From the NCBI RefSeq assembly GCF_030268965.1, contig NZ_BSSE01000013.1, forward strand, positions 5,642 through 69,641: a stretch of DNA of 64,000 nt, written 5' to 3'. The notes under the pieces are model-generated. The model made no database searches and was not told the DNA's origin. It saw nothing but the letters and a program-made list of their open reading frames with translations. This document shows positions 1-64,000 of this stretch, piece by piece. Made by a program: the position numbers and the translations under genes. The stretch comes from Microtetraspora sp. NBRC 16547 (lineage in GTDB: Bacteria > Actinomycetota > Actinomycetes > Streptosporangiales > Streptosporangiaceae). The stretch's first letter is position 1. Every line of letters begins with the position of its first letter.

Positions 1-419
1 TTCGTCGAACACCCGCGCCTTCGCAGGGCCTTCATGGAAGAGCGCGTCGTCACACACCCGAGGGTCCGCAGGGCCTTCGTCGCAGAACGCCGCTTCGTCG
101 AACACCCGCGCCTTCGCAGGGCCTTCATGGAAGAGCGCGTCGTCACACACCCGAGGGTCCGCAGGGCCTTCGTCGCAGAACGCCGCTTCGTCGAACACCC
201 GCGCCTTCGCAGGGCCTTCACGGAAGAGCGCCGCTTCGCCGAGCACCCGCGCCTTCGCAGGGCCTTCACGGAAGAGCGCGCCGTCACCCACCCGAGAGTC
301 CGCAGGGCCTTCACCGCAGAACGCCGCTTCGTCGAACACCCGCGCCTTCGCAGGGCCTTCACGGAAGAGCGCCGCTTCGCCGAGCACCCGCGCCTTCGCA
401 GGCACTTCGTCGAGCAGCG
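1..419. repeat. In-frame tandem repeat array, 48/45-bp units
   Basis: The hexamer CGCAGG recurs at 22, 67, 115, 160, 208, 256, 301, 349 and 397, giving spacings of 45, 48, 45, 48, 48, 45, 48 and 48 bp. A 93-bp higher-order unit (48+45) is repeated without change at 1-93 and 94-186 and continues to about 225. Every spacing is a multiple of three, so both the forward frame 1 and one reverse frame stay open throughout. The array runs off the left edge of the window. A shorter 15-bp repeat encoding RGFHE-like units follows at 437-481. Unit length and the absence of spacers exclude CRISPR. Confidence 0.9.
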
Positions 420-501
420 TCACTTCCGGGAGGCGCGCTTCCACGAGCGCGGCTTCCACGAGCGCGGCTTCCACGAGCACGCCGCCAGAGGGCGCCGGTG
501 A
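1..501 (+). CDS. Possible Arg/His-rich repeat protein, 5' partial
   Basis: Frame 1 is open from the window edge to a TGA at 499-501. It encodes repeats of the type RRAF-x3-ER-x2-(V/T/A)EHPR(L/V), 15 or 16 residues each, and ends in three RGFHE-like units. The protein would be very basic and of low complexity, and I recognise no family. The first visible ATG (34) lies inside the repeat array, so it is not a credible natural start. One reverse-strand frame through the same array is also open to the left edge (repeats of the type KALRRRGCSTKRRS), with similar third-position GC. The coding strand is therefore undecided. It may also be a non-coding minisatellite whose units happen to be multiples of three. 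Confidence 0.25.
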   Translation, partial: FVEHPRLRRAFMEERVVTHPRVRRAFVAERRFVEHPRLRRAFMEERVVTHPRVRRAFVAERRFVEHPRLRRAFTEERRFAEHPRLRRAFTEERAVTHPRVRRAFTAERRFVEHPRLRRAFTEERRFAEHPRLRRHFVEQRHFREARFHERGFHERGFHEHAARGRR

Positions 502-535
502 TTTCGGTCCGAATCCCGGCCTGAACCGACCTGTC

Positions 536-576
536 CCTCCCCCGTGATCGGATCAGCGATCGAATCACGGGGGAGG
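536..576. terminator. Perfect 13-bp inverted repeat
   Basis: Positions 536-548 pair perfectly with 564-576 around a 15-nt loop (left arm CCTCCCCCGTGAT). It lies between the repeat ORF and the tetR-family gene, inside the transposase remnant, and could act as a bidirectional terminator. No U-tract follows, as is usual in high-GC actinomycetes. Confidence 0.5.
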
Positions 577-672
577 ACGCGAGGCCGAGACAGGTGCGTT
601 TGTCGTAGCGGGTGGCCACTGCTCGAAGTCCTTCAGGCAGTTGGTCACTCGCTCGACACTTGCCAGGGCCCG
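550..672 (-). pseudogene. Remnant of an IS5-like DDE transposase C-terminus
   Basis: On the minus strand one frame reads VERVTNCLKDFEQW and the overlapping +1 frame continues VATRYDKRTCLGLASS. Together these match the typical C-terminal block of IS5-superfamily transposases (VERxxNxLKxFRxxATRYDKxxxxYLxxLxLA), with a small deletion exactly where the frame changes. There is no N-terminal part and no DDE triad, so this is a short decayed fragment. It overlaps the 3' end of the neighbouring TetR gene region only marginally. It indicates a past insertion or deletion at the left edge, next to the repeat array. Family assignment is from memory of the motif; the subgroup cannot be given. Confidence 0.6.
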
Positions 673-677
673 GACCG

Positions 678-1391
678 TCAGCGCACTCCGTAGTCGCCGA
701 GGCCGCGCTCCAGCATTCCGAAACCGAGTTCGGCGGCGGCCACCGCGTCGGGATAGGCCTCGTCCGCCGACCCCTTGAGGAGAGTCAGGCTGTAGTTCTC
801 CGACTGCAACGCCCGCCACAGGCTCATGATCTGGCTCGCCGCGACCCGCGCCCGCAGGTCCACCGGCCCGGACTCCCTGAGCTCGCTGATCGTCGCGGGA
901 TCGACCGTCTCCCTGATGTCGTGCGAGCCCGGCTCCCGTCCCGCGAGCGCCGCCGCCAGCAGTTGCTCGCCGCGCAGCGAGAACAGGTACAGGCGGGCGG
1001 CCAGGGACGGGGACCCCTTCACCAGGTTGATCACCTTGAGCAGTGCCGGGTCGTCGTTGAGGCCGGTCTCCGGCGCACGGGCGGCGAGCCGTTCGAGGAA
1101 GACCCGCCGGAAGGCCGCGACGACGGACTCTCCGGGCGACCGCTCAGCGGCGATGACGGCCGGATCGGCGAGGTGCTCCTCCATGGAGCCGAGGACGATG
1201 TCCTCCTTCGTCCGAAAGTAGTTAAACACGGTCATCTTGGACACGTCGGCCTTCTCCGCGATCTCCGCGACCGACACGTCGTCGAACCCCCGCTCGTGGA
1301 ACAGTTCCACGGCCGCGCGGAAGATCGCATGCCGGGTCTGCAGCTTCTTGCGCTCCCGCAACCCCATCGGCTCGCCCATGGAGGCCACCAT
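678..1391 (-). CDS. TetR/AcrR family transcriptional regulator
   Basis: A 237-residue one-component repressor. The N-terminal helix-turn-helix (about residues 15-65) has the canonical TetR pattern, with VSVAEIAEKADVSKMTVFNYF followed by xTKEDIV. The remainder is an all-helical ligand-binding domain with no recognisable ligand class. Three in-frame starts exist at residues 1, 5 and 9; the third (MGLRERKKL) is the most typical beginning for the family, so the protein may be about 229 residues. The gene is preceded by an AT-rich stretch with repeated TTGACTC motifs, probably its own operator. No intact divergent target gene follows on the other side; the next gene is a lipid kinase on the same strand. 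Confidence 0.9.
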   Translation of the reverse strand: MVASMGEPMGLRERKKLQTRHAIFRAAVELFHERGFDDVSVAEIAEKADVSKMTVFNYFRTKEDIVLGSMEEHLADPAVIAAERSPGESVVAAFRRVFLERLAARAPETGLNDDPALLKVINLVKGSPSLAARLYLFSLRGEQLLAAALAGREPGSHDIRETVDPATISELRESGPVDLRARVAASQIMSLWRALQSENYSLTLLKGSADEAYPDAVAAAELGFGMLERGLGDYGVR

Positions 1392-1450
1392 ACAGGGGCG
1401 AAATTTGGCTTCGAAGATATATTGACTCTATATAAAATTTGACTCAGTCA
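1392..1450. promoter_or_regulatory. AT-rich operator/promoter region upstream of tetR
   Basis: This is a clear AT-rich island in a high-GC region. TTGACTC occurs as a direct repeat at 1422-1428 and 1439-1445, separated by TATATAAAAT, and TGACTCAGTCA (1440-1450) is an 11-nt palindrome. The arrangement resembles a TetR operator overlapping a promoter. Which direction the promoter fires cannot be decided by eye. The following 1451-1569 holds no supported gene. Confidence 0.5.
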
Positions 1451-1569
1451 TGGCCTGATGGCGGGTCTCGGCATGGTCGTGGGCCCGCTGATCGGTGCGC
1501 TCCCCGACCCCGTACGGCCGCGCGCGCTGGAAGCGGTGCTCACTCGCGCGGGAGACCGGCCGGTCGGCC

Positions 1570-2508
1570 TCACACGGGGGAATCGCCGGGAACCAGGACG
1601 CGAAGCGCGCCCGGCTCTACCGCGCACGTCATCGGGATGGGCCCGACGCGTTCCCCGTCGGCGTAGGCGACCACACCGGCCGCAGGTTCCGCCGCCTCCA
1701 GCGTGACGCGGGTCGCCCTCCGGATGGTGACCGCCGGGTGGCCCACATGGCCGCCCCGGTAGACCTTCGGGAACGTACGGAGGAACTCCACCTTGGGCAC
1801 GGCCCCCAGCACGAGGACGTCGAGCAGCCCGTCGTCCGGTTGCGCGTCCGGGCAGACCCGCATGCCGGCGCCGTACGAGCGGGTGTTGGCCACGGCGACC
1901 AGCATCGCCTCCCGCTCGATCACCTCCACGCCGGCGTCGGAGTCGAGCACGATCCGGAACGGGATCGGGGTGAAGGAACGCAGTTCCTGGGCCAGCGCGA
2001 GAAGGTACTTCGCCATCCCGGGCGGCCACGCGATGCCGTTGGCGCGCTCGTTCACCCGGGAGTCGAAACCGCAGGCCACAACCCCGGCGAACCATCTCTC
2101 CCCGCTGATCCGCGCCGCGTCCACCCGCCGCACCGCGGTCCCGGTCGCGCCGTCGGTCCCGGCTCCGGTCACGACGGCGGCCGCGGCCAGCGGATCTCCC
2201 GGGATGCCGAGCGCGGCCGCGATGTCGTTTCCGGTCCCGGCCGGGACGATGCCGAGGGGCACGCCGGTCCCTGCCACGGCCTGCACCGCGAGATGCACGA
2301 GCCCGTCGCCGCCGAACGCGACGAGGGCGTCCGGCCCCTCCGCCACGGCCGTGCGCGCCTGGCGGAGGGCATCCTCCGCGGACGCGCCGACGATCACGCG
2401 GACGTCGCGGCCGCCGTCACGCAACCGCCGTACAACGGGGTCGACCAGCCGACGCGACCGGCCGCCACGGGCGGTGGGGTTAACCAGGACAACGAGATCA
2501 CCGGACAC
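1570..2508 (-). CDS. Diacylglycerol kinase family lipid kinase
   Basis: A 312-residue protein of the DAGK catalytic/YegS/LCB5 family, which phosphorylates lipid substrates such as diacylglycerol with ATP. The nucleotide-binding signature GGDG is at residues 66-69, preceded by VLVNPTARGG (7-16), and GIVPAGTGND follows at about 86-95. These are the hallmark motifs of the family. There is no signal peptide; such enzymes act at the inner face of the membrane. It is the last gene of the minus-strand run starting with the pafBC/tat genes but is separated from tatC by a hairpin, so it may have its own promoter. The exact lipid substrate cannot be inferred. Confidence 0.88.
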   Translation of the reverse strand: MSGDLVVLVNPTARGGRSRRLVDPVVRRLRDGGRDVRVIVGASAEDALRQARTAVAEGPDALVAFGGDGLVHLAVQAVAGTGVPLGIVPAGTGNDIAAALGIPGDPLAAAAVVTGAGTDGATGTAVRRVDAARISGERWFAGVVACGFDSRVNERANGIAWPPGMAKYLLALAQELRSFTPIPFRIVLDSDAGVEVIEREAMLVAVANTRSYGAGMRVCPDAQPDDGLLDVLVLGAVPKVEFLRTFPKVYRGGHVGHPAVTIRRATRVTLEAAEPAAGVVAYADGERVGPIPMTCAVEPGALRVLVPGDSPV

Positions 2509-2543
2509 ACCCGGAACCTACCGGGACAAATCCCCCTAGTCGA

Positions 2544-2580
2544 GTCCCCGGCCCATCTTCTTGGAGACGGGCCGGGGGAC
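2544..2580 (-). terminator. Hairpin terminator downstream of tatC
   Basis: GTCCCCGGCCC (2544-2554) pairs with 2569-2580 with a single bulged G, giving an 11-bp GC stem with a 14-nt loop. It sits between the tatC stop and the start of the lipid kinase gene. Confidence 0.6.
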
Positions 2581-2630
2581 CCGGCGGGAGCCGCGGCGGG
2601 CCGCCAACAGCGCGCCGTCGCGGGGACTGC

Positions 2631-3491
2631 CTACCAGTCGTCGGAGGCGGCGGGTGCTCCTCCGTCGAGCTCCTCTTCGAGCGCCTTGGCGCGGGCGGCC
2701 TCCTCCTCGTCGCGCTTGCGGTCACGGAGGTACATGACGCCCTCGGCGACGAAGAACAGCAGCACCATGGGCATGGCCAGCGCCAGCATGGTGAACGGGT
2801 CCTGGCTCGGCGTGGCCACCGCGGCGAACACGAAGAGCAGGAAGACGACCATCCGCTGGTGCTTGGCGACCGTCTTGAACCGCAGGATCCCGACGACGTT
2901 GAGGAACACCATCAGCAACGGCATCAGGAACGAGATGCCGAAGATGACGAGCATCATCACCAGGAAGCCGAGGTAGTCGCCCACGTCGATCAGCGCGATC
3001 GCGTTGTCGGGCACGAACCCCAGCAACAGCGACAGGCCCTTGTCCAGGGTGAAGTACGCGAGCGCGGCACCCGCGCCGAACAGCGGGACGGCCAGGCCGA
3101 GGAAGGCGAGTGAGTAGCGCCGCTCGTTCTGGTAGAGGCCGGGGGTGACGAACGCCCAGATCTGGTAGAGCCAGATGGGCGCGCTGACGATCGCACCGAA
3201 GATCGCCGCGACCTTGAGGTTGATGAAGAAACCATCCAGCACGCCGTGCACGACCAGCGAGCACTCGGTGCCGCCGGTGATCTTGTACGCCGCGGGAAGA
3301 CGGCAGTACGGCCCCGTCATGAAGGTCCAGATGGGGTCGAAGAACGCGAACCCGACGATAGTCCCGACGACCATCGCCAGGATCATCTTGACGAGACGGT
3401 TGCGCAGCTCACGGACATGTTCCATGAGCGTCATGCGACCGTCCTCGGCGCCGGCGGAAGCCGACGTACTGGACCGCTTCAGCAGCGCCAT
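2631..3491 (-). CDS. tatC: Sec-independent protein translocase TatC
   Basis: A 286-residue integral membrane protein with about six transmembrane helices, the signal-receptor subunit of the twin-arginine translocase. The N-terminal cytoplasmic segment contains the family pattern MTLMEHVRELRNRL at 20-33, which recognises the RR motif of substrates. The charged C-terminal tail (after about 255) is rich in Glu/Ala/Arg, as in other actinobacterial TatC proteins. It lies 23 bp downstream of tatA in the same direction, and a GC hairpin follows its stop. Substrates in this window probably include the RR-signal amidase at 48098-49528. Confidence 0.97.
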   Translation of the reverse strand: MALLKRSSTSASAGAEDGRMTLMEHVRELRNRLVKMILAMVVGTIVGFAFFDPIWTFMTGPYCRLPAAYKITGGTECSLVVHGVLDGFFINLKVAAIFGAIVSAPIWLYQIWAFVTPGLYQNERRYSLAFLGLAVPLFGAGAALAYFTLDKGLSLLLGFVPDNAIALIDVGDYLGFLVMMLVIFGISFLMPLLMVFLNVVGILRFKTVAKHQRMVVFLLFVFAAVATPSQDPFTMLALAMPMVLLFFVAEGVMYLRDRKRDEEEAARAKALEEELDGGAPAASDDW

Positions 3492-3514
3492 CTAGGAATC
3501 CTTACGCTGTGGGC

Positions 3515-3847
3515 TCAGCTCGACGACTGGTCCTTCTGGGCCTGGGACATCGGCACACCGTTGACCGTGGGCTCCGAGGCCACCTTGAGGCGCCGGTTCT
3601 CCTCCTCCAGCGCGCGGAGCCGCTCCTCGACCGAGGAGGCCGCGTCCACCTGCTGCGGCGCGACCGGCTCGGCCTGCGCCTTGACCACGGTGGAGTCGTC
3701 ATCGTCGCGGAGCTTGGCGGTCTCCCGCTTGAACAGCCGCAGGGACTGGCCCAGCGCCTTCGCCGTGTCCGGCAGTCGCTTGGCGCCGAACAGGAGCAGC
3801 ACGACCACGCCGATGATGATCAGCTCAGTGGGGCCCAAGTTGCCCAT
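3515..3847 (-). CDS. tatA: Twin-arginine translocase subunit TatA
   Basis: A 110-residue protein with the TatA/E architecture: a short N-terminus, one transmembrane helix (about 7-21, [13 protein letters not shown]), the invariant FG hinge and an amphipathic helix ([19 protein letters not shown]). It ends in a long acidic, coiled-coil-like tail ([15 protein letters not shown]). It forms the protein-conducting oligomer of the Tat system. No tatB is seen nearby, which is common for loci of this kind. A ribosome-binding site (AAGGATG) lies just upstream of the ATG. It is expected to be co-transcribed with tatC and with the upstream pafBC genes. Confidence 0.95.
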
Positions 3848-3912
3848 AACGCATCCTTAGCAAACGCAGGGAGTACCTAAGCCCTGATGGTACGCGTTGC
3901 AGTGGACAGTCT

Positions 3913-4101
3913 TCACCCATGACCGTCCTGGTTGGTCCCTATCTTCACCCGAAAGTCACCGGAATGATGCTCCAGCCGCTGTCGCGTCCGATCGATTTCC
4001 CGGCTCAGGCCGCGGGCCGCGACGAAGACCCGGGACGCCAGGACGCCGAGCACGGCGAGGCCCAGGACGGCCAGTCCGACCGCGGTGGAGATCCAGATCA
4101 T
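3913..4101 (-). CDS. Small single-pass membrane protein
   Basis: A 62-residue protein with an N-terminal transmembrane helix (ISTAVGLAVLGLAVLGVLA) followed by a basic, helical cytoplasmic tail. It lies between pafC and tatA on the same strand (55 bp after pafC, 65 bp before tatA). I recall small membrane ORFs at this position in related actinomycetes, but no function is known to me. It could be an accessory of the adjacent Tat translocase; this is inference from position only. Confidence 0.65.
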   Translation of the reverse strand: MIWISTAVGLAVLGLAVLGVLASRVFVAARGLSREIDRTRQRLEHHSGDFRVKIGTNQDGHG

Positions 4102-4156
4102 GCTGCGTAATCGTACCCAGGCCCCGCCGCGGGCGACGACGCGAGGTCGCCGCCGC

Positions 4157-5110
4157 TCACGCCACGCGTTCGTAGTTGGCCAGGGCCTGCCGGGCGGCGT
4201 CGGTGACCTGGTCGGCCAGGGAGGCGGGCGCGATCACCCTGCCGTTCTCGCCCAGCCGGAGCGCGAGCCGTACGAGCCAGGACTGGTCGCGGGCGCGGAG
4301 AGCGACGCGCAGGCGGCCCTCGCCCAACTCGGTGACCTCCTCGCAGGGGTAGTACTCAGAGACCCACCGCCCCAGGGGAGTCAGTTCCAACTCCACGAGC
4401 TCGTCGCTTTCGGACGGCCGGAACACGCCCTCGGTGACGTCCATCGGCTCGGCCTCGGCCGGAGGGTCGGCGGGCACGTCGAGGACCTCGACCTCGACGA
4501 TCCGGTCGATCCGGAACATCCGCATGGCCTCGGCCCGGTAACACCAGCCTTCGAGGTAGTGCCGGCCGTCCACCAGCACGACCCGGATCGGGTCCACCTC
4601 ACGCGGAGTGATCTCGTCCCGGCCCGGCACGTAGTAGCGCAGCGAGAGCCGCCGGCGCCGCCGCGCCGCGTCGGTGATCACGGCGCGGGCGCCGGGAGCG
4701 GCGCCGATCTCGACCTGGACCTGGGCGCTGACCGTGGCCGCGCCCTCGCCCGCGGCGCTCTCCAGCTTGGCGATCACCCGGCCGAGCACGTCCATGTCCC
4801 TGAACTCGGGCAGCTCGCCGAGCATCCGCAGCGCCACGAGCAGCGCACTGGCCTCGTCCACGCCGAGCTTGAGCGGCCGGGCGATCGTGTCGGCGTTGTC
4901 GATCAGGATCTCGCCGCCGTCCCACGACACGTCGATCAGATCGCCTGGGGTGTGGCCGGGGAGACCGCACATCCACACCAACTGGAGGTCGTCGATGAGC
5001 TGCTTCTCCGACAGGCCGAACAGCTCGGCCACCTCGGGCACCTCCGCGCCGGGGTGCGACATCAGGTACGGCACCAGCGCGAGCAGGCGCGGCAGCCGGT
5101 CAGAACTCAT
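4157..5110 (-). CDS. pafC: WYL-domain transcriptional regulator PafC
   Basis: A 317-residue protein with an N-terminal winged helix (about 1-60) and a WYL domain (about 140-310), matching the PafC half of the PafBC activator. In mycobacteria the PafBC heterodimer activates the LexA-independent DNA-damage response; PafB and PafC are named for their association with the Pup ligase locus. The gene follows pafB by 85 bp in the same direction. The WYL core is visible as RYYVPGRDEITPREVDPI and DGRHYLEGWCYRAEAMRMF. Start ATG at 5110. Confidence 0.93.
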   Translation of the reverse strand: MSSDRLPRLLALVPYLMSHPGAEVPEVAELFGLSEKQLIDDLQLVWMCGLPGHTPGDLIDVSWDGGEILIDNADTIARPLKLGVDEASALLVALRMLGELPEFRDMDVLGRVIAKLESAAGEGAATVSAQVQVEIGAAPGARAVITDAARRRRRLSLRYYVPGRDEITPREVDPIRVVLVDGRHYLEGWCYRAEAMRMFRIDRIVEVEVLDVPADPPAEAEPMDVTEGVFRPSESDELVELELTPLGRWVSEYYPCEEVTELGEGRLRVALRARDQSWLVRLALRLGENGRVIAPASLADQVTDAARQALANYERVA

Positions 5111-5195
5111 CGCTCGATCCCCCTTCGTACGGCGCGGCGGTGCTGGGGCGGGGCGGCCCGGAGCGGGGACCGCCGCCAGGGCGCGGGCACGGCGG

Positions 5196-6137
5196 TCACT
5201 GGAGCGCGCCCTTCAGGCGGCGGATCACGGCCTCGCGGGCGTCCGGCGGGTCGACGACGACGGCGTCGGAGCCGAGGCTGGCGATCCACCCGGCCAGCCA
5301 TTCGGGGTCGGAGAACGTCAGCTCGGCCTCGTCCCAGCCGTCGGAGCCCGGCCGCAGGGCCTGCGCTGCGTGCCGCAGGCCGAGGCAGGTGCCCTGGCGG
5401 ACCTTGATGAGAGCGACCCTCTCGACGCCCATCTCCTGGTACCCGACCATGGAGCGCAGGTCGACGCCCTCGGGCACGGTCACACTGCCGGGCCGGCCGA
5501 TCGGGATGACCGCGCCGACGATCCGGCTGAGCCGGAACACCCGGGAGGCGCCCCGGTCGCGATCGTGCCCCACGACGTACCACCGGCCACGGCGGCTCAC
5601 CACGCCCCACGGCTCGACGACGCGGGTCAGCACCGACTCCCCGGCCGCCCGCCGGTAGCCGAACGTCACGGCGCGGCGGTCCCTGACCGCCTCCCACAGC
5701 GGAGGGAACGCCGGATCGCGGGTGTCCACCCGGAGCTCGAGCGGGCTCGGGGCGAGGTCGGCGTGCACGCCGCCCGCCCTCAGCTTGAGCAGGGCGCCGC
5801 TGGCCGCCTCGGCCAGGCTGGCCCGCTGCCAGACCTGCGCGGCGAGGCCGATGACCGCCGCCTCGTCGTGCTCCAGGGTGATCTCCGGGAGCTCGTACGC
5901 CTGGCGGACGATCCGGTAGCCGGGATCGTCGTCCCAGGGGTCCTTGTGAACCGCGATGGGGATGCCGATCTCGCGCAGCTCGTTCTTGTCACGCTCGAAC
6001 ATGCGCTGGAACGCCTCGTCGTTGTCCGGGTCATACCCGGGGACGACCTGCCTGATCTGCTCGGCGCTCAGCGGCCGATGGGTCGCGAGCAGGCAGATCA
6101 CCAGATTGAGCAGGCGCTCGGTCTTCCGCCGTGACAT
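5196..6137 (-). CDS. pafB: WYL-domain transcriptional regulator PafB
   Basis: A 313-residue protein, HTH-type N-terminus (MSRRKTERLLNLVICLLATHRPLSAEQIRQ) and a WYL domain (about 130-235, with VTFGYRRAAGE and GRWYVVGHDRDRGASRVFRLSRI). The frame is open far upstream, but the start is taken at ATG 6137, which has a strong ribosome-binding site (GGAGGGGAGG) and matches the usual PafB N-terminus; the upstream extension is antisense to the DUF3866 gene. It pairs with PafC to form the DNA-damage-responsive regulator. Confidence 0.93.
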   Translation of the reverse strand: MSRRKTERLLNLVICLLATHRPLSAEQIRQVVPGYDPDNDEAFQRMFERDKNELREIGIPIAVHKDPWDDDPGYRIVRQAYELPEITLEHDEAAVIGLAAQVWQRASLAEAASGALLKLRAGGVHADLAPSPLELRVDTRDPAFPPLWEAVRDRRAVTFGYRRAAGESVLTRVVEPWGVVSRRGRWYVVGHDRDRGASRVFRLSRIVGAVIPIGRPGSVTVPEGVDLRSMVGYQEMGVERVALIKVRQGTCLGLRHAAQALRPGSDGWDEAELTFSDPEWLAGWIASLGSDAVVVDPPDAREAVIRRLKGALQ

Positions 6138-6187
6138 CGTGCCTCCCCTCCGGCCTATTCGGTGCACCCGTCTTCCGTGCTGAACGC

Positions 6188-6193
6188 TACCCT
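6188..6193 (+). promoter_or_regulatory. -10 box TACCCT, leaderless start
   Basis: TACCCT is followed by seven bases and then GTG 6201. No purine-rich ribosome-binding site precedes that codon. This supports a leaderless transcript and decides the start of the DUF3866 gene. Confidence 0.5.
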
Positions 6194-6200
6194 TTGCGAC

Positions 6201-7307
6201 GTGATCAGATGGCGCAAGGGCGAGGTGCTCCGGGTCCGGCGGGAATGGCCGGGAGCCATGGAGCTGGACGTCACCGTCCCGGAGGGAGAGTGCCGGGCGC
6301 TGGCCTATCCCCCGCTGGTCGGTCGTCCTGAGCCAGGCGACACGGTGCTGCTGAACACCACCGCGCTCGCCATGGGCCTCGGTACGGGAGGTTACGCCAT
6401 GGTGGTCGCCGTTCCGGACCGTTTGCCACAAGATCCGTCGGGGCCCGGCCATCTGGTGAAGGCGAGGTACACGCCGCTGCAGGCGACTGTCCTCGGTGCG
6501 GACGAGCAGGACTCGCCCTACCACCCCATCCTCAGGGACGCCGACTCGATCGACGGGATGCCCGTGGTCGTCGCGGACCTGCACTCGGCTCTGCCCGCCG
6601 TCCTCTGCGGACTTTACGAAGCGAGCCGTACCGAGGCGGACCGTCCTGAGGCGGACCGTTCCGGCGCCCGGCCCCGTGTGGCGTACGTCATGCCGGACGG
6701 CGGGGCGCTCCCCGCCTGGTTCTCCATGTCGTGCGCCCGCCTGCGCGAGCTGGACTGGCTGTGCGGGGTGGTCACGACGGGCCAGGCGTTCGGCGGTGAC
6801 GTCGAGGCGGTCACCCTGCACACCGGGCTGCTCGCGGCCCGGCACGTCCTGGGCGCGGACGTCGCGGTGGTCGCGCAGGGGCCGGGCAACCTCGGCACGG
6901 GCACGCGCTGGGGCTTCTCCGGCGTCTCCGCGGGCGAGGCCGTCAACGCGACGGCCACGCTAGGGGGACGGCCGGTGGCCGCACTCCGGGTCAGCGAGGG
7001 CGACCGGCGCGAGCGGCACATCGGGGTGTCCCACCACTCGCTCACCGCGTACGGCCGGGTCGCGCTCGCCCCGGCGCAGGTCGTGGTCCCGGAGCTGCCC
7101 GGCGACTTCGGCAGGCGGGTGGCCGAGCAGGCTCAGGCCCTCGCCGTACGGCACGAGCTGGTGGAAGTGCCCGTGGACGGCCTGTACGAGGCACTGCGGC
7201 AGAGCCCGGTCCGGCTGTCCACCATGGGCCGGGGGCTCGACGAGGACCTGGCCTGCTTCCTGGCCTCGGCGGCGGCCGGCCGCCACGCCGCGTCGCTGCT
7301 CACCTGA
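6201..7307 (+). CDS. DUF3866 family protein
   Basis: A 368-residue protein of the actinobacterial DUF3866 family, conserved next to pafBC. Its function is unknown. The GTG at 6201 gives the usual family start (M)IRWRKGEV; an upstream GTG at 6162 would add 13 residues without homologous look. The middle of the protein has Gly-rich loops (LGTGTRWGFSG) and a conserved block ERHIGVSHHSLTAYGRV. It is transcribed opposite to the paf genes and converges with the FKBP gene; a strong hairpin separates the two. The location within the pup locus suggests a housekeeping role, but no more can be said from sequence. Confidence 0.88.
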   Translation: MIRWRKGEVLRVRREWPGAMELDVTVPEGECRALAYPPLVGRPEPGDTVLLNTTALAMGLGTGGYAMVVAVPDRLPQDPSGPGHLVKARYTPLQATVLGADEQDSPYHPILRDADSIDGMPVVVADLHSALPAVLCGLYEASRTEADRPEADRSGARPRVAYVMPDGGALPAWFSMSCARLRELDWLCGVVTTGQAFGGDVEAVTLHTGLLAARHVLGADVAVVAQGPGNLGTGTRWGFSGVSAGEAVNATATLGGRPVAALRVSEGDRRERHIGVSHHSLTAYGRVALAPAQVVVPELPGDFGRRVAEQAQALAVRHELVEVPVDGLYEALRQSPVRLSTMGRGLDEDLACFLASAAAGRHAASLLT

Positions 7308-7378
7308 CCGGCCCTCCCTGACGCACTTCGACCGCCCGTCCTGTTCGGCCGCGCCCCAGAAAGTCGGTCACACCAGAA

Positions 7379-7417
7379 CGGCGCGCCGGAGGCAGATCAT
7401 CCGCCTCCGGCGCGCCG
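7379..7417. terminator. 15-bp perfect hairpin, bidirectional terminator
   Basis: Positions 7379-7393 pair with 7403-7417 around a 9-nt loop. It lies between two convergent genes (DUF3866 and FKBP). Confidence 0.8.
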
Positions 7418-7437
7418 CCATACCGCAAACCCGGGGC

Positions 7438-8385
7438 TCAGGCGGCCCCGAGGACGTCCACGACGAACACGATGGTGTCGGTGCCCTTGATGCCGCCCTG
7501 GGGGTTGCCCTCCTTGCCGTACCCGAGCTCCGGCGGGATCGTGATCACGACGCGGCTGCCGACCGGCACGCCGGTGAGGCCCTGGGACCAGCCCTTCACG
7601 ACCTGGTTGAGCGGGAACGTCGCCGGCTCACCGCGCTCCCAGCTGGAGTCGAACTGCTTGTCCGTGCCCCAGATCTTGCCGGTGTAGTGCGCGAGAACCA
7701 TCTGGTCGGCGGTGACCTTGGGACCGGTGCCCTTGATCACGGTCTTGACGACGAGGCCCTTGGGCGGCTTGGCGGTGGTCTTGGTGGTCAGCGTCGGAGC
7801 CTTGTCATCGCCCGGGTTGACGAGCTTGACGCCCTCGATGCCGGGGTCGGTCGCGGAGCCGTGGGCCGCCTTGGTCGCCGCCGAGATCACGTCGACCACG
7901 AGCACCTGGGACGTGGTGTCGAAGTCGGTGCCCTGCTGCTTGGCGGCGGCGAGCTGGTCCGGCGTCAGGTTGTCCTTGGCGATCACCGCGAGGACGCGGC
8001 CGCCGGGCTTGGCGCCGACCAGGGCCTCATGCAGCGCCTTGGGCAGCTGCGGGTTGACCGTGACGAACTCGGACTTGCCCTGGTCGTAGTCCGACCCCGG
8101 AGACTTGTTGTCCTTGCCGTCCCAGTTGTAGACGGTCACCTTGGCGGTGAGCACGTCACCGTCCTTGACCGGCTCGCCCTTGCCCTCGACGACCTTCTCC
8201 GAGGAGGACGTCAGCCGCGGCTTCCCAGCCGGGAACGTCACGGTGGGCTTCTGGTCGGCCTGCCCCGTCACCTTGATCCCTGACCCGCCCGTCGGACCCG
8301 CGCCGGTGTCGCTCTTCTGGGCGGTTCCGCAGGCTGCGGCGAATATCAAGGGCAGAGCAGCGAGTACTGCCGTACGGCGGCGCAT
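7438..8385 (-). CDS. FKBP-type peptidyl-prolyl isomerase lipoprotein
   Basis: A 315-residue exported lipoprotein. The signal peptide ends in a lipobox FAAAC with Cys19. The C-terminal FKBP domain (about 210-315) has the expected VLAHYTGKIWGTDKQFDSSW, GWSQGLTGVPVGSRVVITIPPELGYG and the final FVVDVL strand. The region at about 60-155 looks like a second, degenerate FKBP-like domain (VKDGDVLTAKVTVYNW, ALVGAKPGGRVLAVI). It should catalyse prolyl isomerisation of proteins on the outer face of the membrane. It is located downstream of pafA on the same strand. RBS AGAGGAA precedes the ATG. Confidence 0.93.
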   Translation of the reverse strand: MRRRTAVLAALPLIFAAACGTAQKSDTGAGPTGGSGIKVTGQADQKPTVTFPAGKPRLTSSSEKVVEGKGEPVKDGDVLTAKVTVYNWDGKDNKSPGSDYDQGKSEFVTVNPQLPKALHEALVGAKPGGRVLAVIAKDNLTPDQLAAAKQQGTDFDTTSQVLVVDVISAATKAAHGSATDPGIEGVKLVNPGDDKAPTLTTKTTAKPPKGLVVKTVIKGTGPKVTADQMVLAHYTGKIWGTDKQFDSSWERGEPATFPLNQVVKGWSQGLTGVPVGSRVVITIPPELGYGKEGNPQGGIKGTDTIVFVVDVLGAA

Positions 8386-8410
8386 GTGGATTCCTCTAGA
8401 CAGACAGCTA

Positions 8411-8434
8411 GGTTCGGGTAACCCTACCCGAACC
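8411..8434 (-). terminator. 10-bp hairpin between pafA and the FKBP gene
   Basis: GGTTCGGGTA (8411-8420) pairs perfectly with 8425-8434 around a 4-nt loop. It can end pafA transcripts. The same arms contain TAGGGT on the minus strand, a plausible -10 box for the FKBP gene, so terminator and promoter may overlap. Confidence 0.6.
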
Positions 8435-8458
8435 CGCTGTCGGCCCGAGGTAAAGAGC

Positions 8459-9817
8459 TCACATGCCCGCGATCAGCTTGTCGACCCGTTCGTCAACGCT
8501 GCGGAAAGGATCCTTGCAGAGCACCGTCCGCTGGGCCTGGTCGTTGAGCTTGAGATGCACCCAGTCGACGGTGAAGTCGCGGCGCTTCTCCTGGGCCTTG
8601 CGGATGAACTCTCCGCGCAGCTTGGCCCGTGTGGTCTGCGGCGGAACCGATTTCGCCTCGAAGATCCGGACGTCCGAGGCCACCCGTTCGACGGAGCCGC
8701 GCCGCTGCAGGAGGTAGTAAAGCCCGCGCCTCCGGTGGACGTCGTGGTAGGCCAGATCGAGCTGGGCGACCCGCGGAGACGACAGCGGGAGGTCGTACTT
8801 CCGCCTGTACCGTTCGATCAGCTGGTACTTGGTGACCCAGTCGATCTCGCGGGAGACGAGATCGAGATCGCCGGTGTCGACCGCCCGGAGCGTGCGCTCC
8901 CACAGCTCCAGCACCCGCTTGCTCGTGTCGTCGCCGCCCCTGCGGTCCACGAAGTCCTTGGCCTTGAGGAGGTACTCCTCCTGGATCTCCAGCGAGGACG
9001 CCTCCCGGCCGTTCGCCAGGCGGACCCGGCGTCGCCCGGTCATGTCGTGCGACACCTCGCGGATCGCCCGGATCGGGTTCTCCAGTGACAGGTCGCGCAT
9101 CACGACACCGGCCTCGATCATGCGCAGCACCAGGTCGGTGGCGCCGACCTTGAGCAGCATCGTGGTCTCGCTCATGTTGGAGTCGCCGACGATGACGTGC
9201 AGGCGCCGGAACCGCTCGGCGTCGGCGTGCGGCTCGTCCCTGGTGTTGATGATCGGCCGCGACCGGGTGGTGGCGGAGGACACGCCCTCCCAGATGTGCT
9301 CCGCCCGCTGCGACACGCAATAGACCGCGCCGCGCGGCGTCTGCAGCACCTTGCCCGCGCCGCAGATGATCTGCCGGGTGACGAGGTATGGGATCAGGAC
9401 GTCGGCCAGCCGCCCGAACTCGCCGTGCCGGCCGACGAGGTAGTTCTCATGACAGCCGTAGGAGTTGCCCGCGGAGTCGGTGTTGTTCTTGAACAGGTAG
9501 ATGTCCCCCGCGATGCCCTCCTCCCGGAGCCGCTTCTCGGCGTCCAGGAGGAGTCCTTCGAGGATGCGCTCCCCCGCCTTGTCGTGGGTGACCAGCTCCA
9601 CGACGTTGTCGCACTCGGGGGTGGCGTACTCAGGATGGCTGCCCACGTCGAGGTACAGACGCGCGCCGTTACGGAGGAAGACGTTGCTCGATCGGCCCCA
9701 GGACACCACTCGCCGGAACAAGTACCGGGCGACCTCGTCCGGCGACAGCCTCCGCTGCCCCCTGAACGTGCAGGTGACGCCGTACTCGTTCTCCAGCCCG
9801 AAGATGCGTCGATCCAT
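8459..9817 (-). CDS. pafA: Pup-protein ligase PafA
   Basis: A 452-residue glutamine-synthetase-like ligase that phosphorylates the C-terminal Glu of Pup and joins it to lysines of target proteins. The N-terminus [16 protein letters not shown] carries the nucleotide-binding Glu residues, and Asp57 in [15 protein letters not shown] matches the proposed catalytic base. Further family blocks are [19 protein letters not shown] and [18 protein letters not shown]. The start is ATG 9817 (an adjacent GTG at 9820 is also in frame); TAGGGT six bases upstream suggests a leaderless transcript, though GAGG could serve as a weak ribosome-binding site. Length is normal for the family. Confidence 0.97.
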
Positions 9818-9823
9818 CACCTC

Positions 9824-9829
9824 ACCCTA
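9824..9829 (-). promoter_or_regulatory. -10 box TAGGGT of pafA
   Basis: On the minus strand TAGGGT is followed by GAGGTG and then the pafA ATG, so transcription would start at or beside the start codon. Confidence 0.5.
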
Positions 9830-9914
9830 TGTCTCCAAGGGGACAGGCGGATAGGGATAGGTCACAGGTGTGTCGACGTACGGCTACCGCGGGCGTGGCG
9901 GTAGCCGTACCCGG

Positions 9915-10604
9915 TCACGGGGCGTAGATCTCGACGACCTTCGCGATCTGGTGGTTCTTCACGGTGATCAGCGCGTACAGGCCGCCCTTGACCGCGCGGG
10001 AGATGAGCGTGTCCCGCGAGCAGCTCTGGGTGCCGACGTACTGGTTGTTGATCGTCTGGTCCTTGCCGTCACAGCCGACCGCGCTGAGGAAGACGACGTT
10101 CTTGGCGATCGGGGCGGCGAACGCCATCACGTCGCCCTCCTTGGGCCCCTCGAAGCGGCTCTCGCCGCTGCTCGGGTCCTTGACGAACTTGATGGGAACG
10201 TACTCGGCGACGTTCGCGTCCTGCATCGTCCTGAGCTCACCGCGGACGATGCCGTCGCGGCTGGGGCTGATGCCCTTGGTGAAATCGTGCCCGGGGTCGG
10301 ACTGGAACTGCTCACCGAAGATCGGCGGGGTCTTGTCCGAGATCGGCGGCCAGTCGTCGTCCTGCGGGTCGTCGAACACGGCGTTGGAGCTGGGCTCGGC
10401 CGCGGGCGGCGAGGAGGACACCTCGGGGGTCGGCTCCTCCGACGGGGACGGGGGCGCTGTCACCGTGACCGTGGCCGTGGGAGCGGCGGCGGAGCCGGAC
10501 GAGCCCGAGCAGGCGGCCAGCGAAAGGGCGGAAACGGCGATGGCGACGGGAACGCCCACCCGCCGAAATGCGCCGAAAGTCGTAAAGTCCGTGAATATCG
10601 TCAT
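9915..10604 (-). CDS. Putative lipoprotein of unknown function
   Basis: A 229-residue exported protein. The signal peptide has a lipobox LSLAAC with Cys32, followed by a low-complexity Ser/Pro/Thr/Glu linker (about 33-90). The C-terminal globular part (about 100-229) is without recognisable family; it contains two Cys (SAVGCDGKDQ and GTQSCSRD) that could form a disulphide. It lies between pafA and prcA on the same strand. A -10-like TAGTCT is found nine bases before the ATG on the minus strand. Placement within the pup locus is seen directly; any functional link is unproven. Confidence 0.75.
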   Translation of the reverse strand: MTIFTDFTTFGAFRRVGVPVAIAVSALSLAACSGSSGSAAAPTATVTVTAPPSPSEEPTPEVSSSPPAAEPSSNAVFDDPQDDDWPPISDKTPPIFGEQFQSDPGHDFTKGISPSRDGIVRGELRTMQDANVAEYVPIKFVKDPSSGESRFEGPKEGDVMAFAAPIAKNVVFLSAVGCDGKDQTINNQYVGTQSCSRDTLISRAVKGGLYALITVKNHQIAKVVEIYAP

Positions 10605-10765
10605 AACCGCATGAGACTAGCGAAACCCGGGTTGGGTTTGTCCGTAACCCGTGATCTCCACCACGGGCGCGCGTACGGCGGCAGCCGCCGCACCTGTCCC
10701 ACTCCATGGGCGACCGCGCACAGAGCGCCCGAAGCCCAGCGAGCGGAGCGAGCCGGTAAGCACAG

Positions 10766-10793
10766 CGCCGCGCCCCGGGGAGGGGGCGCGGCG
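10766..10793 (-). terminator. 11-bp hairpin downstream of prcA
   Basis: CGCCGCGCCCC (10766-10776) pairs with 10783-10793, loop of 6 nt. It follows the prcA stop codon and probably ends the prcBA transcript. Confidence 0.7.
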
Positions 10794-10813
10794 GGCAACC
10801 TGCGGCGGGAGCG

Positions 10814-11596
10814 TTACTCGCCCGAGCCGGTGTCGATCTCGCCCTCGGGACCGATGGGCGGTGCCGTCTCGGGGGCGGGAGCCGGGGCCGGCTCGGCGGG
10901 CGGGGCCACGATCTCGTCGAGCAGCCGCTGCAGTCGGGGACCGGCGAGACGGAGGAACTTGCGGTGCTCGCGGTTGCGGTCGAGTACGGCCACCTCGAGC
11001 TGCCCCGGGGCCGGGCGCTCTCCTCCGGGCTCGGTGAGGGCGAACAGCGCGGCGTCGAGTGCCTGGGCGAGCGGCAGGCCCTCGCTGTAGCGCTCCTTCA
11101 GCCGGCCGCTGACCGCCTCCGCCTGACCGCCGATGACGGCCATGCCCTGCTCGTCGAAGACCGAGCCGTCGAAGGTGAGCCGGTAGATCTGGTCCCGTTC
11201 CGGCTCCTCGCCGACCTCGGCGACGACGATCTCCACCTCCAGCGACTTGATCGACTCGGTGAAGATCATGCCGAGCTGCTGGGCGTAGAGGTTGGCCAGT
11301 CCACGGCCGGTCACGTCGCTGCGGTTGTAGGTGTAGCCGTTGATGTCGGCGTAGCGGATGCCCGCCAGGCGAAGCGACTCGAACTCGTTGTACCGCCCGA
11401 CCGCCGCGAACCCGATCCGGTCGTAGATCTCACTGATCTTGTGCAGCGCCTTGGACGGGTTGGGCGCCACGAACAGGATGCCGTCGGCATACTGCATGAC
11501 GACCACGCTGCGGCCTCGCGCGATGCCCTTCCGCGCATATTCCGCCCTGTCCCGCATGATCTGCTCGGGTGAGGCATATCCAAAGGGCATGGACAC
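10814..11596 (-). CDS. prcA: Proteasome subunit alpha
   Basis: A 260-residue 20S core alpha subunit. The N-terminus [14 protein letters not shown] is characteristic of the gating segment in actinobacterial PrcA. The body shows the alpha-type fold motifs ([37 protein letters not shown]). The C-terminal 35 residues are a Pro/Ala/Glu-rich tail longer than the mycobacterial one. It lies 22 bp after prcB on the same strand and is surely co-expressed with it; four stacked heptameric rings form the degradation chamber fed by Arc/Mpa. Confidence 0.97.
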
Positions 11597-11618
11597 CGGT
11601 GGTGATCCTCTCTTCGAG

Positions 11619-12455
11619 TTATCGCAGCGGAGCGGTGGGGCCGTCGGGGTCGGTCATCCGAGCGTCGAGCATGCCCTGGACGTACTCCGCGATCTCCTCG
11701 TCGGACAGGCGGCGGAAGCCGTCCGCGGTGATCACCGCGACGACCGGCCAGATCTTCCGCGTCACGTCGGGACCGCCGGTCGCCGAGTCGTCGTCGGCGG
11801 CGTCGTAGAGGGCCTGCAGGCAGGTGAGCACGGTGTCCTCGGGGGTCGCGTTCTCCCGGTACAGCTTCTTCAGGGAGCCGCGCGCGAAGATCGAGCCGGA
11901 GCCGATCGAGTGGTACAGACGCTGCTCGTACGGCCCGCCGCCCACGTCGTACCCGAAGATCCGCCCGCCGTCGCGGTCGGGGTCGTACGCGGCGAAGAGC
12001 GGGACGACCACCAGGCCCTGCATCGCCATCGCGAGATTGCCCCGGATCATGGTGGCCAGGCGGTTGGCCTTGCCCTCGGTGGAGAGCGATCGGCCCTCCA
12101 TCTTCTCGTAGTGCTCCAGCTCCACGCGGTAGAGCCGGGCCAGCTCGATGCCGGTGCTCGCGGTGCCGGCGATGCCCATGCAGGAGTAGTCGTCGGCGCG
12201 GAAGACCTTCTCGATGTCCCGCTGGGAGATGATGTTGCCTGAGGTGGCGCGCCGGTCACCGGCCATCACCACGCCTCCGGCGCAGGTCGCGGCCACGATC
12301 GTGGTCGCGTGCGGGATCTGGTCTCCGACCGGGGCGGCCAGCGCCTGCGCGCGGATCGGCAGCAGGTCCGGTGCGTGTGCGCCGAGAAACTCGGTGAACG
12401 ACGACGACCCCGTGTTCATGAAGAGGTTGTTCATCCAGGCCTGCTGAGATGCCAC
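11619..12455 (-). CDS. prcB: Proteasome subunit beta (protease subunit)
   Basis: A 278-residue 20S beta subunit with a 50-residue propeptide. Autocleavage in PHA/TTIVA would expose the catalytic Thr51; Asp67 and Arg-rich GDRRATSG follow at the usual spacing. It is the N-terminal nucleophile protease of the core particle. Start is GTG 12455 with ribosome-binding site GGAGGGAG. Upstream on the minus strand GTGCAA and TAGGGT (18 bp apart) form a plausible promoter. Unlike most actinobacteria, pup is not directly upstream: 4.4 kb of opposite-strand genes lie between them. Confidence 0.97.
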
Positions 12456-12791
12456 GCGACTCCCTCCAAGCGTGCGTTGTTACGAACCGACCCTACTCAT
12501 GTCGCGGCGCTGGTTGCACTCTTCCCGATCAGCTAAGGGCGAACCGCCCGGATATATGGATTTGTCGCCAATGCCGAGGGAGGACGCGTTCGCGGGGAAG
12601 GTAGCGGTCGTGGAGAACCTCGGATACGAGGTGATGGCGCTGTGCACGTGACGCCCGCCTGGGAGGACTCGGGCCGCGCCGCCGCATGTCGGGGCGCTTC
12701 CGAGGGAATCTGTACCTGGTCACGAACCAGGGCAGAACGCTCATCCGCCCACGTTTCCGGCGGATCACGCCCAAAGTGATTGGGGGACGCC
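12456..12791. other. Intergenic region between divergent prcB and oxidoreductase gene
   Basis: This 336-bp region holds the likely prcB promoter (minus strand, -35 GTGCAA and -10 TAGGGT), a small GGGCG/CGCCC hairpin at 12537-12549, and a possible 31-codon ORF on the plus strand (see 12556-12651). GGGGGAC just before 12792 is the ribosome-binding site of the oxidoreductase gene. I see no other feature. Confidence 0.5.
12556..12651 (+). CDS. Possible 31-residue peptide
   Basis: An ATG at 12556 opens a 31-codon frame ending at TGA 12649-12651, and a second ATG at 12571 gives 26 residues. The peptide ends in NLGYEVMALCT with a single Cys near the C-terminus. Third positions are mostly G or C, as in neighbouring genes. 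The ribosome-binding site is weak (AAGGG about 16 bases upstream of the first ATG). It is the only plausible short ORF in the 336-bp prcB/oxidoreductase gap. It could be a chance ORF; I recognise no family. Confidence 0.25.
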   Translation: MDLSPMPREDAFAGKVAVVENLGYEVMALCT

Positions 12792-13901
12792 ATGAAGGTC
12801 GCCATCGTCGGGCTGGGGATCGCCGCGCAGGTGATGTACCTGCCGCTGCTGGCACGCCGCAGGGACCTCTTCGAGCTCAGCGCCGTCTGCGACCTCGACG
12901 AGGTCCACGCCGCGAAGATCGGCGCGGAGCTGGGCGTGGCCGCGTTCGACGACCCCATGACCATGCTCGGCAGAGGCGGCTTCGACGCGCTGATCGTGCT
13001 CACCAACGGATCGCACGCGCGGCTGGTCCGCGCCGCCCTCGACCGCGGTCACTGGGTGCTGTGCGAGAAGCCCCTCGCGTACAGCAGGGCCGAGCTGGCC
13101 GGGATCCCGGACGGCGCGCGGCTGATGGTGGGCTACATGAAGCAGTACGACCCGGCCGCCCAGCGGATGGCCGAGGTCCTCCACGAGGCAGGGGGCGCGG
13201 AGGCCGTACGGCACCTCGACGTGACCGTGCTGCATCCCTCCACCGAGTCGCAGCTCCTCTTCGCCAAGGCCCGGGCGTCGCGCCCCTCCCCCGAGGCGCT
13301 CGCGCCGTACGTCGAGGCGGATGAGGAGGCCCTCACGGCGGCGCTCGGCGCCGAGGCGCCCCAGCGGCTGCGCCGGCTCTACTCCCAGGTCGTCCTGGGC
13401 AGCCTCTGCCACGACCTGTCGCTGATGCGGATGTTCACCGGACCGCCCGGCACCGTGGACCACGTCGCCGTGTGGCCGGACGACGTCTTCCCGCCCTCGG
13501 TCGAGGCGAACGGCGACCTCGCCACCGGCAGGTACGGCATGCGCTGGCACTACCTGGCGGGATATCCGGCCTACCAGGAGCGGGTGGTCATCTACCACGA
13601 GCACGGTTCGCTCGAGCTCGACTTCCCGTCTCCCTACCTGATGAACACGCCCACCACGCTCACCTCGGTGACCCGTGTCGGGACCACCGAGCGGAAGATC
13701 GTCTTCCGGGACATCGCGGAGGCGTTCGAGCGGCAGCTCGTCGCCTTCCACCGGTTCGCCACCCAGGACGAACCCCCGCTCACCGGACGGGACGGCGCGC
13801 TGAGCGATATCGTCACGGCGCAGCGGATCATCCGGCGCCACGCCGAGTCCGCGGGCCTGCCGATCGGGGGCGAGGCCGGCGCCGCGGGCGGAACCCCCTG
13901 A
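12792..13901 (+). CDS. Gfo/Idh/MocA family oxidoreductase
   Basis: A 369-residue NAD(P)-dependent sugar dehydrogenase-like enzyme. The N-terminal Rossmann fold has MKVAIVGLGIAAQ (1-13), and CEKPLA (91-96) is the family EKP motif that contains the catalytic Lys. The C-terminal alpha/beta domain follows. The start is ATG 12792 with GGGGGAC upstream. It is nine bases from the next gene, a GH38 glycosidase, so the two form an operon that likely processes a mannoside or related glycoside by oxidation and hydrolysis. The pair sits on the opposite strand inside the proteasome locus, between prcB and pup. Confidence 0.9.
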   Translation: MKVAIVGLGIAAQVMYLPLLARRRDLFELSAVCDLDEVHAAKIGAELGVAAFDDPMTMLGRGGFDALIVLTNGSHARLVRAALDRGHWVLCEKPLAYSRAELAGIPDGARLMVGYMKQYDPAAQRMAEVLHEAGGAEAVRHLDVTVLHPSTESQLLFAKARASRPSPEALAPYVEADEEALTAALGAEAPQRLRRLYSQVVLGSLCHDLSLMRMFTGPPGTVDHVAVWPDDVFPPSVEANGDLATGRYGMRWHYLAGYPAYQERVVIYHEHGSLELDFPSPYLMNTPTTLTSVTRVGTTERKIVFRDIAEAFERQLVAFHRFATQDEPPLTGRDGALSDIVTAQRIIRRHAESAGLPIGGEAGAAGGTP

Positions 13902-13910
13902 GGAGCACGC

Positions 13911-16709
13911 GTGCACTTTGAGACCTCCCACGACATCGTCGTCGTCCCGCACACGCACTGGGACCGCGAGTGGTACCTCCCCTTCCAGCGGTTCCGCATG
14001 GGGCTCGTCCGCATGCTGGACGAGGTCCTCGACTTCATGGCGGCCGATCCGCTCTACCGCTTCACCGTGGACGGACAGCTCGCCGCCGTCGAGGACTACC
14101 TCGAGATCCGCCCGGAAAGGCGGGACGACGTCAGGAGGTTCGTCGAGGAGGGCCGCCTCGCCGTCGGCCCCTGGATGATCCTCGCCGACGAGTTCCTCTG
14201 CTCGGGCGAGACGCTGATCCGCAACCTGGAGTACGGCATGCGCGGCGCGGCCGCCCTCGGCGGGGCCATGCGGGTGGGCTACCTGCCGGACCAGTTCGGG
14301 CACTGCGCCCAGATGCCGCAGATCCTCTCACTCGCCGGGCTCCGGCACGCCTGTCTGTGGCGCGGCGTGCCCGCATCCGTCCGCCGGGACGCGTTCGCCT
14401 GGACGGGAGCCGACGGCTCCACCGTGGTCACCCGTTACCTGCCCGGAGGGTACGGCAACGCGGTCGCCCTGTTCAGCGGCCCGGCCGAGGGGCTACCCGA
14501 CCGGCTCTCCGCCTTCGCCGCGTCCATGCGCCCGTGGCGGCCGGACGGTCCCATGCTGGCGATGTACGGCGCCGACCACTCCGCCCCGGCGGCCGAGATC
14601 ACCGGACACGGGCTGCGCGTCGCCACTCTTGAGGAGTACCTGGAGCTGGCCGGGGTCCCCTCCGGCCTGCCGGAGATCCACGGCGAGCTGCGGTCGCACG
14701 CCCGGGCCAACATCCTCCCCGGGGTCGTCTCCGCCCGCGTCCCCCTCAAGCAGGCGATGGCCCGCGCCGAGCGGGTTGTCATCCGGTACGCCGAGCCGCT
14801 GTCCGCGCTCTGGCTGGCCGACCGTACGGCGTCCGCCCGGCTGCTCGAGCTCGCCTGGCGGCGGCTGATCGCCTGCTCCGGGCACGACTCCGTCACCGGC
14901 TGCGGAGCGGACGAGACCGCCCAGCAGGTCGCGGCGCGCATCGCGGAGGCGGAGCAGATCGGCCAGGCCGTGGTGGACCTGGTGAGCGCCACGCTGGCCG
15001 CCCAGGCGCCACGCGGCTCGCTGGTCGTGGTGAACCCGTCGCCGTTCGAGCGGACCGCGCTCGTGCTCGCCGACCTGCCGGAGCACCGGACCCGCCTGAC
15101 GGACGCCTCCGGGGGGGCCGTCGCCGTCCAGCGGCTGGAACACGCGCCCACGCTGCTCGACGAGACGGTCATGGACGACCTCTCCCAGCTCCTCGGCCGG
15201 GTCCACGAGCGGGAGCTGTTCGGCCACGAGATCGTCTCCTGGGAGACCGGGAAGGGCGTGTTCACGATCACGGTGAGCCGGCACGCGCCGGGTGACTACG
15301 CGTACGAGGACCTGCGCCGGGCCATCCTCGGGGCCGGTCCGGGCCCCTGGCGGGTCCGGACGCTCGCCGAGCCGGTCGTCACCGTCGCGGCGCAGGTCAC
15401 CGTCCCGCCGCTCGGTCGGTCCGTCCTGACCGCCGAGCCGGCTCTCGGCGGGCTCGTCCCGCTGACCCGCACTCCTGAGGCGGTGGCCGCATTGTTCGCA
15501 CCCGAGGGCACGCTCGACAACGGGTTGCTGCGCGTCACCGTCGCCGAGGACGGCACGCTGTCGCTGCGCGGCCGGGACGGGACCGAGGCGCACGGCGTGG
15601 GCCGCATCTCGCACGGCGGCGACATCGGGGACACCTACAACTACGCGCCCCCTCCGGGGGACCTGATCGTCGATCGGCCCGCGTACGTCAAGGTCGAGGA
15701 GATCTGCCGGGGGCCGCTCGTGTCCGTGCTGGAGGTCTCCCGCTCCTACGAATGGCCTGCTGACGCGGCGGCCACGGTGAGCACGGTGGTCACGACGCGG
15801 GTTGAGTTGCGCGCGGGCGAGCCGTTCGTCCGGTGCGAGCTCGACCTCGACGTTCACTGCCGGGATCACCGCCTCCGGTGGCACGCGCCGCTCCCTCGCC
15901 CGGCGTCCGAGTCGATCGCGGAGGGCCAGTTCGCGGTCGTACGGCGTGGCTGCCCGGACGGCATGGAGAGCGGTGGGGGCGAGCGGCCGATCCCGACCTT
16001 CCCCGCCGAGGGCTTCGTGGCGGCCGGCGGCGTGGCGGTGCTGCTCGACCACGTCACCGAGTACGAGTTACTCCCCGGCCGTGTGCCACCCGCCGTGTCC
16101 GCTGACGGCGGTGGAGCCGCTGACACGGGGATCGGCCGAGGAGAGAGCGCGGGCGAGACGTCCGGCGCACCGGAGCGCGCGGAACTGGCGCTCACGCTGA
16201 TGAGGTCGGTCGGCTACCTGTCACGGAACCAGAACCCCTACCGGGACGAACCGGCCGGGCCGCAGCTCGCGACTCCGGCCGCCCAGTGCCAGGGGCCGTT
16301 CTCGGCGCGGTTCGCCGTTCTGCCCTACGCGGGCGGCTGGGACGAGGCGCGACTGCCGCGCCTGGCCGAGGAGTTTCGCCAGGATCTGCTCGCCGTACCC
16401 GGATCCGGGACCGCCACCGCGGGCGGGACCGGCGACCGGCCCGATGCGGCGGCGCTCTCGCGGCGAGCGCCGGCGGTGTCGGGCGACGGCGTGATGATGG
16501 CCGCGCTCCGTGAGCGGGACGGCCGGTTGGAGATCCGCCTGGTCGCCGAGCATCCGAAGGCGACCGAGGCCGTGGTCACCGGGAACTTCACCGCCGCGTG
16601 TCTCGCCGACGCGCTCGGCTCTCCCACCGCCACGCTCGAGGTCTCAGCGGGCCGCGTACGGCTCCCACTGCGACCCTTCGAGATCGTCACCGTGCATTTG
16701 TGGGACTGA
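13911..16709 (+). CDS. Glycoside hydrolase family 38 (alpha-mannosidase-like)
   Basis: A 932-residue enzyme. The N-terminal catalytic domain begins with the GH38 zinc-binding HTHWDREW (14-21); Asp127 in GYLPDQFGH is the expected nucleophile and also a zinc ligand, and HDSVTG (325-330) supplies the last ligand. The middle three-helix bundle and the C-terminal beta-domain (about 370-932) are as in bacterial alpha-mannosidases, with an unusual Gly/Ala/Glu-rich insertion near 730-750. There is no signal peptide, so it should act on cytoplasmic mannosides. Start is GTG 13911 (RBS GAGGAG). Substrate is inferred from family only. Confidence 0.9.
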   Translation: MHFETSHDIVVVPHTHWDREWYLPFQRFRMGLVRMLDEVLDFMAADPLYRFTVDGQLAAVEDYLEIRPERRDDVRRFVEEGRLAVGPWMILADEFLCSGETLIRNLEYGMRGAAALGGAMRVGYLPDQFGHCAQMPQILSLAGLRHACLWRGVPASVRRDAFAWTGADGSTVVTRYLPGGYGNAVALFSGPAEGLPDRLSAFAASMRPWRPDGPMLAMYGADHSAPAAEITGHGLRVATLEEYLELAGVPSGLPEIHGELRSHARANILPGVVSARVPLKQAMARAERVVIRYAEPLSALWLADRTASARLLELAWRRLIACSGHDSVTGCGADETAQQVAARIAEAEQIGQAVVDLVSATLAAQAPRGSLVVVNPSPFERTALVLADLPEHRTRLTDASGGAVAVQRLEHAPTLLDETVMDDLSQLLGRVHERELFGHEIVSWETGKGVFTITVSRHAPGDYAYEDLRRAILGAGPGPWRVRTLAEPVVTVAAQVTVPPLGRSVLTAEPALGGLVPLTRTPEAVAALFAPEGTLDNGLLRVTVAEDGTLSLRGRDGTEAHGVGRISHGGDIGDTYNYAPPPGDLIVDRPAYVKVEEICRGPLVSVLEVSRSYEWPADAAATVSTVVTTRVELRAGEPFVRCELDLDVHCRDHRLRWHAPLPRPASESIAEGQFAVVRRGCPDGMESGGGERPIPTFPAEGFVAAGGVAVLLDHVTEYELLPGRVPPAVSADGGGAADTGIGRGESAGETSGAPERAELALTLMRSVGYLSRNQNPYRDEPAGPQLATPAAQCQGPFSARFAVLPYAGGWDEARLPRLAEEFRQDLLAVPGSGTATAGGTGDRPDAAALSRRAPAVSGDGVMMAALRERDGRLEIRLVAEHPKATEAVVTGNFTAACLADALGSPTATLEVSAGRVRLPLRPFEIVTVHLWD

Positions 16710-16750
16710 CAAGGCGCGATCACAGGGCGCGACGACCGGGCACCACCGCC

Positions 16751-16850
16751 GGGCACCTTCCTGAAGGCGCCAATGAAAGGTGCCCCTGAAAGGTGCCGGC
16801 CCGGGCCTCGGACTCCGCGGACCGTCCGCGGCCTCCTCCGGACCCGGGCC
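16751..16850. terminator. Stacked inverted repeats between convergent genes
   Basis: GGGCACCTT (16751-16759) pairs with 16777-16785. CCGCGGA (16815-16821) pairs with 16825-16831 over a 3-nt loop. GGCCCGGG (16798-16805) pairs with 16843-16850 around it. The region lies between the GH38 gene and pup, which converge, and likely terminates both. Confidence 0.7.
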
Positions 16851-16874
16851 TCCCCTCCGCGGCCGCTCCCGGCC

Positions 16875-17084
16875 TTACTCTCCGCCCTTCTGGACGTATG
16901 ACCTCACGAACTCCTCCGCGTTCTCCTCGAGGACCTCGTCGATCTCGTCGAGGATGGAGTCGACGTCGTCGGTGAGCTTCTCGTGACGCTCCTGAACGTC
17001 CGGAGTCGCCTGCGTCTCGGTCTCCTCGACCTCGCTCCCCTGACGGCCCGCCTGCTTCTGGCCGCCGGTGTCCTTCGTCGCCAT
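16875..17084 (-). CDS. pup: Prokaryotic ubiquitin-like protein Pup
   Basis: A 69-residue intrinsically disordered modifier. The N-terminal part is polar, the C-terminal half has the acidic helix that binds the Arc/Mpa coiled coil (LTDDVDSILDEIDEVLEENAEEFV), and the end is GGE. Because the last residue is Glu rather than Gln, no deamidation by Dop is needed before PafA can use it. The ribosome-binding site GGAGGT is optimal. Unusually pup stands alone: it is flanked on both sides by opposite-strand genes, so it must have its own promoter in the 366-bp upstream gap. Confidence 0.97.
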   Translation of the reverse strand: MATKDTGGQKQAGRQGSEVEETETQATPDVQERHEKLTDDVDSILDEIDEVLEENAEEFVRSYVQKGGE

Positions 17085-17450
17085 GTGGATACCTCCGCTC
17101 GGGGGATGCCTCTACTTCGTATCTTCCCCGAACCGGGCGACAATTCGCGCGGATCGCCCGCGATCTTTCGCCCGGCTCCGGAAGGCGGTCCAGCCAGCCA
17201 ACCCTCCGCGCGGCGGGAAATCAAGTCATCCTCCGTGCGGCCCCACCCCGCCGGGACTCCGGCCGGCCGGTGCCGCGCCATGCCGCCATACCGCGCCGTG
17301 CTCCGACGGCCGGGACCGACCCCACAAGATCGTCTCGTAGACCGGATCGTTACCCTCGGCGGGGGCCCGTCGCGGTCAACGGTGATCCTTTTGCGATCAC
17401 AATATGTACTCGGGAGACAAAGGGGCCGTGTCGTGCCAGGGGGGTGGCTC
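17085..17450. other. Divergent promoter region of pup and the kinase-like gene
   Basis: This 366-bp gap contains the promoters of pup (minus) and of the kinase-fold gene (plus). I see no credible ORF. The best ribosome-binding sites are GGAGGT before pup and GGGGGG before ATG 17451. The stretch near 17389-17410 is locally AT-rich (TCCTTTTGCGATCACAATATG) and may hold the plus-strand promoter. Confidence 0.4.
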
Positions 17451-18326
17451 ATGGGGACGGATCACGAACTGCTGGGAGATCGCTACCGGCTGCTCTCGGC
17501 CGTTCGCCGCGGGCGAGGAACGGTGATGTGGCACGCGCACGACCTGCGCCTGCGGCGCAACGTGGCGATCAAGGAGCTGCGCCCGGCGCATCACGACGAC
17601 CAGCTCGACCTGCAGTCCGCGCGTCGGCGGGCGCTGCGGGAGGCCAGGTCGGCGGCCCGGCTCAGCCACCCCGCGGTGGTGACCGTGCACGACCTCCTGG
17701 AGGCGAACGGCCGTCTGTGGATCGTGACGGAGCTCCTTGAGGGCCTCACCCTGGAGGAGACGATCCGCCACCTCGGGCAGTTGCCGGTGCACTGGTCGGC
17801 ATGGGTGGGGTTCCAGCTCCTGGCCGGTGTACAGCACGCCCACGAGACCGGAGTGGTCCACGGGGCCATCAAGCCGGCGAACGTCCTGCTGACCGAGGAC
17901 CGCGTCGTGCTGACTGATTTCGGGATGGCGGCGATCGACGGCTCGGGCTCCTCCACGCTCCCGGTCGTCCGTACGGCGGCGTATCTCGCACCGGAACGGG
18001 TGACCGGCGGGAAGCCGACCGTCGCCTCGGATCTGTGGTCGTTCGGCGCGACGCTGTACTGCGCCGTGGAGGGCCGGCCTCCCTACGCGGAGGCCGGGTC
18101 GCTGAACGACCTCGAACGCGCGCTTGGCAGCGCTCCCGAGCCGTCACTGCGGGCCGGGCCGCTCCGCCCCGTGATAGACGGGCTGCTGCGGCTCGACCCG
18201 GACGAGCGACCGACCGCGAAGGAGGCGGTCGCCCTCCTGGTCGGCGTGCTGCGGCGGCTGGGCATCTCGGCGGCGCCGCCCGGCCGCCGGTCCGAGGTGC
18301 TGCCCGCTCGCGCCTTTACGACGTAG
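17451..18326 (+). CDS. Serine/threonine protein kinase-like protein, probable pseudokinase
   Basis: A 291-residue Hanks-type kinase domain without transmembrane or sensor part. Lys41 (VAIKEL), the C-helix Glu64, a Gly-rich loop and Asp156 of the DFG motif are all present. In the catalytic loop, however, the HRD/HGD position reads HGAIKPAN: the catalytic Asp is Ala139 (codon GCC at 17865-17867). Kinases with this change normally cannot transfer phosphate, so it is probably a pseudokinase, or at most a very weak enzyme. The fold ends near 275; the last 16 residues are a short tail. The start is ATG 17451 (GTG 17433 is an alternative). It lies between pup and dop on the opposite strand, so a regulatory role toward the Pup system is possible but unproven. 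Confidence 0.85.
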   Translation: MGTDHELLGDRYRLLSAVRRGRGTVMWHAHDLRLRRNVAIKELRPAHHDDQLDLQSARRRALREARSAARLSHPAVVTVHDLLEANGRLWIVTELLEGLTLEETIRHLGQLPVHWSAWVGFQLLAGVQHAHETGVVHGAIKPANVLLTEDRVVLTDFGMAAIDGSGSSTLPVVRTAAYLAPERVTGGKPTVASDLWSFGATLYCAVEGRPPYAEAGSLNDLERALGSAPEPSLRAGPLRPVIDGLLRLDPDERPTAKEAVALLVGVLRRLGISAAPPGRRSEVLPARAFTT

Positions 18327-18349
18327 ATTTCGAAGGCTCCGGGCAGCCG

Positions 18350-19867
18350 TCACTTGTCGCCCGTCAGGGCGGCCACGAGGGCGGCGGCGGTCCGGCAGCG
18401 GTCCAGTAGATCGCCGACATGGGCCTTGGTCCCGCGCAGGGGCTCCAGGGTCGGCACCCGCTGGAGGGACTCCCTGCCGGGGATGTCGAAGATCACCGAG
18501 TCCCACGAGGCGGCCGCCACGGACTCGCTGTACTGGCGCAGGCACCGGCCGCGGAAGTAGGCGCGGGTGTCGGTGGGCGGCAGCTCGATCGCCCGCTCCA
18601 CGTCCTCCTCCGTGACCAGGCGCTGCATCCGGCCACGGGCGACGAGGCGGTTGTAGAGACCGCGGTCGGGCCGGATGTCGGAGTACTGCAGGTCGACGAG
18701 CTGAAGCCGCGGGTGCGACCAGGGAAGGCCGTCCCGGGTGCGGTACCCCTCGAGGAGTTCGAGCTTGGCGACCCAGTCGAGCTCGCGCGAGAGCTGCATC
18801 GGGTCCTCGGCGAGCCGGCTGAGCACCGACTCCCAGCGGGTGAGCACGTCCTTCGTCATGTCGTCGACGCTCGCGCCGTAGCGGTCCTCGACGTACTTGC
18901 GGGCCTGTTCCAGGTACTCCATCTGGAGCTGCACAGCCGTCATCTTGCGGCCGTTGCGCAGCGCGATCTCGTACTTGCAGGTCGGGTCGTGGGAGACCGC
19001 GCGGAGGGCGGCGACGGGCGACTCGACCGAGAGGTCCACGGTGAGGAACCCGTCCTCGATCATGGCGAGGATCAGCGACGTGGTCCCAAGCTTCAAATAT
19101 GTCGAAATTTCCGACATATTGGCGTCGCCGATGATGACGTGGAGCCGGCGGTACTTCTCCGGGTCGGCGTGCGGTTCGTCGCGGGTGTTGATGATCGGCC
19201 GCTTGAGCGTGGTCTCCAGGCCGACTTCGACCTCGAAGAAGTCGGCGCGCTGGCTGATCTGGAAGCCCTCGCCCCGCGAGTCCTGCCCGATGCCGACCTT
19301 GCCCGCGCCGCAGACGACCTGGCGCGAGACGAAGAACGGCGTCAGGTGCCGCACGATGTCGGCGAAGGGCGTCGCCCGGCGCATCAGGTAGTTCTCGTGG
19401 CAGCCGTAGGAGGCGCCCTTGGCGTCGGTGTTGTTCTTGTAGAGCTGGATGGGCGCGTTCCCCGGCATCGCCGAGGCGCGGACGGCGGCGTCGTACATGA
19501 CCCGCTCCCCCGCCTTGTCCCAGCTCACCGCGGCCCGCGGGTTGGTGCACTCGGGCGTGGAGTACTCCGGGTGGGCGTGGTCCACGTAGAGACGCGCGCC
19601 GTTGGTCAGGATCACGTTGGCGAGGCCGAGGTCCTCATCGGTGAGCTGGCTCTGGTCGGCCACCTCCCTGGCGAGGTCGAACCCTCTGGCGTCGCGGAGC
19701 GGGTTCTCCTCCTCGAAATCCCACCGAGCCCGGCGGGCCCTCGCGGCCGAGGCCGCCAGGTACGCGTTGACGACCTGCGAGGAGGTCACCATCGCGTTCG
19801 CCCCGGGCTGCCCGGGTACGGCGATGCCGTACTCGGTCTCGATGCCCATCACCCGCCGTACCGTCAT
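18350..19867 (-). CDS. dop: Depupylase / Pup deamidase Dop
   Basis: A 505-residue homologue of PafA in the carboxylate-amine ligase fold. The start is ATG 19867 ([15 protein letters not shown]); the frame is open further upstream but that part is antisense to nothing conserved. Asp96 in [14 protein letters not shown] matches the catalytic nucleophile or base, and the Dop-specific loop lies around 45-85. Blocks [18 protein letters not shown] and [17 protein letters not shown] are shared with PafA. With a Pup ending in Glu, its main task is depupylation. It is separated from pup by the pseudokinase gene. Confidence 0.97.
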
Positions 19868-19949
19868 GCGCACCCCGCCTGCTTTAGGCCGTCGTTTCGC
19901 CGTTATATCCCCGAGCCTAGCCTCTTCTCTATGCCCGGCTACCGGACAG

Positions 19950-21137
19950 TTACGGCACCGATGCTTCCTTACTTTGCGTCGCGACGCGTGACTCCTCAAG
20001 GGGAGGCGGCGGCGCGGATTGCCCGTCACGTAGCCGGATCCGGTCCAGGGAGGCGCTCAGAGCGGCCCGCAGCCATCGCTGCCCGGGCTTGTCGACGAGC
20101 CGGTGGATGAGATAGGCCAGCGCGATCGAGACCGCCATGGTGAGGCCGACCAGCGCCCAGCGGCCGACGGAGTCCTTCAGACCGGGGATGAGCACGGCCG
20201 AGACGTTCTGGTGGATCAGGTAAAGCGGGTAGGTGAGCGCGCCGACGGTGGTCAGGGCGCGCCACCGCAGCCAGCGGAGCCAGCCGAGGGACACGGCCGC
20301 GATCAGCGCGAAGATCAGCGTGATGGCGATGATCGCCCCTTCCGGCGAAGCCGGGAAGTGCGCGAAGCCGATCATGTCCACCCGCCCCTTGACCCGTTCG
20401 GTGGCGGCGAGCAGGCACAGTCCGTACGAGACGCCCACGAAGACCCACAGCACCAGCGTGGAGCCGAACCTGTGGATCAGGTAGAACGCCATGCCCGCGA
20501 TGAAGTACGGCGCCTGGCGGGGCATGAACAGGAAGGTCAGCACGTCGTTGTGGGTGGCCTCGGCGACGACCACGAGGATGATCCAGCCCGCCATGAAGCC
20601 CAGGCAGCGCCGCAGCGTGATGCCGACCACCACGAACAGGCCCACCAGGATGTAGAACCTGAGCTCAACCCACAGCGACCAGAAGACGGCCCCCGCGTGC
20701 CCGATGTTGGTTCCGCCCTGCAGCATGGTCATGTTGACCAGGTAGTCGCGGAGCGACAGCTTGGGGTCGAAGGCCTTCACGCCGACGAACGTGTACATCA
20801 CGAAGAGCGCGATCACGACGAACCAGTACGCGGGGTACAGCCGGGAGACCCGGGAGACCACGAAGTCGCCGATGCTGTGACCCCAGGCGCTCATCAGGAT
20901 GACGAACCCGCTGATGAGGAAGAAGAGCTCGACGCCGAGGATGCCCAGGGTCGTGACCCGGTTGACGCTCGCGAACAGCGCCGTGGGGGACTCACCCCAC
21001 AGCGACTTGCTGGCCGCCATGTAATGGAAGGACATCACGGCGAACGCGGCGACGAAACGCAGCGCGTCGAGTTCGACGAGGCGCGGCCCCCTCGCCGACC
21101 GGCCCGTGTCCCGGCCACGCGAAAGCACATGCGTCAC
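19950..21137 (-). CDS. Acyltransferase family 3 membrane protein
   Basis: A 395-residue integral membrane protein with about ten transmembrane helices. The N-terminus [20 protein letters not shown] holds the conserved Arg and His of OafA/NodX-type O-acyltransferases, and FFLISGFVI and RLYPAYW are further family signatures. It would acylate a sugar or lipid headgroup at the cytoplasmic membrane. It is on the same strand as dop and arc and lies between them, 82 bp before dop. A palindrome in its upstream region suggests separate control. It is not part of the usual pup locus. Confidence 0.9.
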
Positions 21138-21190
21138 GGGCGCGCACCTAGGTAGATCACGCCCCTTTGACGTGAATCCGATCTCCCCGG

Positions 21191-21236
21191 TTCCCGGAAA
21201 TTTCCGGAACTCTCATGCCCACTTCCGGGAAATTCG
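21191..21236. promoter_or_regulatory. Palindromic operator-like site upstream of the acyltransferase gene
   Basis: CCGGAAATTTCCGG (21194-21207) is a perfect 14-bp palindrome, and a related half TTCCGGGAAATT follows at about 21223-21234, so the two also form a near-perfect larger inverted repeat. It lies about 60-100 bp upstream of the acyltransferase start. A regulator binding site is likely; the regulator is unknown. Confidence 0.45.
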
Positions 21237-21283
21237 TACATTTCATACTAAACGGCTTGTTACTACACAAAGCGGGAACAGGA

Positions 21284-21316
21284 AAGGCCGGGAGGGGACG
21301 ATCCCCTCCCGGCCTT
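21284..21316 (-). terminator. Strong 15-bp hairpin downstream of arc
   Basis: Positions 21284-21298 pair perfectly with 21302-21316 over a 3-nt loop (stem AAGGCCGGGAGGGGA). It follows the arc stop codon by about 40 bp. Confidence 0.85.
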
Positions 21317-21356
21317 CACGAGCCGGAGCCGGTTCCTAGGTCGTGTCGGACACTCC

Positions 21357-23120
21357 CTAGAGGTACTGGCCGGTGTTGGCCACCGTGTCGATCGAACGGC
21401 CGGCTTCGGTGCCCTGCTTGCCCTGCACGAGAGTGCGGATGTAGACGATCCGCTCACCCTTCTTGCCGGAGATGCGGGCCCAGTCGTCGGGGTTGGTGGT
21501 GTTGGGCAGGTCCTCGTTCTCGGAGAACTCGTCCACGCAGGCGGCCAGCAGATGCGCGATCCGCAGGCCCTTCTGCTTGGTGTCGAGAAACTCCTTGATC
21601 GCCATCTTCTTCGCCCGGTCCACGATGTTCTGGATCATGGCGCCGGAGTTGAAGTCCTTGAAGTACAGGACTTCCTTGTCGCCGTTGGCGTAGGTCACCT
21701 CGAGGAAGCGGTTCTCCTCGCTCTCGGCGTACATCCGCTCGACGACCCGCTGGATCATGCCCGCGATCGTGCTGTCCCGGCTGTCGCCGTGCTCGGCGAG
21801 GTCGTCGGCGTGCAGCGGCAGGTCGCTGATGAGGTACTTGGAGAAGATGTCCCTCGCGGCCTCGGCGTCCGGCCGCTCGATCTTGATCTTGACGTCCAGG
21901 CGGCCGGGCCGCAGGATCGCCGGGTCGATCATGTCCTCGCGGTTGGACGCGCCGATGACGATGACGTTCTCCAGGCCCTCGACGCCGTCGATCTCCGACA
22001 GCAACTGGGGGACGATGGTGTTCTCGACATCGGAGGAGACGCCCGAGCCTCGGGTGCGGAAGATCGAGTCCATCTCGTCGAAGAACACGATCACCGGGGT
22101 GCCCTCGGAGGCCTTCTCCCTGGCCCGCTGGAAGACCAGGCGGATGTGCCGCTCGGTCTCACCGACGTACTTGTTCAGCAGCTCGGGGCCCTTGATGTTG
22201 AGGAAGAAGCTCTTGCCGGACTGGCCGGTCTTCTCCGCGACCTGCTTGGCCAGGGAGTTGGCGACGGCCTTGGCGATGAGCGTCTTGCCGCAACCGGGCG
22301 GGCCGTACAGCAGCACGCCCTTGGGCGGACGGAGCTTGTGCTCCCTGAACAGGTCCGCGTAGAGGTAGGGCAGCTCGATCGCGTCCCTGATCTGCTCGAT
22401 CTGCCGCATGAGGCCGCCGATCTCGTCGTAGGAGATGTCCGGCACCTCCTCCAGCACGAGCTCCTCGACCTCGGACTTGGGAATGCGTTCATAGACATAG
22501 TTGGAACGAGGCTCGAGCAGGAGCGAGTCGCCGGCGCGGACCGGCTGCCCCTTCAAGGAATCGGCCAGCTTGACCACACGCTCCTCGTCGGCGTGCGAGA
22601 TCACCAGCGCGCGGTCGCCGTCCTCCAGGAGCTCCTTCAACATGACGATCTCGCCGACGTCCTCGAAGCCGAGGGCCTCGACCACGTTGAGCGCCTCGTT
22701 CAGCATGACCTCCTGGCCACGCCGGAGCGAGTCGACGTCCACGGCAGGGCTGACATTCACCCGGAGCTTGCGACCCCCGGTGAACACCTCGATCGTGCCG
22801 TCCTCCCTCGTCTCCAGAAAGACGCCGAAACCGGACGGCGGCTGCGCCAGCCGGTCGACCTCCTCCTTGAGGGCGACGATCTGGTCCCTCGCCTCCTTGA
22901 TGGTGGAGACCAGTCGTTCGTTCTGTCCAGTGAGGGCGGCCACCTGGGCCTGTGCCTCATGGAGACGCTCTTCGATGACCCTGGCCTGGCGAGGAGACTC
23001 TGCCAGCTTCCGCCGCAGTGCGGTGATCTCCTCTTGCAGGAAGGAGACCTGTGTTGTGAGGTCGGCGACCTCCCGTTCGCGCTGCGCGGCCCGAGCCTCA
23101 GCGTCGTCGCGAGCTGCCAC
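21357..23120 (-). CDS. arc: Proteasome-associated AAA ATPase Arc/Mpa
   Basis: A 587-residue unfoldase. It has an N-terminal coiled coil (about 1-95) that captures Pup, tandem OB domains (about 96-220), and one AAA domain with Walker A GPPGCGKT (273-280), Walker [10 protein letters not shown] (343-351) and the expected arginine-finger region. The C-terminus is GQYL, the HbYX-like tail that docks into the alpha ring and opens the gate. Start GTG 23120, with a near-perfect AAGGAGGTGA ribosome-binding site. It is transcribed after trmI and separated from dop by the acyltransferase gene. Confidence 0.98.
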
Positions 23121-23325
23121 GCCCCGTCACCTCCTTCCCCGTCGAGAACGACTACTCAAGACCCTACCTATCTTGGCGCTGTACGTAACCTGGCCGGGCA
23201 GTGTTCGTGTAGTTACATTGGGTGTTCGGTGTTTAGTCCCGAATGGACCGTTTATTCAGGTGAAGATGTGGTACTCACCCGAATGTTCCCCATTCAAGCG
23301 GTTTTGCCGGTTTATGGCTGAAACG
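23121..23325 (-). promoter_or_regulatory. Promoter region between trmI and arc
   Basis: This 205-bp stretch is clearly poorer in GC than the genes. TAGGGT lies near 23160 on the minus strand as a possible -10 box. CCGAATG-type motifs recur, and GAATG-N5-CATTC forms a small hairpin. The gap argues that arc has a promoter of its own. Confidence 0.35.
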
Positions 23326-24189
23326 TCATGCGGATTCGGTCCCCTCTCCGTACGCGCCCTTGGCGGGGCGCCTGCGCCTCGGCGGCGGCGTGACGCCGTC
23401 CGCCATGCGGCGGGCCGTGACGAGGAAGCCGGTGTGCCCCACCATGCGGTGGTCGGGGCGTACCGCGAGCCCTTCGACATGCCAGTCGCGAACCAAGGTC
23501 TCCCACGCGTGGGGCTCCGTGAAACTCCCGTGTTCCCTGATGGTCTCGACCGTCCGGGACAGCTGCGTCGTCGTCGCGACGTAACAGCAGATCACGCCGC
23601 CGGGGGTGAGCGCCTTGGCCGCGGCGTCCACGCACTCCCAGGGGGCGAGCATGTCCAGGATCACCCGGTCGACGTCCGCCTCGTCAAGCGCGGAGACGAA
23701 GTCGCCGACCACCAGCCGCCACTGCTTCATCGGGCCGCCGTAGAACTTCTCCACGTTCTTGGTGGCGACCCCGGCGAAGTCCTCACGCCGCTCGTACGAC
23801 GTGACGGAGCCCTCGGATCCGACGGCGCGCAGCAGGAAGCATGTCAGCGCGCCCGACCCGACCCCCGCCTCGACCACGCGGGCCCCGGGGAAGATGTCGG
23901 CCATGGCGACGATCTGCGCGGCGTCCTTCGGATAGACCACAGCCGCGCCGCGCGGCATCGACACCGCGTAGTCCTGCAACAGGTGCCGGAAGGCGAGATA
24001 GGCGGTGCCCCCGGAGGAACGGACCACGGAGCCCTCGGGCTGCCCGATCAGGTCGTCATGCGGGATGGATCCCTTGTGGGTGTGGAAGACGCCACCCTCT
24101 TTCAGCGTCACCGTGTGCCGCTTGTTCTTCGGATCGGTGAGCTGAACCTGATCTCCGGCCTGGAACGGGCCGTGCCTGCGAAAACCCAT
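23326..24189 (-). CDS. trmI: tRNA (adenine-58-N1)-methyltransferase TrmI
   Basis: A 287-residue SAM-dependent enzyme that methylates A58 (and in some species A57) in the T-loop of tRNA. The N-terminal barrel domain is followed by a Rossmann-fold methyltransferase with VVEAGVGSGALTCFLLRAVG as motif I and VILDMLAPWECV as motif IV. The start is ATG 24189 (MGFRRHGPFQAGDQV); an upstream open frame adds residues without family character. TAGCCT sits seven bases before the ATG, so the transcript is probably leaderless. It is the usual neighbour of arc in actinobacteria. Confidence 0.94.
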   Translation of the reverse strand: MGFRRHGPFQAGDQVQLTDPKNKRHTVTLKEGGVFHTHKGSIPHDDLIGQPEGSVVRSSGGTAYLAFRHLLQDYAVSMPRGAAVVYPKDAAQIVAMADIFPGARVVEAGVGSGALTCFLLRAVGSEGSVTSYERREDFAGVATKNVEKFYGGPMKQWRLVVGDFVSALDEADVDRVILDMLAPWECVDAAAKALTPGGVICCYVATTTQLSRTVETIREHGSFTEPHAWETLVRDWHVEGLAVRPDHRMVGHTGFLVTARRMADGVTPPPRRRRPAKGAYGEGTESA

Positions 24190-24196
24190 GGCGCCA

Positions 24197-24202
24197 AGGC
24201 TA
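24197..24202 (-). promoter_or_regulatory. -10 box TAGCCT of trmI
   Basis: On the minus strand GGATAGCCTTGGCGCC runs directly into the trmI ATG with no ribosome-binding site. The metH gene has almost the same leader (see 46067-46072). Confidence 0.5.
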
Positions 24203-24331
24203 TCCGTGTTTGTCCTGTCCCCATCCGCGTCCCGTACGCGCCGCGGAGACCCGGCGGCCTCCACTCTCACGTGCTGTCGCGGCCGGTTAATCGCTTGCGA
24301 CGGAGATCGGGTCGCCTGGTAGAACCACCAT

Positions 24332-25429
24332 ATGTTTCCCGAAGAGGTGGTTACCGCCGGGCCGTACGCACTGCGCCCGCCCACGGAGACCGACGCCGAC
24401 GAGGTGACCCGGGCCTGCGCCGACCCCGAGATAGCCCGGTTCATCCCGCTCATCCCCGTGCCCTACACGCGCGAGGACGCCCTGTCCTGGATCAACGGGC
24501 TCTCCCGGAAGACCTGGGAGGGCGGAGGCGCCGACTACGTCATCCACGATCCGGAGACCGGCGAGTTCCTGGGCGTCGTCGGGCACAAGCCGCTCGACCG
24601 GCTGGGCAACGGCGAGGTCGGATACTGGATCGCTCCCTGGGCGCGCGGGCGCGGAGTCGCCACCGCCGCCACCCGGGCGATGACCGAGCTGGCCTTCGCC
24701 CAGGGGGTTCCCCGGGTCTCGCTGCTGACCGACGTCGAGAACATCGCCAGCCAGCGCGTCGCATACGCGTGCGGGTTCCAGCGCGAGGGGGTGCTCCGCG
24801 GCGCGTACCCGAAGCGGGACGGCTCGCGTGCCGACACGGTGGCCTTCGCCCGCCTGGCGTCCGACTCCGGGGCCGCGATCCGGCCGTACCTGCCCTTCTT
24901 CCCCGGCGGGGAGCTGACCGACGGCGTCGTACGACTGACGCCCCTCACCCTCGCGGACGCCGATGACTTCCACACGGTGGCGTCCGTTCCCGACGTCTAC
25001 GGGCACCACGTCCTCCCGGAGCCCCCGGAGCACGCCGAGTCCGTGGAACGCTGCCGGTACGCCCTCCATCTGTGGCTCGCCGGCGACCGGGCCGAGGTCG
25101 CCATCCGGGACGCCGCCACCGGCGCGTACGCGGGCGACATCCAGCTCACGAACGTCGTCCCGCCGCTGGACCAGGCGATGACCGGGTACAGCCTGCATCC
25201 CGACTACCGCGGGCGCGGCTTCGTCACCCGCGCGCTGGAGCTGCTCGTGGAGTGGGCGTTCACGCACACCTCCCTGCGCCGGATCATCGCGGGCACCGCG
25301 CCCGACAACACGGCCTCCCACCGGGTGCTCGAACGCGCGGGGTTCGTCCAGGAGGTGCTCGTCAAGGACCTGCTGCCCGGCCCCGACGGCACCCGCGTGG
25401 ACGACATCCAGTGGTCCCGCACCCGCTGA
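24332..25429 (+). CDS. Two-domain GNAT acetyltransferase
   Basis: A 365-residue protein of two tandem GNAT domains (about 1-175 and 183-365), each of the RimJ/RimL type. The acetyl-CoA binding loops are visible as APWARGRGVATAA near 107-119 and HPDYRGRGFVTRAL near 288-301. Such proteins transfer an acetyl group to amine or N-terminal substrates; the substrate is not predictable. It is divergent from trmI, with 142 bp between. TAGAAC lies six bases before the ATG, a weak candidate for a leaderless start. Confidence 0.88.
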   Translation: MFPEEVVTAGPYALRPPTETDADEVTRACADPEIARFIPLIPVPYTREDALSWINGLSRKTWEGGGADYVIHDPETGEFLGVVGHKPLDRLGNGEVGYWIAPWARGRGVATAATRAMTELAFAQGVPRVSLLTDVENIASQRVAYACGFQREGVLRGAYPKRDGSRADTVAFARLASDSGAAIRPYLPFFPGGELTDGVVRLTPLTLADADDFHTVASVPDVYGHHVLPEPPEHAESVERCRYALHLWLAGDRAEVAIRDAATGAYAGDIQLTNVVPPLDQAMTGYSLHPDYRGRGFVTRALELLVEWAFTHTSLRRIIAGTAPDNTASHRVLERAGFVQEVLVKDLLPGPDGTRVDDIQWSRTR

Positions 25430-25518
25430 ACGGCGCCCGCAGGGGCCATGTCCCCCGAGACGTCGCCCAAGACATCGGCTGAGACATCGGCCGAGAGCGC
25501 GTCCACCCGAGACCATGT

Positions 25519-25542
25519 CGCCCGGGGCCCTCGCCCCGGGCG
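25519..25542. terminator. 9-bp hairpin between convergent genes
   Basis: CGCCCGGGG (25519-25527) pairs with 25534-25542, loop of 6 nt. It lies between the GNAT gene and the aminotransferase gene, which converge. Confidence 0.65.
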
Positions 25543-25552
25543 TGACAGCCGG

Positions 25553-26809
25553 TCAGTCGGCGCCGAACGCCGCCCTGAGCTTGGCGAAGGCGGCGTCGGT
25601 CCCCAGCAGCGCCCGGTCGATCTCCTCGTCGGTGTGGGCGGTCGACAGGAACCAGTTGTGCCAAGGGTGGAGGTAGACGCCCTCCTGGAGGCAGGCGGCC
25701 GCCCATCGCATGCCCTTGTCCAGGGTGGCGTCGCCCTCGAAGGACAGCCACGGGATCTGCACCGGGCCGGTCTGGTTGACCACGAAGCCGTGGGAGGCGG
25801 CCTGGGCGGCGATGCCCTCGCGCAGGCGGGTGCCCGCACGCTCGATGAGGGCCGGGCCGTCTGTCTCGCGCAGGATCTCGATGGTGGCCTTGGCCGCCGC
25901 CATCGCGGTGGCCGAGAACCAGAAGGACCCGGTGGAGTACAGCGTCTGCGCCGGGCCGCGCAGCGCGTCGACGCCCGTGACGGCCGCGATCGGGAACCCG
26001 TTCGCCATCGCCTTGCTCCACGCGGTCAGGTCGGGCCGTACGCCGAAGGGCTCCCAGGAGCCGCGCAGGTCCAGCCGCCAGCCCGCGCGCACGTCGTCGA
26101 TGACCAGGGCGGCGCCGAGCCGGTCGGCGAGCGCGCGCAGGCCGCGGGCGAAGTCCGCGTCGGCGAGCTCCTGGTCCTCGAACGAGTCGTGCTTGAACGG
26201 CGTCACCAGGATGGCCGCGATGTCGCCCGCCTCGGCGGCGGCCTCGGCACTGGCCAGGTCGTTGTAGGTGAACTCGATGGTGTCGGCGCGCTGGTTCGGC
26301 GTCGTGCCCGACAGACCGGGCGTGCACCAGGGGTCCGCGCCGTGGTAGGCGCCATGCGCGACCAGCACCTTCGTCCGCCCGGTCGCGGCGCGGGCGACCA
26401 TGAGGGCCTGCGTGGTGGCGTCGGTGCCGTTCTTGGAGAACATCGCCCAGTCCGCGGACGGGATGAGATCCACCAGCAGCTCGGCCAGCTCTACCATGAC
26501 GGGGCCCGGCCCGTTCAGGCAGTCGCCGGACGCCTGCTGGGCCGCGGCGGCGGCCTCGACCCGGGGGTTGCGGTGCCCGACGATCACCGGTCCCCAGCTG
26601 CACATCAGATCGATGTACTCGCGGCCGTCGGCGTCCCACTGCCGGGCCCCCTCGCCGCGTACGAAGAACTGCGGGTAGACGTCGCCGTGCAGCGCGGCGT
26701 TGAGGTGGCCGTACATGCCGCCGGGGACGACCCTGGCGGCGCGCTCTCGCAGAGAGGCGTCCGAGGAACCGGTCACGGAGATCTCCTTCGTCCTGTCGGG
26801 AGTGGTCAC
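25553..26809 (-). CDS. Class III aminotransferase / aminomutase-like protein
   Basis: A 418-residue fold-type I PLP enzyme resembling glutamate-1-semialdehyde 2,1-aminomutase but not identical to the haem-pathway enzyme. Lys266 in AWSKAMANGFP is the PLP Schiff-base lysine and Asp239 in VIDDVRAG contacts the ring nitrogen; FSKNGTDA (124-131) is the phosphate-binding loop. The start is GTG 26809, overlapping the stop of the PfkB kinase gene by four bases (GTGA), so the two are translationally coupled. Substrate is unknown; the pairing with a sugar or small-molecule kinase under a TetR regulator suggests a small catabolic pathway. Confidence 0.88.
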   Translation of the reverse strand: MTTPDRTKEISVTGSSDASLRERAARVVPGGMYGHLNAALHGDVYPQFFVRGEGARQWDADGREYIDLMCSWGPVIVGHRNPRVEAAAAAQQASGDCLNGPGPVMVELAELLVDLIPSADWAMFSKNGTDATTQALMVARAATGRTKVLVAHGAYHGADPWCTPGLSGTTPNQRADTIEFTYNDLASAEAAAEAGDIAAILVTPFKHDSFEDQELADADFARGLRALADRLGAALVIDDVRAGWRLDLRGSWEPFGVRPDLTAWSKAMANGFPIAAVTGVDALRGPAQTLYSTGSFWFSATAMAAAKATIEILRETDGPALIERAGTRLREGIAAQAASHGFVVNQTGPVQIPWLSFEGDATLDKGMRWAAACLQEGVYLHPWHNWFLSTAHTDEEIDRALLGTDAAFAKLRAAFGAD

Positions 26810-27714
26810 AGGGTGGCCGGGTCGAGGCCGTCGAGGCCGGCGTCGCTGCCCAGCCCGCCCGCGACCCTGGCGGCGACGGCCGTGCCGAGCCGGGCGGCGC
26901 CGACGACGTCACGGCCGTCGAGCAGGCCGGCGATGAAGCCCGCGCAGTACGCGTCGCCGCAGCCCGTGGTGTCGACCACCGGTACGTCGAGCGCGGGGAT
27001 CCTGGTGTGGCCGCCGGAGGTGGCCACCAGACTGCCCTCGCCGCCGAGCGTGACCACCACGCTCGCCACGCCCTCGCCGAGCAGCGCGGCGGCGGCCTCC
27101 TCGACGCTGTCCGCGCCGGTCAGCATGAGGGCCTGCTCCTCGTTGGGCAGCACGTGGTCCACGTGCGGCAGGAAGGTCCTCGCCCCGGCGACGAGATCGG
27201 GCATGTTGGACAGCAGGTCCATGGTGACCACCGTGCCGCCGGCGCGGGCCTCGTCCAGCAGGGCGAAGAACGCGGGATCGTGCAGCCCCCAGGTGACGTC
27301 CATACCGCCGAGGTGGAGCGCGGACGCCCCGGTGATCCGCGCCTTGTCGAGGTCGGCCAGGGAGAGCCCGAGGTTCGCCCCGGGCACGTGGAACGAGGGG
27401 CGGCCGCCATCCGGCCGGATCGGCAGGATGGACGCGGCGGTCTGCTCGCCGGGCTTGCGGACGACTCCGGTGACGTCGACGCCGTGCCGCGCCATGATCA
27501 TGATCAGGAAGTCGCCGAGCTCATCATCGCCCACGGCCCCCGCGGACGCCACCGGAAGGCCGATCTTCGCCAGATCGACCGCGGTGCCCGCGGCGGCCCC
27601 CGCGGCCGTGATACGGATCTGTTCGAGCAGATGGGTGTCCTGGCCCTCCGGGATCGACTCCACCGGGCGGGCCAGCACGTCCACGATGTGGACGCCGAGG
27701 GTGACGACGGTCAT
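26806..27714 (-). CDS. PfkB family carbohydrate kinase
   Basis: A 302-residue ribokinase-like kinase. DTTGCGDAYCAGF (248-260) is the PfkB signature 2 with catalytic Asp254; GGMDVT and the N-terminal ITAAGAAAGTAVDLAKIG segment match the family. It phosphorylates a hydroxyl of a sugar or nucleoside; which one is not predictable. The start is ATG 27714; the open frame continues 20 residues upstream through the promoter. The -10 box lies seven bases before the ATG, so the message is probably leaderless. It is the first gene of an operon with the aminotransferase. Confidence 0.9.
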   Translation of the reverse strand: MTVVTLGVHIVDVLARPVESIPEGQDTHLLEQIRITAAGAAAGTAVDLAKIGLPVASAGAVGDDELGDFLIMIMARHGVDVTGVVRKPGEQTAASILPIRPDGGRPSFHVPGANLGLSLADLDKARITGASALHLGGMDVTWGLHDPAFFALLDEARAGGTVVTMDLLSNMPDLVAGARTFLPHVDHVLPNEEQALMLTGADSVEEAAAALLGEGVASVVVTLGGEGSLVATSGGHTRIPALDVPVVDTTGCGDAYCAGFIAGLLDGRDVVGAARLGTAVAARVAGGLGSDAGLDGLDPATL

Positions 27715-27772
27715 GCCCGGGATAATAGACGGACGTCCGACTAAAATGTCAACAGACGAAGGGGGATCCGTC
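27715..27772. promoter_or_regulatory. Divergent promoter with palindromic TetR operator
   Basis: On the minus strand a consensus -35 TTGACA (27747-27752) and -10 TATTAT (27722-27727), 19 bp apart, drive the PfkB operon. Between them lies TAGACGGACGTCCGACTA (27726-27743), whose core CGGACGTCCG is a perfect palindrome. On the plus strand TAAAAT (27742-27747) is a plausible -10 box for the tetR gene. One operator can therefore block both promoters. RBS GGGGGATCC precedes the tetR ATG. Confidence 0.75.
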
Positions 27773-28381
27773 ATGCCGAAGATCGTGGATCATGGCGAGC
27801 GGCGGGACGAGGTGATGGCGGCGGCCCGGCGGGTCATCCTGCGCGACGGCGTCGAGGGCGCGACCACCCGCGCGATCGCCAAGGAGGCGGGCTACTCCAA
27901 CGGCGTGCTCACGCACTATTTCGCCGACAAGGACGACATCCTGCTGTCGGCTCTGCGCGACTCGCACCGCCGCATCGCGAACCGGCTGAAGGACCGGCTC
28001 ACCGGGCTCACCGGGCTCGCCGCGCTGCGCGAGGTGCTGCTGGACAACCTGCCCCTCGACGAGGAGCGCGCCGCGGAGACCGGGCTCGAAGTGGGGTTCT
28101 GGGGCCGCGGCCTGAGCAGTCCCGCGCTCCTCGCCCTCCAGCGGGAGGACGCCGCCGAGCTGCGCTATCTCGTGCGCAGCCTGCTCCAGTCGGCCGCCGA
28201 GGCCGGGGAGATCGCCGTGCCAGGGGACCTCGGTGAGGACCTCGACGACGTGACGGAGCGGCTGCTGGCGCTGGTCGACGGGCTCAGCGCACACCGGCTC
28301 CTGTATCCCGACCGGATGACGCCGGAGCGCCTCGAACGCCTCATTCTGCGCGAGCTGGACCGGCTCGCCGCCTCGTTGTAG
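27773..28381 (+). CDS. TetR family regulator (BetI-like) of the PfkB operon
   Basis: A 202-residue repressor. The HTH (about 10-52) reads VMAAARRVILRDGVEGATTR then AIAKEAGYSNGVLTHYFADKDDI, close to BetI-type TetR proteins, and the C-terminal domain is of the TetR_C_6 style. It is divergent from the PfkB/aminotransferase operon with a 58-bp gap that holds a clear palindrome, so it probably represses that operon and itself until the pathway substrate or intermediate appears. The start is ATG 27773. Confidence 0.9.
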   Translation: MPKIVDHGERRDEVMAAARRVILRDGVEGATTRAIAKEAGYSNGVLTHYFADKDDILLSALRDSHRRIANRLKDRLTGLTGLAALREVLLDNLPLDEERAAETGLEVGFWGRGLSSPALLALQREDAAELRYLVRSLLQSAAEAGEIAVPGDLGEDLDDVTERLLALVDGLSAHRLLYPDRMTPERLERLILRELDRLAASL

Positions 28382-28401
28382 GGCCGTCCTACGGGGCTCC
28401 G

Positions 28402-28452
28402 GGAGCGCGGATGGCGGCGGCGGGCGGGCCGCCGCCGAGGGGCCCGCGCTCC
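28402..28452. terminator. Nested hairpin between convergent genes
   Basis: GGAGCGCGG (28402-28410) pairs with 28444-28452, and inside it GGCGGCGGC (28413-28421) pairs with 28428-28436. It lies between the tetR gene and the FHA gene. Three 11-bp repeats of the type TGATCGGGCCG follow at about 28470-28505. Confidence 0.75.
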
Positions 28453-28522
28453 GGGCCCCCGGCGAAGGTCAGGCGTGATCGGGCCGCGATCGGGCCGTGA
28501 TCGGGCCCGGGTCAGGCCGGGG

Positions 28523-30115
28523 TCAGGCCGTACGGTGCGGCTCGTAGCGCATCGTGCGGGAGACCCCGATCCGCACGGTCGTGCCCGGGGCGATGGCGAC
28601 GACCTCGTTCGGCGGGATGTCATAGAAGTTCGGGTCGCCGGGCGGCTGGATCTGCGTCCCGTTGACCGAGCCGAGGTCCACGAGCGTGACGTCCCACCCG
28701 TCCAGCGCGACCCGCAGGTGACGCCGCGACACCGAGCCGTCGGGGCTGGTCACCCGGGCCGGCCTGGCCTCTCCCGACTGCGCCTCCGGTGCCCGCTCGG
28801 GGTCACGCCCCAGCACGTAGTCGGCGTCGAGGGACAGGGTGACGCCGTCGTCGAGCAGCAGCACGCCGAGCGACGGCCGCGTCCCCTTGTACGGCACGAG
28901 CACGTGCGCGGCGATGGGAACGCCGCAGACCGCGCAGAACTGGGCGCGCGGGTCGTTGAAGTGGTCGTTGTTGCAGTCGACTCCGTAGACCATGGGCAGC
29001 GGCTCGGAGGACGGCGTCGAGTCGAGCTGGGTCGCCTCCCCCGGCTCCTCGTCGGAGGCGGGCGAGCTCGGGAACGGCTCGAACGGCCCGGCGTCGCGCG
29101 CGGGCGGCGCGTCGTCCTCCCAACCGCCCGCGAATTCCGGCTCCGGCTGCGGCCCGGTGACGTGGCCGAGCACCGGATCGGCGATCGGGCCTGGGATCGG
29201 GCCGGAGATCGGACCCGACGGCGGGCCGGAGACGGGGTCCGCGACCGGCCCGGACAGGGGCGGCGCGGGATACGGCAGCGACTCCGCCGGCGGCGCCGGA
29301 GGGGGAACCGAATCGGCCGGGGGCGCGGGGTACGGATGCGGTTCGTACGGCGAGGCGGGATAGTGCGGCGGCTCCGGTGACGGCCCGGGCAGCGGCGGCA
29401 GGTCGAACGGCCCCGAGTCGCGCTCCGGCTCCACCCGGGGGAAAGGCGGCGCGGGGACCTGGCCGGGCTCCTTGTGCGGCTCACCCGGCGGGAACGGCGG
29501 CTCCATGGGAACGAAAGGAGTGGGCGGCGGCACGACGGGCTCGCGCGCCGCGATCGGCTCCGCCGGCAGGACCGGCGGGCCCGGCATCGGATGCCTCTGG
29601 GGCGGCGGCGGGGGGAACACGATCCCGCCCGTCTCGGTGAAGTCCTGGACCACGCCCGCGCCGGCCACCACGCCGCCGTCGAGCCGCGCGTAGGGGCTGG
29701 AGGGGCCGGCGCCGGGCAGGCGCAGCTCGATCCTCGTCACGGGGCCCCTGACCAGGCGGTCGGTCCAGGTGAGCGCGTCACGCCCGGCGAGATGGACGTC
29801 CCCGTCAGGCCCGCCCCACACGGTGGCCTCCGCGGCGCCGCTGACCAGGACCGCGACGCCGCCCGCGGTCGGCCCGGCGACCGCGCACGCGACCGGCTCG
29901 CCCATCGCCCGGTCCATCGTCCCGGCCAGGACCTGGGCGACCCGGCGGGCCAGCGCCCGGCCGTCCCCGCCCGAGGCCGCGGTCTCCCGCAGCGCCGCGA
30001 GCAGGTCCTCGACCGGCTGGTCCACGGCTCCGCAGACCAGCAGCAGGCCGTTGAGATGGGCGACGACGCCCTCTCCCGGCAGCGGGCGGACCACTCCCAC
30101 GCCCTGTTCCGTCAC
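28523..30115 (-). CDS. FHA-domain protein with proline-rich linker and zinc ribbon
   Basis: A 530-residue cytoplasmic protein. Residues 1-170 form an unassigned globular domain resembling a stress-response or phosphatase-like fold. A long Pro/Glu/Gly-rich linker (about 170-385) follows. A Cys/His cluster (CNNDHFNDPRAQFCAVCG) makes a probable zinc ribbon, and an FHA domain closes the protein (about 430-530, with LGRDPE, SRRHL and LVDLGSVNGT), which binds phosphothreonine. The start is GTG 30115 with ribosome-binding site AAGGGAGAG, overlapping the stop of a small upstream ORF by four bases; an upstream in-frame GTG at 30142 lacks such a site. It likely works with Ser/Thr kinases. Confidence 0.85.
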   Translation of the reverse strand: MTEQGVGVVRPLPGEGVVAHLNGLLLVCGAVDQPVEDLLAALRETAASGGDGRALARRVAQVLAGTMDRAMGEPVACAVAGPTAGGVAVLVSGAAEATVWGGPDGDVHLAGRDALTWTDRLVRGPVTRIELRLPGAGPSSPYARLDGGVVAGAGVVQDFTETGGIVFPPPPPQRHPMPGPPVLPAEPIAAREPVVPPPTPFVPMEPPFPPGEPHKEPGQVPAPPFPRVEPERDSGPFDLPPLPGPSPEPPHYPASPYEPHPYPAPPADSVPPPAPPAESLPYPAPPLSGPVADPVSGPPSGPISGPIPGPIADPVLGHVTGPQPEPEFAGGWEDDAPPARDAGPFEPFPSSPASDEEPGEATQLDSTPSSEPLPMVYGVDCNNDHFNDPRAQFCAVCGVPIAAHVLVPYKGTRPSLGVLLLDDGVTLSLDADYVLGRDPERAPEAQSGEARPARVTSPDGSVSRRHLRVALDGWDVTLVDLGSVNGTQIQPPGDPNFYDIPPNEVVAIAPGTTVRIGVSRTMRYEPHRTA

Positions 30116-30399
30116 AGAACTCTCCCTTTCCGGAAACCCCACCAGATGAACGGCACCGGCATCGGCGCGCTCACCGGGACATCCGTCCGCGGCGGGCGGG
30201 CCCGGAACGTGACCGTAGGCGACACCAGGTCGATCACCCCAGAACGTAGCAAAAAGAATGCTATGCGGCCTTCTCGGGGCCGCGCGCCCCCGGAGAGCCC
30301 CGGCCGGGCCGCCGCCCGGTCCGCGCCCGTACGTGCCGCCGCGGCACCGGCCGCGGACGGCTCGTGGGTCGGTTCGCCGACACTCGGGGGGCTGGCCAC
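30112..30399 (-). CDS. Small ORF coupled to the FHA gene
   Basis: A 95-codon frame that starts at GTG 30399 with a good AGGAG ribosome-binding site six bases upstream and ends in TGA overlapping the FHA start (GTGA). The first half is Ala/Gly/Arg-rich and weakly protein-like; the second half (IDLVSPTVTFRARPPRTDVP... then PFIWWGFRKGR) looks like a real polypeptide. A shorter form from GTG 30237 (41 residues) has TACGTT five bases upstream and could be a leaderless start. I recognise no family. The translational coupling is the best evidence that it is a gene. Confidence 0.45.
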   Translation of the reverse strand: MASPPSVGEPTHEPSAAGAAAARTGADRAAARPGLSGGARPREGRIAFFLLRSGVIDLVSPTVTFRARPPRTDVPVSAPMPVPFIWWGFRKGRVL

Positions 30400-30487
30400 T
30401 GCACGCTCCTGATCAGTTCGATCAGAACACTAGTCCCAGGGGGCCCCGCTAGACGAGTGGGGAGGGCGCCATATCCGCATCACGTCC
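30400..30487. promoter_or_regulatory. Promoter region of the FHA operon
   Basis: CTGATC-AGTTC-GATCAG (30409-30425) is an inverted repeat just upstream of the small ORF, and CTAGTGT follows as a possible -10 box on the minus strand. The rest of the gap shows nothing I can name. Confidence 0.35.
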
Positions 30488-31618
30488 TCAGACTCCGGAG
30501 AACACGCGGTTCACGTCGGCGGTGACGAGCACGCCGTAGATCTCCCCGCCCCGCTCGACCAGGAGGTACTCCCCCGAGGGGGTGCCGCGCATGGCGTCGA
30601 GCAGCGGCTCGCCTTCGAGGTCGGCGCCGAGGACCAGGGACGGTTCCAGGGTGCGGGCGAGGGACCCGACGTTCACCCACGGCCTGCGGTGCTCGGGGGT
30701 GGCGCTCACCGCGGCATCGTTGACGATGGCGACCGGGCGGCTCTCGTGGTCCACCACGACCATCGCCCCGGCGCCCGCGTCCCTCGCCCGGCGCAACGCC
30801 TCCGACAGCGGCACCTCCGCGGTCACCGGCACCGCCCTGCGGGCGAGGGTCCGCGCGCGGAGCTGGGGAAGGCGGGCGCGGACCCGGGCCACCCGCAGCG
30901 ACTGGGTGGCGCCGGCCCAGATGAACGACGCCAGGATGACCGACCAGATCATCAGGGACACGTCGATGGCCTGCCCGGTCATCACCGACGTGAGGATCGG
31001 CCACGTGATCATGACCACCGCGAGCCCGCGGCCGACCCACGCGGCGGCGACGGTGCCGCTCCCGGAGTTCTTCGTGACCTTCCACACCCCGGCGCGCAGG
31101 ATGCGCCCGCCGTCGAGCGGCAGGCCGGGCACCAGGTTGAAGATCCCGACGATCAGGTTCGCCCAGGTGAGCTGGAAGATCAGCACGTTGACGAGCCCCT
31201 CGGCCGGCACGACGAACGTGTGCAGGACGTAGCCCACCGCGCCGAGGCCCAGCGAGAGGGCCGGGCCGGCCGCCGCGACGAAGAACTCGCGCCCGGGGGT
31301 GTCCGGCTCGCGCTCGATCTCCGAGACGCCGCCGAGCATGTAGAGCACGATCCGGCGTACGGGGTAGCCGTAGCGCTTGGCGACCACGCAGTGGGCCAGC
31401 TCGTGCGCGAGCACCGACAGGTAGAGGAGCACGGCGAAGACCAGGGCCACCACGTACGTGGCGGGCCGGCCGAATCCCGGGAGGTACCCCGCGAACACCG
31501 GTTCGGCGGTCCAGGTGATGAAGGCGGCCACGATGAGCCAGGTCGGCGAGACGTAGACCGGGATGCCGAACGGCCGGCCCATCCGCAGTCCGGGCGAGCC
31601 ATTCACAGGGGTACTCAT
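30488..31618 (-). CDS. Site-2 protease family (M50) metalloprotease with CBS domains
   Basis: A 376-residue intramembrane zinc protease. HELAH (72-76) is the HExxH motif, and NLVPGLPLDGGR (161-172) supplies the third zinc ligand Asp169, both within transmembrane helices. A pair of CBS domains occupies about 255-375 in the cytoplasm and probably senses nucleotides. This type (Rip3-like / SpoIVFB-like) cleaves membrane-bound substrates. The start is ATG 31618 with AAGGAGGG upstream. Its position beside the RecB-type nuclease and trmI/arc is conserved in actinobacteria as far as I recall. Confidence 0.93.
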   Translation of the reverse strand: MSTPVNGSPGLRMGRPFGIPVYVSPTWLIVAAFITWTAEPVFAGYLPGFGRPATYVVALVFAVLLYLSVLAHELAHCVVAKRYGYPVRRIVLYMLGGVSEIEREPDTPGREFFVAAAGPALSLGLGAVGYVLHTFVVPAEGLVNVLIFQLTWANLIVGIFNLVPGLPLDGGRILRAGVWKVTKNSGSGTVAAAWVGRGLAVVMITWPILTSVMTGQAIDVSLMIWSVILASFIWAGATQSLRVARVRARLPQLRARTLARRAVPVTAEVPLSEALRRARDAGAGAMVVVDHESRPVAIVNDAAVSATPEHRRPWVNVGSLARTLEPSLVLGADLEGEPLLDAMRGTPSGEYLLVERGGEIYGVLVTADVNRVFSGV

Positions 31619-31727
31619 GGGGTCGTCTTCCCTCCTTGGCCTTGATGGTACGCGCCGGGAGGTGAGTCCAGGCCACCCTGAAGGCGGGCGTACCGGCGCT
31701 GGGAGGGGTTCTGTCGGCTCGGTGGCC

Positions 31728-31733
31728 TACAGT
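31728..31733 (+). promoter_or_regulatory. -10 box TACAGT of the RecB-type nuclease gene
   Basis: TACAGT is followed by seven bases (GCGGGAC) and ATG 31741 with no ribosome-binding site. This indicates a leaderless message and favours ATG 31741 over GTG 31732. Confidence 0.5.
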
Positions 31734-31740
31734 GCGGGAC

Positions 31741-32604
31741 ATGGCCCTCACCGAAGAGCGCGCGATCATCGGCGCCCTTTCCCCTTCCCGTGCCGGCGAC
31801 TTCATGACATGTCCGCTGCTCTACAGGTTCAGGGTGATCGACCAGCTGCCCGAGCGGCCCTCCGCCGCGGCGGTCCGCGGCACGCTCGTGCACGCCGTCC
31901 TGGAGCGGCTGTACGACCTGCCCGCCGAGGCGCGCACGGTGGCCGCCGCGCAGGAGCTGCTCGAGCCGCAGTGGCGGCGGCTGCTCGAGGAGGAGCCGGA
32001 GTACGCCGGGCTGTTCGCCGACGACGACGAGCGGGACCGCTGGCTCACGCAGGCCAGAGGGATGGTCGACCGCTACTTCACGCTGGAGGACCCGCGCCGC
32101 CTGGAGCCCGCCGAGCGGGAGATGTACGTCGAAGCGGTGCTGGACAGCGGGCTGCTGCTGCGGGGCTACATCGACCGGCTCGACGTCGCGCCCACCGGCG
32201 AGGTCCGGGTCGTCGACTACAAGACGGGCAGCGCGCCCGGGCCCGAGTTCGAGGCCAAGGCGCTGTTCCAGATGAAGTTCTACGCCCTCGCGCTGTGGCG
32301 GCTGCACGGGAACGTGCCGCGGATGCTCCAGCTGATGTACCTCGGCAACGGCGAGATCATCCGGTATGTCCCCGACGAGGCCGACCTGCGGGCCACCGAG
32401 CGCAAGGTCCAGGCGCTCTGGGAGGCGATCGAGCGCTCGCTGCGGTCGCGGGAGTGGCGGGCCAGGCGCTCGCGGCTGTGCGACTGGTGCGACCACCAGG
32501 CGCTGTGCCCCGAGTTCGGCGGCACTCCCCCGCCCGTCCCCGATCGGGAGCCGGGGCTCGGCTCGCGCAGGAGCAGCCACCGGGCGGCCAGCGACGAGCT
32601 GTGA
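31741..32604 (+). CDS. RecB-family PD-(D/E)XK nuclease with Fe-S cysteines
   Basis: A 287-residue single-domain nuclease. His51, Asp145 (GYIDRLD) and Asp159/Lys161 (VVDYKTG) are the RecB-type catalytic residues. Cys24 together with Cys247, Cys250 and Cys256 (CDWCDHQALC) form the four-cysteine pattern of Cas4 and AddB nucleases, which bind a 4Fe-4S cluster. The start is taken at ATG 31741. It is a chromosomal, non-CRISPR homologue; no cas genes or arrays are visible. It likely processes DNA ends, but its pathway is unknown. Confidence 0.9.
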   Translation: MALTEERAIIGALSPSRAGDFMTCPLLYRFRVIDQLPERPSAAAVRGTLVHAVLERLYDLPAEARTVAAAQELLEPQWRRLLEEEPEYAGLFADDDERDRWLTQARGMVDRYFTLEDPRRLEPAEREMYVEAVLDSGLLLRGYIDRLDVAPTGEVRVVDYKTGSAPGPEFEAKALFQMKFYALALWRLHGNVPRMLQLMYLGNGEIIRYVPDEADLRATERKVQALWEAIERSLRSREWRARRSRLCDWCDHQALCPEFGGTPPPVPDREPGLGSRRSSHRAASDEL

Positions 32605-32620
32605 CGGACGCGGTCCCGGT

Positions 32621-32709
32621 TGACGGTGGCCGGGAAATCGTGACGGTGGCCGGAGGTCGTGACGGTGGCCGGGATGTTGTGAGGGATGGCCGGAGGTCGT
32701 GACGGTGGC
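32621..32709. repeat. Minisatellite of about 20 bp, 4.5 copies
   Basis: Units start at 32621, 32641, 32660, 32680 and 32700 with consensus TGACGGTGGCCGGGAGGTCG and lengths of 19-20 bp. It lies between the nuclease stop and the histidine kinase gene. Unit length is not a multiple of three and it is not in a conserved coding frame. Its role is unknown. Confidence 0.8.
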
Positions 32710-32791
32710 ACGACGGCCTCCGTTCCGGCTCATCCGTTCGGACGAGCTCCATATCCGCCCCCGGCAGGGCCGGACTCCCAGGTTGGCTCCG

Positions 32792-32797
32792 TAGATT
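32792..32797 (+). promoter_or_regulatory. -10 box TAGATT of the histidine kinase gene
   Basis: TAGATT is followed by seven bases (TGGATCC) and GTG 32805. No ribosome-binding site is present, so the start is probably leaderless. Confidence 0.5.
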
Positions 32798-32804
32798 TGG
32801 ATCC

Positions 32805-34025
32805 GTGCGCGCCACCACCGCCGATCCGAGATCCCGGATCCGATCCCACGAGCTGATCACCGACTCGGCTCTCGCGGTGGCCCTGACCGTGGCGTCGCTC
32901 CTCTTCATCCTTCTCGTGGACGCCGAGACCGCGGCGCGCTGGCAGGGCGTGACCTCCGTGGAGATGCGCGCCCCCGACGCGCTCAGTCTCGCCCTGGCCG
33001 CGCTGTGCGCGCTGCCGGTGGCGTTGCGCCGCCGCTGCCCGCTGGTCGTGCTCGCGGTCACCACGCTGCCCGATCTGGCACTCCACGCGCTGGACTACAG
33101 TCCCGGCCTGAGCGGCGTCGCCGCGCTCGTCCTCCTCTACTCCGTGGCCGCGCATCGCGGCCACGCGCTCAGCCTGCTCGCCCTGGCCGTCACCGGCCTC
33201 GGGTACGCCGTGGGCGCCCTGCTGAGCGCCCAGCCGCTCTCGTGGACGGATCACGTCATCGCCGTCGTGCTCTCCATGCTCTGCTGGACGGGCGGCCGCG
33301 GCGTACGGCTGCGCCGCGCCTATCTGGCCGAGCTGGTGGACCGGACCGACCGGCTGGAGCGCGCGCGGGAGGCCGACACCCGGGCCGCCAGGGCCGAGGA
33401 GCGGTCCCGCATCGCCCGTGAGCTGCACGACGTCGTGGCGCACCACGTCAGTGTCATGACCGTGCAGGCGGCCGCCGCGCGCAAGATGCTGGCCGTCAAG
33501 CCGGACGTGGCGCGGGACGCGCTGACCGCCATCGAGGAGATGGGCCGTACGGCGATGGCCGAGATGCGCAACATCGTGGGAGTGCTGCGCACCGACGGCC
33601 CGGCGGAGCTCGGGCCGCAGCCCGGCGTGCAGGACGTGCCCGTCCTGGTCGACCAGATGCGTGAGGCCGGCCTGCGCACCCAGCTGAGCGTCGAGGACGG
33701 CGACGGTGCGGAGCGGGCGCTCCCGCCGGGCGTGGACCTCGCCGCCTACCGCCTCATCCAGGAGGCGCTCACCAACAGCCTCAGGCACGCCGGTCCGGCC
33801 GCCCGGGCGTGGGTCACCGTACGCCGGGAGGGCGGCGAGCTGCTGGTCCACGTGGAGGACGACGGGCGCGGCCCGGCGGCGGAAACGCGGCAGCCGAACC
33901 GCACCGGGCACGGTCTCGTGGGCATCAAGGAGCGTGTCGCCCTTTATGGTGGAGTCCTGCGGATCGGTCCCCGCGACGGGGGCGGGTTCGAGGTCAGCGC
34001 CCGTTTCCCCCTCAAGGACAGATGA
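32805..34025 (+). CDS. Sensor histidine kinase, NarL/DesK type
   Basis: A 406-residue membrane kinase. The N-terminal half (about 20-165) has five or six transmembrane helices and little extracytoplasmic loop. A short coiled coil leads to the HisKA_3 phosphoacceptor helix with RELHDVVAHH and His208. The C-terminal HATPase domain (about 300-400) ends with GHGLVGIKERV and GGGFEVSARFPL. The signal is not predictable; it is likely membrane-borne as in DesK. The stop overlaps the response-regulator start, so they form an obligate pair. Confidence 0.93.
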   Translation: MRATTADPRSRIRSHELITDSALAVALTVASLLFILLVDAETAARWQGVTSVEMRAPDALSLALAALCALPVALRRRCPLVVLAVTTLPDLALHALDYSPGLSGVAALVLLYSVAAHRGHALSLLALAVTGLGYAVGALLSAQPLSWTDHVIAVVLSMLCWTGGRGVRLRRAYLAELVDRTDRLERAREADTRAARAEERSRIARELHDVVAHHVSVMTVQAAAARKMLAVKPDVARDALTAIEEMGRTAMAEMRNIVGVLRTDGPAELGPQPGVQDVPVLVDQMREAGLRTQLSVEDGDGAERALPPGVDLAAYRLIQEALTNSLRHAGPAARAWVTVRREGGELLVHVEDDGRGPAAETRQPNRTGHGLVGIKERVALYGGVLRIGPRDGGGFEVSARFPLKDR

Positions 34026-34708
34026 TGCCCATCAGAGTGCTGCTGGTGGACGACCAGCCGTTGCTGCGTACCGGATTCCGCTTCATCCTTGAGGCCGAGC
34101 AGGACGTCACCGTGGTCGGCGAGGCGGGTGACGGCGCGATGGCGATGGAGCAGTCCCGGGCGCTCCTGCCCGACGTCGTCCTCATGGACGTCCGCATGCC
34201 GGGCATGGACGGCATCGAGGCGACCCGCCGCATCGTCAGGGAGGCGGCCGCCAGCGCGCACGTGCCGAAGGTCCTCGTGCTGACCACGTTCGACCTGGAC
34301 GAGTACATCGTGGAGGCGCTGCGCGCCGGTGCGAGCGGCTTCCTGCTGAAGGACGTACCGCCCGACGACCTGGTCCAGGCCATCCGGGTGGTCGCGGCGG
34401 GGGACGCGATCGTCGCGCCGGGCGTCACGCGGCGGCTCCTCGACCGGTTCGCCACCCGGCTGCCGTCGGCGCAGGAGCGCGCGATCCCGGCCCGGCTGGA
34501 CCGGCTGACCGAGCGTGAGCTGGAGGTGCTCCAGCTCATCGCCAAGGGCATGTCGAACGCCGAGATCGCGGCGAAGCTCGTGGTCAGCGAGACCACCGTG
34601 AAGACGCACGTCGGAAACGTGCTGACCAAGCTGTCCCTGCGCGACCGGGTGCAGGCCGTGGTCCTGGCCTACGAGACCGGCCTGATCACGCCGGGGGCCC
34701 GCTCCTGA
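34022..34708 (+). CDS. LuxR/NarL family response regulator
   Basis: A 228-residue DNA-binding regulator. The receiver domain has Asp10/Asp11, the phospho-acceptor Asp56 (VVLMDVRMP) and Lys110. The C-terminal LuxR HTH (about 165-225) shows LTERELEVLQLIAKGMSNAEIA and TVKTHVGNVLTKL. It starts at ATG 34022, overlapping the kinase stop by four bases; ATG 34025 is equally possible. Phosphorylation by the coupled histidine kinase is expected to induce dimerisation and DNA binding. Targets are unknown. Confidence 0.94.
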   Translation: MMPIRVLLVDDQPLLRTGFRFILEAEQDVTVVGEAGDGAMAMEQSRALLPDVVLMDVRMPGMDGIEATRRIVREAAASAHVPKVLVLTTFDLDEYIVEALRAGASGFLLKDVPPDDLVQAIRVVAAGDAIVAPGVTRRLLDRFATRLPSAQERAIPARLDRLTERELEVLQLIAKGMSNAEIAAKLVVSETTVKTHVGNVLTKLSLRDRVQAVVLAYETGLITPGARS

Positions 34709-34732
34709 CGGGCCGCCCGGCCTGATCGCGCG

Positions 34733-35842
34733 TCACGACGCCGACGCCGTACCCTTTCCCGCCGGGCCCTCCCCCGGCGCGGCGTCTCCGGCCCCGCCCG
34801 CCTGCAGGGCGCCCTCCGCGGTCACCGCGCCGGCACCGGTCACGGCGACGTCCCCGGACGCGGGCGCGTTCTCCGGGAAGTGGCAGGCCACCTGGTGGCC
34901 GGTCGCGAGTGCCAGCAGCGGCGGCTCGACCTGCGAGCAGATCTCCTGCGCCTTCCAGCAGCGGGTGTGGAAGCGGCAGGCCGGCGGCGGGTTGAGCGGC
35001 GAGGGCACGTCGCCCTGCAGCCGGATGCGCTCGCGGTCCTTGCGCCGCTTCGGGTCCGGGATCGGCACCGCCGACAGGAGCGCGTTGGTGTACGGGTGCA
35101 TCGGCGACTCGTACAGGCTCTTGCGGTCGGCCAGCTCGACGATCTTGCCGAGGTACATCACCGCGACGCGGTCGCTGATGTGCCGGACCACGGACAGGTC
35201 GTGCGCGATCACCACGTAGGTGAGGTCGAGCTCGTTCTGCAGGTCCTCCAGGAGGTTGACCACCTGGGCCTGGATCGACACGTCGAGCGCGGACACCGGC
35301 TCGTCGGCGATGATGAGCTTCGGCTTGAGCGCGAGGGTGCGGGCGATGCCGATGCGCTGGCGCTGGCCGCCGGAGAACTCGTGCGGGTACCGGTTGTAGT
35401 GCTCCGGGTTCAGCCCGACCAGCTCCAGGATCTCCTGGACCGCCTTCTTGGTGCCCTGCTCGGTCTGGACCCCCTGGATCCGGAACGGCGCGCCGACGAT
35501 GGCGCCCACGGTGTGCCGGGGGTTCAGCGAGCTGTAGGGGTCCTGAAAGATCATCTGGATGTCGCGGCGGAGCGGGCGGATCCGCCCCTGCGACATGTGG
35601 GTGATGTCGTGGCCATCGAAGACGATCTTCCCGCCGGTCGGCTCGATCAGCCGGGTGATCAGCCGCCCGGTCGTCGTCTTGCCGCAGCCCGACTCGCCCA
35701 CCAGGCCGAGGGTCTCGCCCTTGACGACGTCGAAGCTGACGCCGTCCACGGCCTTGACCGCCCCGACCTGCCGTTTGAGCATCCCCTTGGTGATCGGGAA
35801 GTGCTTCTGCAGGTTCTGCACGCTCAGCAGGGAGTCCGTCAC
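34733..35842 (-). CDS. dppF: Oligopeptide/dipeptide ABC transporter ATP-binding protein (DppF type)
   Basis: A 369-residue ATPase. Walker A GESGCGKT (49-56), signature [15 protein letters not shown] and Walker [13 protein letters not shown] are intact. After the ATPase domain comes the oligopeptide-specific C-terminal region with Cys-rich [14 protein letters not shown], typical of DppF/OppF and thought to bind an Fe-S cluster. It ends with an Ala/Gly-rich tail. The start is GTG 35842, overlapping dppD by four bases. It is the last gene of the transporter operon. Confidence 0.93.
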
Positions 35843-36864
35843 GGCGCCTCCAGGTTGGGCTTGATCTCGTTCTCCCAGATGGAGCGCCGGACATCCCCGG
35901 ACAGGTGGCAGCGCACCAGGTGGCCGCCCTCGCTCTCCAGGAGCGTCGGCACCTCGGTGGTGGACTTGCCGCCGGTGCGGTCGCCGTACGTGCAGCGCGG
36001 GTGGAAGGCGCATCCCTGCGGCACGTTGATCAGCGAGGGCGGTGTGCCCTTGATCGGCATGAGGCGCTCGGTCCGCTCCCGGTCCAGCCGGGGCATCGAG
36101 CCCAGGAGACCCCAGGTGTACGGGTGTTCCGGCCGCTCGAAGATGTCCTCGGACGTGCCGTATTCGATGGCCTTTCCGGCGTACATCACGAGGATGTCGT
36201 CCGACAGCTCGGCGACCACGCCCAGGTCGTGCGTGATGATGATCAGCGCGGCGTTGAAGTCGCGCTGCAGGTCGCGCATCAGGTCGAGGATCTGGGCCTG
36301 CACGGTCACGTCGAGAGCCGTCGTGGGCTCGTCGGCGATCAGCAGCTCGGGGTCGCAGCTCAGCGCCATCGCGATCATCGCGCGCTGGCGCATGCCGCCG
36401 GAGAACTCGTGCGGGTAGCTGTCCACCCGCCGGTCGGGCTGCGGGATGCCGACCCGGTCGAGCATCTCGATCGCGTGCTTGCGCGCGACGCTCTTGCTCA
36501 CCTTGTGGTGGATCCGGTACGCCTCGATGATCTGCGCGCCGACCGTGTAGAACGGGTGCATCGCGGACAGCGGATCCTGGAAGATCATCGCCATCTTCTT
36601 GCCGCGCAGGGTCCGCACGTGCTCGGCGCTCGCGCTGACGAGTTCCTCGCCGTCCAGCCAGATCTCACCCGAGATCCTGGCTCGGCCACCCTTGTGCAGG
36701 CCGAGGATGCCGAGGCTGGTGACGCTCTTGCCCGAGCCGGACTCCCCGACGATGCCGAGGGTCTTACCCCGCTCAAGGCTGAACGAGAGCCCGTCGACGG
36801 ACTTGACCAGGCCGTCGTCGGTCGGGAAGTGGATCCGCAGATCCTTCAGTTCCAGGAAGGTCAC
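35839..36864 (-). CDS. dppD: Oligopeptide/dipeptide ABC transporter ATP-binding protein (DppD type)
   Basis: A 341-residue ATPase partner of DppF. Walker A GESGSGKS (40-47), signature [15 protein letters not shown] and Walker [13 protein letters not shown] are present, and the C-terminal region carries [11 protein letters not shown] and later VRCHLSG. It starts at GTG 36864, overlapping the stop of dppB by four bases. The two ATPases form a heterodimer that drives import of peptides. The frame is open far upstream, antisense-free, but that part overlaps dppB and is not used. Confidence 0.93.
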
Positions 36865-37874
36865 GCGAGCCTCACCCTCGGGTCGACCACGGCGTACAGC
36901 AGGTCGACGATCAGGTTCGCCACGACGACGAAGAACGCGGCGAACAGGACCACGCCCATGACCTTGGGCAGGTCCTGGTTCGTGATGGCGTCGATGGCGT
37001 ACTTGCCCATGCCGGGCAGGGAGTAGGTGCTCTCGGTGAGCACGGCTCCGCCCAGGAGAAGGCCGACGTCGAGACCGAAGATCGTCAGGATCGGGGTGAG
37101 CGCGGCACGCAGGCCGTGCTTGAGCACCACCGTGCGCTCGGTCAGCCCCTTGGCCCGGGCCGTGCGGATGTAGTCCTCGCTCATCGTCTCCAGCATCCCG
37201 GCCCGAGTGAGCCGCGCGTATCCCGCGGCGTACAGGAAGGCCAGGGTGATCCACGGCAGGATCAGGCTGTACGCCCAGGCCGCGGGGTCGTCGAGGAACG
37301 GGGTGAAGCTGCCGCCCGGCGCGGTGATGCCGAGACCGTAGCTGAAGATCACCAGAGAGACCATGCCGGTGAAGAAGATCGGGAGCGAGACGCCGCCGAG
37401 CGCGATCGTCATCGCCGCGCGGTCGAAGAAGCTGCCCCGTCTGAGGGCGGAGACCACACCGGTCGCCACGCCCGCGAGGACCCAGAGGATCGCGGCGCCG
37501 ATCGCCAGCGACATCGTCACCGGTAGGCGGTCGAGCAGGTCCGGCCAGACCGGCAGCCGGGTGAGGAAGGAGTAGCCGAAGCACGGGGCGGGGCAGTGCT
37601 CCACGCCCGGGCCGTAGTCGTAGTCCGCGCCCGCGACGATGCCCTTGGCGAACCGTCCGTACTGCACGACCAGGGGATCGTTGAAGCCGAGCTTCTCGGC
37701 GGCGATCTTCACTTGCTCGGCGGTGGCGGTACGGCCGACGTAACGCGTGGCGAGGCTCTCCGGCGTCGCGCCCGCCAGGCGCGGCACCAGGAAGAAAATG
37801 GCGAACGTGATGATGCTCACGATGGTGAGCATCACGGCCGCCCAGATCAGTCGCCTGATGATGTATGTGGCCAC
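36861..37874 (-). CDS. dppB: Oligopeptide/dipeptide ABC transporter permease (DppB type)
   Basis: A 337-residue permease with six transmembrane helices and the binding-protein-dependent transport signature near 225-260 (EDYIRTARAKGLTE). An unusually long periplasmic loop after helix 1 (about 33-115) includes two Cys in CPAPCFGYS. It lies 77 bp downstream of the substrate-binding protein gene. It forms the channel with the second permease DppC. Start at 37874. Confidence 0.94.
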   Translation of the reverse strand: MATYIIRRLIWAAVMLTIVSIITFAIFFLVPRLAGATPESLATRYVGRTATAEQVKIAAEKLGFNDPLVVQYGRFAKGIVAGADYDYGPGVEHCPAPCFGYSFLTRLPVWPDLLDRLPVTMSLAIGAAILWVLAGVATGVVSALRRGSFFDRAAMTIALGGVSLPIFFTGMVSLVIFSYGLGITAPGGSFTPFLDDPAAWAYSLILPWITLAFLYAAGYARLTRAGMLETMSEDYIRTARAKGLTERTVVLKHGLRAALTPILTIFGLDVGLLLGGAVLTESTYSLPGMGKYAIDAITNQDLPKVMGVVLFAAFFVVVANLIVDLLYAVVDPRVRLA

Positions 37875-37951
37875 AATCCCCCCGGCTCCGGGGGCCGGTC
37901 GCGCGGACCGGCCCCCTTGCCGTGCTCAGGTGTGTCGGATCGGTTACGCGA

Positions 37952-39724
37952 CTACTTGACGCCGAGGCCCAGGTAGTCGTACATGCCGTACGCGTCGTTC
38001 ACGAAGATGTTCGTCGCGTTCTTGCTGCGGACGATCAGGCTCTTCGTCCAGATGCCGGGAAGGATGAAGGCGTCCTCCATGACCTTCTTGTCGATCGCGG
38101 TCCAGAGCGCGTCGCGCTTGGCCTGGTCGGTCTCCGCCATCGCCTGGTCGAGCATCTTGTCGACCTCGGGGTCCCGGACGCTGATGTTCGAGGAGCCGCC
38201 GGTGTCACGGATGACGCGGCTGTCGACGATCTGGCCGAGGAAGCCGAAGCCGTCGGGCCAGTCCGACATCCAGCCGTTCTGGGCCAGACCGAGCTTGTTG
38301 TCCTTCGCGTAGCCCGGCTTGCCGGCGTACAGCGCGAAGTAGTCCGCCTGCGGGAACGGCTTGAGGGTCAGCTTGATGCCGACCCGGCCCAGGGCCTGCT
38401 GCAGCGCCTCGGCGGCCGCCTTCTCGTTCGGGCGCTCGGCGCGGTAGGCGATGTTGGTCTCGAACCCGTCCGCGTGGCCGCAGGCGGTCAGGTGCTCCTT
38501 CGCCTTGTCCAGGTCGCCCTTGTTGTCCGCGCCCGGCGGGTAGAGGTTGAAGTCCTCGTGACCGGGGATCGCGGGCGGCAGCAGGCTGGTCGCGATCTGA
38601 CCACCGGCGAACTCGCCGCCGAAGGCGGTCTGGTAGTCCACCTTGTTCGCGGCGTACTGGACGGCCTTGCGGCAGTCGATGTTGTCCAGCGGCGGGACGT
38701 TGCCGTTGATCGACGTGTACCAGAGGCGGGTGCTCGTCGGGTTGTCGGAGTTGGCCTTGTTCGCCGGGTCGCCGAGGACCCGGCCGAGGGCCGCCTGCTT
38801 GACGCCGGTTCCGAGAATCGCGACGTCGAGGTCACCGGAGAGGACCCGGTTGTCGATGTCGTCGGCGTTGACGTTGGTCGTGACGTCGAAGCCGTCCGGG
38901 AGCGCCTTGCGGTTCGGGTCGGTGGCCGGGTCCCAGTTGGGGTTGCGGACCAGCGTGAAGCCCTTGCCGATCTCGTTCTTCTCGAACATGTACGGCCCGG
39001 AGGCGATCACGTGCTCGCGGTACTTCGCACCGGTGTCCTTGGCCTCCGGGACCGGGATGGTCGCCGGAAGCTGGGCGAAGTAGTCGAAGTTGCTCAGCGG
39101 CTGCTTGAGGTGGAAGACGATCGTCTGGTCGTCCGGCGTCTCGATCGCCTTGTCCGTGTTGACGCCCTTGGACTTGTACGGACCCTTGTAGCCCTTCGGC
39201 AGGTCCAGGAAGTCGTTGAAGTAGGTGTACCCGTCGGGGAACACCTCCTTGTCGAGCGAGCGCAGCACGGCGTACTTGACGTCCTTGGACGTGATCGCCG
39301 TGCCGTCCTCGAACTTGACGCCGGGCTTGAGCTTGTACGTCCAGGTCTTGGCGTCGTCGCTCGGCTGGCCCATGCCCTCGGCCAGGTCAGGCGTGAGCTC
39401 GTTGCCCTCCTTGCCCACCGCCGACTTGAACATCAGCAGGGAGCGGCCGTAGAGCCGGATGAAGTTCCAGGAGTAGCCGTAGTACGTGTCACCCGGGTCG
39501 AGCGAGTCCCAGTCGCCCTCGTTGGCGAACTTGAGCACACCGCCCTTCTTGTCCGACGGGTTGACGACCCCGGTGAGGCCGGCGTTGAACTCCGCCTTCG
39601 CCTCCTCCGCGGCCGGCTGCGCCGAGTCCTTCGGCGTCGTGCCCGAGCCGCCGCCGCAGGCGGACAGCGCGAGGGCGAGCACCGCGCCCAGGGCGGCCGC
39701 GCCCGTCGTGGTTCTTCTCTTCAT
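37952..39724 (-). CDS. dppA: Peptide ABC transporter substrate-binding lipoprotein (SBP_bac_5)
   Basis: A 590-residue extracellular lipoprotein. The signal peptide ends at a lipobox LSAC with Cys23. The remainder is the SBP family 5 fold that clamps peptides or other oligomers (LTPDLAEGMGQPSDDAKTW, AKEHLTACGH, GFLGQIVDSRVI). It lies between the two permease genes, an order often seen in actinobacterial operons. Ligand is likely a di- or oligopeptide, but nickel or glycoside binding cannot be excluded from sequence alone. Confidence 0.93.
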   Translation of the reverse strand: MKRRTTTGAAALGAVLALALSACGGGSGTTPKDSAQPAAEEAKAEFNAGLTGVVNPSDKKGGVLKFANEGDWDSLDPGDTYYGYSWNFIRLYGRSLLMFKSAVGKEGNELTPDLAEGMGQPSDDAKTWTYKLKPGVKFEDGTAITSKDVKYAVLRSLDKEVFPDGYTYFNDFLDLPKGYKGPYKSKGVNTDKAIETPDDQTIVFHLKQPLSNFDYFAQLPATIPVPEAKDTGAKYREHVIASGPYMFEKNEIGKGFTLVRNPNWDPATDPNRKALPDGFDVTTNVNADDIDNRVLSGDLDVAILGTGVKQAALGRVLGDPANKANSDNPTSTRLWYTSINGNVPPLDNIDCRKAVQYAANKVDYQTAFGGEFAGGQIATSLLPPAIPGHEDFNLYPPGADNKGDLDKAKEHLTACGHADGFETNIAYRAERPNEKAAAEALQQALGRVGIKLTLKPFPQADYFALYAGKPGYAKDNKLGLAQNGWMSDWPDGFGFLGQIVDSRVIRDTGGSSNISVRDPEVDKMLDQAMAETDQAKRDALWTAIDKKVMEDAFILPGIWTKSLIVRSKNATNIFVNDAYGMYDYLGLGVK

Positions 39725-39774
39725 CTACAACCCCTTGGTTTCGGAGCGGGGAACAACAGGGAATCGGGAGAGGG

Positions 39775-40761
39775 TCAGCGGGCCTTCGGGTCGAGTGCGT
39801 CCCTCAGGCCGTCACCGAACAGGTTGAACGCCAGTACGGTGACGAAGATCGCCATGCCGGGGAAGAACATGAAGTGCGGGATCGTGTAGAACCGCACCGC
39901 GTCCGAGAGCATGCCGCCCCAGGTGGGGGTCGGCGGACGCACGCCCACCCCGAGGAAGGACAGCGCCGCCTCGAACAGCACGTTGCTGGGGATCAGCAGC
40001 GTCGAGTAGATCAGGATCGGCGCGACCAGGTTCGGCAGCATCTCGCGGAAGATGATGTACGGCCCGCGGGCGCCGAGGCTGCGTGCCGCGTCGACGAACT
40101 CGCGCTCGCGCAGGGACAGCGTCTGGCCGCGGACGATCCGGCCGATGTACGGCCAGTTGAAGAAGCCGATGACGAAGACCAGCAGCGCGACGCGCAGAGT
40201 GTCGCCGGTCAGGCCGAACGCCTCGTCCGGCACGATGCCGGCCAGCGCGATGGCGAACACCAGCAGCGGGAAGGCGAGGAAGACGTCCATGGTCTTGCTG
40301 ATGATCGAGTCGACCAGACCGCCGAAGTAGCCCGCCGTGACGCCGAGAAGCGTCCCGATGGCGACCGACAGCAGGGTGGCGAGGAACGCGATCAGCAGCG
40401 AGATCCGCGCGCCGTAGACGACCCGGCTGAAGATGTCCCGCCCGTTGAGCGGTTCGAGGCCGAAGAGGTGGGCGGGGCTGATGCCCGTGCCGTCCTTCGG
40501 CGCCATGGTCGACGGGTCGATGAGGTCGGAGTTGAACTGGGTCGGGTCCTGCCCGAACGCCCCGACGATGAGGGGCGCGAAGACGGCGACCAGGATCAGG
40601 AAGATCACGACCAGCGCCCCGGCGATGGCGACCTTGTCGCGCTTCAACCGCATCCAGGCGATCTGCCCCAGTGAGCGGCCCTGGATGGCCGCGGCGCCCG
40701 CTCCGGCGGCGGCGGGCGCCGGGTCCACCGGCTTGTCCGGCGCGTCGAGCGGCGCGGTCAC
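39775..40761 (-). CDS. dppC: Oligopeptide/dipeptide ABC transporter permease (DppC type)
   Basis: A 328-residue permease with six transmembrane helices. An N-terminal Pro/Ala-rich cytoplasmic tail precedes helix 1 (about 45-65), and the EAA-type loop reads EFVDAARSLGARGPYIIFREMLPN. It is the first gene of the five-gene operon (dppC-dppA-dppB-dppD-dppF). The start is GTG 40761. The operon promoter should lie in the 351-bp upstream gap. Confidence 0.94.
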   Translation of the reverse strand: MTAPLDAPDKPVDPAPAAAGAGAAAIQGRSLGQIAWMRLKRDKVAIAGALVVIFLILVAVFAPLIVGAFGQDPTQFNSDLIDPSTMAPKDGTGISPAHLFGLEPLNGRDIFSRVVYGARISLLIAFLATLLSVAIGTLLGVTAGYFGGLVDSIISKTMDVFLAFPLLVFAIALAGIVPDEAFGLTGDTLRVALLVFVIGFFNWPYIGRIVRGQTLSLREREFVDAARSLGARGPYIIFREMLPNLVAPILIYSTLLIPSNVLFEAALSFLGVGVRPPTPTWGGMLSDAVRFYTIPHFMFFPGMAIFVTVLAFNLFGDGLRDALDPKAR

Positions 40762-41112
40762 CGGAGCTCCCCGTTCTCATCCGCCGAGAGCGCGTCGCGC
40801 TTCACGGCGAATCCCGGCGTCGACTCCACGACCAATGTGCGGTGCGTATTGATGACCCTGCTTCGCGCGGCCATGCGTGTCGGCCCCCTGGGTTCCAGAC
40901 GTTGTCCCGTGGTCCCGGATGGCACGCCGGTCCCAGAAGGGAGAATCTACGTCCTGAACTGCATAAACAAGCCCATACGGGAGCTATGTGGCCCAACTGT
41001 GATTGACGCGAAACTTATTCGTACTGATCTTGAAGGGAATGTTCGAGACCCGTTCCGGTTACGTCTCGGAACCGTGACATTTCCCACTATCCGAGATTTC
41101 GCGAGACGCGCG
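40762..41112. other. Upstream region of the dpp operon
   Basis: This 351-bp gap is markedly AT-richer than the genes, especially 40960-41100. On the minus strand TAGATT (near 40944) with TTGTTT about 15 bp upstream is a candidate promoter for the dpp operon. GTTCCG (41052-41057) and CGGAAC (41067-41072) form a small hairpin near the 3' end of the neighbouring membrane-protein gene. No credible ORF is seen. Confidence 0.4.
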
Positions 41113-41592
41113 TCAGCTGATGCCGCGCCGCTTGAGGATGTCCTCGATGTCGGAGAAGTCGTCCGCCTGGGCCGGCTTCGCGGGCTCGACCGGCTTGGCC
41201 TTCCCGGCGGGCGCTGCCGGGGCGGCGCCGGCGGGGGTCGTCGTGGAGGCGTCCGCTGTGGTGGCGCCGGCCTTGCGGCCCCGCGAGATGGCGCGGCCGC
41301 GCAGCGCGCCGGAGACGACGAAGAGCAGGACGGACAGGCCGGCCAGGACGATGCCCGTCCACACCATGGGCGACAGCACCAGACGGGTCACGAAGGACAC
41401 CAGCGTGGAGACGACGTTCCACAGCGTCTCCAGGATCCCGGTCAGCAGCGCGGCGAGCGGCACCAACGACCACGCCGTGGCGCGCAGCCCGGCGGCCAGC
41501 CCCCGGCGGCGGAACGCCAGGTAGCTCAGCACGAGCCCCACGACGGTGATTCCGACGCACAGCGGCGTCCAGGCGATGGCGGTGAAGGACAT
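41113..41592 (-). CDS. Conserved small membrane protein
   Basis: A 159-residue protein with four predicted transmembrane segments in the first 100 residues, an Ala/Pro-rich linker and a short acidic end (DDFSDIEDILKRRGI). Similar actinobacterial proteins exist and are often annotated only as hypothetical. The acidic C-terminal motif may bind a partner. The ribosome-binding site GAGGAG precedes ATG 41592. It is located between the dpp operon and the HAD phosphatase. Confidence 0.75.
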   Translation of the reverse strand: MSFTAIAWTPLCVGITVVGLVLSYLAFRRRGLAAGLRATAWSLVPLAALLTGILETLWNVVSTLVSFVTRLVLSPMVWTGIVLAGLSVLLFVVSGALRGRAISRGRKAGATTADASTTTPAGAAPAAPAGKAKPVEPAKPAQADDFSDIEDILKRRGIS

Positions 41593-41809
41593 GACATGCT
41601 CCTCTTATGGCGTTCGTTCCATCCTGGCACGCTCCGCCCACCGGCGAGCGTGCCGAGATCACCGAGAGGCCCTGAGATCCCCCTGAGATCGCGGCGCGGC
41701 ACCCCTGAGACGCCTCCCCGAGACGACCGGTGAGACCACCGCTCAGGAGCTGCGACGAACCGCGAGCAGCCAACGGCCGATCCCCGCCCGGCAGCCGCTC
41801 CGCGGGCGG

Positions 41810-42451
41810 TCAGCCGATGAGTCCGCGCAGGAGGGCGACATCCACGTGGTGCAGCGACGGCACGACGATCCGCCCGGGCGCGGGGTCGATGTCCAGCAGG
41901 CTGGGCACCGCGACCACGCGGCACCCCGCCGCCGTCGCGGAGGCGACGCCGTTCGGGGAGTCCTCCAGGACCGCGCAGCGCGCCGGATCGGCGGAGAGCA
42001 GGCTCGCCGCCGTCAGGTACGGCTCCGGATGCGGCTTGGTCCAGGTGACGTCGTCCGCCGTGACGATGACGTCGAAGTGCTCGCGGCCGATGGACTTCAG
42101 CACCGAATCGGCGATCACCCGCAGCGACGAGGTGACCAGCGCGATGGGCACGCCCTCGTCGGTGATCGCCTGGAGCAGTTCGAGGGCGCCCGGCATGGTG
42201 ACGACCCCGTCCGCGAGGCGCCGCTCCATGCCGTCGATCAGCCACTCCCCGATGAGGGACGGGGCCACGTCCGTCCCGGTCATCGCGAGCATGTAGGCGA
42301 CGCTGCGCTCCCACGAGCCGCCCACGAGCTGTTCCTGATGCTCGGGCCCCCATGTGCCGCCGAGGCGGGTCACCACCTCGGACTCCACCTCGAACCACAC
42401 CTTCTCGGTGTCGACCAGCAGTCCGTCCATGTCGAAGAGAACCGCGTCCAA
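41810..42451 (-). CDS. HAD-superfamily phosphatase (beta-phosphoglucomutase-like)
   Basis: A 213-residue hydrolase of HAD subfamily IA. Motif I AVLFDMDGLLVDTE (3-16) has the nucleophile Asp7 and acid Asp9; motif II is LVTSS and motif III/IV VLEDSPNG. The cap domain is alpha-helical. It dephosphorylates a small phosphate ester; the substrate is unknown. The start is an unusual TTG at 42451 with GGGGGAAG upstream; the first ATG lies inside motif I and is excluded. It is downstream of metH on the same strand, 144 bp away. Confidence 0.88.
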   Translation of the reverse strand: MDAVLFDMDGLLVDTEKVWFEVESEVVTRLGGTWGPEHQEQLVGGSWERSVAYMLAMTGTDVAPSLIGEWLIDGMERRLADGVVTMPGALELLQAITDEGVPIALVTSSLRVIADSVLKSIGREHFDVIVTADDVTWTKPHPEPYLTAASLLSADPARCAVLEDSPNGVASATAAGCRVVAVPSLLDIDPAPGRIVVPSLHHVDVALLRGLIG

Positions 42452-42595
42452 GCTTCCCCCTTGCCGCTTCGCCGTACCGCGTGATCGAGGCGCGTCGTCG
42501 CATGCCGGGGGGACCCCCGCGAGATCACGATCAACGGGTGTGCAGGTCAGCCATGCTATACGGACCCGGTCACATGATCACGCGAGGGATGGTCG

Positions 42596-45500
42596 TCAGA
42601 CGTTGAAGTACTTCGCCTCCGGGTGGTGGACCACCAGGGCGGAGGTGGCCTGCTCGGGGTGGAGCTGGAACTCCTCCGACAGCGTCACGCCGATGCGGGA
42701 GGGGTCGAGCAGCTCCATGAGCTGAACCTGGTCCTCCAGGTTCGGGCAGGCCGGATAGCCGAAGGAGTATCGGCACCCGGTGATGTTGACCTTGAGCATG
42801 TCGGCGAGGGACTCGTCACCGCCGATCCCCAGCTCGGAGCGGACGCGCGCGTGCCAGTACTCGGCGAGCGCCTCGGTGAGCTGGACGGACAGGCCGTGGA
42901 GTTCGAGGTAGTCGCGGTAGGAGTCCTTCGCGAACAGCTCGGCGGTGGCCTCGCTGATCCGGTTGCCCATCGTGGCCACCTGGAAGGCGACCACGTCGAC
43001 CTCGCCGGAGTCGCGCGACCTGAAGAAGTCGGACAGGCACAGGTGCCGGTCGCGGCGCTGGCGCGGGAACGTGAAGCGGGTCCGCTCGTTGCCGGCGTCG
43101 TCGAGGATGATCAGGCTGTCGCCCTCGCTGACGCACGGGAAGTAGCCGTACGCGACCGCGGCCTCCAGCAGCCCGTCGGTCTGCAGCCGGTCCAGCCACA
43201 TGCGCAGCCGCGGGCGTCCCTCCAGCTCGACGAGCTCCTCGTAGGAGGGCCCGTCCCCGCCGCGCGCCGCCTTGAGGCCCCACTGGCCCATGAACGTGGC
43301 ACGCTCGTCGAGGAAGGCGGCGTAGTCGGCGAGCGGGATGCCCTTGACCACCCGGTCACCGAAGAAGGGCGCCCGGGGGACGGGGTTGTCGGCCGCGACA
43401 TCGGACCTGACCGGCAGGTCCTCGACCGCGGTGCGGGTGAGAACCGCGCCGGTCTTGACCCTGCGGGTGCGCAGCGCGGGCAACTCGGCGCCCACCTCGC
43501 CCCGCTTGACCGCCATGAACGCGTCCATCAGCCGCAGGCCCTCGAAGGCGTCCCTGGCGTACCTGACCTCGCCCTGGAACAGGTCGGCCAGGTCCTGCTC
43601 GACGTACGCCCGGGTCAGTGCGGCGCCGCCGAGGAGCACGGGGTACTTCTCGGAGATCCCCCGGGAGTTCATCTCCTCGAGGTTCTCCTTCATGATGACC
43701 GTCGATTTCACCAGAAGTCCGGACATGCCGATCACATCGGCCTTCTTGTCCTCGGCGGCCTCCAGGATCGCCGACACCGGCTGCTTGATGCCGAGGTTGA
43801 CCACCTCGTAGCCGTTGTTGGACAGGATGATGTCCACGAGGTTCTTGCCGATGTCGTGCACGTCGCCCTTGACGGTGGCGAGGACGATGCGCCCCTTGCC
43901 CACCCCCTCCATGCGCTCCATGTGGGGCTCCAGGTAGGCGACCGCGTTCTTCATGACCTCGGCCGACTGGAGCACGAACGGCAACTGCATCTCGCCGGAG
44001 CCGAACAGGACGCCGACGGTCTTCATGCCGTCGAGCAGCACGTCGTTGATGATCTCCAGGGCGGGCCGCTGGGCGAGCGCCTCGTCCAGGTCGGCCTCCA
44101 GGCCCTTCCTCTCACCGTCGATGATGCGGCGCTTGAGGCGCTCCCACAGCGGGAGCCCGGCCAGCTCGGCCGCCTTGCCCGCCTTCAGCGCGGCGGCGTC
44201 CACGCCCTCGAACAGCTCCATGAACCGCTGCAGCGGGTCGTAGCCCTCGCGGCGCCGATCGTAGATCATGTCGAGCGCGACCTGGCGCTGCTCGTCGGGG
44301 ATCCGCGACATCGGCAGGATCTTGGACGCGTGCACGATGGCCGAGTCGAGCCCGGCGTTGACGCACTCGTTGAGGAAGACGGAGTTCAGCACCATGCGCG
44401 CGGCCGGGTTCAGGCCGAACGACACATTGGACACGCCCAGCGTGGTCTGCACGGTCGGGTGGTGCCGCTTGAGCTCGCGGATCGCCTCGATGGTCTCGAC
44501 GCCGTCGCGGCGGGTCTCCTCTTGCCCGGTGCCGATCGGGAACGTGAGGCAGTCGACGATGATGTCCTCGACCCGCATGCCCCAGTTGTGGACGAGGTCC
44601 TCGATCAGGCGGTCGGCGATCCTGACCTTGGCCTCGGTGGTGCGGGCCTGGCCCTCCTCGTCGATGGTCAGCGCCACGACGGCCGCGCCGTGCTCCCTGA
44701 CCACCCGCATGATCCGGGTGAACCGCGAGTCGGGGCCGTCGCCGTCCTCGTAGTTGACCGAGTTGATGACCGCCCGGCCGCCGAGCATCTCCAGGCCGGC
44801 CTCGATGACGGCGGGCTCGGTGGAGTCGATGACGATCGGCAGCGTGGAGGCGGTGGCGAACCGGAACGCCAGCTCCCGCATGTCCTTCACGCCGTCACGG
44901 CCGACGTAGTCGACGCACAGGTCCAGCAGGTGGGCGCCGTCGCGGGCCTGCGCCCTGGCGATCTCGACGCACTCCTCGTGGTTCTCCGCGAGCATCGCCT
45001 CGCGGAACGCCTTGGAGCCGTTGGCGTTGGTCCGCTCGCCGATGGCGAGGAAGGAGGTGTCCTGGCGGAACGGCACGTGCTGGTAGAGCGAGGAGGCGCC
45101 GGCCTCGGGGCGGGGCCGCCTGGCCTCGCGCCGCCGGCCCCGGACGCGCTCCACGACCTGGCGCAGGTGCTCGGGGGTGGTGCCGCAGCAGCCGCCGACC
45201 AGGGCGAGGCCGTAGTCGCGGGTGAACGCCTCGTGCGCGTCGGCGAGCTCCTCCGCGCTGAGCGGGTAGTAGGCGCCGTCGGCGGTGAGCTGCGGCAGGC
45301 CCGCGTTGGGCATGCAGGACAGCGGCAGCCGGCAGTGCTTGGCCAGGTAGCGCAGGTGCTCGCTCATCTCGGTCGGCCCGGTGGCGCAGTTGAGGCCGAT
45401 CATGTCGACGCCGAGCGGCTCGATCGCGGTCAGCGCGGCCCCGATCTCGGAGCCGAGGAGCATGGCGCCGTTGGTCTCGATCGTCACCTGGGCGATGATC

Positions 45501-46060
45501 GGCACGTCCCGCCCGGCCGCCTCGATGGCCCGCTTGGCGCCCACGACGGCGGCCTTGACCTGGAGCAGGTCCTGGCAGGTCTCGATGATCAGCGCGTCCG
45601 CTCCGCCGCCGATCAGGCCCGCCGCGTTGTCGCGGTAGGCGTCGCGCAGCGTGGCGTACGGCAGGTGCCCCAGCGTGGGCAGCTTGGTGCCCGGGCCCAT
45701 CGAGCCGAGTACGAACCGGGGGTGCTCCGGGGTGGACCACCGGTCGGCCTGCTCGCGGGCGAGCCGCGCTCCGGCCTCGGAGAGCTCGTAGATCCGATCG
45801 GCGATGTCGTATTCACCGAGCGCGGCACGGTTGGCGTTGAAGGTGTTGGTCTCGACACAGTCGACGCCCACCGCGAGGTAGGCGTCGTGCACGGCCCGGA
45901 CGATGTCGGGTCTGCTGACATTGAGGACGTCGTTGCACCCCTCGTGCCCCTGGAAGTCCTCGATCGTGGGATCGTAGGACTGCAGCATGGTGCCCATCGC
46001 CCCGTCGGCCACCAGCACACGCTCGGACAGGGCTCTGCGGAAGGACGGTCCACTCGTCAT
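42596..46060 (-). CDS. metH: Cobalamin-dependent methionine synthase
   Basis: An 1154-residue enzyme that transfers methyl from 5-methyltetrahydrofolate to homocysteine through B12. Modules in order: homocysteine domain (1-310) with zinc ligands Cys225 and Cys291/Cys292; pterin-binding domain (about 335-600, NANGSK and DSTEP); B12 cap (about 650-720) and cobalamin domain with DVHDIGKN (733-740), where His735 is the lower axial ligand; and AdoMet reactivation domain (about 870-1150). Length is slightly shorter than E. coli MetH. TAGGCT six bases before the ATG suggests a leaderless message. No cobalamin riboswitch is visible upstream. Confidence 0.97.
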   Translation of the reverse strand: MTSGPSFRRALSERVLVADGAMGTMLQSYDPTIEDFQGHEGCNDVLNVSRPDIVRAVHDAYLAVGVDCVETNTFNANRAALGEYDIADRIYELSEAGARLAREQADRWSTPEHPRFVLGSMGPGTKLPTLGHLPYATLRDAYRDNAAGLIGGGADALIIETCQDLLQVKAAVVGAKRAIEAAGRDVPIIAQVTIETNGAMLLGSEIGAALTAIEPLGVDMIGLNCATGPTEMSEHLRYLAKHCRLPLSCMPNAGLPQLTADGAYYPLSAEELADAHEAFTRDYGLALVGGCCGTTPEHLRQVVERVRGRRREARRPRPEAGASSLYQHVPFRQDTSFLAIGERTNANGSKAFREAMLAENHEECVEIARAQARDGAHLLDLCVDYVGRDGVKDMRELAFRFATASTLPIVIDSTEPAVIEAGLEMLGGRAVINSVNYEDGDGPDSRFTRIMRVVREHGAAVVALTIDEEGQARTTEAKVRIADRLIEDLVHNWGMRVEDIIVDCLTFPIGTGQEETRRDGVETIEAIRELKRHHPTVQTTLGVSNVSFGLNPAARMVLNSVFLNECVNAGLDSAIVHASKILPMSRIPDEQRQVALDMIYDRRREGYDPLQRFMELFEGVDAAALKAGKAAELAGLPLWERLKRRIIDGERKGLEADLDEALAQRPALEIINDVLLDGMKTVGVLFGSGEMQLPFVLQSAEVMKNAVAYLEPHMERMEGVGKGRIVLATVKGDVHDIGKNLVDIILSNNGYEVVNLGIKQPVSAILEAAEDKKADVIGMSGLLVKSTVIMKENLEEMNSRGISEKYPVLLGGAALTRAYVEQDLADLFQGEVRYARDAFEGLRLMDAFMAVKRGEVGAELPALRTRRVKTGAVLTRTAVEDLPVRSDVAADNPVPRAPFFGDRVVKGIPLADYAAFLDERATFMGQWGLKAARGGDGPSYEELVELEGRPRLRMWLDRLQTDGLLEAAVAYGYFPCVSEGDSLIILDDAGNERTRFTFPRQRRDRHLCLSDFFRSRDSGEVDVVAFQVATMGNRISEATAELFAKDSYRDYLELHGLSVQLTEALAEYWHARVRSELGIGGDESLADMLKVNITGCRYSFGYPACPNLEDQVQLMELLDPSRIGVTLSEEFQLHPEQATSALVVHHPEAKYFNV

Positions 46061-46066
46061 GCGCCA

Positions 46067-46072
46067 AGCCTA
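46067..46072 (-). promoter_or_regulatory. -10 box TAGGCT of metH
   Basis: On the minus strand GGATAGGCTTGGCGC leads directly into the metH ATG without a ribosome-binding site. It is almost the same as the leader of trmI. Confidence 0.55.
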
Positions 46073-46256
46073 TCCGGATACGGGTCGGCGCTTTCGAACG
46101 TGTTGTCCGATGAGAACGATCAGCGGCCTTCGCCCGGTTCCCCCGACCGGCCGGGGCGGACGATCATCGTTGGGCGCGTAGGTGACGCCGGAGGCCCCCT
46201 ACGGAATAGTCTTTGGGGGAAGGCCATATCCCTGTGGGCCAGTGAGGAGGCGGCGC

Positions 46257-47114
46257 GTGATCGAGCTCGAAGGGCTCCCTGAGCTCGTCGACCCGGTGCT
46301 GATCGCCGCGTTCGAAGGGTGGAACGACGCGGGAGAGGCGTCCAGCGGTGTGCTCGCGCACCTCGAGGCGGAGTGGAAGGCCACTCCGCTGGTCGAGCTG
46401 GACGCGGAGGACTACTACGACTTCCAGGTCGCCCGGCCGGTCGTCGAGTTGGGCGACGACGGCCTGACTCGGTCGATCACCTGGCCGACGACCCGGCTGC
46501 TCCTCGCCCGGCCGCCGGGCGCGGAGCGCGACGTCGTGCTGCTGCGCGGCATCGAGCCGAACATGCGCTGGCGCACCTACTGCTCGGAGGTCGTGGGTCT
46601 CTGCCACGAGCTCGGTGTGGACCTGGCGGTGCTGCTGGGCGCGCTGCTCAACGACTCGCCGCACACCAGGCCGGTGCCGATCGTGGGGTCGGTGAGCGAC
46701 CCCGGGATGGCCCGCGCGCTCAACCTCGAAATGACGAAGTACGAAGGCCCCACCGGCATCGTGGGCGTGCTCCAGCACTCCCTCGGCTCGGCCGGGCTGC
46801 GCACCGTCTCGCTGTGGGCGTCGGTGCCGCACTACGTCGCCCAGCCTCCGAACCCCAAGGCCACCCTGGCGCTGCTCCGCAGGATCGAGGACATGCTCGA
46901 CATCCCGATGCCGTACGGCGACCTCGCCGAGGAGGCCAGGGCATGGGAGCACGGCGTGGACGAGCTGGCCGCCCAGGACAGCGAGGTCGCCGAGTACGTC
47001 CGGGAGCTGGAGGAGCGCAAGGACGCCACCGAGCTGCCGGAGGCGAGCGGCGACGCCATCGCGGCCGAGTTCGAGCGCTACCTGCGCCGCCGGGACCGCG
47101 GCACCGACGGCTGA
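46257..47114 (+). CDS. PAC2 family protein
   Basis: A 285-residue protein of the PAC2 (proteasome assembly chaperone 2-like, formerly DUF75) family. Family blocks are LIAAFEGWNDAGEA near the start, LLGALLNDSPHTRP and GVLQHSLGSAGLRTVSLWASVPHYV, and the C-terminal half is helical. Eukaryotic and archaeal homologues help assemble the 20S core; whether the actinobacterial ones do is not established. The start is GTG 46257 with ribosome-binding site GAGGAGG; the upstream open frame is not used. It lies divergent to metH. Confidence 0.88.
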   Translation: MIELEGLPELVDPVLIAAFEGWNDAGEASSGVLAHLEAEWKATPLVELDAEDYYDFQVARPVVELGDDGLTRSITWPTTRLLLARPPGAERDVVLLRGIEPNMRWRTYCSEVVGLCHELGVDLAVLLGALLNDSPHTRPVPIVGSVSDPGMARALNLEMTKYEGPTGIVGVLQHSLGSAGLRTVSLWASVPHYVAQPPNPKATLALLRRIEDMLDIPMPYGDLAEEARAWEHGVDELAAQDSEVAEYVRELEERKDATELPEASGDAIAAEFERYLRRRDRGTDG

Positions 47115-47248
47115 CCCCCGCATCGCCGCCCCGGCGGTGAAATGTCGGATCCGCCGGTGCCACCGGAGCAATACGGATTTAACAGAGATTGGAACGCGCC
47201 CGGCACGGGCATCTCGTTGTGGTGTCGTCGTCGCCGCGGGGAGCGTGC

Positions 47249-47725
47249 ATGAGTGCCCGGCAGATCCGAATGTTCACCGATCCTTCGCTACGCACCGTAG
47301 CCGAACCGGTCACGACCTTCGATCGTTCCGTACGCGATCTCGTCCGGTCACTCACCGCGACCATGCGGGCCGGCGCGGGGCGGGCCGGGCTGGCCGCGCC
47401 GCAGATCGGCGTCCCGCTCCGGGTGATCGCCTTCGAGGTGGACGGGAGGGCGGGGCACATCGTCAACCCGCGCCTGGAGGTCTCCGGCCGGGTGATCCGG
47501 GCCGATGAGGCGTGCCTGTCCGCTCCCGACCGGTGGTGGCCGTTGGAGCGCTCCTTCGCCGCCGTCGCCCGCGGCAGGGACATGTACGGCAAGCCGATCA
47601 CGGTCCGCGGCATCGGCATGCTGGCGCGCGTGCTCCAGCACGAGGCCGACCACCTCGACGGCGTCCTCTTCATCGACCACCTGCCCGCGGAGGAGCGGGA
47701 GCGCTTCCTCGCCGCCATCCCGTAG
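47249..47725 (+). CDS. def: Peptide deformylase
   Basis: A 158-residue metalloenzyme that removes the formyl group from nascent proteins. Motif I GLAAPQIG (47-54), motif II EACLS (87-91) with metal ligand Cys89, and motif III QHEADHLDG (130-138) with His131 and His135 are all visible. Motif II has Ala where most family members have Gly (EGCLS), a small departure. The start is ATG 47249 (RBS GGGGAG). It follows the PAC2 gene and precedes a 372-bp gap with a tandem repeat. Confidence 0.92.
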   Translation: MSARQIRMFTDPSLRTVAEPVTTFDRSVRDLVRSLTATMRAGAGRAGLAAPQIGVPLRVIAFEVDGRAGHIVNPRLEVSGRVIRADEACLSAPDRWWPLERSFAAVARGRDMYGKPITVRGIGMLARVLQHEADHLDGVLFIDHLPAEERERFLAAIP

Positions 47726-47797
47726 GCGTTCGACCGGGCGCTCAGCGTGCCGTCCCGCGCGCCGCGAGAAAGCCCGGCGCAGGACATAGCGCCGGAC

Positions 47798-47929
47798 ACA
47801 GGGCCGAGCACAGGGCCGAGCACAGGGCCGAGCACAGGGCCGAGCACAGGGCCGAGCACAGGGCCGAGCACAGGGCCGAGCACAGGGCCGAGCACAGGGC
47901 CGAGCACAGGGCCGAGCACAGGGCCGGAC
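47798..47929. repeat. 12-bp tandem repeat, 11 copies
   Basis: Ten exact copies of ACAGGGCCGAGC (47798-47917) are followed by one divergent unit. The period is a multiple of three, so the array is open in frame with the downstream amidase gene and would encode TGPS repeats; there is no ribosome-binding site before it, so I treat it as non-coding. It lies between the deformylase stop and the structured leader of the amidase gene. Confidence 0.9.
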
Positions 47930-47961
47930 AATACGGCGGATAGCACGGCGGACTGGCTGCC

Positions 47962-48097
47962 GGATACCGCAGTGGACATTCGCGTCACTATCCGACCACG
48001 AGGAGTAGCCGTCTCCGACCCTGGGGACGATGGCTTCGACCTGCCCTGCCGGACGTGGAAACCCCGAGAATCCACGCTCAACTCGGGGAGGGTCAAC
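47962..48097 (+). promoter_or_regulatory. Structured 5' leader with H-type pseudoknot over the RBS
   Basis: Three foldable elements precede ATG 48098. First, GGAT/ATCC and AGTG(G)AC/GTCACT form a bulged hairpin (47962-47993). Second, GTCTCC (48011-48016) pairs with GGGGAC (48023-48028). Third, an H-type pseudoknot: stem 1 CGTGGA (48054-48059) with TCCACG (48071-48076); stem 2 CCCCGAG (48062-48068) with CTCGGGG (48082-48088). Its loops are AA, AA and CTCAA. Stem 2 uses the first half of the Shine-Dalgarno run GGGGAGGG (48085-48092). The geometry suggests translational control. No known riboswitch class matched by eye. Confidence 0.5.
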
Positions 48098-49528
48098 ATG
48101 TCCGTGTTCTTCTGCGGTCTCACGCCGGCTGGTGAGCCCGCGCACTCCGGCGACCTCGGGCCGGCTCCCGAGGTCGCGCGCACACGCGGTCTCACGCCGG
48201 CTGTGGAGGCCGCGGTTTCCGGCGGCCATCCGCCGGACGCCCCCGCGGGTCACACCGCGGCCATCGGCGCGGGAGACGGGTCCGCTGGCCGACTGGTGGT
48301 CCCAGACGGCGGCGCTCTCGGCCGGGTGGGCGAGGCGGCGATCAGCCGGCGGGCGTTCCTGGCGCTCGGGGGCGGGGTCGCGGGCGGCGCGCTGCTCCAG
48401 CCGCTGGCGCCGGCCCGGCCACCGGCCGGGGCCGCGTCCTCGGCCACCCGCGCGTCCGGCGCCAGGACCTCCGGCACCGCCGGGAGCCCGACCGGCGGCG
48501 CGGCCTCGGGCCCCACAGGCGGCTCGGCCACGGCCGGGACATCGGGGGCGTCGGGCGCTTCGGCGGCGACGACCACAGCCGCGACCACGGGGGCCGCGAC
48601 CGCGGGGACGGCGACGGCGACCGACACGGCGCCCGAGGCCGCGACGGCGGAGGCAGAGACATTGACAGCGGGCGACACGGCGGGCGACACGGCGGGCGGG
48701 ACCGCGACGGCGGAAACCTCGACGAGCACAGCACCGAGCGCGGCGCCCGTGGCGGTGTCGAGGTCCGCGGCGAGGTCCGCGACGGGGACCGCGTTACCCA
48801 CCCCGCCGCACATCCATTCACGGCAGCAGTGGCATGCCCGTCCGCCACGGCGGCCCGCCCGGGTGGTCGACCACGCGCCGGACCGGATCGTCGTCCACCA
48901 CACGGCGACGGCCAACGTGGCCGACACCGGCATCGGCGCCGCCTTCCGGCTGTCACAGGCGATCCAGCGGTACCACATGGGCCGCAACGGCTGGGACGAC
49001 ATCGGCGAGCAGTTCACGATCAGCCGCGGCGGCTACGTCATGGAGGGAAGGAACGGCACGCTGGCCGCCATCGCGCGCGGTGAGCACGTGGTCGGCGCAC
49101 ACACGGCCAACCACAACACCCACACGGTCGGCATCGAGACCGAGGGCACGTACATGACCGAGTTGCCCCTCCACGGCCAGATCGTGGCACTGACCCGCCT
49201 CGCGGCCTGGCTCTGCGGGATCTACGGGCTCGACCCCGACGTGGCGATCATCGGCCACCGCGACCTCAACACCACCTCGTGCCCGGGCGACAGCCTCTAC
49301 GCGTACCTGCCCGAGCTGCGCCGCCGGGTGATCCGGCGGATGGCGCGGTTCCAGGACCCGGCCCAGGCGGCGGCCCTGGCGGCCAGGGCGGCTCAGGCCG
49401 CCCCGCCGGTCCCGCTGGAGCGCCGGCCGCCGCGGCGGCTCGCCCTCCCCGGCCGGCTGGACTTCCTCGGCAGCGCCGCGCCGTTCGAGCACGGCCCCGC
49501 CGTAGGAGGGCGCGACCTTACGGGCTGA
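48098..49528 (+). CDS. Tat-exported N-acetylmuramoyl-L-alanine amidase (PGRP type)
   Basis: A 476-residue protein. A twin-arginine signal SRRAFLALGGGVAGG is centred on Arg84/Arg85, behind an unusually long N-terminal stretch that contains a 17-bp direct repeat 72 bp apart (48114-48130 and 48186-48202). A long Ala/Thr/Gly-rich linker (about 110-240) follows. The amidase_2/PGRP domain (about 265-430) has zinc ligands in IVVHHTAT and GHRDLNTTSCPGD. It should cleave peptidoglycan between MurNAc and L-Ala. The start is ATG 48098 with a GGGGAGGG ribosome-binding site; later GTG codons at residues 67 and 77 are alternatives. Confidence 0.88.
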   Translation: MSVFFCGLTPAGEPAHSGDLGPAPEVARTRGLTPAVEAAVSGGHPPDAPAGHTAAIGAGDGSAGRLVVPDGGALGRVGEAAISRRAFLALGGGVAGGALLQPLAPARPPAGAASSATRASGARTSGTAGSPTGGAASGPTGGSATAGTSGASGASAATTTAATTGAATAGTATATDTAPEAATAEAETLTAGDTAGDTAGGTATAETSTSTAPSAAPVAVSRSAARSATGTALPTPPHIHSRQQWHARPPRRPARVVDHAPDRIVVHHTATANVADTGIGAAFRLSQAIQRYHMGRNGWDDIGEQFTISRGGYVMEGRNGTLAAIARGEHVVGAHTANHNTHTVGIETEGTYMTELPLHGQIVALTRLAAWLCGIYGLDPDVAIIGHRDLNTTSCPGDSLYAYLPELRRRVIRRMARFQDPAQAAALAARAAQAAPPVPLERRPPRRLALPGRLDFLGSAAPFEHGPAVGGRDLTG

Positions 49529-49999
49529 GCGGACCGCATGACACTTTCCGACCGACGGAACTTTGATCACGATTCGGAACCGGGGTAAACCGGGCAAGAG
49601 GAGCAGACGTCAGCGTTGACACCCTACTGTGCGGTTGGTCATATGTGTTTGACGATCAGCCGCCGCTAGGGGTTACGCGCTTTTTCCTTCCTCCGAGCCC
49701 GAACCCCGGTGCTGGCGCAAGAGACGCAGTTCGGCGGGGGTGGGGCATTGAGCGAGATCCGTTCAAAAATCGGGGCAAAGGGCGTACCACGCGATTAGCC
49801 ACCCGGGACATAGATCAGGAATGTAACGTAGCCCTCGTTTTTCGGCGGAATTTCGGCCGTCCCGCCAACCCGACCGAGCCGTCGTGAGACCTGTCCAGGT
49901 ACATTCCAACGTCCTCACAGAAAGCGACGGGCAACGTGCCCCCCGCGCCGACGACGCCGTCAGCACCATGCCCCGAATGCCCCGGAGGATCTTCATAAC
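49529..49999 (+). promoter_or_regulatory. Promoter and long leader of the glycan operon
   Basis: TTGACA (49616-49621) and TCATAT (49639-49644) with 17-bp spacing form a near-consensus promoter. Transcription would begin near 49651, leaving a leader of about 350 nt before ATG 50000. Within it, GGAATGTA (49818-49825) pairs perfectly with TACATTCC (49900-49907), enclosing a GGCGG/CCGCC hairpin (49844-49848 with 49862-49866). The stretch is AT-richer than the genes and shows no credible ORF. No known RNA family could be assigned. GGAGG precedes the ATG by 11 bases. Confidence 0.5.
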
Positions 50000-50833
50000 A
50001 TGAACCCCGAGAGCACCAAATCTCTCTCGCGTTTACATTTAACGACATTCACTCACAAGTCGTCCAGTGACGGCTTTATCCGCCTAACGCCCGATATGGC
50101 GATCTCACCGCGCGTCAGCGTCGTAGTGCCCGCTCTCAACGAGGCCGAGAACCTCCCGCACGTTTTCGCGACCCTCCCCCGCTGGGTGAGCGAGGTCGTC
50201 CTGGTCGACGGCAACTCGACGGACGACACCGTCGCGGTGGCCCGGCGGCTGCGGCCGGGCCTGCGGGTGGTCCAGCAGACCGGAAAGGGCAAGGGCGACG
50301 CCCTGGCCGCCGGTTTCGCGGCCTGCACGGGCGACATCATCGTGATGATCGACGCCGACGGCTCCACCGACGGCCGGGAGATCATCAGATTCGTCGGCGC
50401 GCTTGTCGCGGGCGCCGACTACGCCAAGGGGTCCCGGTTCGCCAGCGGCGGCGGAAGCGACGACATCACGCTCACCAGGCGGTTCGGCAACTTCGTCCTC
50501 AGCACGCTGGTCAACCGCCTGTACGGCACCCGCTACACCGACCTGTGCTACGGCTACAACGCCTTCTGGGCCCGGCACCTCGACGCGCTCGGCCTCGACT
50601 GCGACGGTTTCGAAGTCGAGACGCTGATGAACATCCGCGCTGCCAGGGCCGGGCTGCGGGTACACGAGATCCCCAGCCACGAGCACAACCGCATCCACGG
50701 CACGAGCAACCTGCGGGCGATCCGCGACGGCTGGCGGGTGCTGAAGACCATCGTGCGCGAGCGCCTCTCGCCGGCGCCGGCCGCGGAGCCGAACCATTCC
50801 AGCGCTCCCGCGGCCGGGCAAGGGGCGGCGTAA
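50000..50833 (+). CDS. Family 2 glycosyltransferase (DPM1/dolichol-phosphate-sugar synthase-like)
   Basis: A 277-residue GT-A enzyme. SVVVPALNEAENL (residues 40-52), the metal-binding DADGSTDG (about 118-125) and KGSRFASGGGSDDITLTRR place it with polyprenyl-phosphate sugar transferases. It is soluble, without a C-terminal membrane domain. It likely makes a lipid-linked sugar donor for the operon. Start ATG 50000; a second ATG at 50096 would remove a weakly conserved 32-residue extension. First gene of the glycan operon. Confidence 0.88.
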   Translation: MNPESTKSLSRLHLTTFTHKSSSDGFIRLTPDMAISPRVSVVVPALNEAENLPHVFATLPRWVSEVVLVDGNSTDDTVAVARRLRPGLRVVQQTGKGKGDALAAGFAACTGDIIVMIDADGSTDGREIIRFVGALVAGADYAKGSRFASGGGSDDITLTRRFGNFVLSTLVNRLYGTRYTDLCYGYNAFWARHLDALGLDCDGFEVETLMNIRAARAGLRVHEIPSHEHNRIHGTSNLRAIRDGWRVLKTIVRERLSPAPAAEPNHSSAPAAGQGAA

Positions 50834-50903
50834 GAAGCGTGAGCAGAGGTCGGGACGAGATGAGGCGATTTCGTCTCGGCCTCGAGAAGGGGGATCTTCA
50901 GCA

Positions 50904-53378
50904 GTGACCGAGACTCCGGCACCCGCCGCGCGGCTCGGAGAACGACCCCTCCGGGCCGTTCTGCGTGAACGGTTGTCCAGGGATTTCAACGACCCTCTGT
51001 ATCGCTCCGCCTACGCCCTCCTGCTCAACGCGGGGGCGGGGGCCGTGCTCGGATTCGGCTACTGGATCGTGGCCGCGCACGTCTTCGAGCAGCGGGCGGT
51101 CGGGCACGGTCTCGCGCTCATCACGTCCATGCGGCTGCTCGCCTCCCTGACCTCGTTCGGGTTCGTCGGCTCCCTCACCCGTTTCATCCCGGAGACCGGC
51201 CGGGCGACCTCCCGGTTCATCGCGGGGATCTACATCGTGGGCGCGGCCTTCACGCTGACGGCCACCGTCGGTTTCCTGCTCACCCTGGACGTCTGGGGAC
51301 CGACGTACCGGATCCTGTCGGGCTGGGGCCCCGGCCTGCTGTTCACCGCGATGGTCCTGGTCTGGAGCACCTGGACGCTGCAGGACGTCGTCCTCACCGC
51401 GCTGCGCAAGTCCGAGTGGGTCCCGGTCGAGAACGTGATCCTGTCGGTTCTGAAGATCGTGCTGCTGGCGGCCGGCGCGATGACGCTGAAGATCGCCACC
51501 GCGGATTCGGTCTCCTGGACGGTCTACCTCGCGTGGATCATCCCGGGGATCTTCGCGGTGGTCCCGGTCAACTACATGATCTTCAGGCGGCTGGTGCCGC
51601 GGCACCTCGTCGAGACGGGCCAGCGGACCCCGCCGTCGCTCGGCCGGATCGGCCGCTTCCTCGTGGGCGACTACTTCGGCGCGTTCTTCCGGCTCGCGAT
51701 GGTGAACGTGGTGCCGTTCATCGTCGCCACGCGGGTCGGCGCCGGCACCTACGCGTCGTACGGCATGGCGGTGACGCTGGCGCAGATGCTGGAGGCTCTG
51801 GCCTTCACGATGGCGACCTCCCTGACCGTCGAGGGGGTCTTCGACGCCTCGTCGCTCGCCGTGAACGCCAGACGGGCGCTGCGCCGTACGCTGTCCACCC
51901 TGCTGCCCGTCGTGCTCGTGCTCGTCGTCGTCGCGCCCCACGTGCTGGGCATGCTCGGCAAGGACTACCAGGAGGCGACGACGGTCCTGCGCCTGATCGC
52001 GGTCGCGACGATCCCCCGGGCGCTCATCGAGCTCTATCTCGGCGCCCTGCGCGCGCAGGCCAGATCGAGGCCTCTGCTCGTGATCCAGGCGCTGCAGTGC
52101 GTCATCACGATCGCCGGGGTCCTCGTGCTGCTGCCGGTCATGGGCATCAACGGCGTCGGCGTCTCCCTGCTGTCCTGCCAGCTCGTCGTGGCCGCCGTGA
52201 TCGCGCCCGGCCTGCGCGCGCTCTTCAACTCCACCGAGGAGACCCGCCGCCAGGCGTCCGGCTCCGCCGCGAGCACGCCGTGGTGGCTGAGGCACACCCG
52301 CGCCCTCCCCGCGATCCTCACCGTCGAAGGCGTCCTCCTGCACGTGATGGCCCCGGAACACGCGCGGCCCCTCATCCGTACGGCCGGCCTCGCCCTCGTC
52401 CTCGTCGCGCTCCTCGTATCACTGGCCGAGACCAGGCCGCACCCCCTGGCCGTGCCGTTCCATCTCGGCGCGGCGCTGTTCTGCCTGCACCCGTACGCGC
52501 GGGCGATCCCGGAGGCCTCGGCGCTCGTCGAGGGGATCGTCGGGACGGGGGTGGGCACGGCGGGCTCGGGCGTCGAGCCGTCGGCGCTCCCCGCCTTCCT
52601 CCTGCGCGCGGGCTCGCTCACCGCCGGCCAGGTGCTCGGATGGGCGCCCCTGGCCTGCGCGCTGCTCGCATCGCCCGCGGTCGCCACCCTCGTCCGGGCG
52701 ATGCGCGTCCAGGCCCCGGGCGCGGTGCTCTTCCTCGCGGGCGCCTGGGGACTCCAGGTGTTCTACCCGCCCCTGGGCCTGGCCTACGTGCTCTATCTCA
52801 GCTTCATCGCCCTGCTGACCGGCCGACGGTCCGATCCCGTGATCACGATCCTCCTGGTCGTCCTGCCGGTCGTCGCGGCGAGCGCGCACCCCCTCACCGC
52901 CCTCGTGATGGCGGCCACCTGCGCGGTCCTGATGCCCGGATGGCTCCGCCCCGGCGTCCTGCTCGCCGTCACGCTCCCCGGGACGGCCGCCGGGGTGTGG
53001 GGCCTGGCCCGCTTGGGAACGCCGGTCGCGTCCCCGCCCTGGGCCGCGGCGGCGGACGGCCTCGCCGGGCCTCCGGCCGCCGCCGTGACCGTGCTCCTCG
53101 CGACCCTCGCGCTGTCCGCAGTGTGGGGGGCGGTGCGCCTGGTCCCGGCCGCGCGGCGCGGCCGCGCCGACCGCACTCCACTCGTACTGGTGGCCGTCCC
53201 CACCGCCGTCGTCGCGGTCACGCTGCCGCTCGCCGGAGCCGCGGCGGCCCACCTGGCGCTGATCCCGGTCTTCGCGTTGCCGGGTGCCTGCGCGCTCGCC
53301 TCGCACGCTTTCTCCCGGGACGGTGCCTCACCTCGACGGGCCTTACCTCGACGGCCGCCATCGACGGCCCGACGTTGA
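50904..53378 (+). CDS. Wzx-like polysaccharide flippase with extra membrane domain
   Basis: An 824-residue polytopic membrane protein. The first 430 residues have the 12-14 helix pattern of Wzx/MATE-like polysaccharide exporters (LNAGAGAVLGFGYWIVAAHVF, FLVGDYFGAFFRLAMVN). A second, roughly 380-residue hydrophobic region with about ten helices follows (470-820), which flippases normally lack. It exports lipid-linked glycan units, and the extra domain may be a polymerase or anchor, which is inference. Start GTG 50904 (RBS AAGGGGGA). It lies 70 bp after the first glycosyltransferase. Confidence 0.85.
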   Translation: MTETPAPAARLGERPLRAVLRERLSRDFNDPLYRSAYALLLNAGAGAVLGFGYWIVAAHVFEQRAVGHGLALITSMRLLASLTSFGFVGSLTRFIPETGRATSRFIAGIYIVGAAFTLTATVGFLLTLDVWGPTYRILSGWGPGLLFTAMVLVWSTWTLQDVVLTALRKSEWVPVENVILSVLKIVLLAAGAMTLKIATADSVSWTVYLAWIIPGIFAVVPVNYMIFRRLVPRHLVETGQRTPPSLGRIGRFLVGDYFGAFFRLAMVNVVPFIVATRVGAGTYASYGMAVTLAQMLEALAFTMATSLTVEGVFDASSLAVNARRALRRTLSTLLPVVLVLVVVAPHVLGMLGKDYQEATTVLRLIAVATIPRALIELYLGALRAQARSRPLLVIQALQCVITIAGVLVLLPVMGINGVGVSLLSCQLVVAAVIAPGLRALFNSTEETRRQASGSAASTPWWLRHTRALPAILTVEGVLLHVMAPEHARPLIRTAGLALVLVALLVSLAETRPHPLAVPFHLGAALFCLHPYARAIPEASALVEGIVGTGVGTAGSGVEPSALPAFLLRAGSLTAGQVLGWAPLACALLASPAVATLVRAMRVQAPGAVLFLAGAWGLQVFYPPLGLAYVLYLSFIALLTGRRSDPVITILLVVLPVVAASAHPLTALVMAATCAVLMPGWLRPGVLLAVTLPGTAAGVWGLARLGTPVASPPWAAAADGLAGPPAAAVTVLLATLALSAVWGAVRLVPAARRGRADRTPLVLVAVPTAVVAVTLPLAGAAAAHLALIPVFALPGACALASHAFSRDGASPRRALPRRPPSTARR

Positions 53379-53430
53379 CGGCGCGTGTCCCGTGCCGTCG
53401 CCCCACCCCTCACCCCGACCAGGAGGAAGC

Positions 53431-54444
53431 ATGCGAGGCCGCCGTCTCGGTCTCACCGCTCTGTGCGGCGTGGTCGTCCTCACCGCGGCGCTCGGCTGCC
53501 GGCCCGACACGACGGCCGTCACCGAGGCATCCCCCACGACCAGTGAGAAATGCCCGCCGGACGACCGGCTCGTGCCCCGTTGCGGGGCCTGGTGGGGCAT
53601 CTCCACCCCACCCCTCCGTGGATCGCTCTCCCTCGCCGTGGAGAGCGTCGAGAGCGACATCGGCCGCCGGTTCGCCCTGGTCTACGACTTCCACGACATG
53701 TCGCAGTCGCCGAACGGCGTCCTCCTGCCCGACAACCAGCGCGAGCTCGGCGACGACCGCATCCTGATGCTCGCCTGGGTGTCCGAGGAGTGGAGCACCG
53801 GCACCCGGATCCCATGGACGCGGATCGCCTCCGGGGAGCTCGACGCCTCCGTGATCGACCCGCAGGCCAGGCGGATCAAGGAGTACGGCAAGCCCGTCAT
53901 GATCGCCTTCGATCAGGAGATGGACCTACGCGGCCCGCAGGGCGCCGGGACGCCGGAGGAGTACATCGCCGCCTACAGGCACATCCAGGATCGCTTCGCG
54001 GAGATAGGCGCGACGAACGCGATCTGGGCGTGGATCATCACGGGCTACCACAAGACGCTGCCCAGGCAGAAGGAGTACTACCCCGGTGACGACAGGGTCG
54101 ACTGGATCGGTTTCGACCAATACAACTTCTTCACCTGCCAGGGCCACGGCGAATGGCGGAGTTTCCGGCAGACCGTGCAACCCACGTACGACTGGCTTCG
54201 CGCGAACGGTCTCGGCGGAAAGCCGATAATTCTCAGCGAGTTCGGCACCGAGGACGATCCTCAGCAGCCCGGGCGCAAGGCCGAGTGGTATCTCGACGTA
54301 CCCAAGGTCGTCCGCGAACTCAGCGGAATCAAAGCGGTGGTCCAGTGGAACTCGGAGAGCAAGGGCTGCGACTTCCGGATCAGTGAACCGAATGTGCTGA
54401 GCTCGTACGCCCGCGCCGGAATGGACCCGTATTTGAACCCCTGA
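53431..54444 (+). CDS. GH26-like glycoside hydrolase lipoprotein
   Basis: A 337-residue exported protein with signal peptide and lipobox (LTAALGC, Cys23). The catalytic domain resembles GH26 beta-mannanases: Glu163 in AFDQEMD is the likely acid and Glu270 in IILSEFGT the nucleophile. It is anchored outside the membrane and may trim or remodel the glycan made by the operon, similar to depolymerases in other polysaccharide clusters. The ribosome-binding site AGGAGGAAGC is strong. The substrate is inferred only. Confidence 0.85.
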   Translation: MRGRRLGLTALCGVVVLTAALGCRPDTTAVTEASPTTSEKCPPDDRLVPRCGAWWGISTPPLRGSLSLAVESVESDIGRRFALVYDFHDMSQSPNGVLLPDNQRELGDDRILMLAWVSEEWSTGTRIPWTRIASGELDASVIDPQARRIKEYGKPVMIAFDQEMDLRGPQGAGTPEEYIAAYRHIQDRFAEIGATNAIWAWIITGYHKTLPRQKEYYPGDDRVDWIGFDQYNFFTCQGHGEWRSFRQTVQPTYDWLRANGLGGKPIILSEFGTEDDPQQPGRKAEWYLDVPKVVRELSGIKAVVQWNSESKGCDFRISEPNVLSSYARAGMDPYLNP

Positions 54445-54499
54445 CCCCAAGCTTCTCGAAGCGTATTCGCAGAACTTCTCGATACGACAGGATCGCCTT

Positions 54500-55276
54500 A
54501 TGCAGACCCCCCTGGGAATCGGAAATACGTCCAGCGCGTACGGTGAACGCGGCATCGTGAAACGACTGACCGCGCTGCGCGCCCAGCACAAGCCAAAAGG
54601 AGAGCGGCTGCTCGACGTGGGCTGCGGCGACGGCTCGTACACCGTCCGGCTCGCCGAGGGTTTCACGAAGGTCGACGGCGTCGACATCGAGTCGGTCCGC
54701 CTGAAGATGTTCGCCGAGCGCATCGAGGGGACCGATCTCGCCGAGCGGATCACCATCCGGGAGATGTCGGCCTCCGAGCTCGACTTCCCCGACGACACCT
54801 TCGACCTGGTGACCGCGATCGAGGTGGTGGAGCACGTCCACGAGCTCGACAGGGCGCTGAAGGAGATCCACCGCGTCCTCAAGCCGGGCGGGTTGTTCCA
54901 GCTCACCACGCCGAACCGGTGGTTCCCGCTGGAGACCCACGGCGTTCTGTTCCGGGGGCGGCGTTATCGCTCGACCCGCGCGCCCTTCCTCACGTGGGTC
55001 CGGCCGCTGCACCGGCGCATGGCCGACGCGCGCACCTTCACCGGAGCCGAGATCCGCGGCCATCTCACCAGGGCGGGGCTGCGGACGCGCAGGCTCGACT
55101 ACATCGGCCCTCCTTTCGACCTGATGGCCGGCGTCGGGCGGTTCGTACGGCCGGTGACGGACTGGATGGAGGGTACCCCGCTCCGTTTCCTCGGCATGGC
55201 GCTCGTCGTCACCGCGGAGAAGCCCGTACCCGCGGTCCAGACGGCGCGGACTCCCTCGGAGAACGCGGGGCGATGA
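54500..55276 (+). CDS. SAM-dependent methyltransferase (class I)
   Basis: A 258-residue Rossmann-fold methyltransferase. Motif I is LLDVGCGDGSYTVRLAEG (37-54), with later motifs FDLVTAIEVVEHV and LKPGGLFQLTTPNR. It probably methylates a sugar or lipid carrier in the glycan pathway. Start ATG 54500. Its stop overlaps the next gene by four bases. Confidence 0.9.
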   Translation: MQTPLGIGNTSSAYGERGIVKRLTALRAQHKPKGERLLDVGCGDGSYTVRLAEGFTKVDGVDIESVRLKMFAERIEGTDLAERITIREMSASELDFPDDTFDLVTAIEVVEHVHELDRALKEIHRVLKPGGLFQLTTPNRWFPLETHGVLFRGRRYRSTRAPFLTWVRPLHRRMADARTFTGAEIRGHLTRAGLRTRRLDYIGPPFDLMAGVGRFVRPVTDWMEGTPLRFLGMALVVTAEKPVPAVQTARTPSENAGR

Positions 55277-56616
55277 GACGCGGCAGCCCGGCGGGAACAC
55301 GCGCCCCGCTCGACCCGGACGTTCCCGCCCTCCTGGTGAAGATCGGGCGCTATCCCCTGCATCAGGGCGGGGTGGGCGCGATTCGCTCACTGGGCCGGGC
55401 CGGCGTCCCGGTCTACGCCGTTACCGAGGACCGCTACACGCCCGCCGCCGCCTCCCGCCATCTGACCGCCCGGATCCCCTGGGCCACCAGTGGCACCGAG
55501 CCGCCCGCACGGCTGGTGGAGAAGCTGCTCGCCATCGGCCGCCGGCTTCCCCGGCCCGTGGTCGCGGTGGCCACCGACGACGAGGCGGCCGTGCTGCTCG
55601 CCGAGCATCGGAAGACGCTGGAGGAGCATTTCCTGCTTCCTCCCGTTCCCCCGGGTCTGCCGCGCATGCTGGCCGGCAAGGAGGGGCTGCACGACCTTTG
55701 CGTGGCACACGGCGTGCCCACACCGTCTTCCGTGCGGGTCACGAGCCGGTGCCAGACGGCACGCCTGGCCGAGGCCATGACCTTCCCTGTGGTCATCAAG
55801 GATTGCGATCCCTTCGTGCGGCTGTCGGCTCCCGCGGTGCGCGGCTCCACCGTGGTGCGGACCCCGGCCGAGCTGTGTGCCGCGTCGGAGAAGTGGCCCG
55901 AGTCCCCGAACGTCCTGGTGCAGGAGTACCTCCCCCACGAGCGCACGACCGACTGGACCTCGCAGATCTGCTGCGACGTCGACGGAGAGCCGGTGGTGGT
56001 CTTCACCGGGGTCAAGGTCCGCTCCTGGCCGCCGAGGACCGGCGTCACGACCTTCGGGTACACCGCGGCCAATCCGGAACTCGCGGAGCTGACGGCGCGG
56101 TTCTGCCGCGGCATCGGCTACTCCGGTGTCGCGTCGCTCGACTGGCGGCTGGACCAGCGCGACGGAAGGTACAAACTGCTGGACTTCAACCCGCGGGTGG
56201 GCGCCCAGTTCCGGCTCTTCCAGACCGACCGGGGCGTCGATCTCGTCCGGGCGCTCCACCTGACCCTGACCGGGCGAGCCGGGACGGTGGGCACGCCGGT
56301 CGGCGGCCGCAGGTACGTCCTCGAGCATCTCGACGCTCCAGCGCTGCTGTCCTACCGCGGGAGAGGCCGCGTCGGCAGGCCGCCCTCCCCGGCGCGGCGG
56401 GGTGACCTGGAGCTGGCGTGGTTCGCCCCGGACGACCCGGTGCCCGCCCTCGTCATGGCCGCCCGGTTCGCGGCGCCCGCCGCGAACCGCCTCCTTCACA
56501 TCGCCGCCGATGCCGTCGGCCTTCGCCCGCGACTCGCCCGGGTTCGCCGTCTCACGGAAAGCGTCGCGGGAAGAGTCACGGAAAGACTCACGGATAGGCG
56601 GCGAACCGGCACATGA
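55273..56616 (+). CDS. ATP-grasp carboxylate-amine ligase
   Basis: A 447-residue ATP-grasp enzyme. The ATP-binding region spans about 130-320, with FPVVIKDCDPFVRL, NVLVQEYLPHE and the metal-binding KLLDFNPRVGAQF. Such ligases couple a carboxylate to an amine; in glycan clusters they may attach an amino acid to a uronic acid or a lipid. It begins four bases inside the methyltransferase stop and its own stop overlaps the following glycosyltransferase, so the three genes are translationally coupled. Substrates are unknown. Confidence 0.85.
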   Translation: MRRGSPAGTRAPLDPDVPALLVKIGRYPLHQGGVGAIRSLGRAGVPVYAVTEDRYTPAAASRHLTARIPWATSGTEPPARLVEKLLAIGRRLPRPVVAVATDDEAAVLLAEHRKTLEEHFLLPPVPPGLPRMLAGKEGLHDLCVAHGVPTPSSVRVTSRCQTARLAEAMTFPVVIKDCDPFVRLSAPAVRGSTVVRTPAELCAASEKWPESPNVLVQEYLPHERTTDWTSQICCDVDGEPVVVFTGVKVRSWPPRTGVTTFGYTAANPELAELTARFCRGIGYSGVASLDWRLDQRDGRYKLLDFNPRVGAQFRLFQTDRGVDLVRALHLTLTGRAGTVGTPVGGRRYVLEHLDAPALLSYRGRGRVGRPPSPARRGDLELAWFAPDDPVPALVMAARFAAPAANRLLHIAADAVGLRPRLARVRRLTESVAGRVTERLTDRRRTGT

Positions 56617-57935
56617 ACAGGATCCCCATGGCGACGGAGCCGCTCGCCGCGACGGGGCGGAATCCGATCCACCGGATCCCGCCGTCCCGCGTCCCGATCC
56701 AGGTGCTCGAAATCGAACTCTTTCCATCGGACGGCTCCCGCCCGTCCGTCCGCCACCCGGTCGCGACGGGGCGGGCGGTCGCCGCCGGGCCGACGCTGGC
56801 GCTGGTCCGGGCCCGCGGCCGGCCGCTCGGGCTGATCCAGGCCGACGCCCGCGACCCCGGAGAGCTGACGGCCCTGCTGACGGCGACGGCCGAGCGGCTC
56901 TCCGATGAGGGCGCGGGCCGGGCCGAAGCCGACGCGGCGCTCCCGATCGACCCCCCGCTCGTCTCCGTGGTGATCGCCACCCGGGAGCGGCCCGGGATGC
57001 TGGAGAAATGCCTGACGGCGGTGCGCGGCCTCGACTATCCGCGTTTCGAGGTGATCGTGGTCGACAACGCGCCGGTCACCGAGGACACGGCGGCCATGGT
57101 CACGACCCGCTTCCCCGACGTCCGTTATCTGAGGGAGCCGCGCAAGGGGCTGGCGCGGGCGCACAACAGAGCGCTCCCGGAGGCGAGAGGGGAGATCATC
57201 GCCTTCACGGACGACGACGTGGTGGTCGACCGGCACTGGCTGCGCGCCGTCGCGGGCGGCTTCGCCGCGGCCGAGCGGGTCGGCTGCGTGACCGGCCTCA
57301 TCGTCCCCGCCGAGCTGGCGACCCGCGCGCAGGCCATGCTGGAACGCCACGGCGGGTTCGCCAAGGGCTTCGAACGGCGTGTCCTGTCCCTGGAGGAGCC
57401 CGGAGACGACCCTCTCTTCCCCTTCGCGGCCGGCACGTTCGGCTCCGGTGCCAACATGGCCTTCGACGCCGCGCTGCTCAGGAGGATGGGCGGCTTCGAC
57501 CCGGCCATGGGAGCGGGAACTCCCGCACGGGGTGGCGACGACCTGCTCGCCTTCTTCCGCATCATCACGGCGGGCCGCCGCCTCGTCTACGAACCCCGCG
57601 CCATCACCTGGCATCACCACCGCCGCTCGGAGGCGGACCTGGCCACGCAGGTGTTCGGGTACGGCGTCGGCCTCGGCGCGTTCCTCACCGCCGCCGTGAC
57701 CGCCGAACCGCGGATGCTGCCCCGGCTGATCCGCCGCGTCCCCCAAGGGGTGGGCCACGCCCTCCGGCGCGCGGCCGCCCACCGGACACCCGAGGCGGAT
57801 CGTGACAGGCGCGACACCGCCGCCACCTGGCCGTGGAAACTGTCCCTGATGGAGTGGTACGGCATGCTCAACGGCCCACTTTCCTACGCCCGGAGCCGCA
57901 GGACGGCGCGCAGGACGGGAGGGACGACGCTGTGA
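56613..57935 (+). CDS. Family 2 glycosyltransferase
   Basis: A 440-residue enzyme. An N-terminal extension of about 110 residues with no recognisable fold precedes the GT-A domain, where VSVVIATRERPGML is the first strand, AFTDDDVVVDRHW the metal site and GANMAF followed by GGDDLL the acceptor motif. The end is basic and helical. It overlaps both neighbours by four bases. It probably adds one sugar to the repeat unit. Confidence 0.88.
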   Translation: MNRIPMATEPLAATGRNPIHRIPPSRVPIQVLEIELFPSDGSRPSVRHPVATGRAVAAGPTLALVRARGRPLGLIQADARDPGELTALLTATAERLSDEGAGRAEADAALPIDPPLVSVVIATRERPGMLEKCLTAVRGLDYPRFEVIVVDNAPVTEDTAAMVTTRFPDVRYLREPRKGLARAHNRALPEARGEIIAFTDDDVVVDRHWLRAVAGGFAAAERVGCVTGLIVPAELATRAQAMLERHGGFAKGFERRVLSLEEPGDDPLFPFAAGTFGSGANMAFDAALLRRMGGFDPAMGAGTPARGGDDLLAFFRIITAGRRLVYEPRAITWHHHRRSEADLATQVFGYGVGLGAFLTAAVTAEPRMLPRLIRRVPQGVGHALRRAAAHRTPEADRDRRDTAATWPWKLSLMEWYGMLNGPLSYARSRRTARRTGGTTL

Positions 57936-60826
57936 CGAGGTACCGGGCCGACGACGAGACCGTGCCCTTCCCCCGGGTGACCGACGGCGTGACCATCGCG
58001 GACGGCACGGTCGACGGCGCGGTCGACGGCACGGTCGTGGCGAGCGCCCCGCCGGCACTGTCCGTCGTCATCTGCTGCTACACCACCGATCGCTGGTTCC
58101 TCCTCGAGCGCTCGATCGCGGCGCTGCGCGCGCAGCAGGTCCCGCCGGCCGAGATCATCGTCGTCGTCGACCACTGTCCCGAGCTCACGGACCTCGTCCG
58201 GCTGCACTACTCCGAGATCGTGATCGTGAACAACCAGGAGGAGAAGGGGCTCTCGGGTGCCCGCAACACCGGCGTGGCGGTGGCCCGCGGTGACATCGTG
58301 GGCTTCATCGACGACGACGCCGCGGCCGAACCGGACTGGACGGTCAACCTGCTCGCCGCGTACGCCGACCCCAAGGTTCTCGGCGTCGGCGGGCTGGTCA
58401 CCGCACAGTGGGAGACCCGGCGCCCCACCTGGTTCCCGCCCGAGTTCGACTGGGTCGTCGGCTGCTCCTACCGCGGCCTGCCGCAGCGGAGGGCGCCGGT
58501 GCGCAACTTCATCGGCGCCAACATGTCGTTCCGGCGGGAGGTGCTCAACGAGAGCGGCGGGTTCCGCGACGGTCTCGGCAGGATCGACGACCGCCCGCTC
58601 GGCTGCGAGGAGACCGAGCTGTGCATCCGGATCAGCGAGCGGCACCCCGAAGGGGTGTTGCTGCACGAGCCCTCGGCCGTCGTTCGCCATCACGTGCCCG
58701 GGGACCGCACGACCATGTCGTACTTCCGCGCCCGCTGCTACGCCGAGGGCCTCTCCAAGGCGGCGGTCACGCGGCTCGCCGGCGCCGGCAAGGCGCTGTC
58801 GTCGGAGCGGTCCTACCTGCGCTCCACCATCCCGAAGGCGCTGCTACGCCCGCTGATCCCGGCTCCCACGGCCAGGCTGCGCGACCTGGCGGCGATACCG
58901 GCGGTGCTGACCGGCGTGGGCGCCACCGGACTGGGCTTCGTGTGGGGCCGGGTGCGCGCGCCGGCCGGCGCGTGGGAGGAGCCGGGGGCGGTCTCCCGCG
59001 TGTCGCGGGTGACCGGCATGGCCGGGCGGCTCACGCTGCCCACCGCCCTGGGGTTGTGGGCCGTCTCGCTGCGGGACGTGCCGCTGTCCCGCATGTCGGA
59101 TCTCGGGCTCCTGGACGTGCTGCCCCCGACGTACTGGGCGGCGCTCGCCGTGCTCACCGTGGGTTTCTGCCTCATGCTGGGAAACCGCAGGATCGGCACG
59201 ACCTGGCTGGTCGCCCAGGTGCTCGCGCTCATCGCCATGCTGCACGGCACGCCGGCCGTTCTCTATCCCACGCTCCGCTACAACTGGGCGTGGAAGCACG
59301 TGTCGATCATCGACTATCTCCTGCGGCACGGCCACATCGACCCGGGCGGCGGGGAGTTGCAGGCCTACCACCAGTGGCCGGGCTTCTTCGCGATCAACGC
59401 GATGCTGCAGCAGATGGCGGGGCTGGACACGACCGCCGGCTATGCCCAGTGGGCCCCCGTCTTCTCCAACGTCCTGCTGATCGTGCCGCTGGCGCTCATC
59501 TACCGCACGTACACGCGGAGCCGTGAACTCAGATGGGGCGCCATCTGGATCTTCTTCGCCTGCTCGTGGGTCGGCCAGGACTACTTCTCCCCCCAGGCGA
59601 CGGCGTATGTGCTGTATCTCGTCGTGATCGGGGTGGCCCTGCGGCGGTTGAACCGCCGTCTCGCGATCCGCCGCGCGGGCCATCGGGGCCACCCGCTCGC
59701 CAGGCCGTTCGTCCGCTTACCCGCGGCGGTGCGCGGGTGGCTCGGGCCGGGCGTCGGCGACGCCGAACTGCTCGCCGAGGACCTGTCGCCCGGCCCGCTA
59801 CGTCTCCGGCTCGCCTGGACCGCGGTCCTGCTGATACCGATCATGGCGATCGCGTCGACCCATCAGCTCACCCCGCTGATGCTGCTGGCCGCGCTCGGCG
59901 TGCTGTTCCTGCTCAGGCGCTATCGGATCGCCATCCTGCTCGTCACCGCGGGCACGCTGATCGCCGGCTGGAACGCCCTGGTGGCCTGGCGGCTGATCAT
60001 GGACCGGATGGGCGACCTGCTCTCCAGATTCGGCGACTTCGGCGGCAACGCCGCGTCCGGCTTCATCGGCCTGGGCAACGCGATGCCCGGCCTGGTGCTC
60101 ATCGCGATGGTCGACCGGGCGCTGTCCGGCGGCGTCTTCCTGCTCGCCGGCCTCGGCGCGCTGCGCCGCGGATCGCTGCGCCGGTTCGCGTGGCCGCTCG
60201 TGCTGCTCGGCCTGGCCCCCATCACGCTGTTCGCCGCCGGCAACTACGGCGGCGAGATGATCTTCAGGATCTACATGTTCGCGTTGCCGGTGACCGCGTT
60301 CTTCGCGGCGGCGCTGTTCCTGCCGGCCCGGCGCTCGGCGATCCGGTGGGTGGTCCTCCCCGTCGTGACGTTCGCCATGGTGACCGGGCTGCTTTTCGGC
60401 TACTACGGCAAGGAACGGCAGAACGTGTACGACCCGGCCGAGATCACGCTGGTCCACCACCTGAAGGACACCGCTCCCGAGGGTTCGCTGATCATCTCCC
60501 CCACGTACAACATGCCGGACGCGTTCTACATGTACGAGCGCTTCGAACACGTCTGGTTCGCCTACCAGCCGGAGGAGAACAACGCCGGCCTGCTCAAGGA
60601 CCCGGTGGCCTTCCTGAGCGACAAGCTCAAGGGGTATCCGGCGGACCAGCGCATATTCCTCGTGTTCAACAACGGGCAGCGGCCGGCCACGGAGATGGCG
60701 GGGGTGCTGCCGATGGGCGCGATCGACGCGATCGAGAGGTCGCTCGACGCCTCGAAGCACGCCAGGGTCTACTACCGGAACGCGGGCGGCGTGGTCTACG
60801 AGTTCCTCAGGGGCCGCGCGTCATGA
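57932..60826 (+). CDS. Glycosyltransferase 2 fused to a large membrane domain
   Basis: A 964-residue fusion. The first 290 residues are a GT2 domain (VVICCYTTDRW, GFIDDDAAAEPDW, GANMSFRREVL, CEETEL). A 12-bp DNA repeat near the start encodes a DGTVDGAVDGTV stretch. From about 385 to 870 there are around twelve transmembrane helices of a Wzy/GT-C-like polymerase or mannosyltransferase type, and the last 90 residues are soluble. Such a protein could add a sugar and continue the chain at the membrane. It overlaps both neighbours. Confidence 0.85.
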   Translation: MTRYRADDETVPFPRVTDGVTIADGTVDGAVDGTVVASAPPALSVVICCYTTDRWFLLERSIAALRAQQVPPAEIIVVVDHCPELTDLVRLHYSEIVIVNNQEEKGLSGARNTGVAVARGDIVGFIDDDAAAEPDWTVNLLAAYADPKVLGVGGLVTAQWETRRPTWFPPEFDWVVGCSYRGLPQRRAPVRNFIGANMSFRREVLNESGGFRDGLGRIDDRPLGCEETELCIRISERHPEGVLLHEPSAVVRHHVPGDRTTMSYFRARCYAEGLSKAAVTRLAGAGKALSSERSYLRSTIPKALLRPLIPAPTARLRDLAAIPAVLTGVGATGLGFVWGRVRAPAGAWEEPGAVSRVSRVTGMAGRLTLPTALGLWAVSLRDVPLSRMSDLGLLDVLPPTYWAALAVLTVGFCLMLGNRRIGTTWLVAQVLALIAMLHGTPAVLYPTLRYNWAWKHVSIIDYLLRHGHIDPGGGELQAYHQWPGFFAINAMLQQMAGLDTTAGYAQWAPVFSNVLLIVPLALIYRTYTRSRELRWGAIWIFFACSWVGQDYFSPQATAYVLYLVVIGVALRRLNRRLAIRRAGHRGHPLARPFVRLPAAVRGWLGPGVGDAELLAEDLSPGPLRLRLAWTAVLLIPIMAIASTHQLTPLMLLAALGVLFLLRRYRIAILLVTAGTLIAGWNALVAWRLIMDRMGDLLSRFGDFGGNAASGFIGLGNAMPGLVLIAMVDRALSGGVFLLAGLGALRRGSLRRFAWPLVLLGLAPITLFAAGNYGGEMIFRIYMFALPVTAFFAAALFLPARRSAIRWVVLPVVTFAMVTGLLFGYYGKERQNVYDPAEITLVHHLKDTAPEGSLIISPTYNMPDAFYMYERFEHVWFAYQPEENNAGLLKDPVAFLSDKLKGYPADQRIFLVFNNGQRPATEMAGVLPMGAIDAIERSLDASKHARVYYRNAGGVVYEFLRGRAS

Positions 60827-61314
60827 AGATCCCTCGTACGCTCACCTGGTTTTTCGCCGCCTCCGGATGGCTCGCCATGTGGGCCACCGGCCTTCCCCCC
60901 GGACCGCCGCGGTTCGTCATCGCGTTCGCCTATGTGCTGACGTGTCCCGGCGCGGCGCTGCTCTGCCTGATCGCCCCCCTGCTGCGCTGGCGGAGCCGCC
61001 GGGCGGATCCCCTCGAAACGGTCGCGCTCACGCTGGGGCTCAGCCTGGCCGTCGGCATCCTCGTCAGCGAGATCTACTTCCTGTGGTTCCGCTACTCGCT
61101 GCCGGTGACGCTGGGTACTCTCGCCGGGCTGACGACCGCGTTCGCGCTCGGCGCCCTGCTCAGAGAACGGGTCCAGGCGCGCCGGGCGGGGAGACCCGTT
61201 GGAGGCCGGGCGAAGAAGCCGGGCGAAGAAGCCGGACGGGGGCCGCGCCGAGAAACAACAGACCGGGAGGCAGCAGGGCGAGAAGCAGCAGGACGAGAAA
61301 GGAGATCCGCCTGA
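60823..61314 (+). CDS. Small membrane protein, DUF1616-like
   Basis: A 163-residue protein with three transmembrane segments in the first 110 residues and a basic, repetitive Arg/Glu-rich tail (TDREAAGREAAGRERR). The first part resembles the N-terminal region of DUF1616 proteins. It overlaps the fusion gene by four bases and touches the deacetylase start, so it is likely co-translated with them. The function is unknown. Confidence 0.7.
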   Translation: MKIPRTLTWFFAASGWLAMWATGLPPGPPRFVIAFAYVLTCPGAALLCLIAPLLRWRSRRADPLETVALTLGLSLAVGILVSEIYFLWFRYSLPVTLGTLAGLTTAFALGALLRERVQARRAGRPVGGRAKKPGEEAGRGPRRETTDREAAGREAAGRERRSA

Positions 61315-62093
61315 TGAGACCCATCCCCGTGCTGGCCTATCACTCGATCAGTGACGACCCTCCGTCCTGGATCGCTCCGTTCACCGTACGGGTGCGCGAT
61401 TTCCACGAGCAGCTGGCCCGCGTCCAGGCGGGCGGATACACCACGCTGACGGTCGCTCAGCTCACGGGCGGCGATCCGGTGCCCGAGCGGGCCGTCGTGA
61501 TCACCTTCGACGACGGTTTCGCCGACCTGCTCGGGGTGGCCGCGCCCGCGCTGGCCGCGCGGGAGATGACCGCCACGGCCTATCTCACGACGGGTGCCCT
61601 CGGGCCGGTGAGCCGGAGCCTGCTGCCGCCCGCGCCGATGGTGAGACTCGACCAGGCGGTCGCCCTCGAAGAGCACGGACTGGAGATCGGCGCGCACACC
61701 CTGACCCATCCGCAGCTCGACAGCGTGCCTCTGGCGACCGCCCGCCGGGAGATCGCCGAGCCGAGGAAGGTCCTGGAGGACACGCTGGGACATCCCGTCA
61801 CCGGCTTCGCCTACCCGCACGGCTACAACAGCCACGCGGTGCGCCGCCTGGTGCGCGAAGCCGGCTACCTCTCGGCGTGCGCCGTGAAGAACGCCCTCAG
61901 CTCTCCCGCGGACGATCGCTTCCAGATCGCCCGCCTCACCCTCATGTCCACCACCACGCCGGCCGAGTTCTCCCGATGGCTGGCCGGTGAGGGGGCGAGA
62001 GTGGCCCCGTTCCCCGAGCGACTGGTCACCAAAGGCTGGCGTGCCTACCGGCGTGGCCGCGCTCTGCTGCGCAGATTGGACAAGGCATCATGA
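61314..62093 (+). CDS. Polysaccharide deacetylase (NodB/CE4 family)
   Basis: A 259-residue enzyme. CE4 motifs are TFDDGFAD (motif 1, with catalytic Asp and metal-binding Asp) and HTLTHPQL (motif 2, His-x3-His). It removes N-acetyl groups from sugars such as GlcNAc in polymers. No signal peptide is visible, so it may act on lipid-linked intermediates in the cytoplasm, or be exported otherwise. The ribosome-binding site is GGAGAT. Stop overlaps the next gene. Confidence 0.9.
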   Translation: MRPIPVLAYHSISDDPPSWIAPFTVRVRDFHEQLARVQAGGYTTLTVAQLTGGDPVPERAVVITFDDGFADLLGVAAPALAAREMTATAYLTTGALGPVSRSLLPPAPMVRLDQAVALEEHGLEIGAHTLTHPQLDSVPLATARREIAEPRKVLEDTLGHPVTGFAYPHGYNSHAVRRLVREAGYLSACAVKNALSSPADDRFQIARLTLMSTTTPAEFSRWLAGEGARVAPFPERLVTKGWRAYRRGRALLRRLDKAS

Positions 62094-63019
62094 CCGAGCA
62101 TCCCCCCGTCTCGATCGTCGTCTCGACGATGGGACAGCGCGAGACGTACCTGAAGGAGGCGATCGACAGCTTCCTCGCCCAGGACTACCCCGGCCACATC
62201 ACGGTGATCGTCTCGTTCGACAAGTCCGAGCCGGACGAGAGCCTGGTCCAGGAGCTGCCGCGCCGGCGGGTGCGCGTGATCAGAAACACCCGCACCCCCG
62301 GCCTTCCCGGCTCACGGAACGCGGGCATCATGGCGGCCGAGACCGATCTGGTCGCCTTCTGCGACGACGACGACCTCTACCTGCCGGGGAAGATCACCGC
62401 TCAGGTCATGGCGATCCGTTCGTCACCCCGGTCCGTCGCGGTCTTCTGCGGCCAGCAGGTGTTCCGCAACGACTCCGAGTGGACGGTCGACCAGATCCAC
62501 CCCGCCCCAGAGATCACCCTCTCCGACCTGCTCAGGCGGCGCCACGCGGTGGCGCAGAGCGTCACGCTCATGGTGCGTAAGAGCATGCTGCTGGAGGACG
62601 GGGTAGGTCTGTTCGCCGAGGATCTCCCCGGCGGGTACGGCGAGGACTACGAGATGCTGATCCGCCTTGCCCGGCACAGCCCCATCCTGAGCGTCCCCGA
62701 GGTGCACGTACGCGTCCGGGTGAACCCCGCGTCGTACTTCACCCGCCGCTGGGAGATGATCTCCGACGCGCTCCGGTGGATGCTGGAGCGCTATCCGGAG
62801 TTCCAGACGGTCCCGAGGGGGTACGCGCGGATCGCCGGGCAGATCGCCTTCGCCCACGCGGCGCTGCACGATCGCCGCGGCGCGCTGCGCTGGGCCTGGA
62901 CGACCTTCCGGGCCAGCCCGCTCGAACCGCGGACCTACATCGTCCTTCCCATGGTGGCCCGGCTGGTCGAACCCGAGTTCGTGCAGCGGCGGCTGGCCGC
63001 GTTCGGCTACGGGTTCTGA
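62090..63019 (+). CDS. Family 2 glycosyltransferase
   Basis: A 309-residue GT-A enzyme (SIVVSTMGQRETYL, FCDDDDLYLPGK, and the acceptor segment GGYGEDYEMLIRL). The C-terminal third is helical. It is the last gene of the operon and starts inside the deacetylase stop. Its 3' end overlaps the convergent aminotransferase gene by 13 bp, so there is no room for a separate terminator. Confidence 0.88.
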   Translation: MTEHPPVSIVVSTMGQRETYLKEAIDSFLAQDYPGHITVIVSFDKSEPDESLVQELPRRRVRVIRNTRTPGLPGSRNAGIMAAETDLVAFCDDDDLYLPGKITAQVMAIRSSPRSVAVFCGQQVFRNDSEWTVDQIHPAPEITLSDLLRRRHAVAQSVTLMVRKSMLLEDGVGLFAEDLPGGYGEDYEMLIRLARHSPILSVPEVHVRVRVNPASYFTRRWEMISDALRWMLERYPEFQTVPRGYARIAGQIAFAHAALHDRRGALRWAWTTFRASPLEPRTYIVLPMVARLVEPEFVQRRLAAFGYGF

Positions 63020-64000
63020 GCGGGCGCGGGCGCGATCCTCTCCAGGAGCCGTACGGCGAGGCCCGCCCGCAGCGGATCGACCGGAAGCACGTGGGCGGCC
63101 CACCGGCGTGCGGCCTCGGGGGCCTCGCCCTGATCGACCAGCTCCGGGCCCAGGAGGTCGCCGAGCGGAGGCAGGTACAGATAGTGGGTGACCAGGCCGT
63201 GCCGCTGGAGCTCCGCCACGACGCGGTCCCGCTCCTCCACCAGGAGCGGGACACGGATGAGGGGCTGGTCCGCGTGGGCGCGGGCGCCCGGGGCGGCCTG
63301 GGGGAGCGCGGCGAGCCGGGCCACTCCGGCCACGCGCTCGGCGCGCTGGGCCGTGACCGCCGCCAGGCGGCGCCGCAGGTAGCGCCGGTGGAGCGCGCCC
63401 TGCGCCCGGTCGAAGTCGCGCTGGGCGACGCCGAGCAGCAGGCGGAAGGCGTCCAGGTCTCCCCCCGCCTCCAGCGCCGCCCGCACCTTCGCGCGGTAGG
63501 GCTCCGGATCGTACGCGGGCGTGCCGCTCCGCCCGAGCAGGCCCATCGCGGCGAGCATCACCCGCGCGAGCGCGGGCCTGCGCCGGGCGTTGACGGCGAC
63601 GGCGTACAGGATGTTGGCCACATCCCTGGTGGCCCTCCCCGGTCGGAGGATCTCGTCCCTGGCCTGCCGTACGGCGTCGGGGTCGAGACCGGTGACGAAG
63701 CCGCCCGCGTGGCCCGCGGCGTGCTTGGAGAGAGTGTGGACGCCCGCGTCGCCGAAAGTGCCGACGCGACGGCCCCCGACGGTGGTCTGCAACGCGTGCG
63801 CGCAGTCCTCGATGAGGGGGATGCCGGCCTGGTCGCAGCGTTCGCGCAGCTCGGCCACCCGGTCCGGGACGCCGAGGTGGTTGGTGGTCAGGACGGCGTC
63901 GACGCCGTCCAGCGTCACGGTCTCGACGTCGATGTTGCCGTCCGCGAGGGACGCCGGGGCCATGACCGGCCGGAGTCCGGCGGCCATGGCGGCGAACGCG
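63007..64000 (-). CDS. DegT/DnrJ/EryC1 aminotransferase, 5' partial
   Basis: At least 330 residues of a PLP-dependent sugar aminotransferase-like protein; the N-terminus lies beyond the window, since the frame is open to position 64000 (the ATG at 63987 is inside the conserved ...AMAAGLRPV segment). IPLIEDCAHAL holds the Asp that contacts PLP, and HTLSKHAAGHAGGFV the Schiff-base Lys. Family members make amino sugars for surface glycans or antibiotics, which fits the convergent glycan operon. The C-terminal region (about 200-330) is Arg/Ala-rich and less typical. It stops at TAG 63007. Confidence 0.85.
   Translation of the reverse strand, partial: AFAAMAAGLRPVMAPASLADGNIDVETVTLDGVDAVLTTNHLGVPDRVAELRERCDQAGIPLIEDCAHALQTTVGGRRVGTFGDAGVHTLSKHAAGHAGGFVTGLDPDAVRQARDEILRPGRATRDVANILYAVAVNARRRPALARVMLAAMGLLGRSGTPAYDPEPYRAKVRAALEAGGDLDAFRLLLGVAQRDFDRAQGALHRRYLRRRLAAVTAQRAERVAGVARLAALPQAAPGARAHADQPLIRVPLLVEERDRVVAELQRHGLVTHYLYLPPLGDLLGPELVDQGEAPEAARRWAAHVLPVDPLRAGLAVRLLERIAPAPAQNP

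Follow-up and report, generated by a model that had tools for sequence, protein, structure and literature searches.

The window analysed here, a stretch of 64,000 nucleotides from Microtetraspora sp. NBRC 16547, encodes an N-acetylmuramoyl-L-alanine amidase downstream of a gene of the polypeptide deformylase family. The amidase had been predicted to be exported by the Tat pathway, and it carries a twin-arginine motif in agreement with this, followed by an Amidase_2 domain (PF01510). We take the ATG at 48098 as the true start. Insertions and deletions of 1-2 nt among close relatives lie upstream of this codon, hence this part of the leader is noncoding. Sixteen orthologues were translated, 13 from outside Microtetraspora and 3 from within, and in 13/13 of the former, counted from the homologous start, the first residue of the twin-arginine motif is at position 5-18. 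In the three translated Microtetraspora amidases the twin-arginine motif is preceded by an N-terminal stretch of about 40-83 additional residues (48098-48346 in the window) that contains a repeated GLTP segment. Two further observations concern the neighbourhood. The def start is preceded by a conserved stretch close to TCGTCGTCGCCGCGGGGAGCGTGC (window 47225-47248), found in several genera at several of the loci L104-L135, and the 12-bp unit GAGCACAGGGCC recurs in about eleven perfect copies at 47797-47926, between the deformylase gene and the leader, an array not seen in the close relatives examined. The features referred to below are the following (SD, Shine-Dalgarno).

47249-47725, + strand: def, polypeptide deformylase family gene, the upstream neighbour (Pfam PF01327, E = 7e-36)
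48002-48007, + strand: box 1, GGAGTA (GGAATA in most scored relatives), putative -35 element, proposed from its fixed spacing
48023-48029, + strand: box 2, GGGGACG (GGGGATA in most scored relatives), putative -10 element, proposed from the same spacing
48038-48048, + strand: anti-SD, 5' strand of helix A, GACCUGCCCUG with one mismatch (paired with 48084-48094 in a blocked-loop fold; conservation)
48054-48059, + strand: 5' arm of P1, CGTGGA, identical with stem 1 (covarying helix)
48062-48068, + strand: loop CCCCGAG, identical with the 5' strand of stem 2 (exact in 20/30 distinct leaders)
48071-48076, + strand: 3' arm of P1, TCCACG (covarying helix)
48082-48088, + strand: CTCGGGG, 3' strand of stem 2, overlapping the SD (sequence)
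48085-48092, + strand: SD run GGGGAGGG, within the 3' strand of helix A (sequence and folds)
48098-49528, + strand: Tat-exported N-acetylmuramoyl-L-alanine amidase (Amidase_2), 476 aa (Pfam PF01510, E = 8e-17, and ORF frame)

The original prediction for this leader was an H-type pseudoknot that sequesters the ribosome-binding site. The interlocking stems are present as described, CGTGGA with TCCACG and CCCCGAG with CTCGGGG, and so are the loops AA, AA and CTCAA between their strands; the pseudoknot ends at 48088 and not at 48097, and 5 bases, not 6, separate the SD run from the ATG. A scan of both strands of the window for exact interlocked stems, 6 and 7 bp long and joined by loops of 1-3, 0-3 and 3-7, gave 4 matches, the amidase leader and three overlapping ones in one other region (28415-28447); 60 dinucleotide shuffles of the window averaged 0.87 matches and reached 4 at most. 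One match of interlocked stems in a GC-rich window is no more than chance expectation. As chance alone would produce such a geometry about 0.9 times here, comparison with homologues must decide. An intrinsic terminator or transcription attenuator was considered and rejected, as the sequence has no T run between 48038 and 48098. Reading the leaders of the matched loci, we saw no conserved upstream start codon of the kind that control by an upstream ORF would use.

Upstream boxes and distribution of the leader

Two hairpins had also been proposed further upstream, at 47962-48028. They overlap the promoter-like boxes, and the second keeps only 65.5% of its pairs in 14 relatives; what speaks for it are some two-sided changes and a covariation score that 9/500 shuffles reach. 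Boxes 1 and 2 stand 21 bases apart in 28/35 upstream regions and 20 apart in one, with variable spacer sequence, the box variants having been chosen after seeing the sequences and 6/35 regions (four of them from Acrocarpospora) being unscored. This fixed spacing favours a promoter, though the hairpins may still belong to the RNA. Box 2 lies 16-17 nt before the anti-SD where measured, and together the boxes resemble a promoter from which transcription would begin immediately ahead of the anti-SD. The Acrocarpospora promoters (L058, L065, L066, L069) contain, upstream of the leader, an inverted repeat like GGTTAC-N5-GTRACC, and in other genera CGGTT...GTGACCGG occupies roughly this position. The Acrocarpospora repeat resembles a GTnAC site of the type bound by the response regulator MtrA, a candidate that we regard as a lead only; the published M. 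tuberculosis MtrA motif repeats a GTnAC-like unit with other spacing (PMC6265350, PMC5650626).

The leader itself is 89-92% identical in three other Microtetraspora genomes found by DNA search and was read in one further (G057). Amidase orthologues of other genera, with 54-66% identity over the compared part, have a leader of the same design: first an anti-SD (mostly ACCUCCC or GCCUCCC), next a hairpin whose loop resembles CCCCGAG, then CUCGGGGAGG or a variant of it, and the start. A covariance model of the leader, R1, matches 27/200 family genomes at E <= 1.7e-5 with one strong copy each, and 5 further Microbispora genomes, in total 32 genomes of the same GTDB family; by genus it is found in Microbispora (15/15 genomes), Planotetraspora (5/5) and Acrocarpospora (4/5). 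Amidase motifs follow in one frame downstream in 31/32 strong loci, and the 32nd locus ends at a contig edge. Seen from the side of the gene, 26 of the best 80 of 375 named amidase loci match the leader at E below 1e-5, and Rhizohabitans matches at 0.004. Beyond the family, a search of 118 class genomes (some of the same family), run with stricter filters at which weak matches may be lost, gave three weak matches (E 0.03-0.1), none with amidase motifs. Among the matches listed no other gene has a strong leader match that would indicate a regulon; the sole moderate extra match (L084, E 0.006) has no amidase motif downstream.

Pairing within the leader and access to the ribosome-binding site

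Covariation was counted in an alignment of 30 distinct leaders (A8), which omits L078, L084 and three reverse-strand matches, and a genus-swap test used 30/31 distinct leaders (L078 being absent from the alignment) in 7 groups, among them one labelled Sph that corresponds to GTDB genus g74 (Planotetraspora sp. A-T 1434). Of the two stems that were expected to covary in homologues, only the first does so. In P1, pairing is stronger between arms from one genus than between arms swapped across genera (P = 0.0014; 0.019 for the outer part by itself), and all 17 cells with two-sided changes fall within P1, a number that 0/500 shuffles reach (5.7 in shuffles). The exchanges are CG to UA at the base, UA to CG inside, and GC and AU at the top. 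Two of the five covariation measures are not above shuffles, namely the pairs with two-sided change (76/500) and the further pair types (403/500). RNAalifold on a longer alignment recovered helix A together with a portion of P1, and no two-sided changes in them. By this comparison P1 is a covarying hairpin, and we show that the anti-SD, P1 and the SD are conserved in front of an orthologous gene.

Helix A is a pairing that the original prediction did not contain. Its anti-SD, GACCUGCCC in the window, lies about 40 nt upstream of the SD and can pair with it around P1. The core CCUCCC is exact in 27/30 distinct leaders, the window leader with its one mismatch being among the exceptions. When the leader alone is folded, the minimum free energy (MFE) structure contains helix A and P1 in 33/33 cases and the stem 2 hairpin in 0/33; nested folding is unable to show pseudoknots, so that this count does not exclude one. 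With about 25 nt of the ORF added, helix A is found in 29/33 and stem 2 in 3/33 MFE structures. The window leader is among these three, its MFE fold switching to stem 2 with an SD unpaired probability of 0.51. The nearly invariant core of helix A has no two-sided changes, one pair is unpaired in 12/30 cells in the register of the model, and the swap test gives -15.6 kcal/mol for own against -15.0 kcal/mol for permuted partners (P = 0.14). Shuffling the C-rich 5' end still leaves on average 5 of about 9 anti-SD pairs, with 21% of shuffles reaching the real number, and the MFE z-scores of the leaders are modest (-0.4 to -3.5).

Sister genera add a different kind of evidence. Two Sphaerimonospora loci (L104/L105) have lost P1 and its loop and kept CCUCCC facing GGGAGG, and in Herbidospora (5/5 loci) the SD is hidden by an unrelated hairpin of 6-7 bp, CUCCUCC:GGAGGAG. 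Hiding of the SD thus appears to persist while the sequence is replaced. The argument for helix A is one of persistence and computed accessibility, not of covariation. Separately, in Nocardiopsis the folded locus L137 has a stem GUGUYCUCUGUG:CACAGAGAGGAC around an inner hairpin that covers the SD within about 60 bases before the amidase start; L132 and L134 have a similar layout by eye, and their sequence is unrelated to the Streptosporangiaceae leader.

The part of the original prediction that concerned the state of the SD agrees with the folds, which place its unpaired probability below 0.25 in 31/33 leaders. Taken over all genera, 77 scored amidase starts have a median of 0.17, and the SD is open at some loci outside these genera, for example L124 (0.41) and L127 (0.62). 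For 32 Streptosporangiaceae amidase loci the median is 0.017 compared to 0.335 for 24 neighbour-gene starts (P = 3e-6), a comparison of related and not independent species with script-chosen starts, for which 37/80 loci were picked after seeing the values and 5/37 then dropped (L092, L112 and L115 for a wrong start, L108 and L109 with no start scored), and which contains no Microtetraspora locus, all four having dropped out. Of the neighbour-gene controls 4/24 fall below 0.1, and a PAC2 start and a flippase start equal the amidases in how well they are hidden. A temperature switch, as once suggested, finds little in the computed ensembles of the family, in which 30-31/33 leaders keep the SD paired (unpaired probability below 0.25) over the whole range of 20 to 65 C, whereas the window leader partly opens (0.29, 0.51 and 0.58 unpaired at 20, 37 and 55 C).

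We consider it likely, with a probability of roughly 0.6, that the gene for this secreted peptidoglycan amidase has a short 5' leader of its own, about 60 nt long, and that this gene-specific element throttles translation through an anti-SD:SD helix A formed around P1. In such a leader the RNA would begin just upstream of the anti-SD, which from its place at the leader start would pair with the SD and hide the ribosome site by default. P1, situated between the strands of helix A, would draw both together and keep the pairing local. The predicted hiding of the SD would lower amidase translation, and regulation would probably act mostly via the promoter and ribosome competition rather than via a ligand.

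Stem 2 and competing explanations

Stem 2 does not share the behavior of P1. None of its pairs changes on both sides across the 30 distinct leaders (0/7), 425/500 shuffles pair as well, and the swap test gives no own-genus advantage (P = 0.94). It is complete in 14/30 distinct leaders and has lost two or more of its seven pairs in 11/30, with a minimum of four standing; 85.1% of its cells are paired, with some one-sided G-U changes. Within Microtetraspora every observed change in the stem is to G-U, which fits the stem but counts as weak evidence for it. The rough energy estimate also speaks against the pseudoknot: in all five Microtetraspora leaders helix A with P1 comes out lower, at -23 to -28 kcal/mol compared to about -14 to -22 kcal/mol for the pseudoknot, assuming a penalty of 7-9.6 and a duplex initiation of 4.1 kcal/mol. 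The pseudoknot as a conserved lock on the SD is thus supported neither by covariation nor by this estimate. Helix A and stem 2 compete, having three G's of the SD in common, and helix A is the more constant SD-hiding helix of the two and, on this rough estimate, the more stable. The pseudoknot of P1 and stem 2 may at most be an alternative fold; since stem 2 leaves AGG of the SD free, this fold could be transient or half open.

Such an alternative fold would be central to a two-state switch, in which the CCCCGAG loop and the anti-SD compete for the G's of the SD and a ligand, protein or small RNA acting at P1 or the loop toggles translation. On the emerging RNA stem 2 is nearer to the SD; a kinetic or regulated scheme is conceivable because stem 2 could form first and would leave AGG free. 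The exact loop in 20/30 leaders, the fraction of complete and G-U-tolerant stems, the shared G's and the 3/33 MFE structures won by stem 2 when the ORF is included are in line with it. Against it stand the lack of compensatory change in stem 2 and the loss of two or more of its pairs in 11/30 leaders, the single strong copy per genome with no regulon among the matches listed, and the replacement of the whole element in sister genera, and we regard this switch as unlikely, if worth keeping in view.

A second possibility is that the RNA has no function of its own and that promoter or operator DNA lies next to a C-rich and G-rich start region, the folds being by-products of composition. The upstream boxes at fixed spacing would be expected in this case, composition alone yields many of the anti-SD pairs, and helix A lacks clear covariation. 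However, compensatory changes in P1 and a CCUCCC that is kept after P1 is lost are unexpected of a promoter, and most neighbour-gene starts at the same loci are less hidden than those of the amidases, which makes this explanation improbable. More speculative still, and in our opinion distinctly improbable, is a new Streptosporangiaceae class of riboswitch or RNA sensor in which a cell-wall-linked ligand or protein would choose between the CCCCGAG loop and the anti-SD. The analysis gave no sign of small-molecule sensing. Known RNA thermometers place the SD in a hairpin beside the start codon, and the SD here lies in a hairpin adjoining it, but melting of this hairpin on warming to free amidase translation is the least credible reading, disfavoured for the family by the SD that stays paired over the computed temperature range and by the lack of an Rfam family match, and less so for the window's own sequence with its partial opening.

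The structural throttle is favoured over a ligand sensor because one copy serves one gene and because sister genera replace the element. Secreted amidases can harm the producer cell's own wall and, to our knowledge, little is recorded on restraint of such enzymes at the mRNA level in actinobacteria apart from c-di-AMP riboswitches. If the throttle is real, sister genera would have rebuilt a default-off leader with other sequences, which would imply that selection acts on the hiding of this SD as such. The amidase leader is a compact element and easy to test.

Comparison with known systems

The statement that the leader cannot be matched to a known riboswitch family holds: the Rfam 15 covariance models give 0 gathering matches in the window. 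At 47700-48400 there are four matches with E 0.13-9.4, all far below the gathering scores, and in 7 relatives one match (E 0.3) that lies away from the leader. Several H-type pseudoknot riboswitches, for example preQ1 class I, bury the SD in a stem. The amidase leader can likewise be drawn as an H-type pseudoknot with a second stem overlapping the SD, but this stem 2 is without covariation and incomplete in 16/30 distinct leaders, and no Rfam family matches. Generic leaders with an SD-sequestering hairpin, which exert translational control without a known ligand, share with the amidase leader an anti-SD that, in computed folds, encloses an inner hairpin by pairing with the SD, so that the ribosome site is hidden. 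In contrast to them, the amidase leader is a homologous element with a covarying inner hairpin that is kept in several genera in front of one orthologous gene.

Functionally nearest are the ydaO c-di-AMP riboswitches of Streptomyces rpfA and C. glutamicum nlpC, which also form a leader before a secreted cell-wall hydrolase. The ydaO-type riboswitch of C. glutamicum nlpC likely acts on translation (PMC9960051), and seven hydrolases of S. coelicolor and six of S. venezuelae have ydaO-like leaders (PMC10117811). The amidase leader differs in having no ydaO match at 47700-48400 (E <= 10) or in the seven relatives (E <= 1), in its length of about 60 nt, if the proposed start is right, and in its one strong copy per genome. 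Among the papers listed by searches of the open-access literature, none reports the amidase leader in its title or abstract. Thus, the amidase leader is ordinary in kind and new as an instance.
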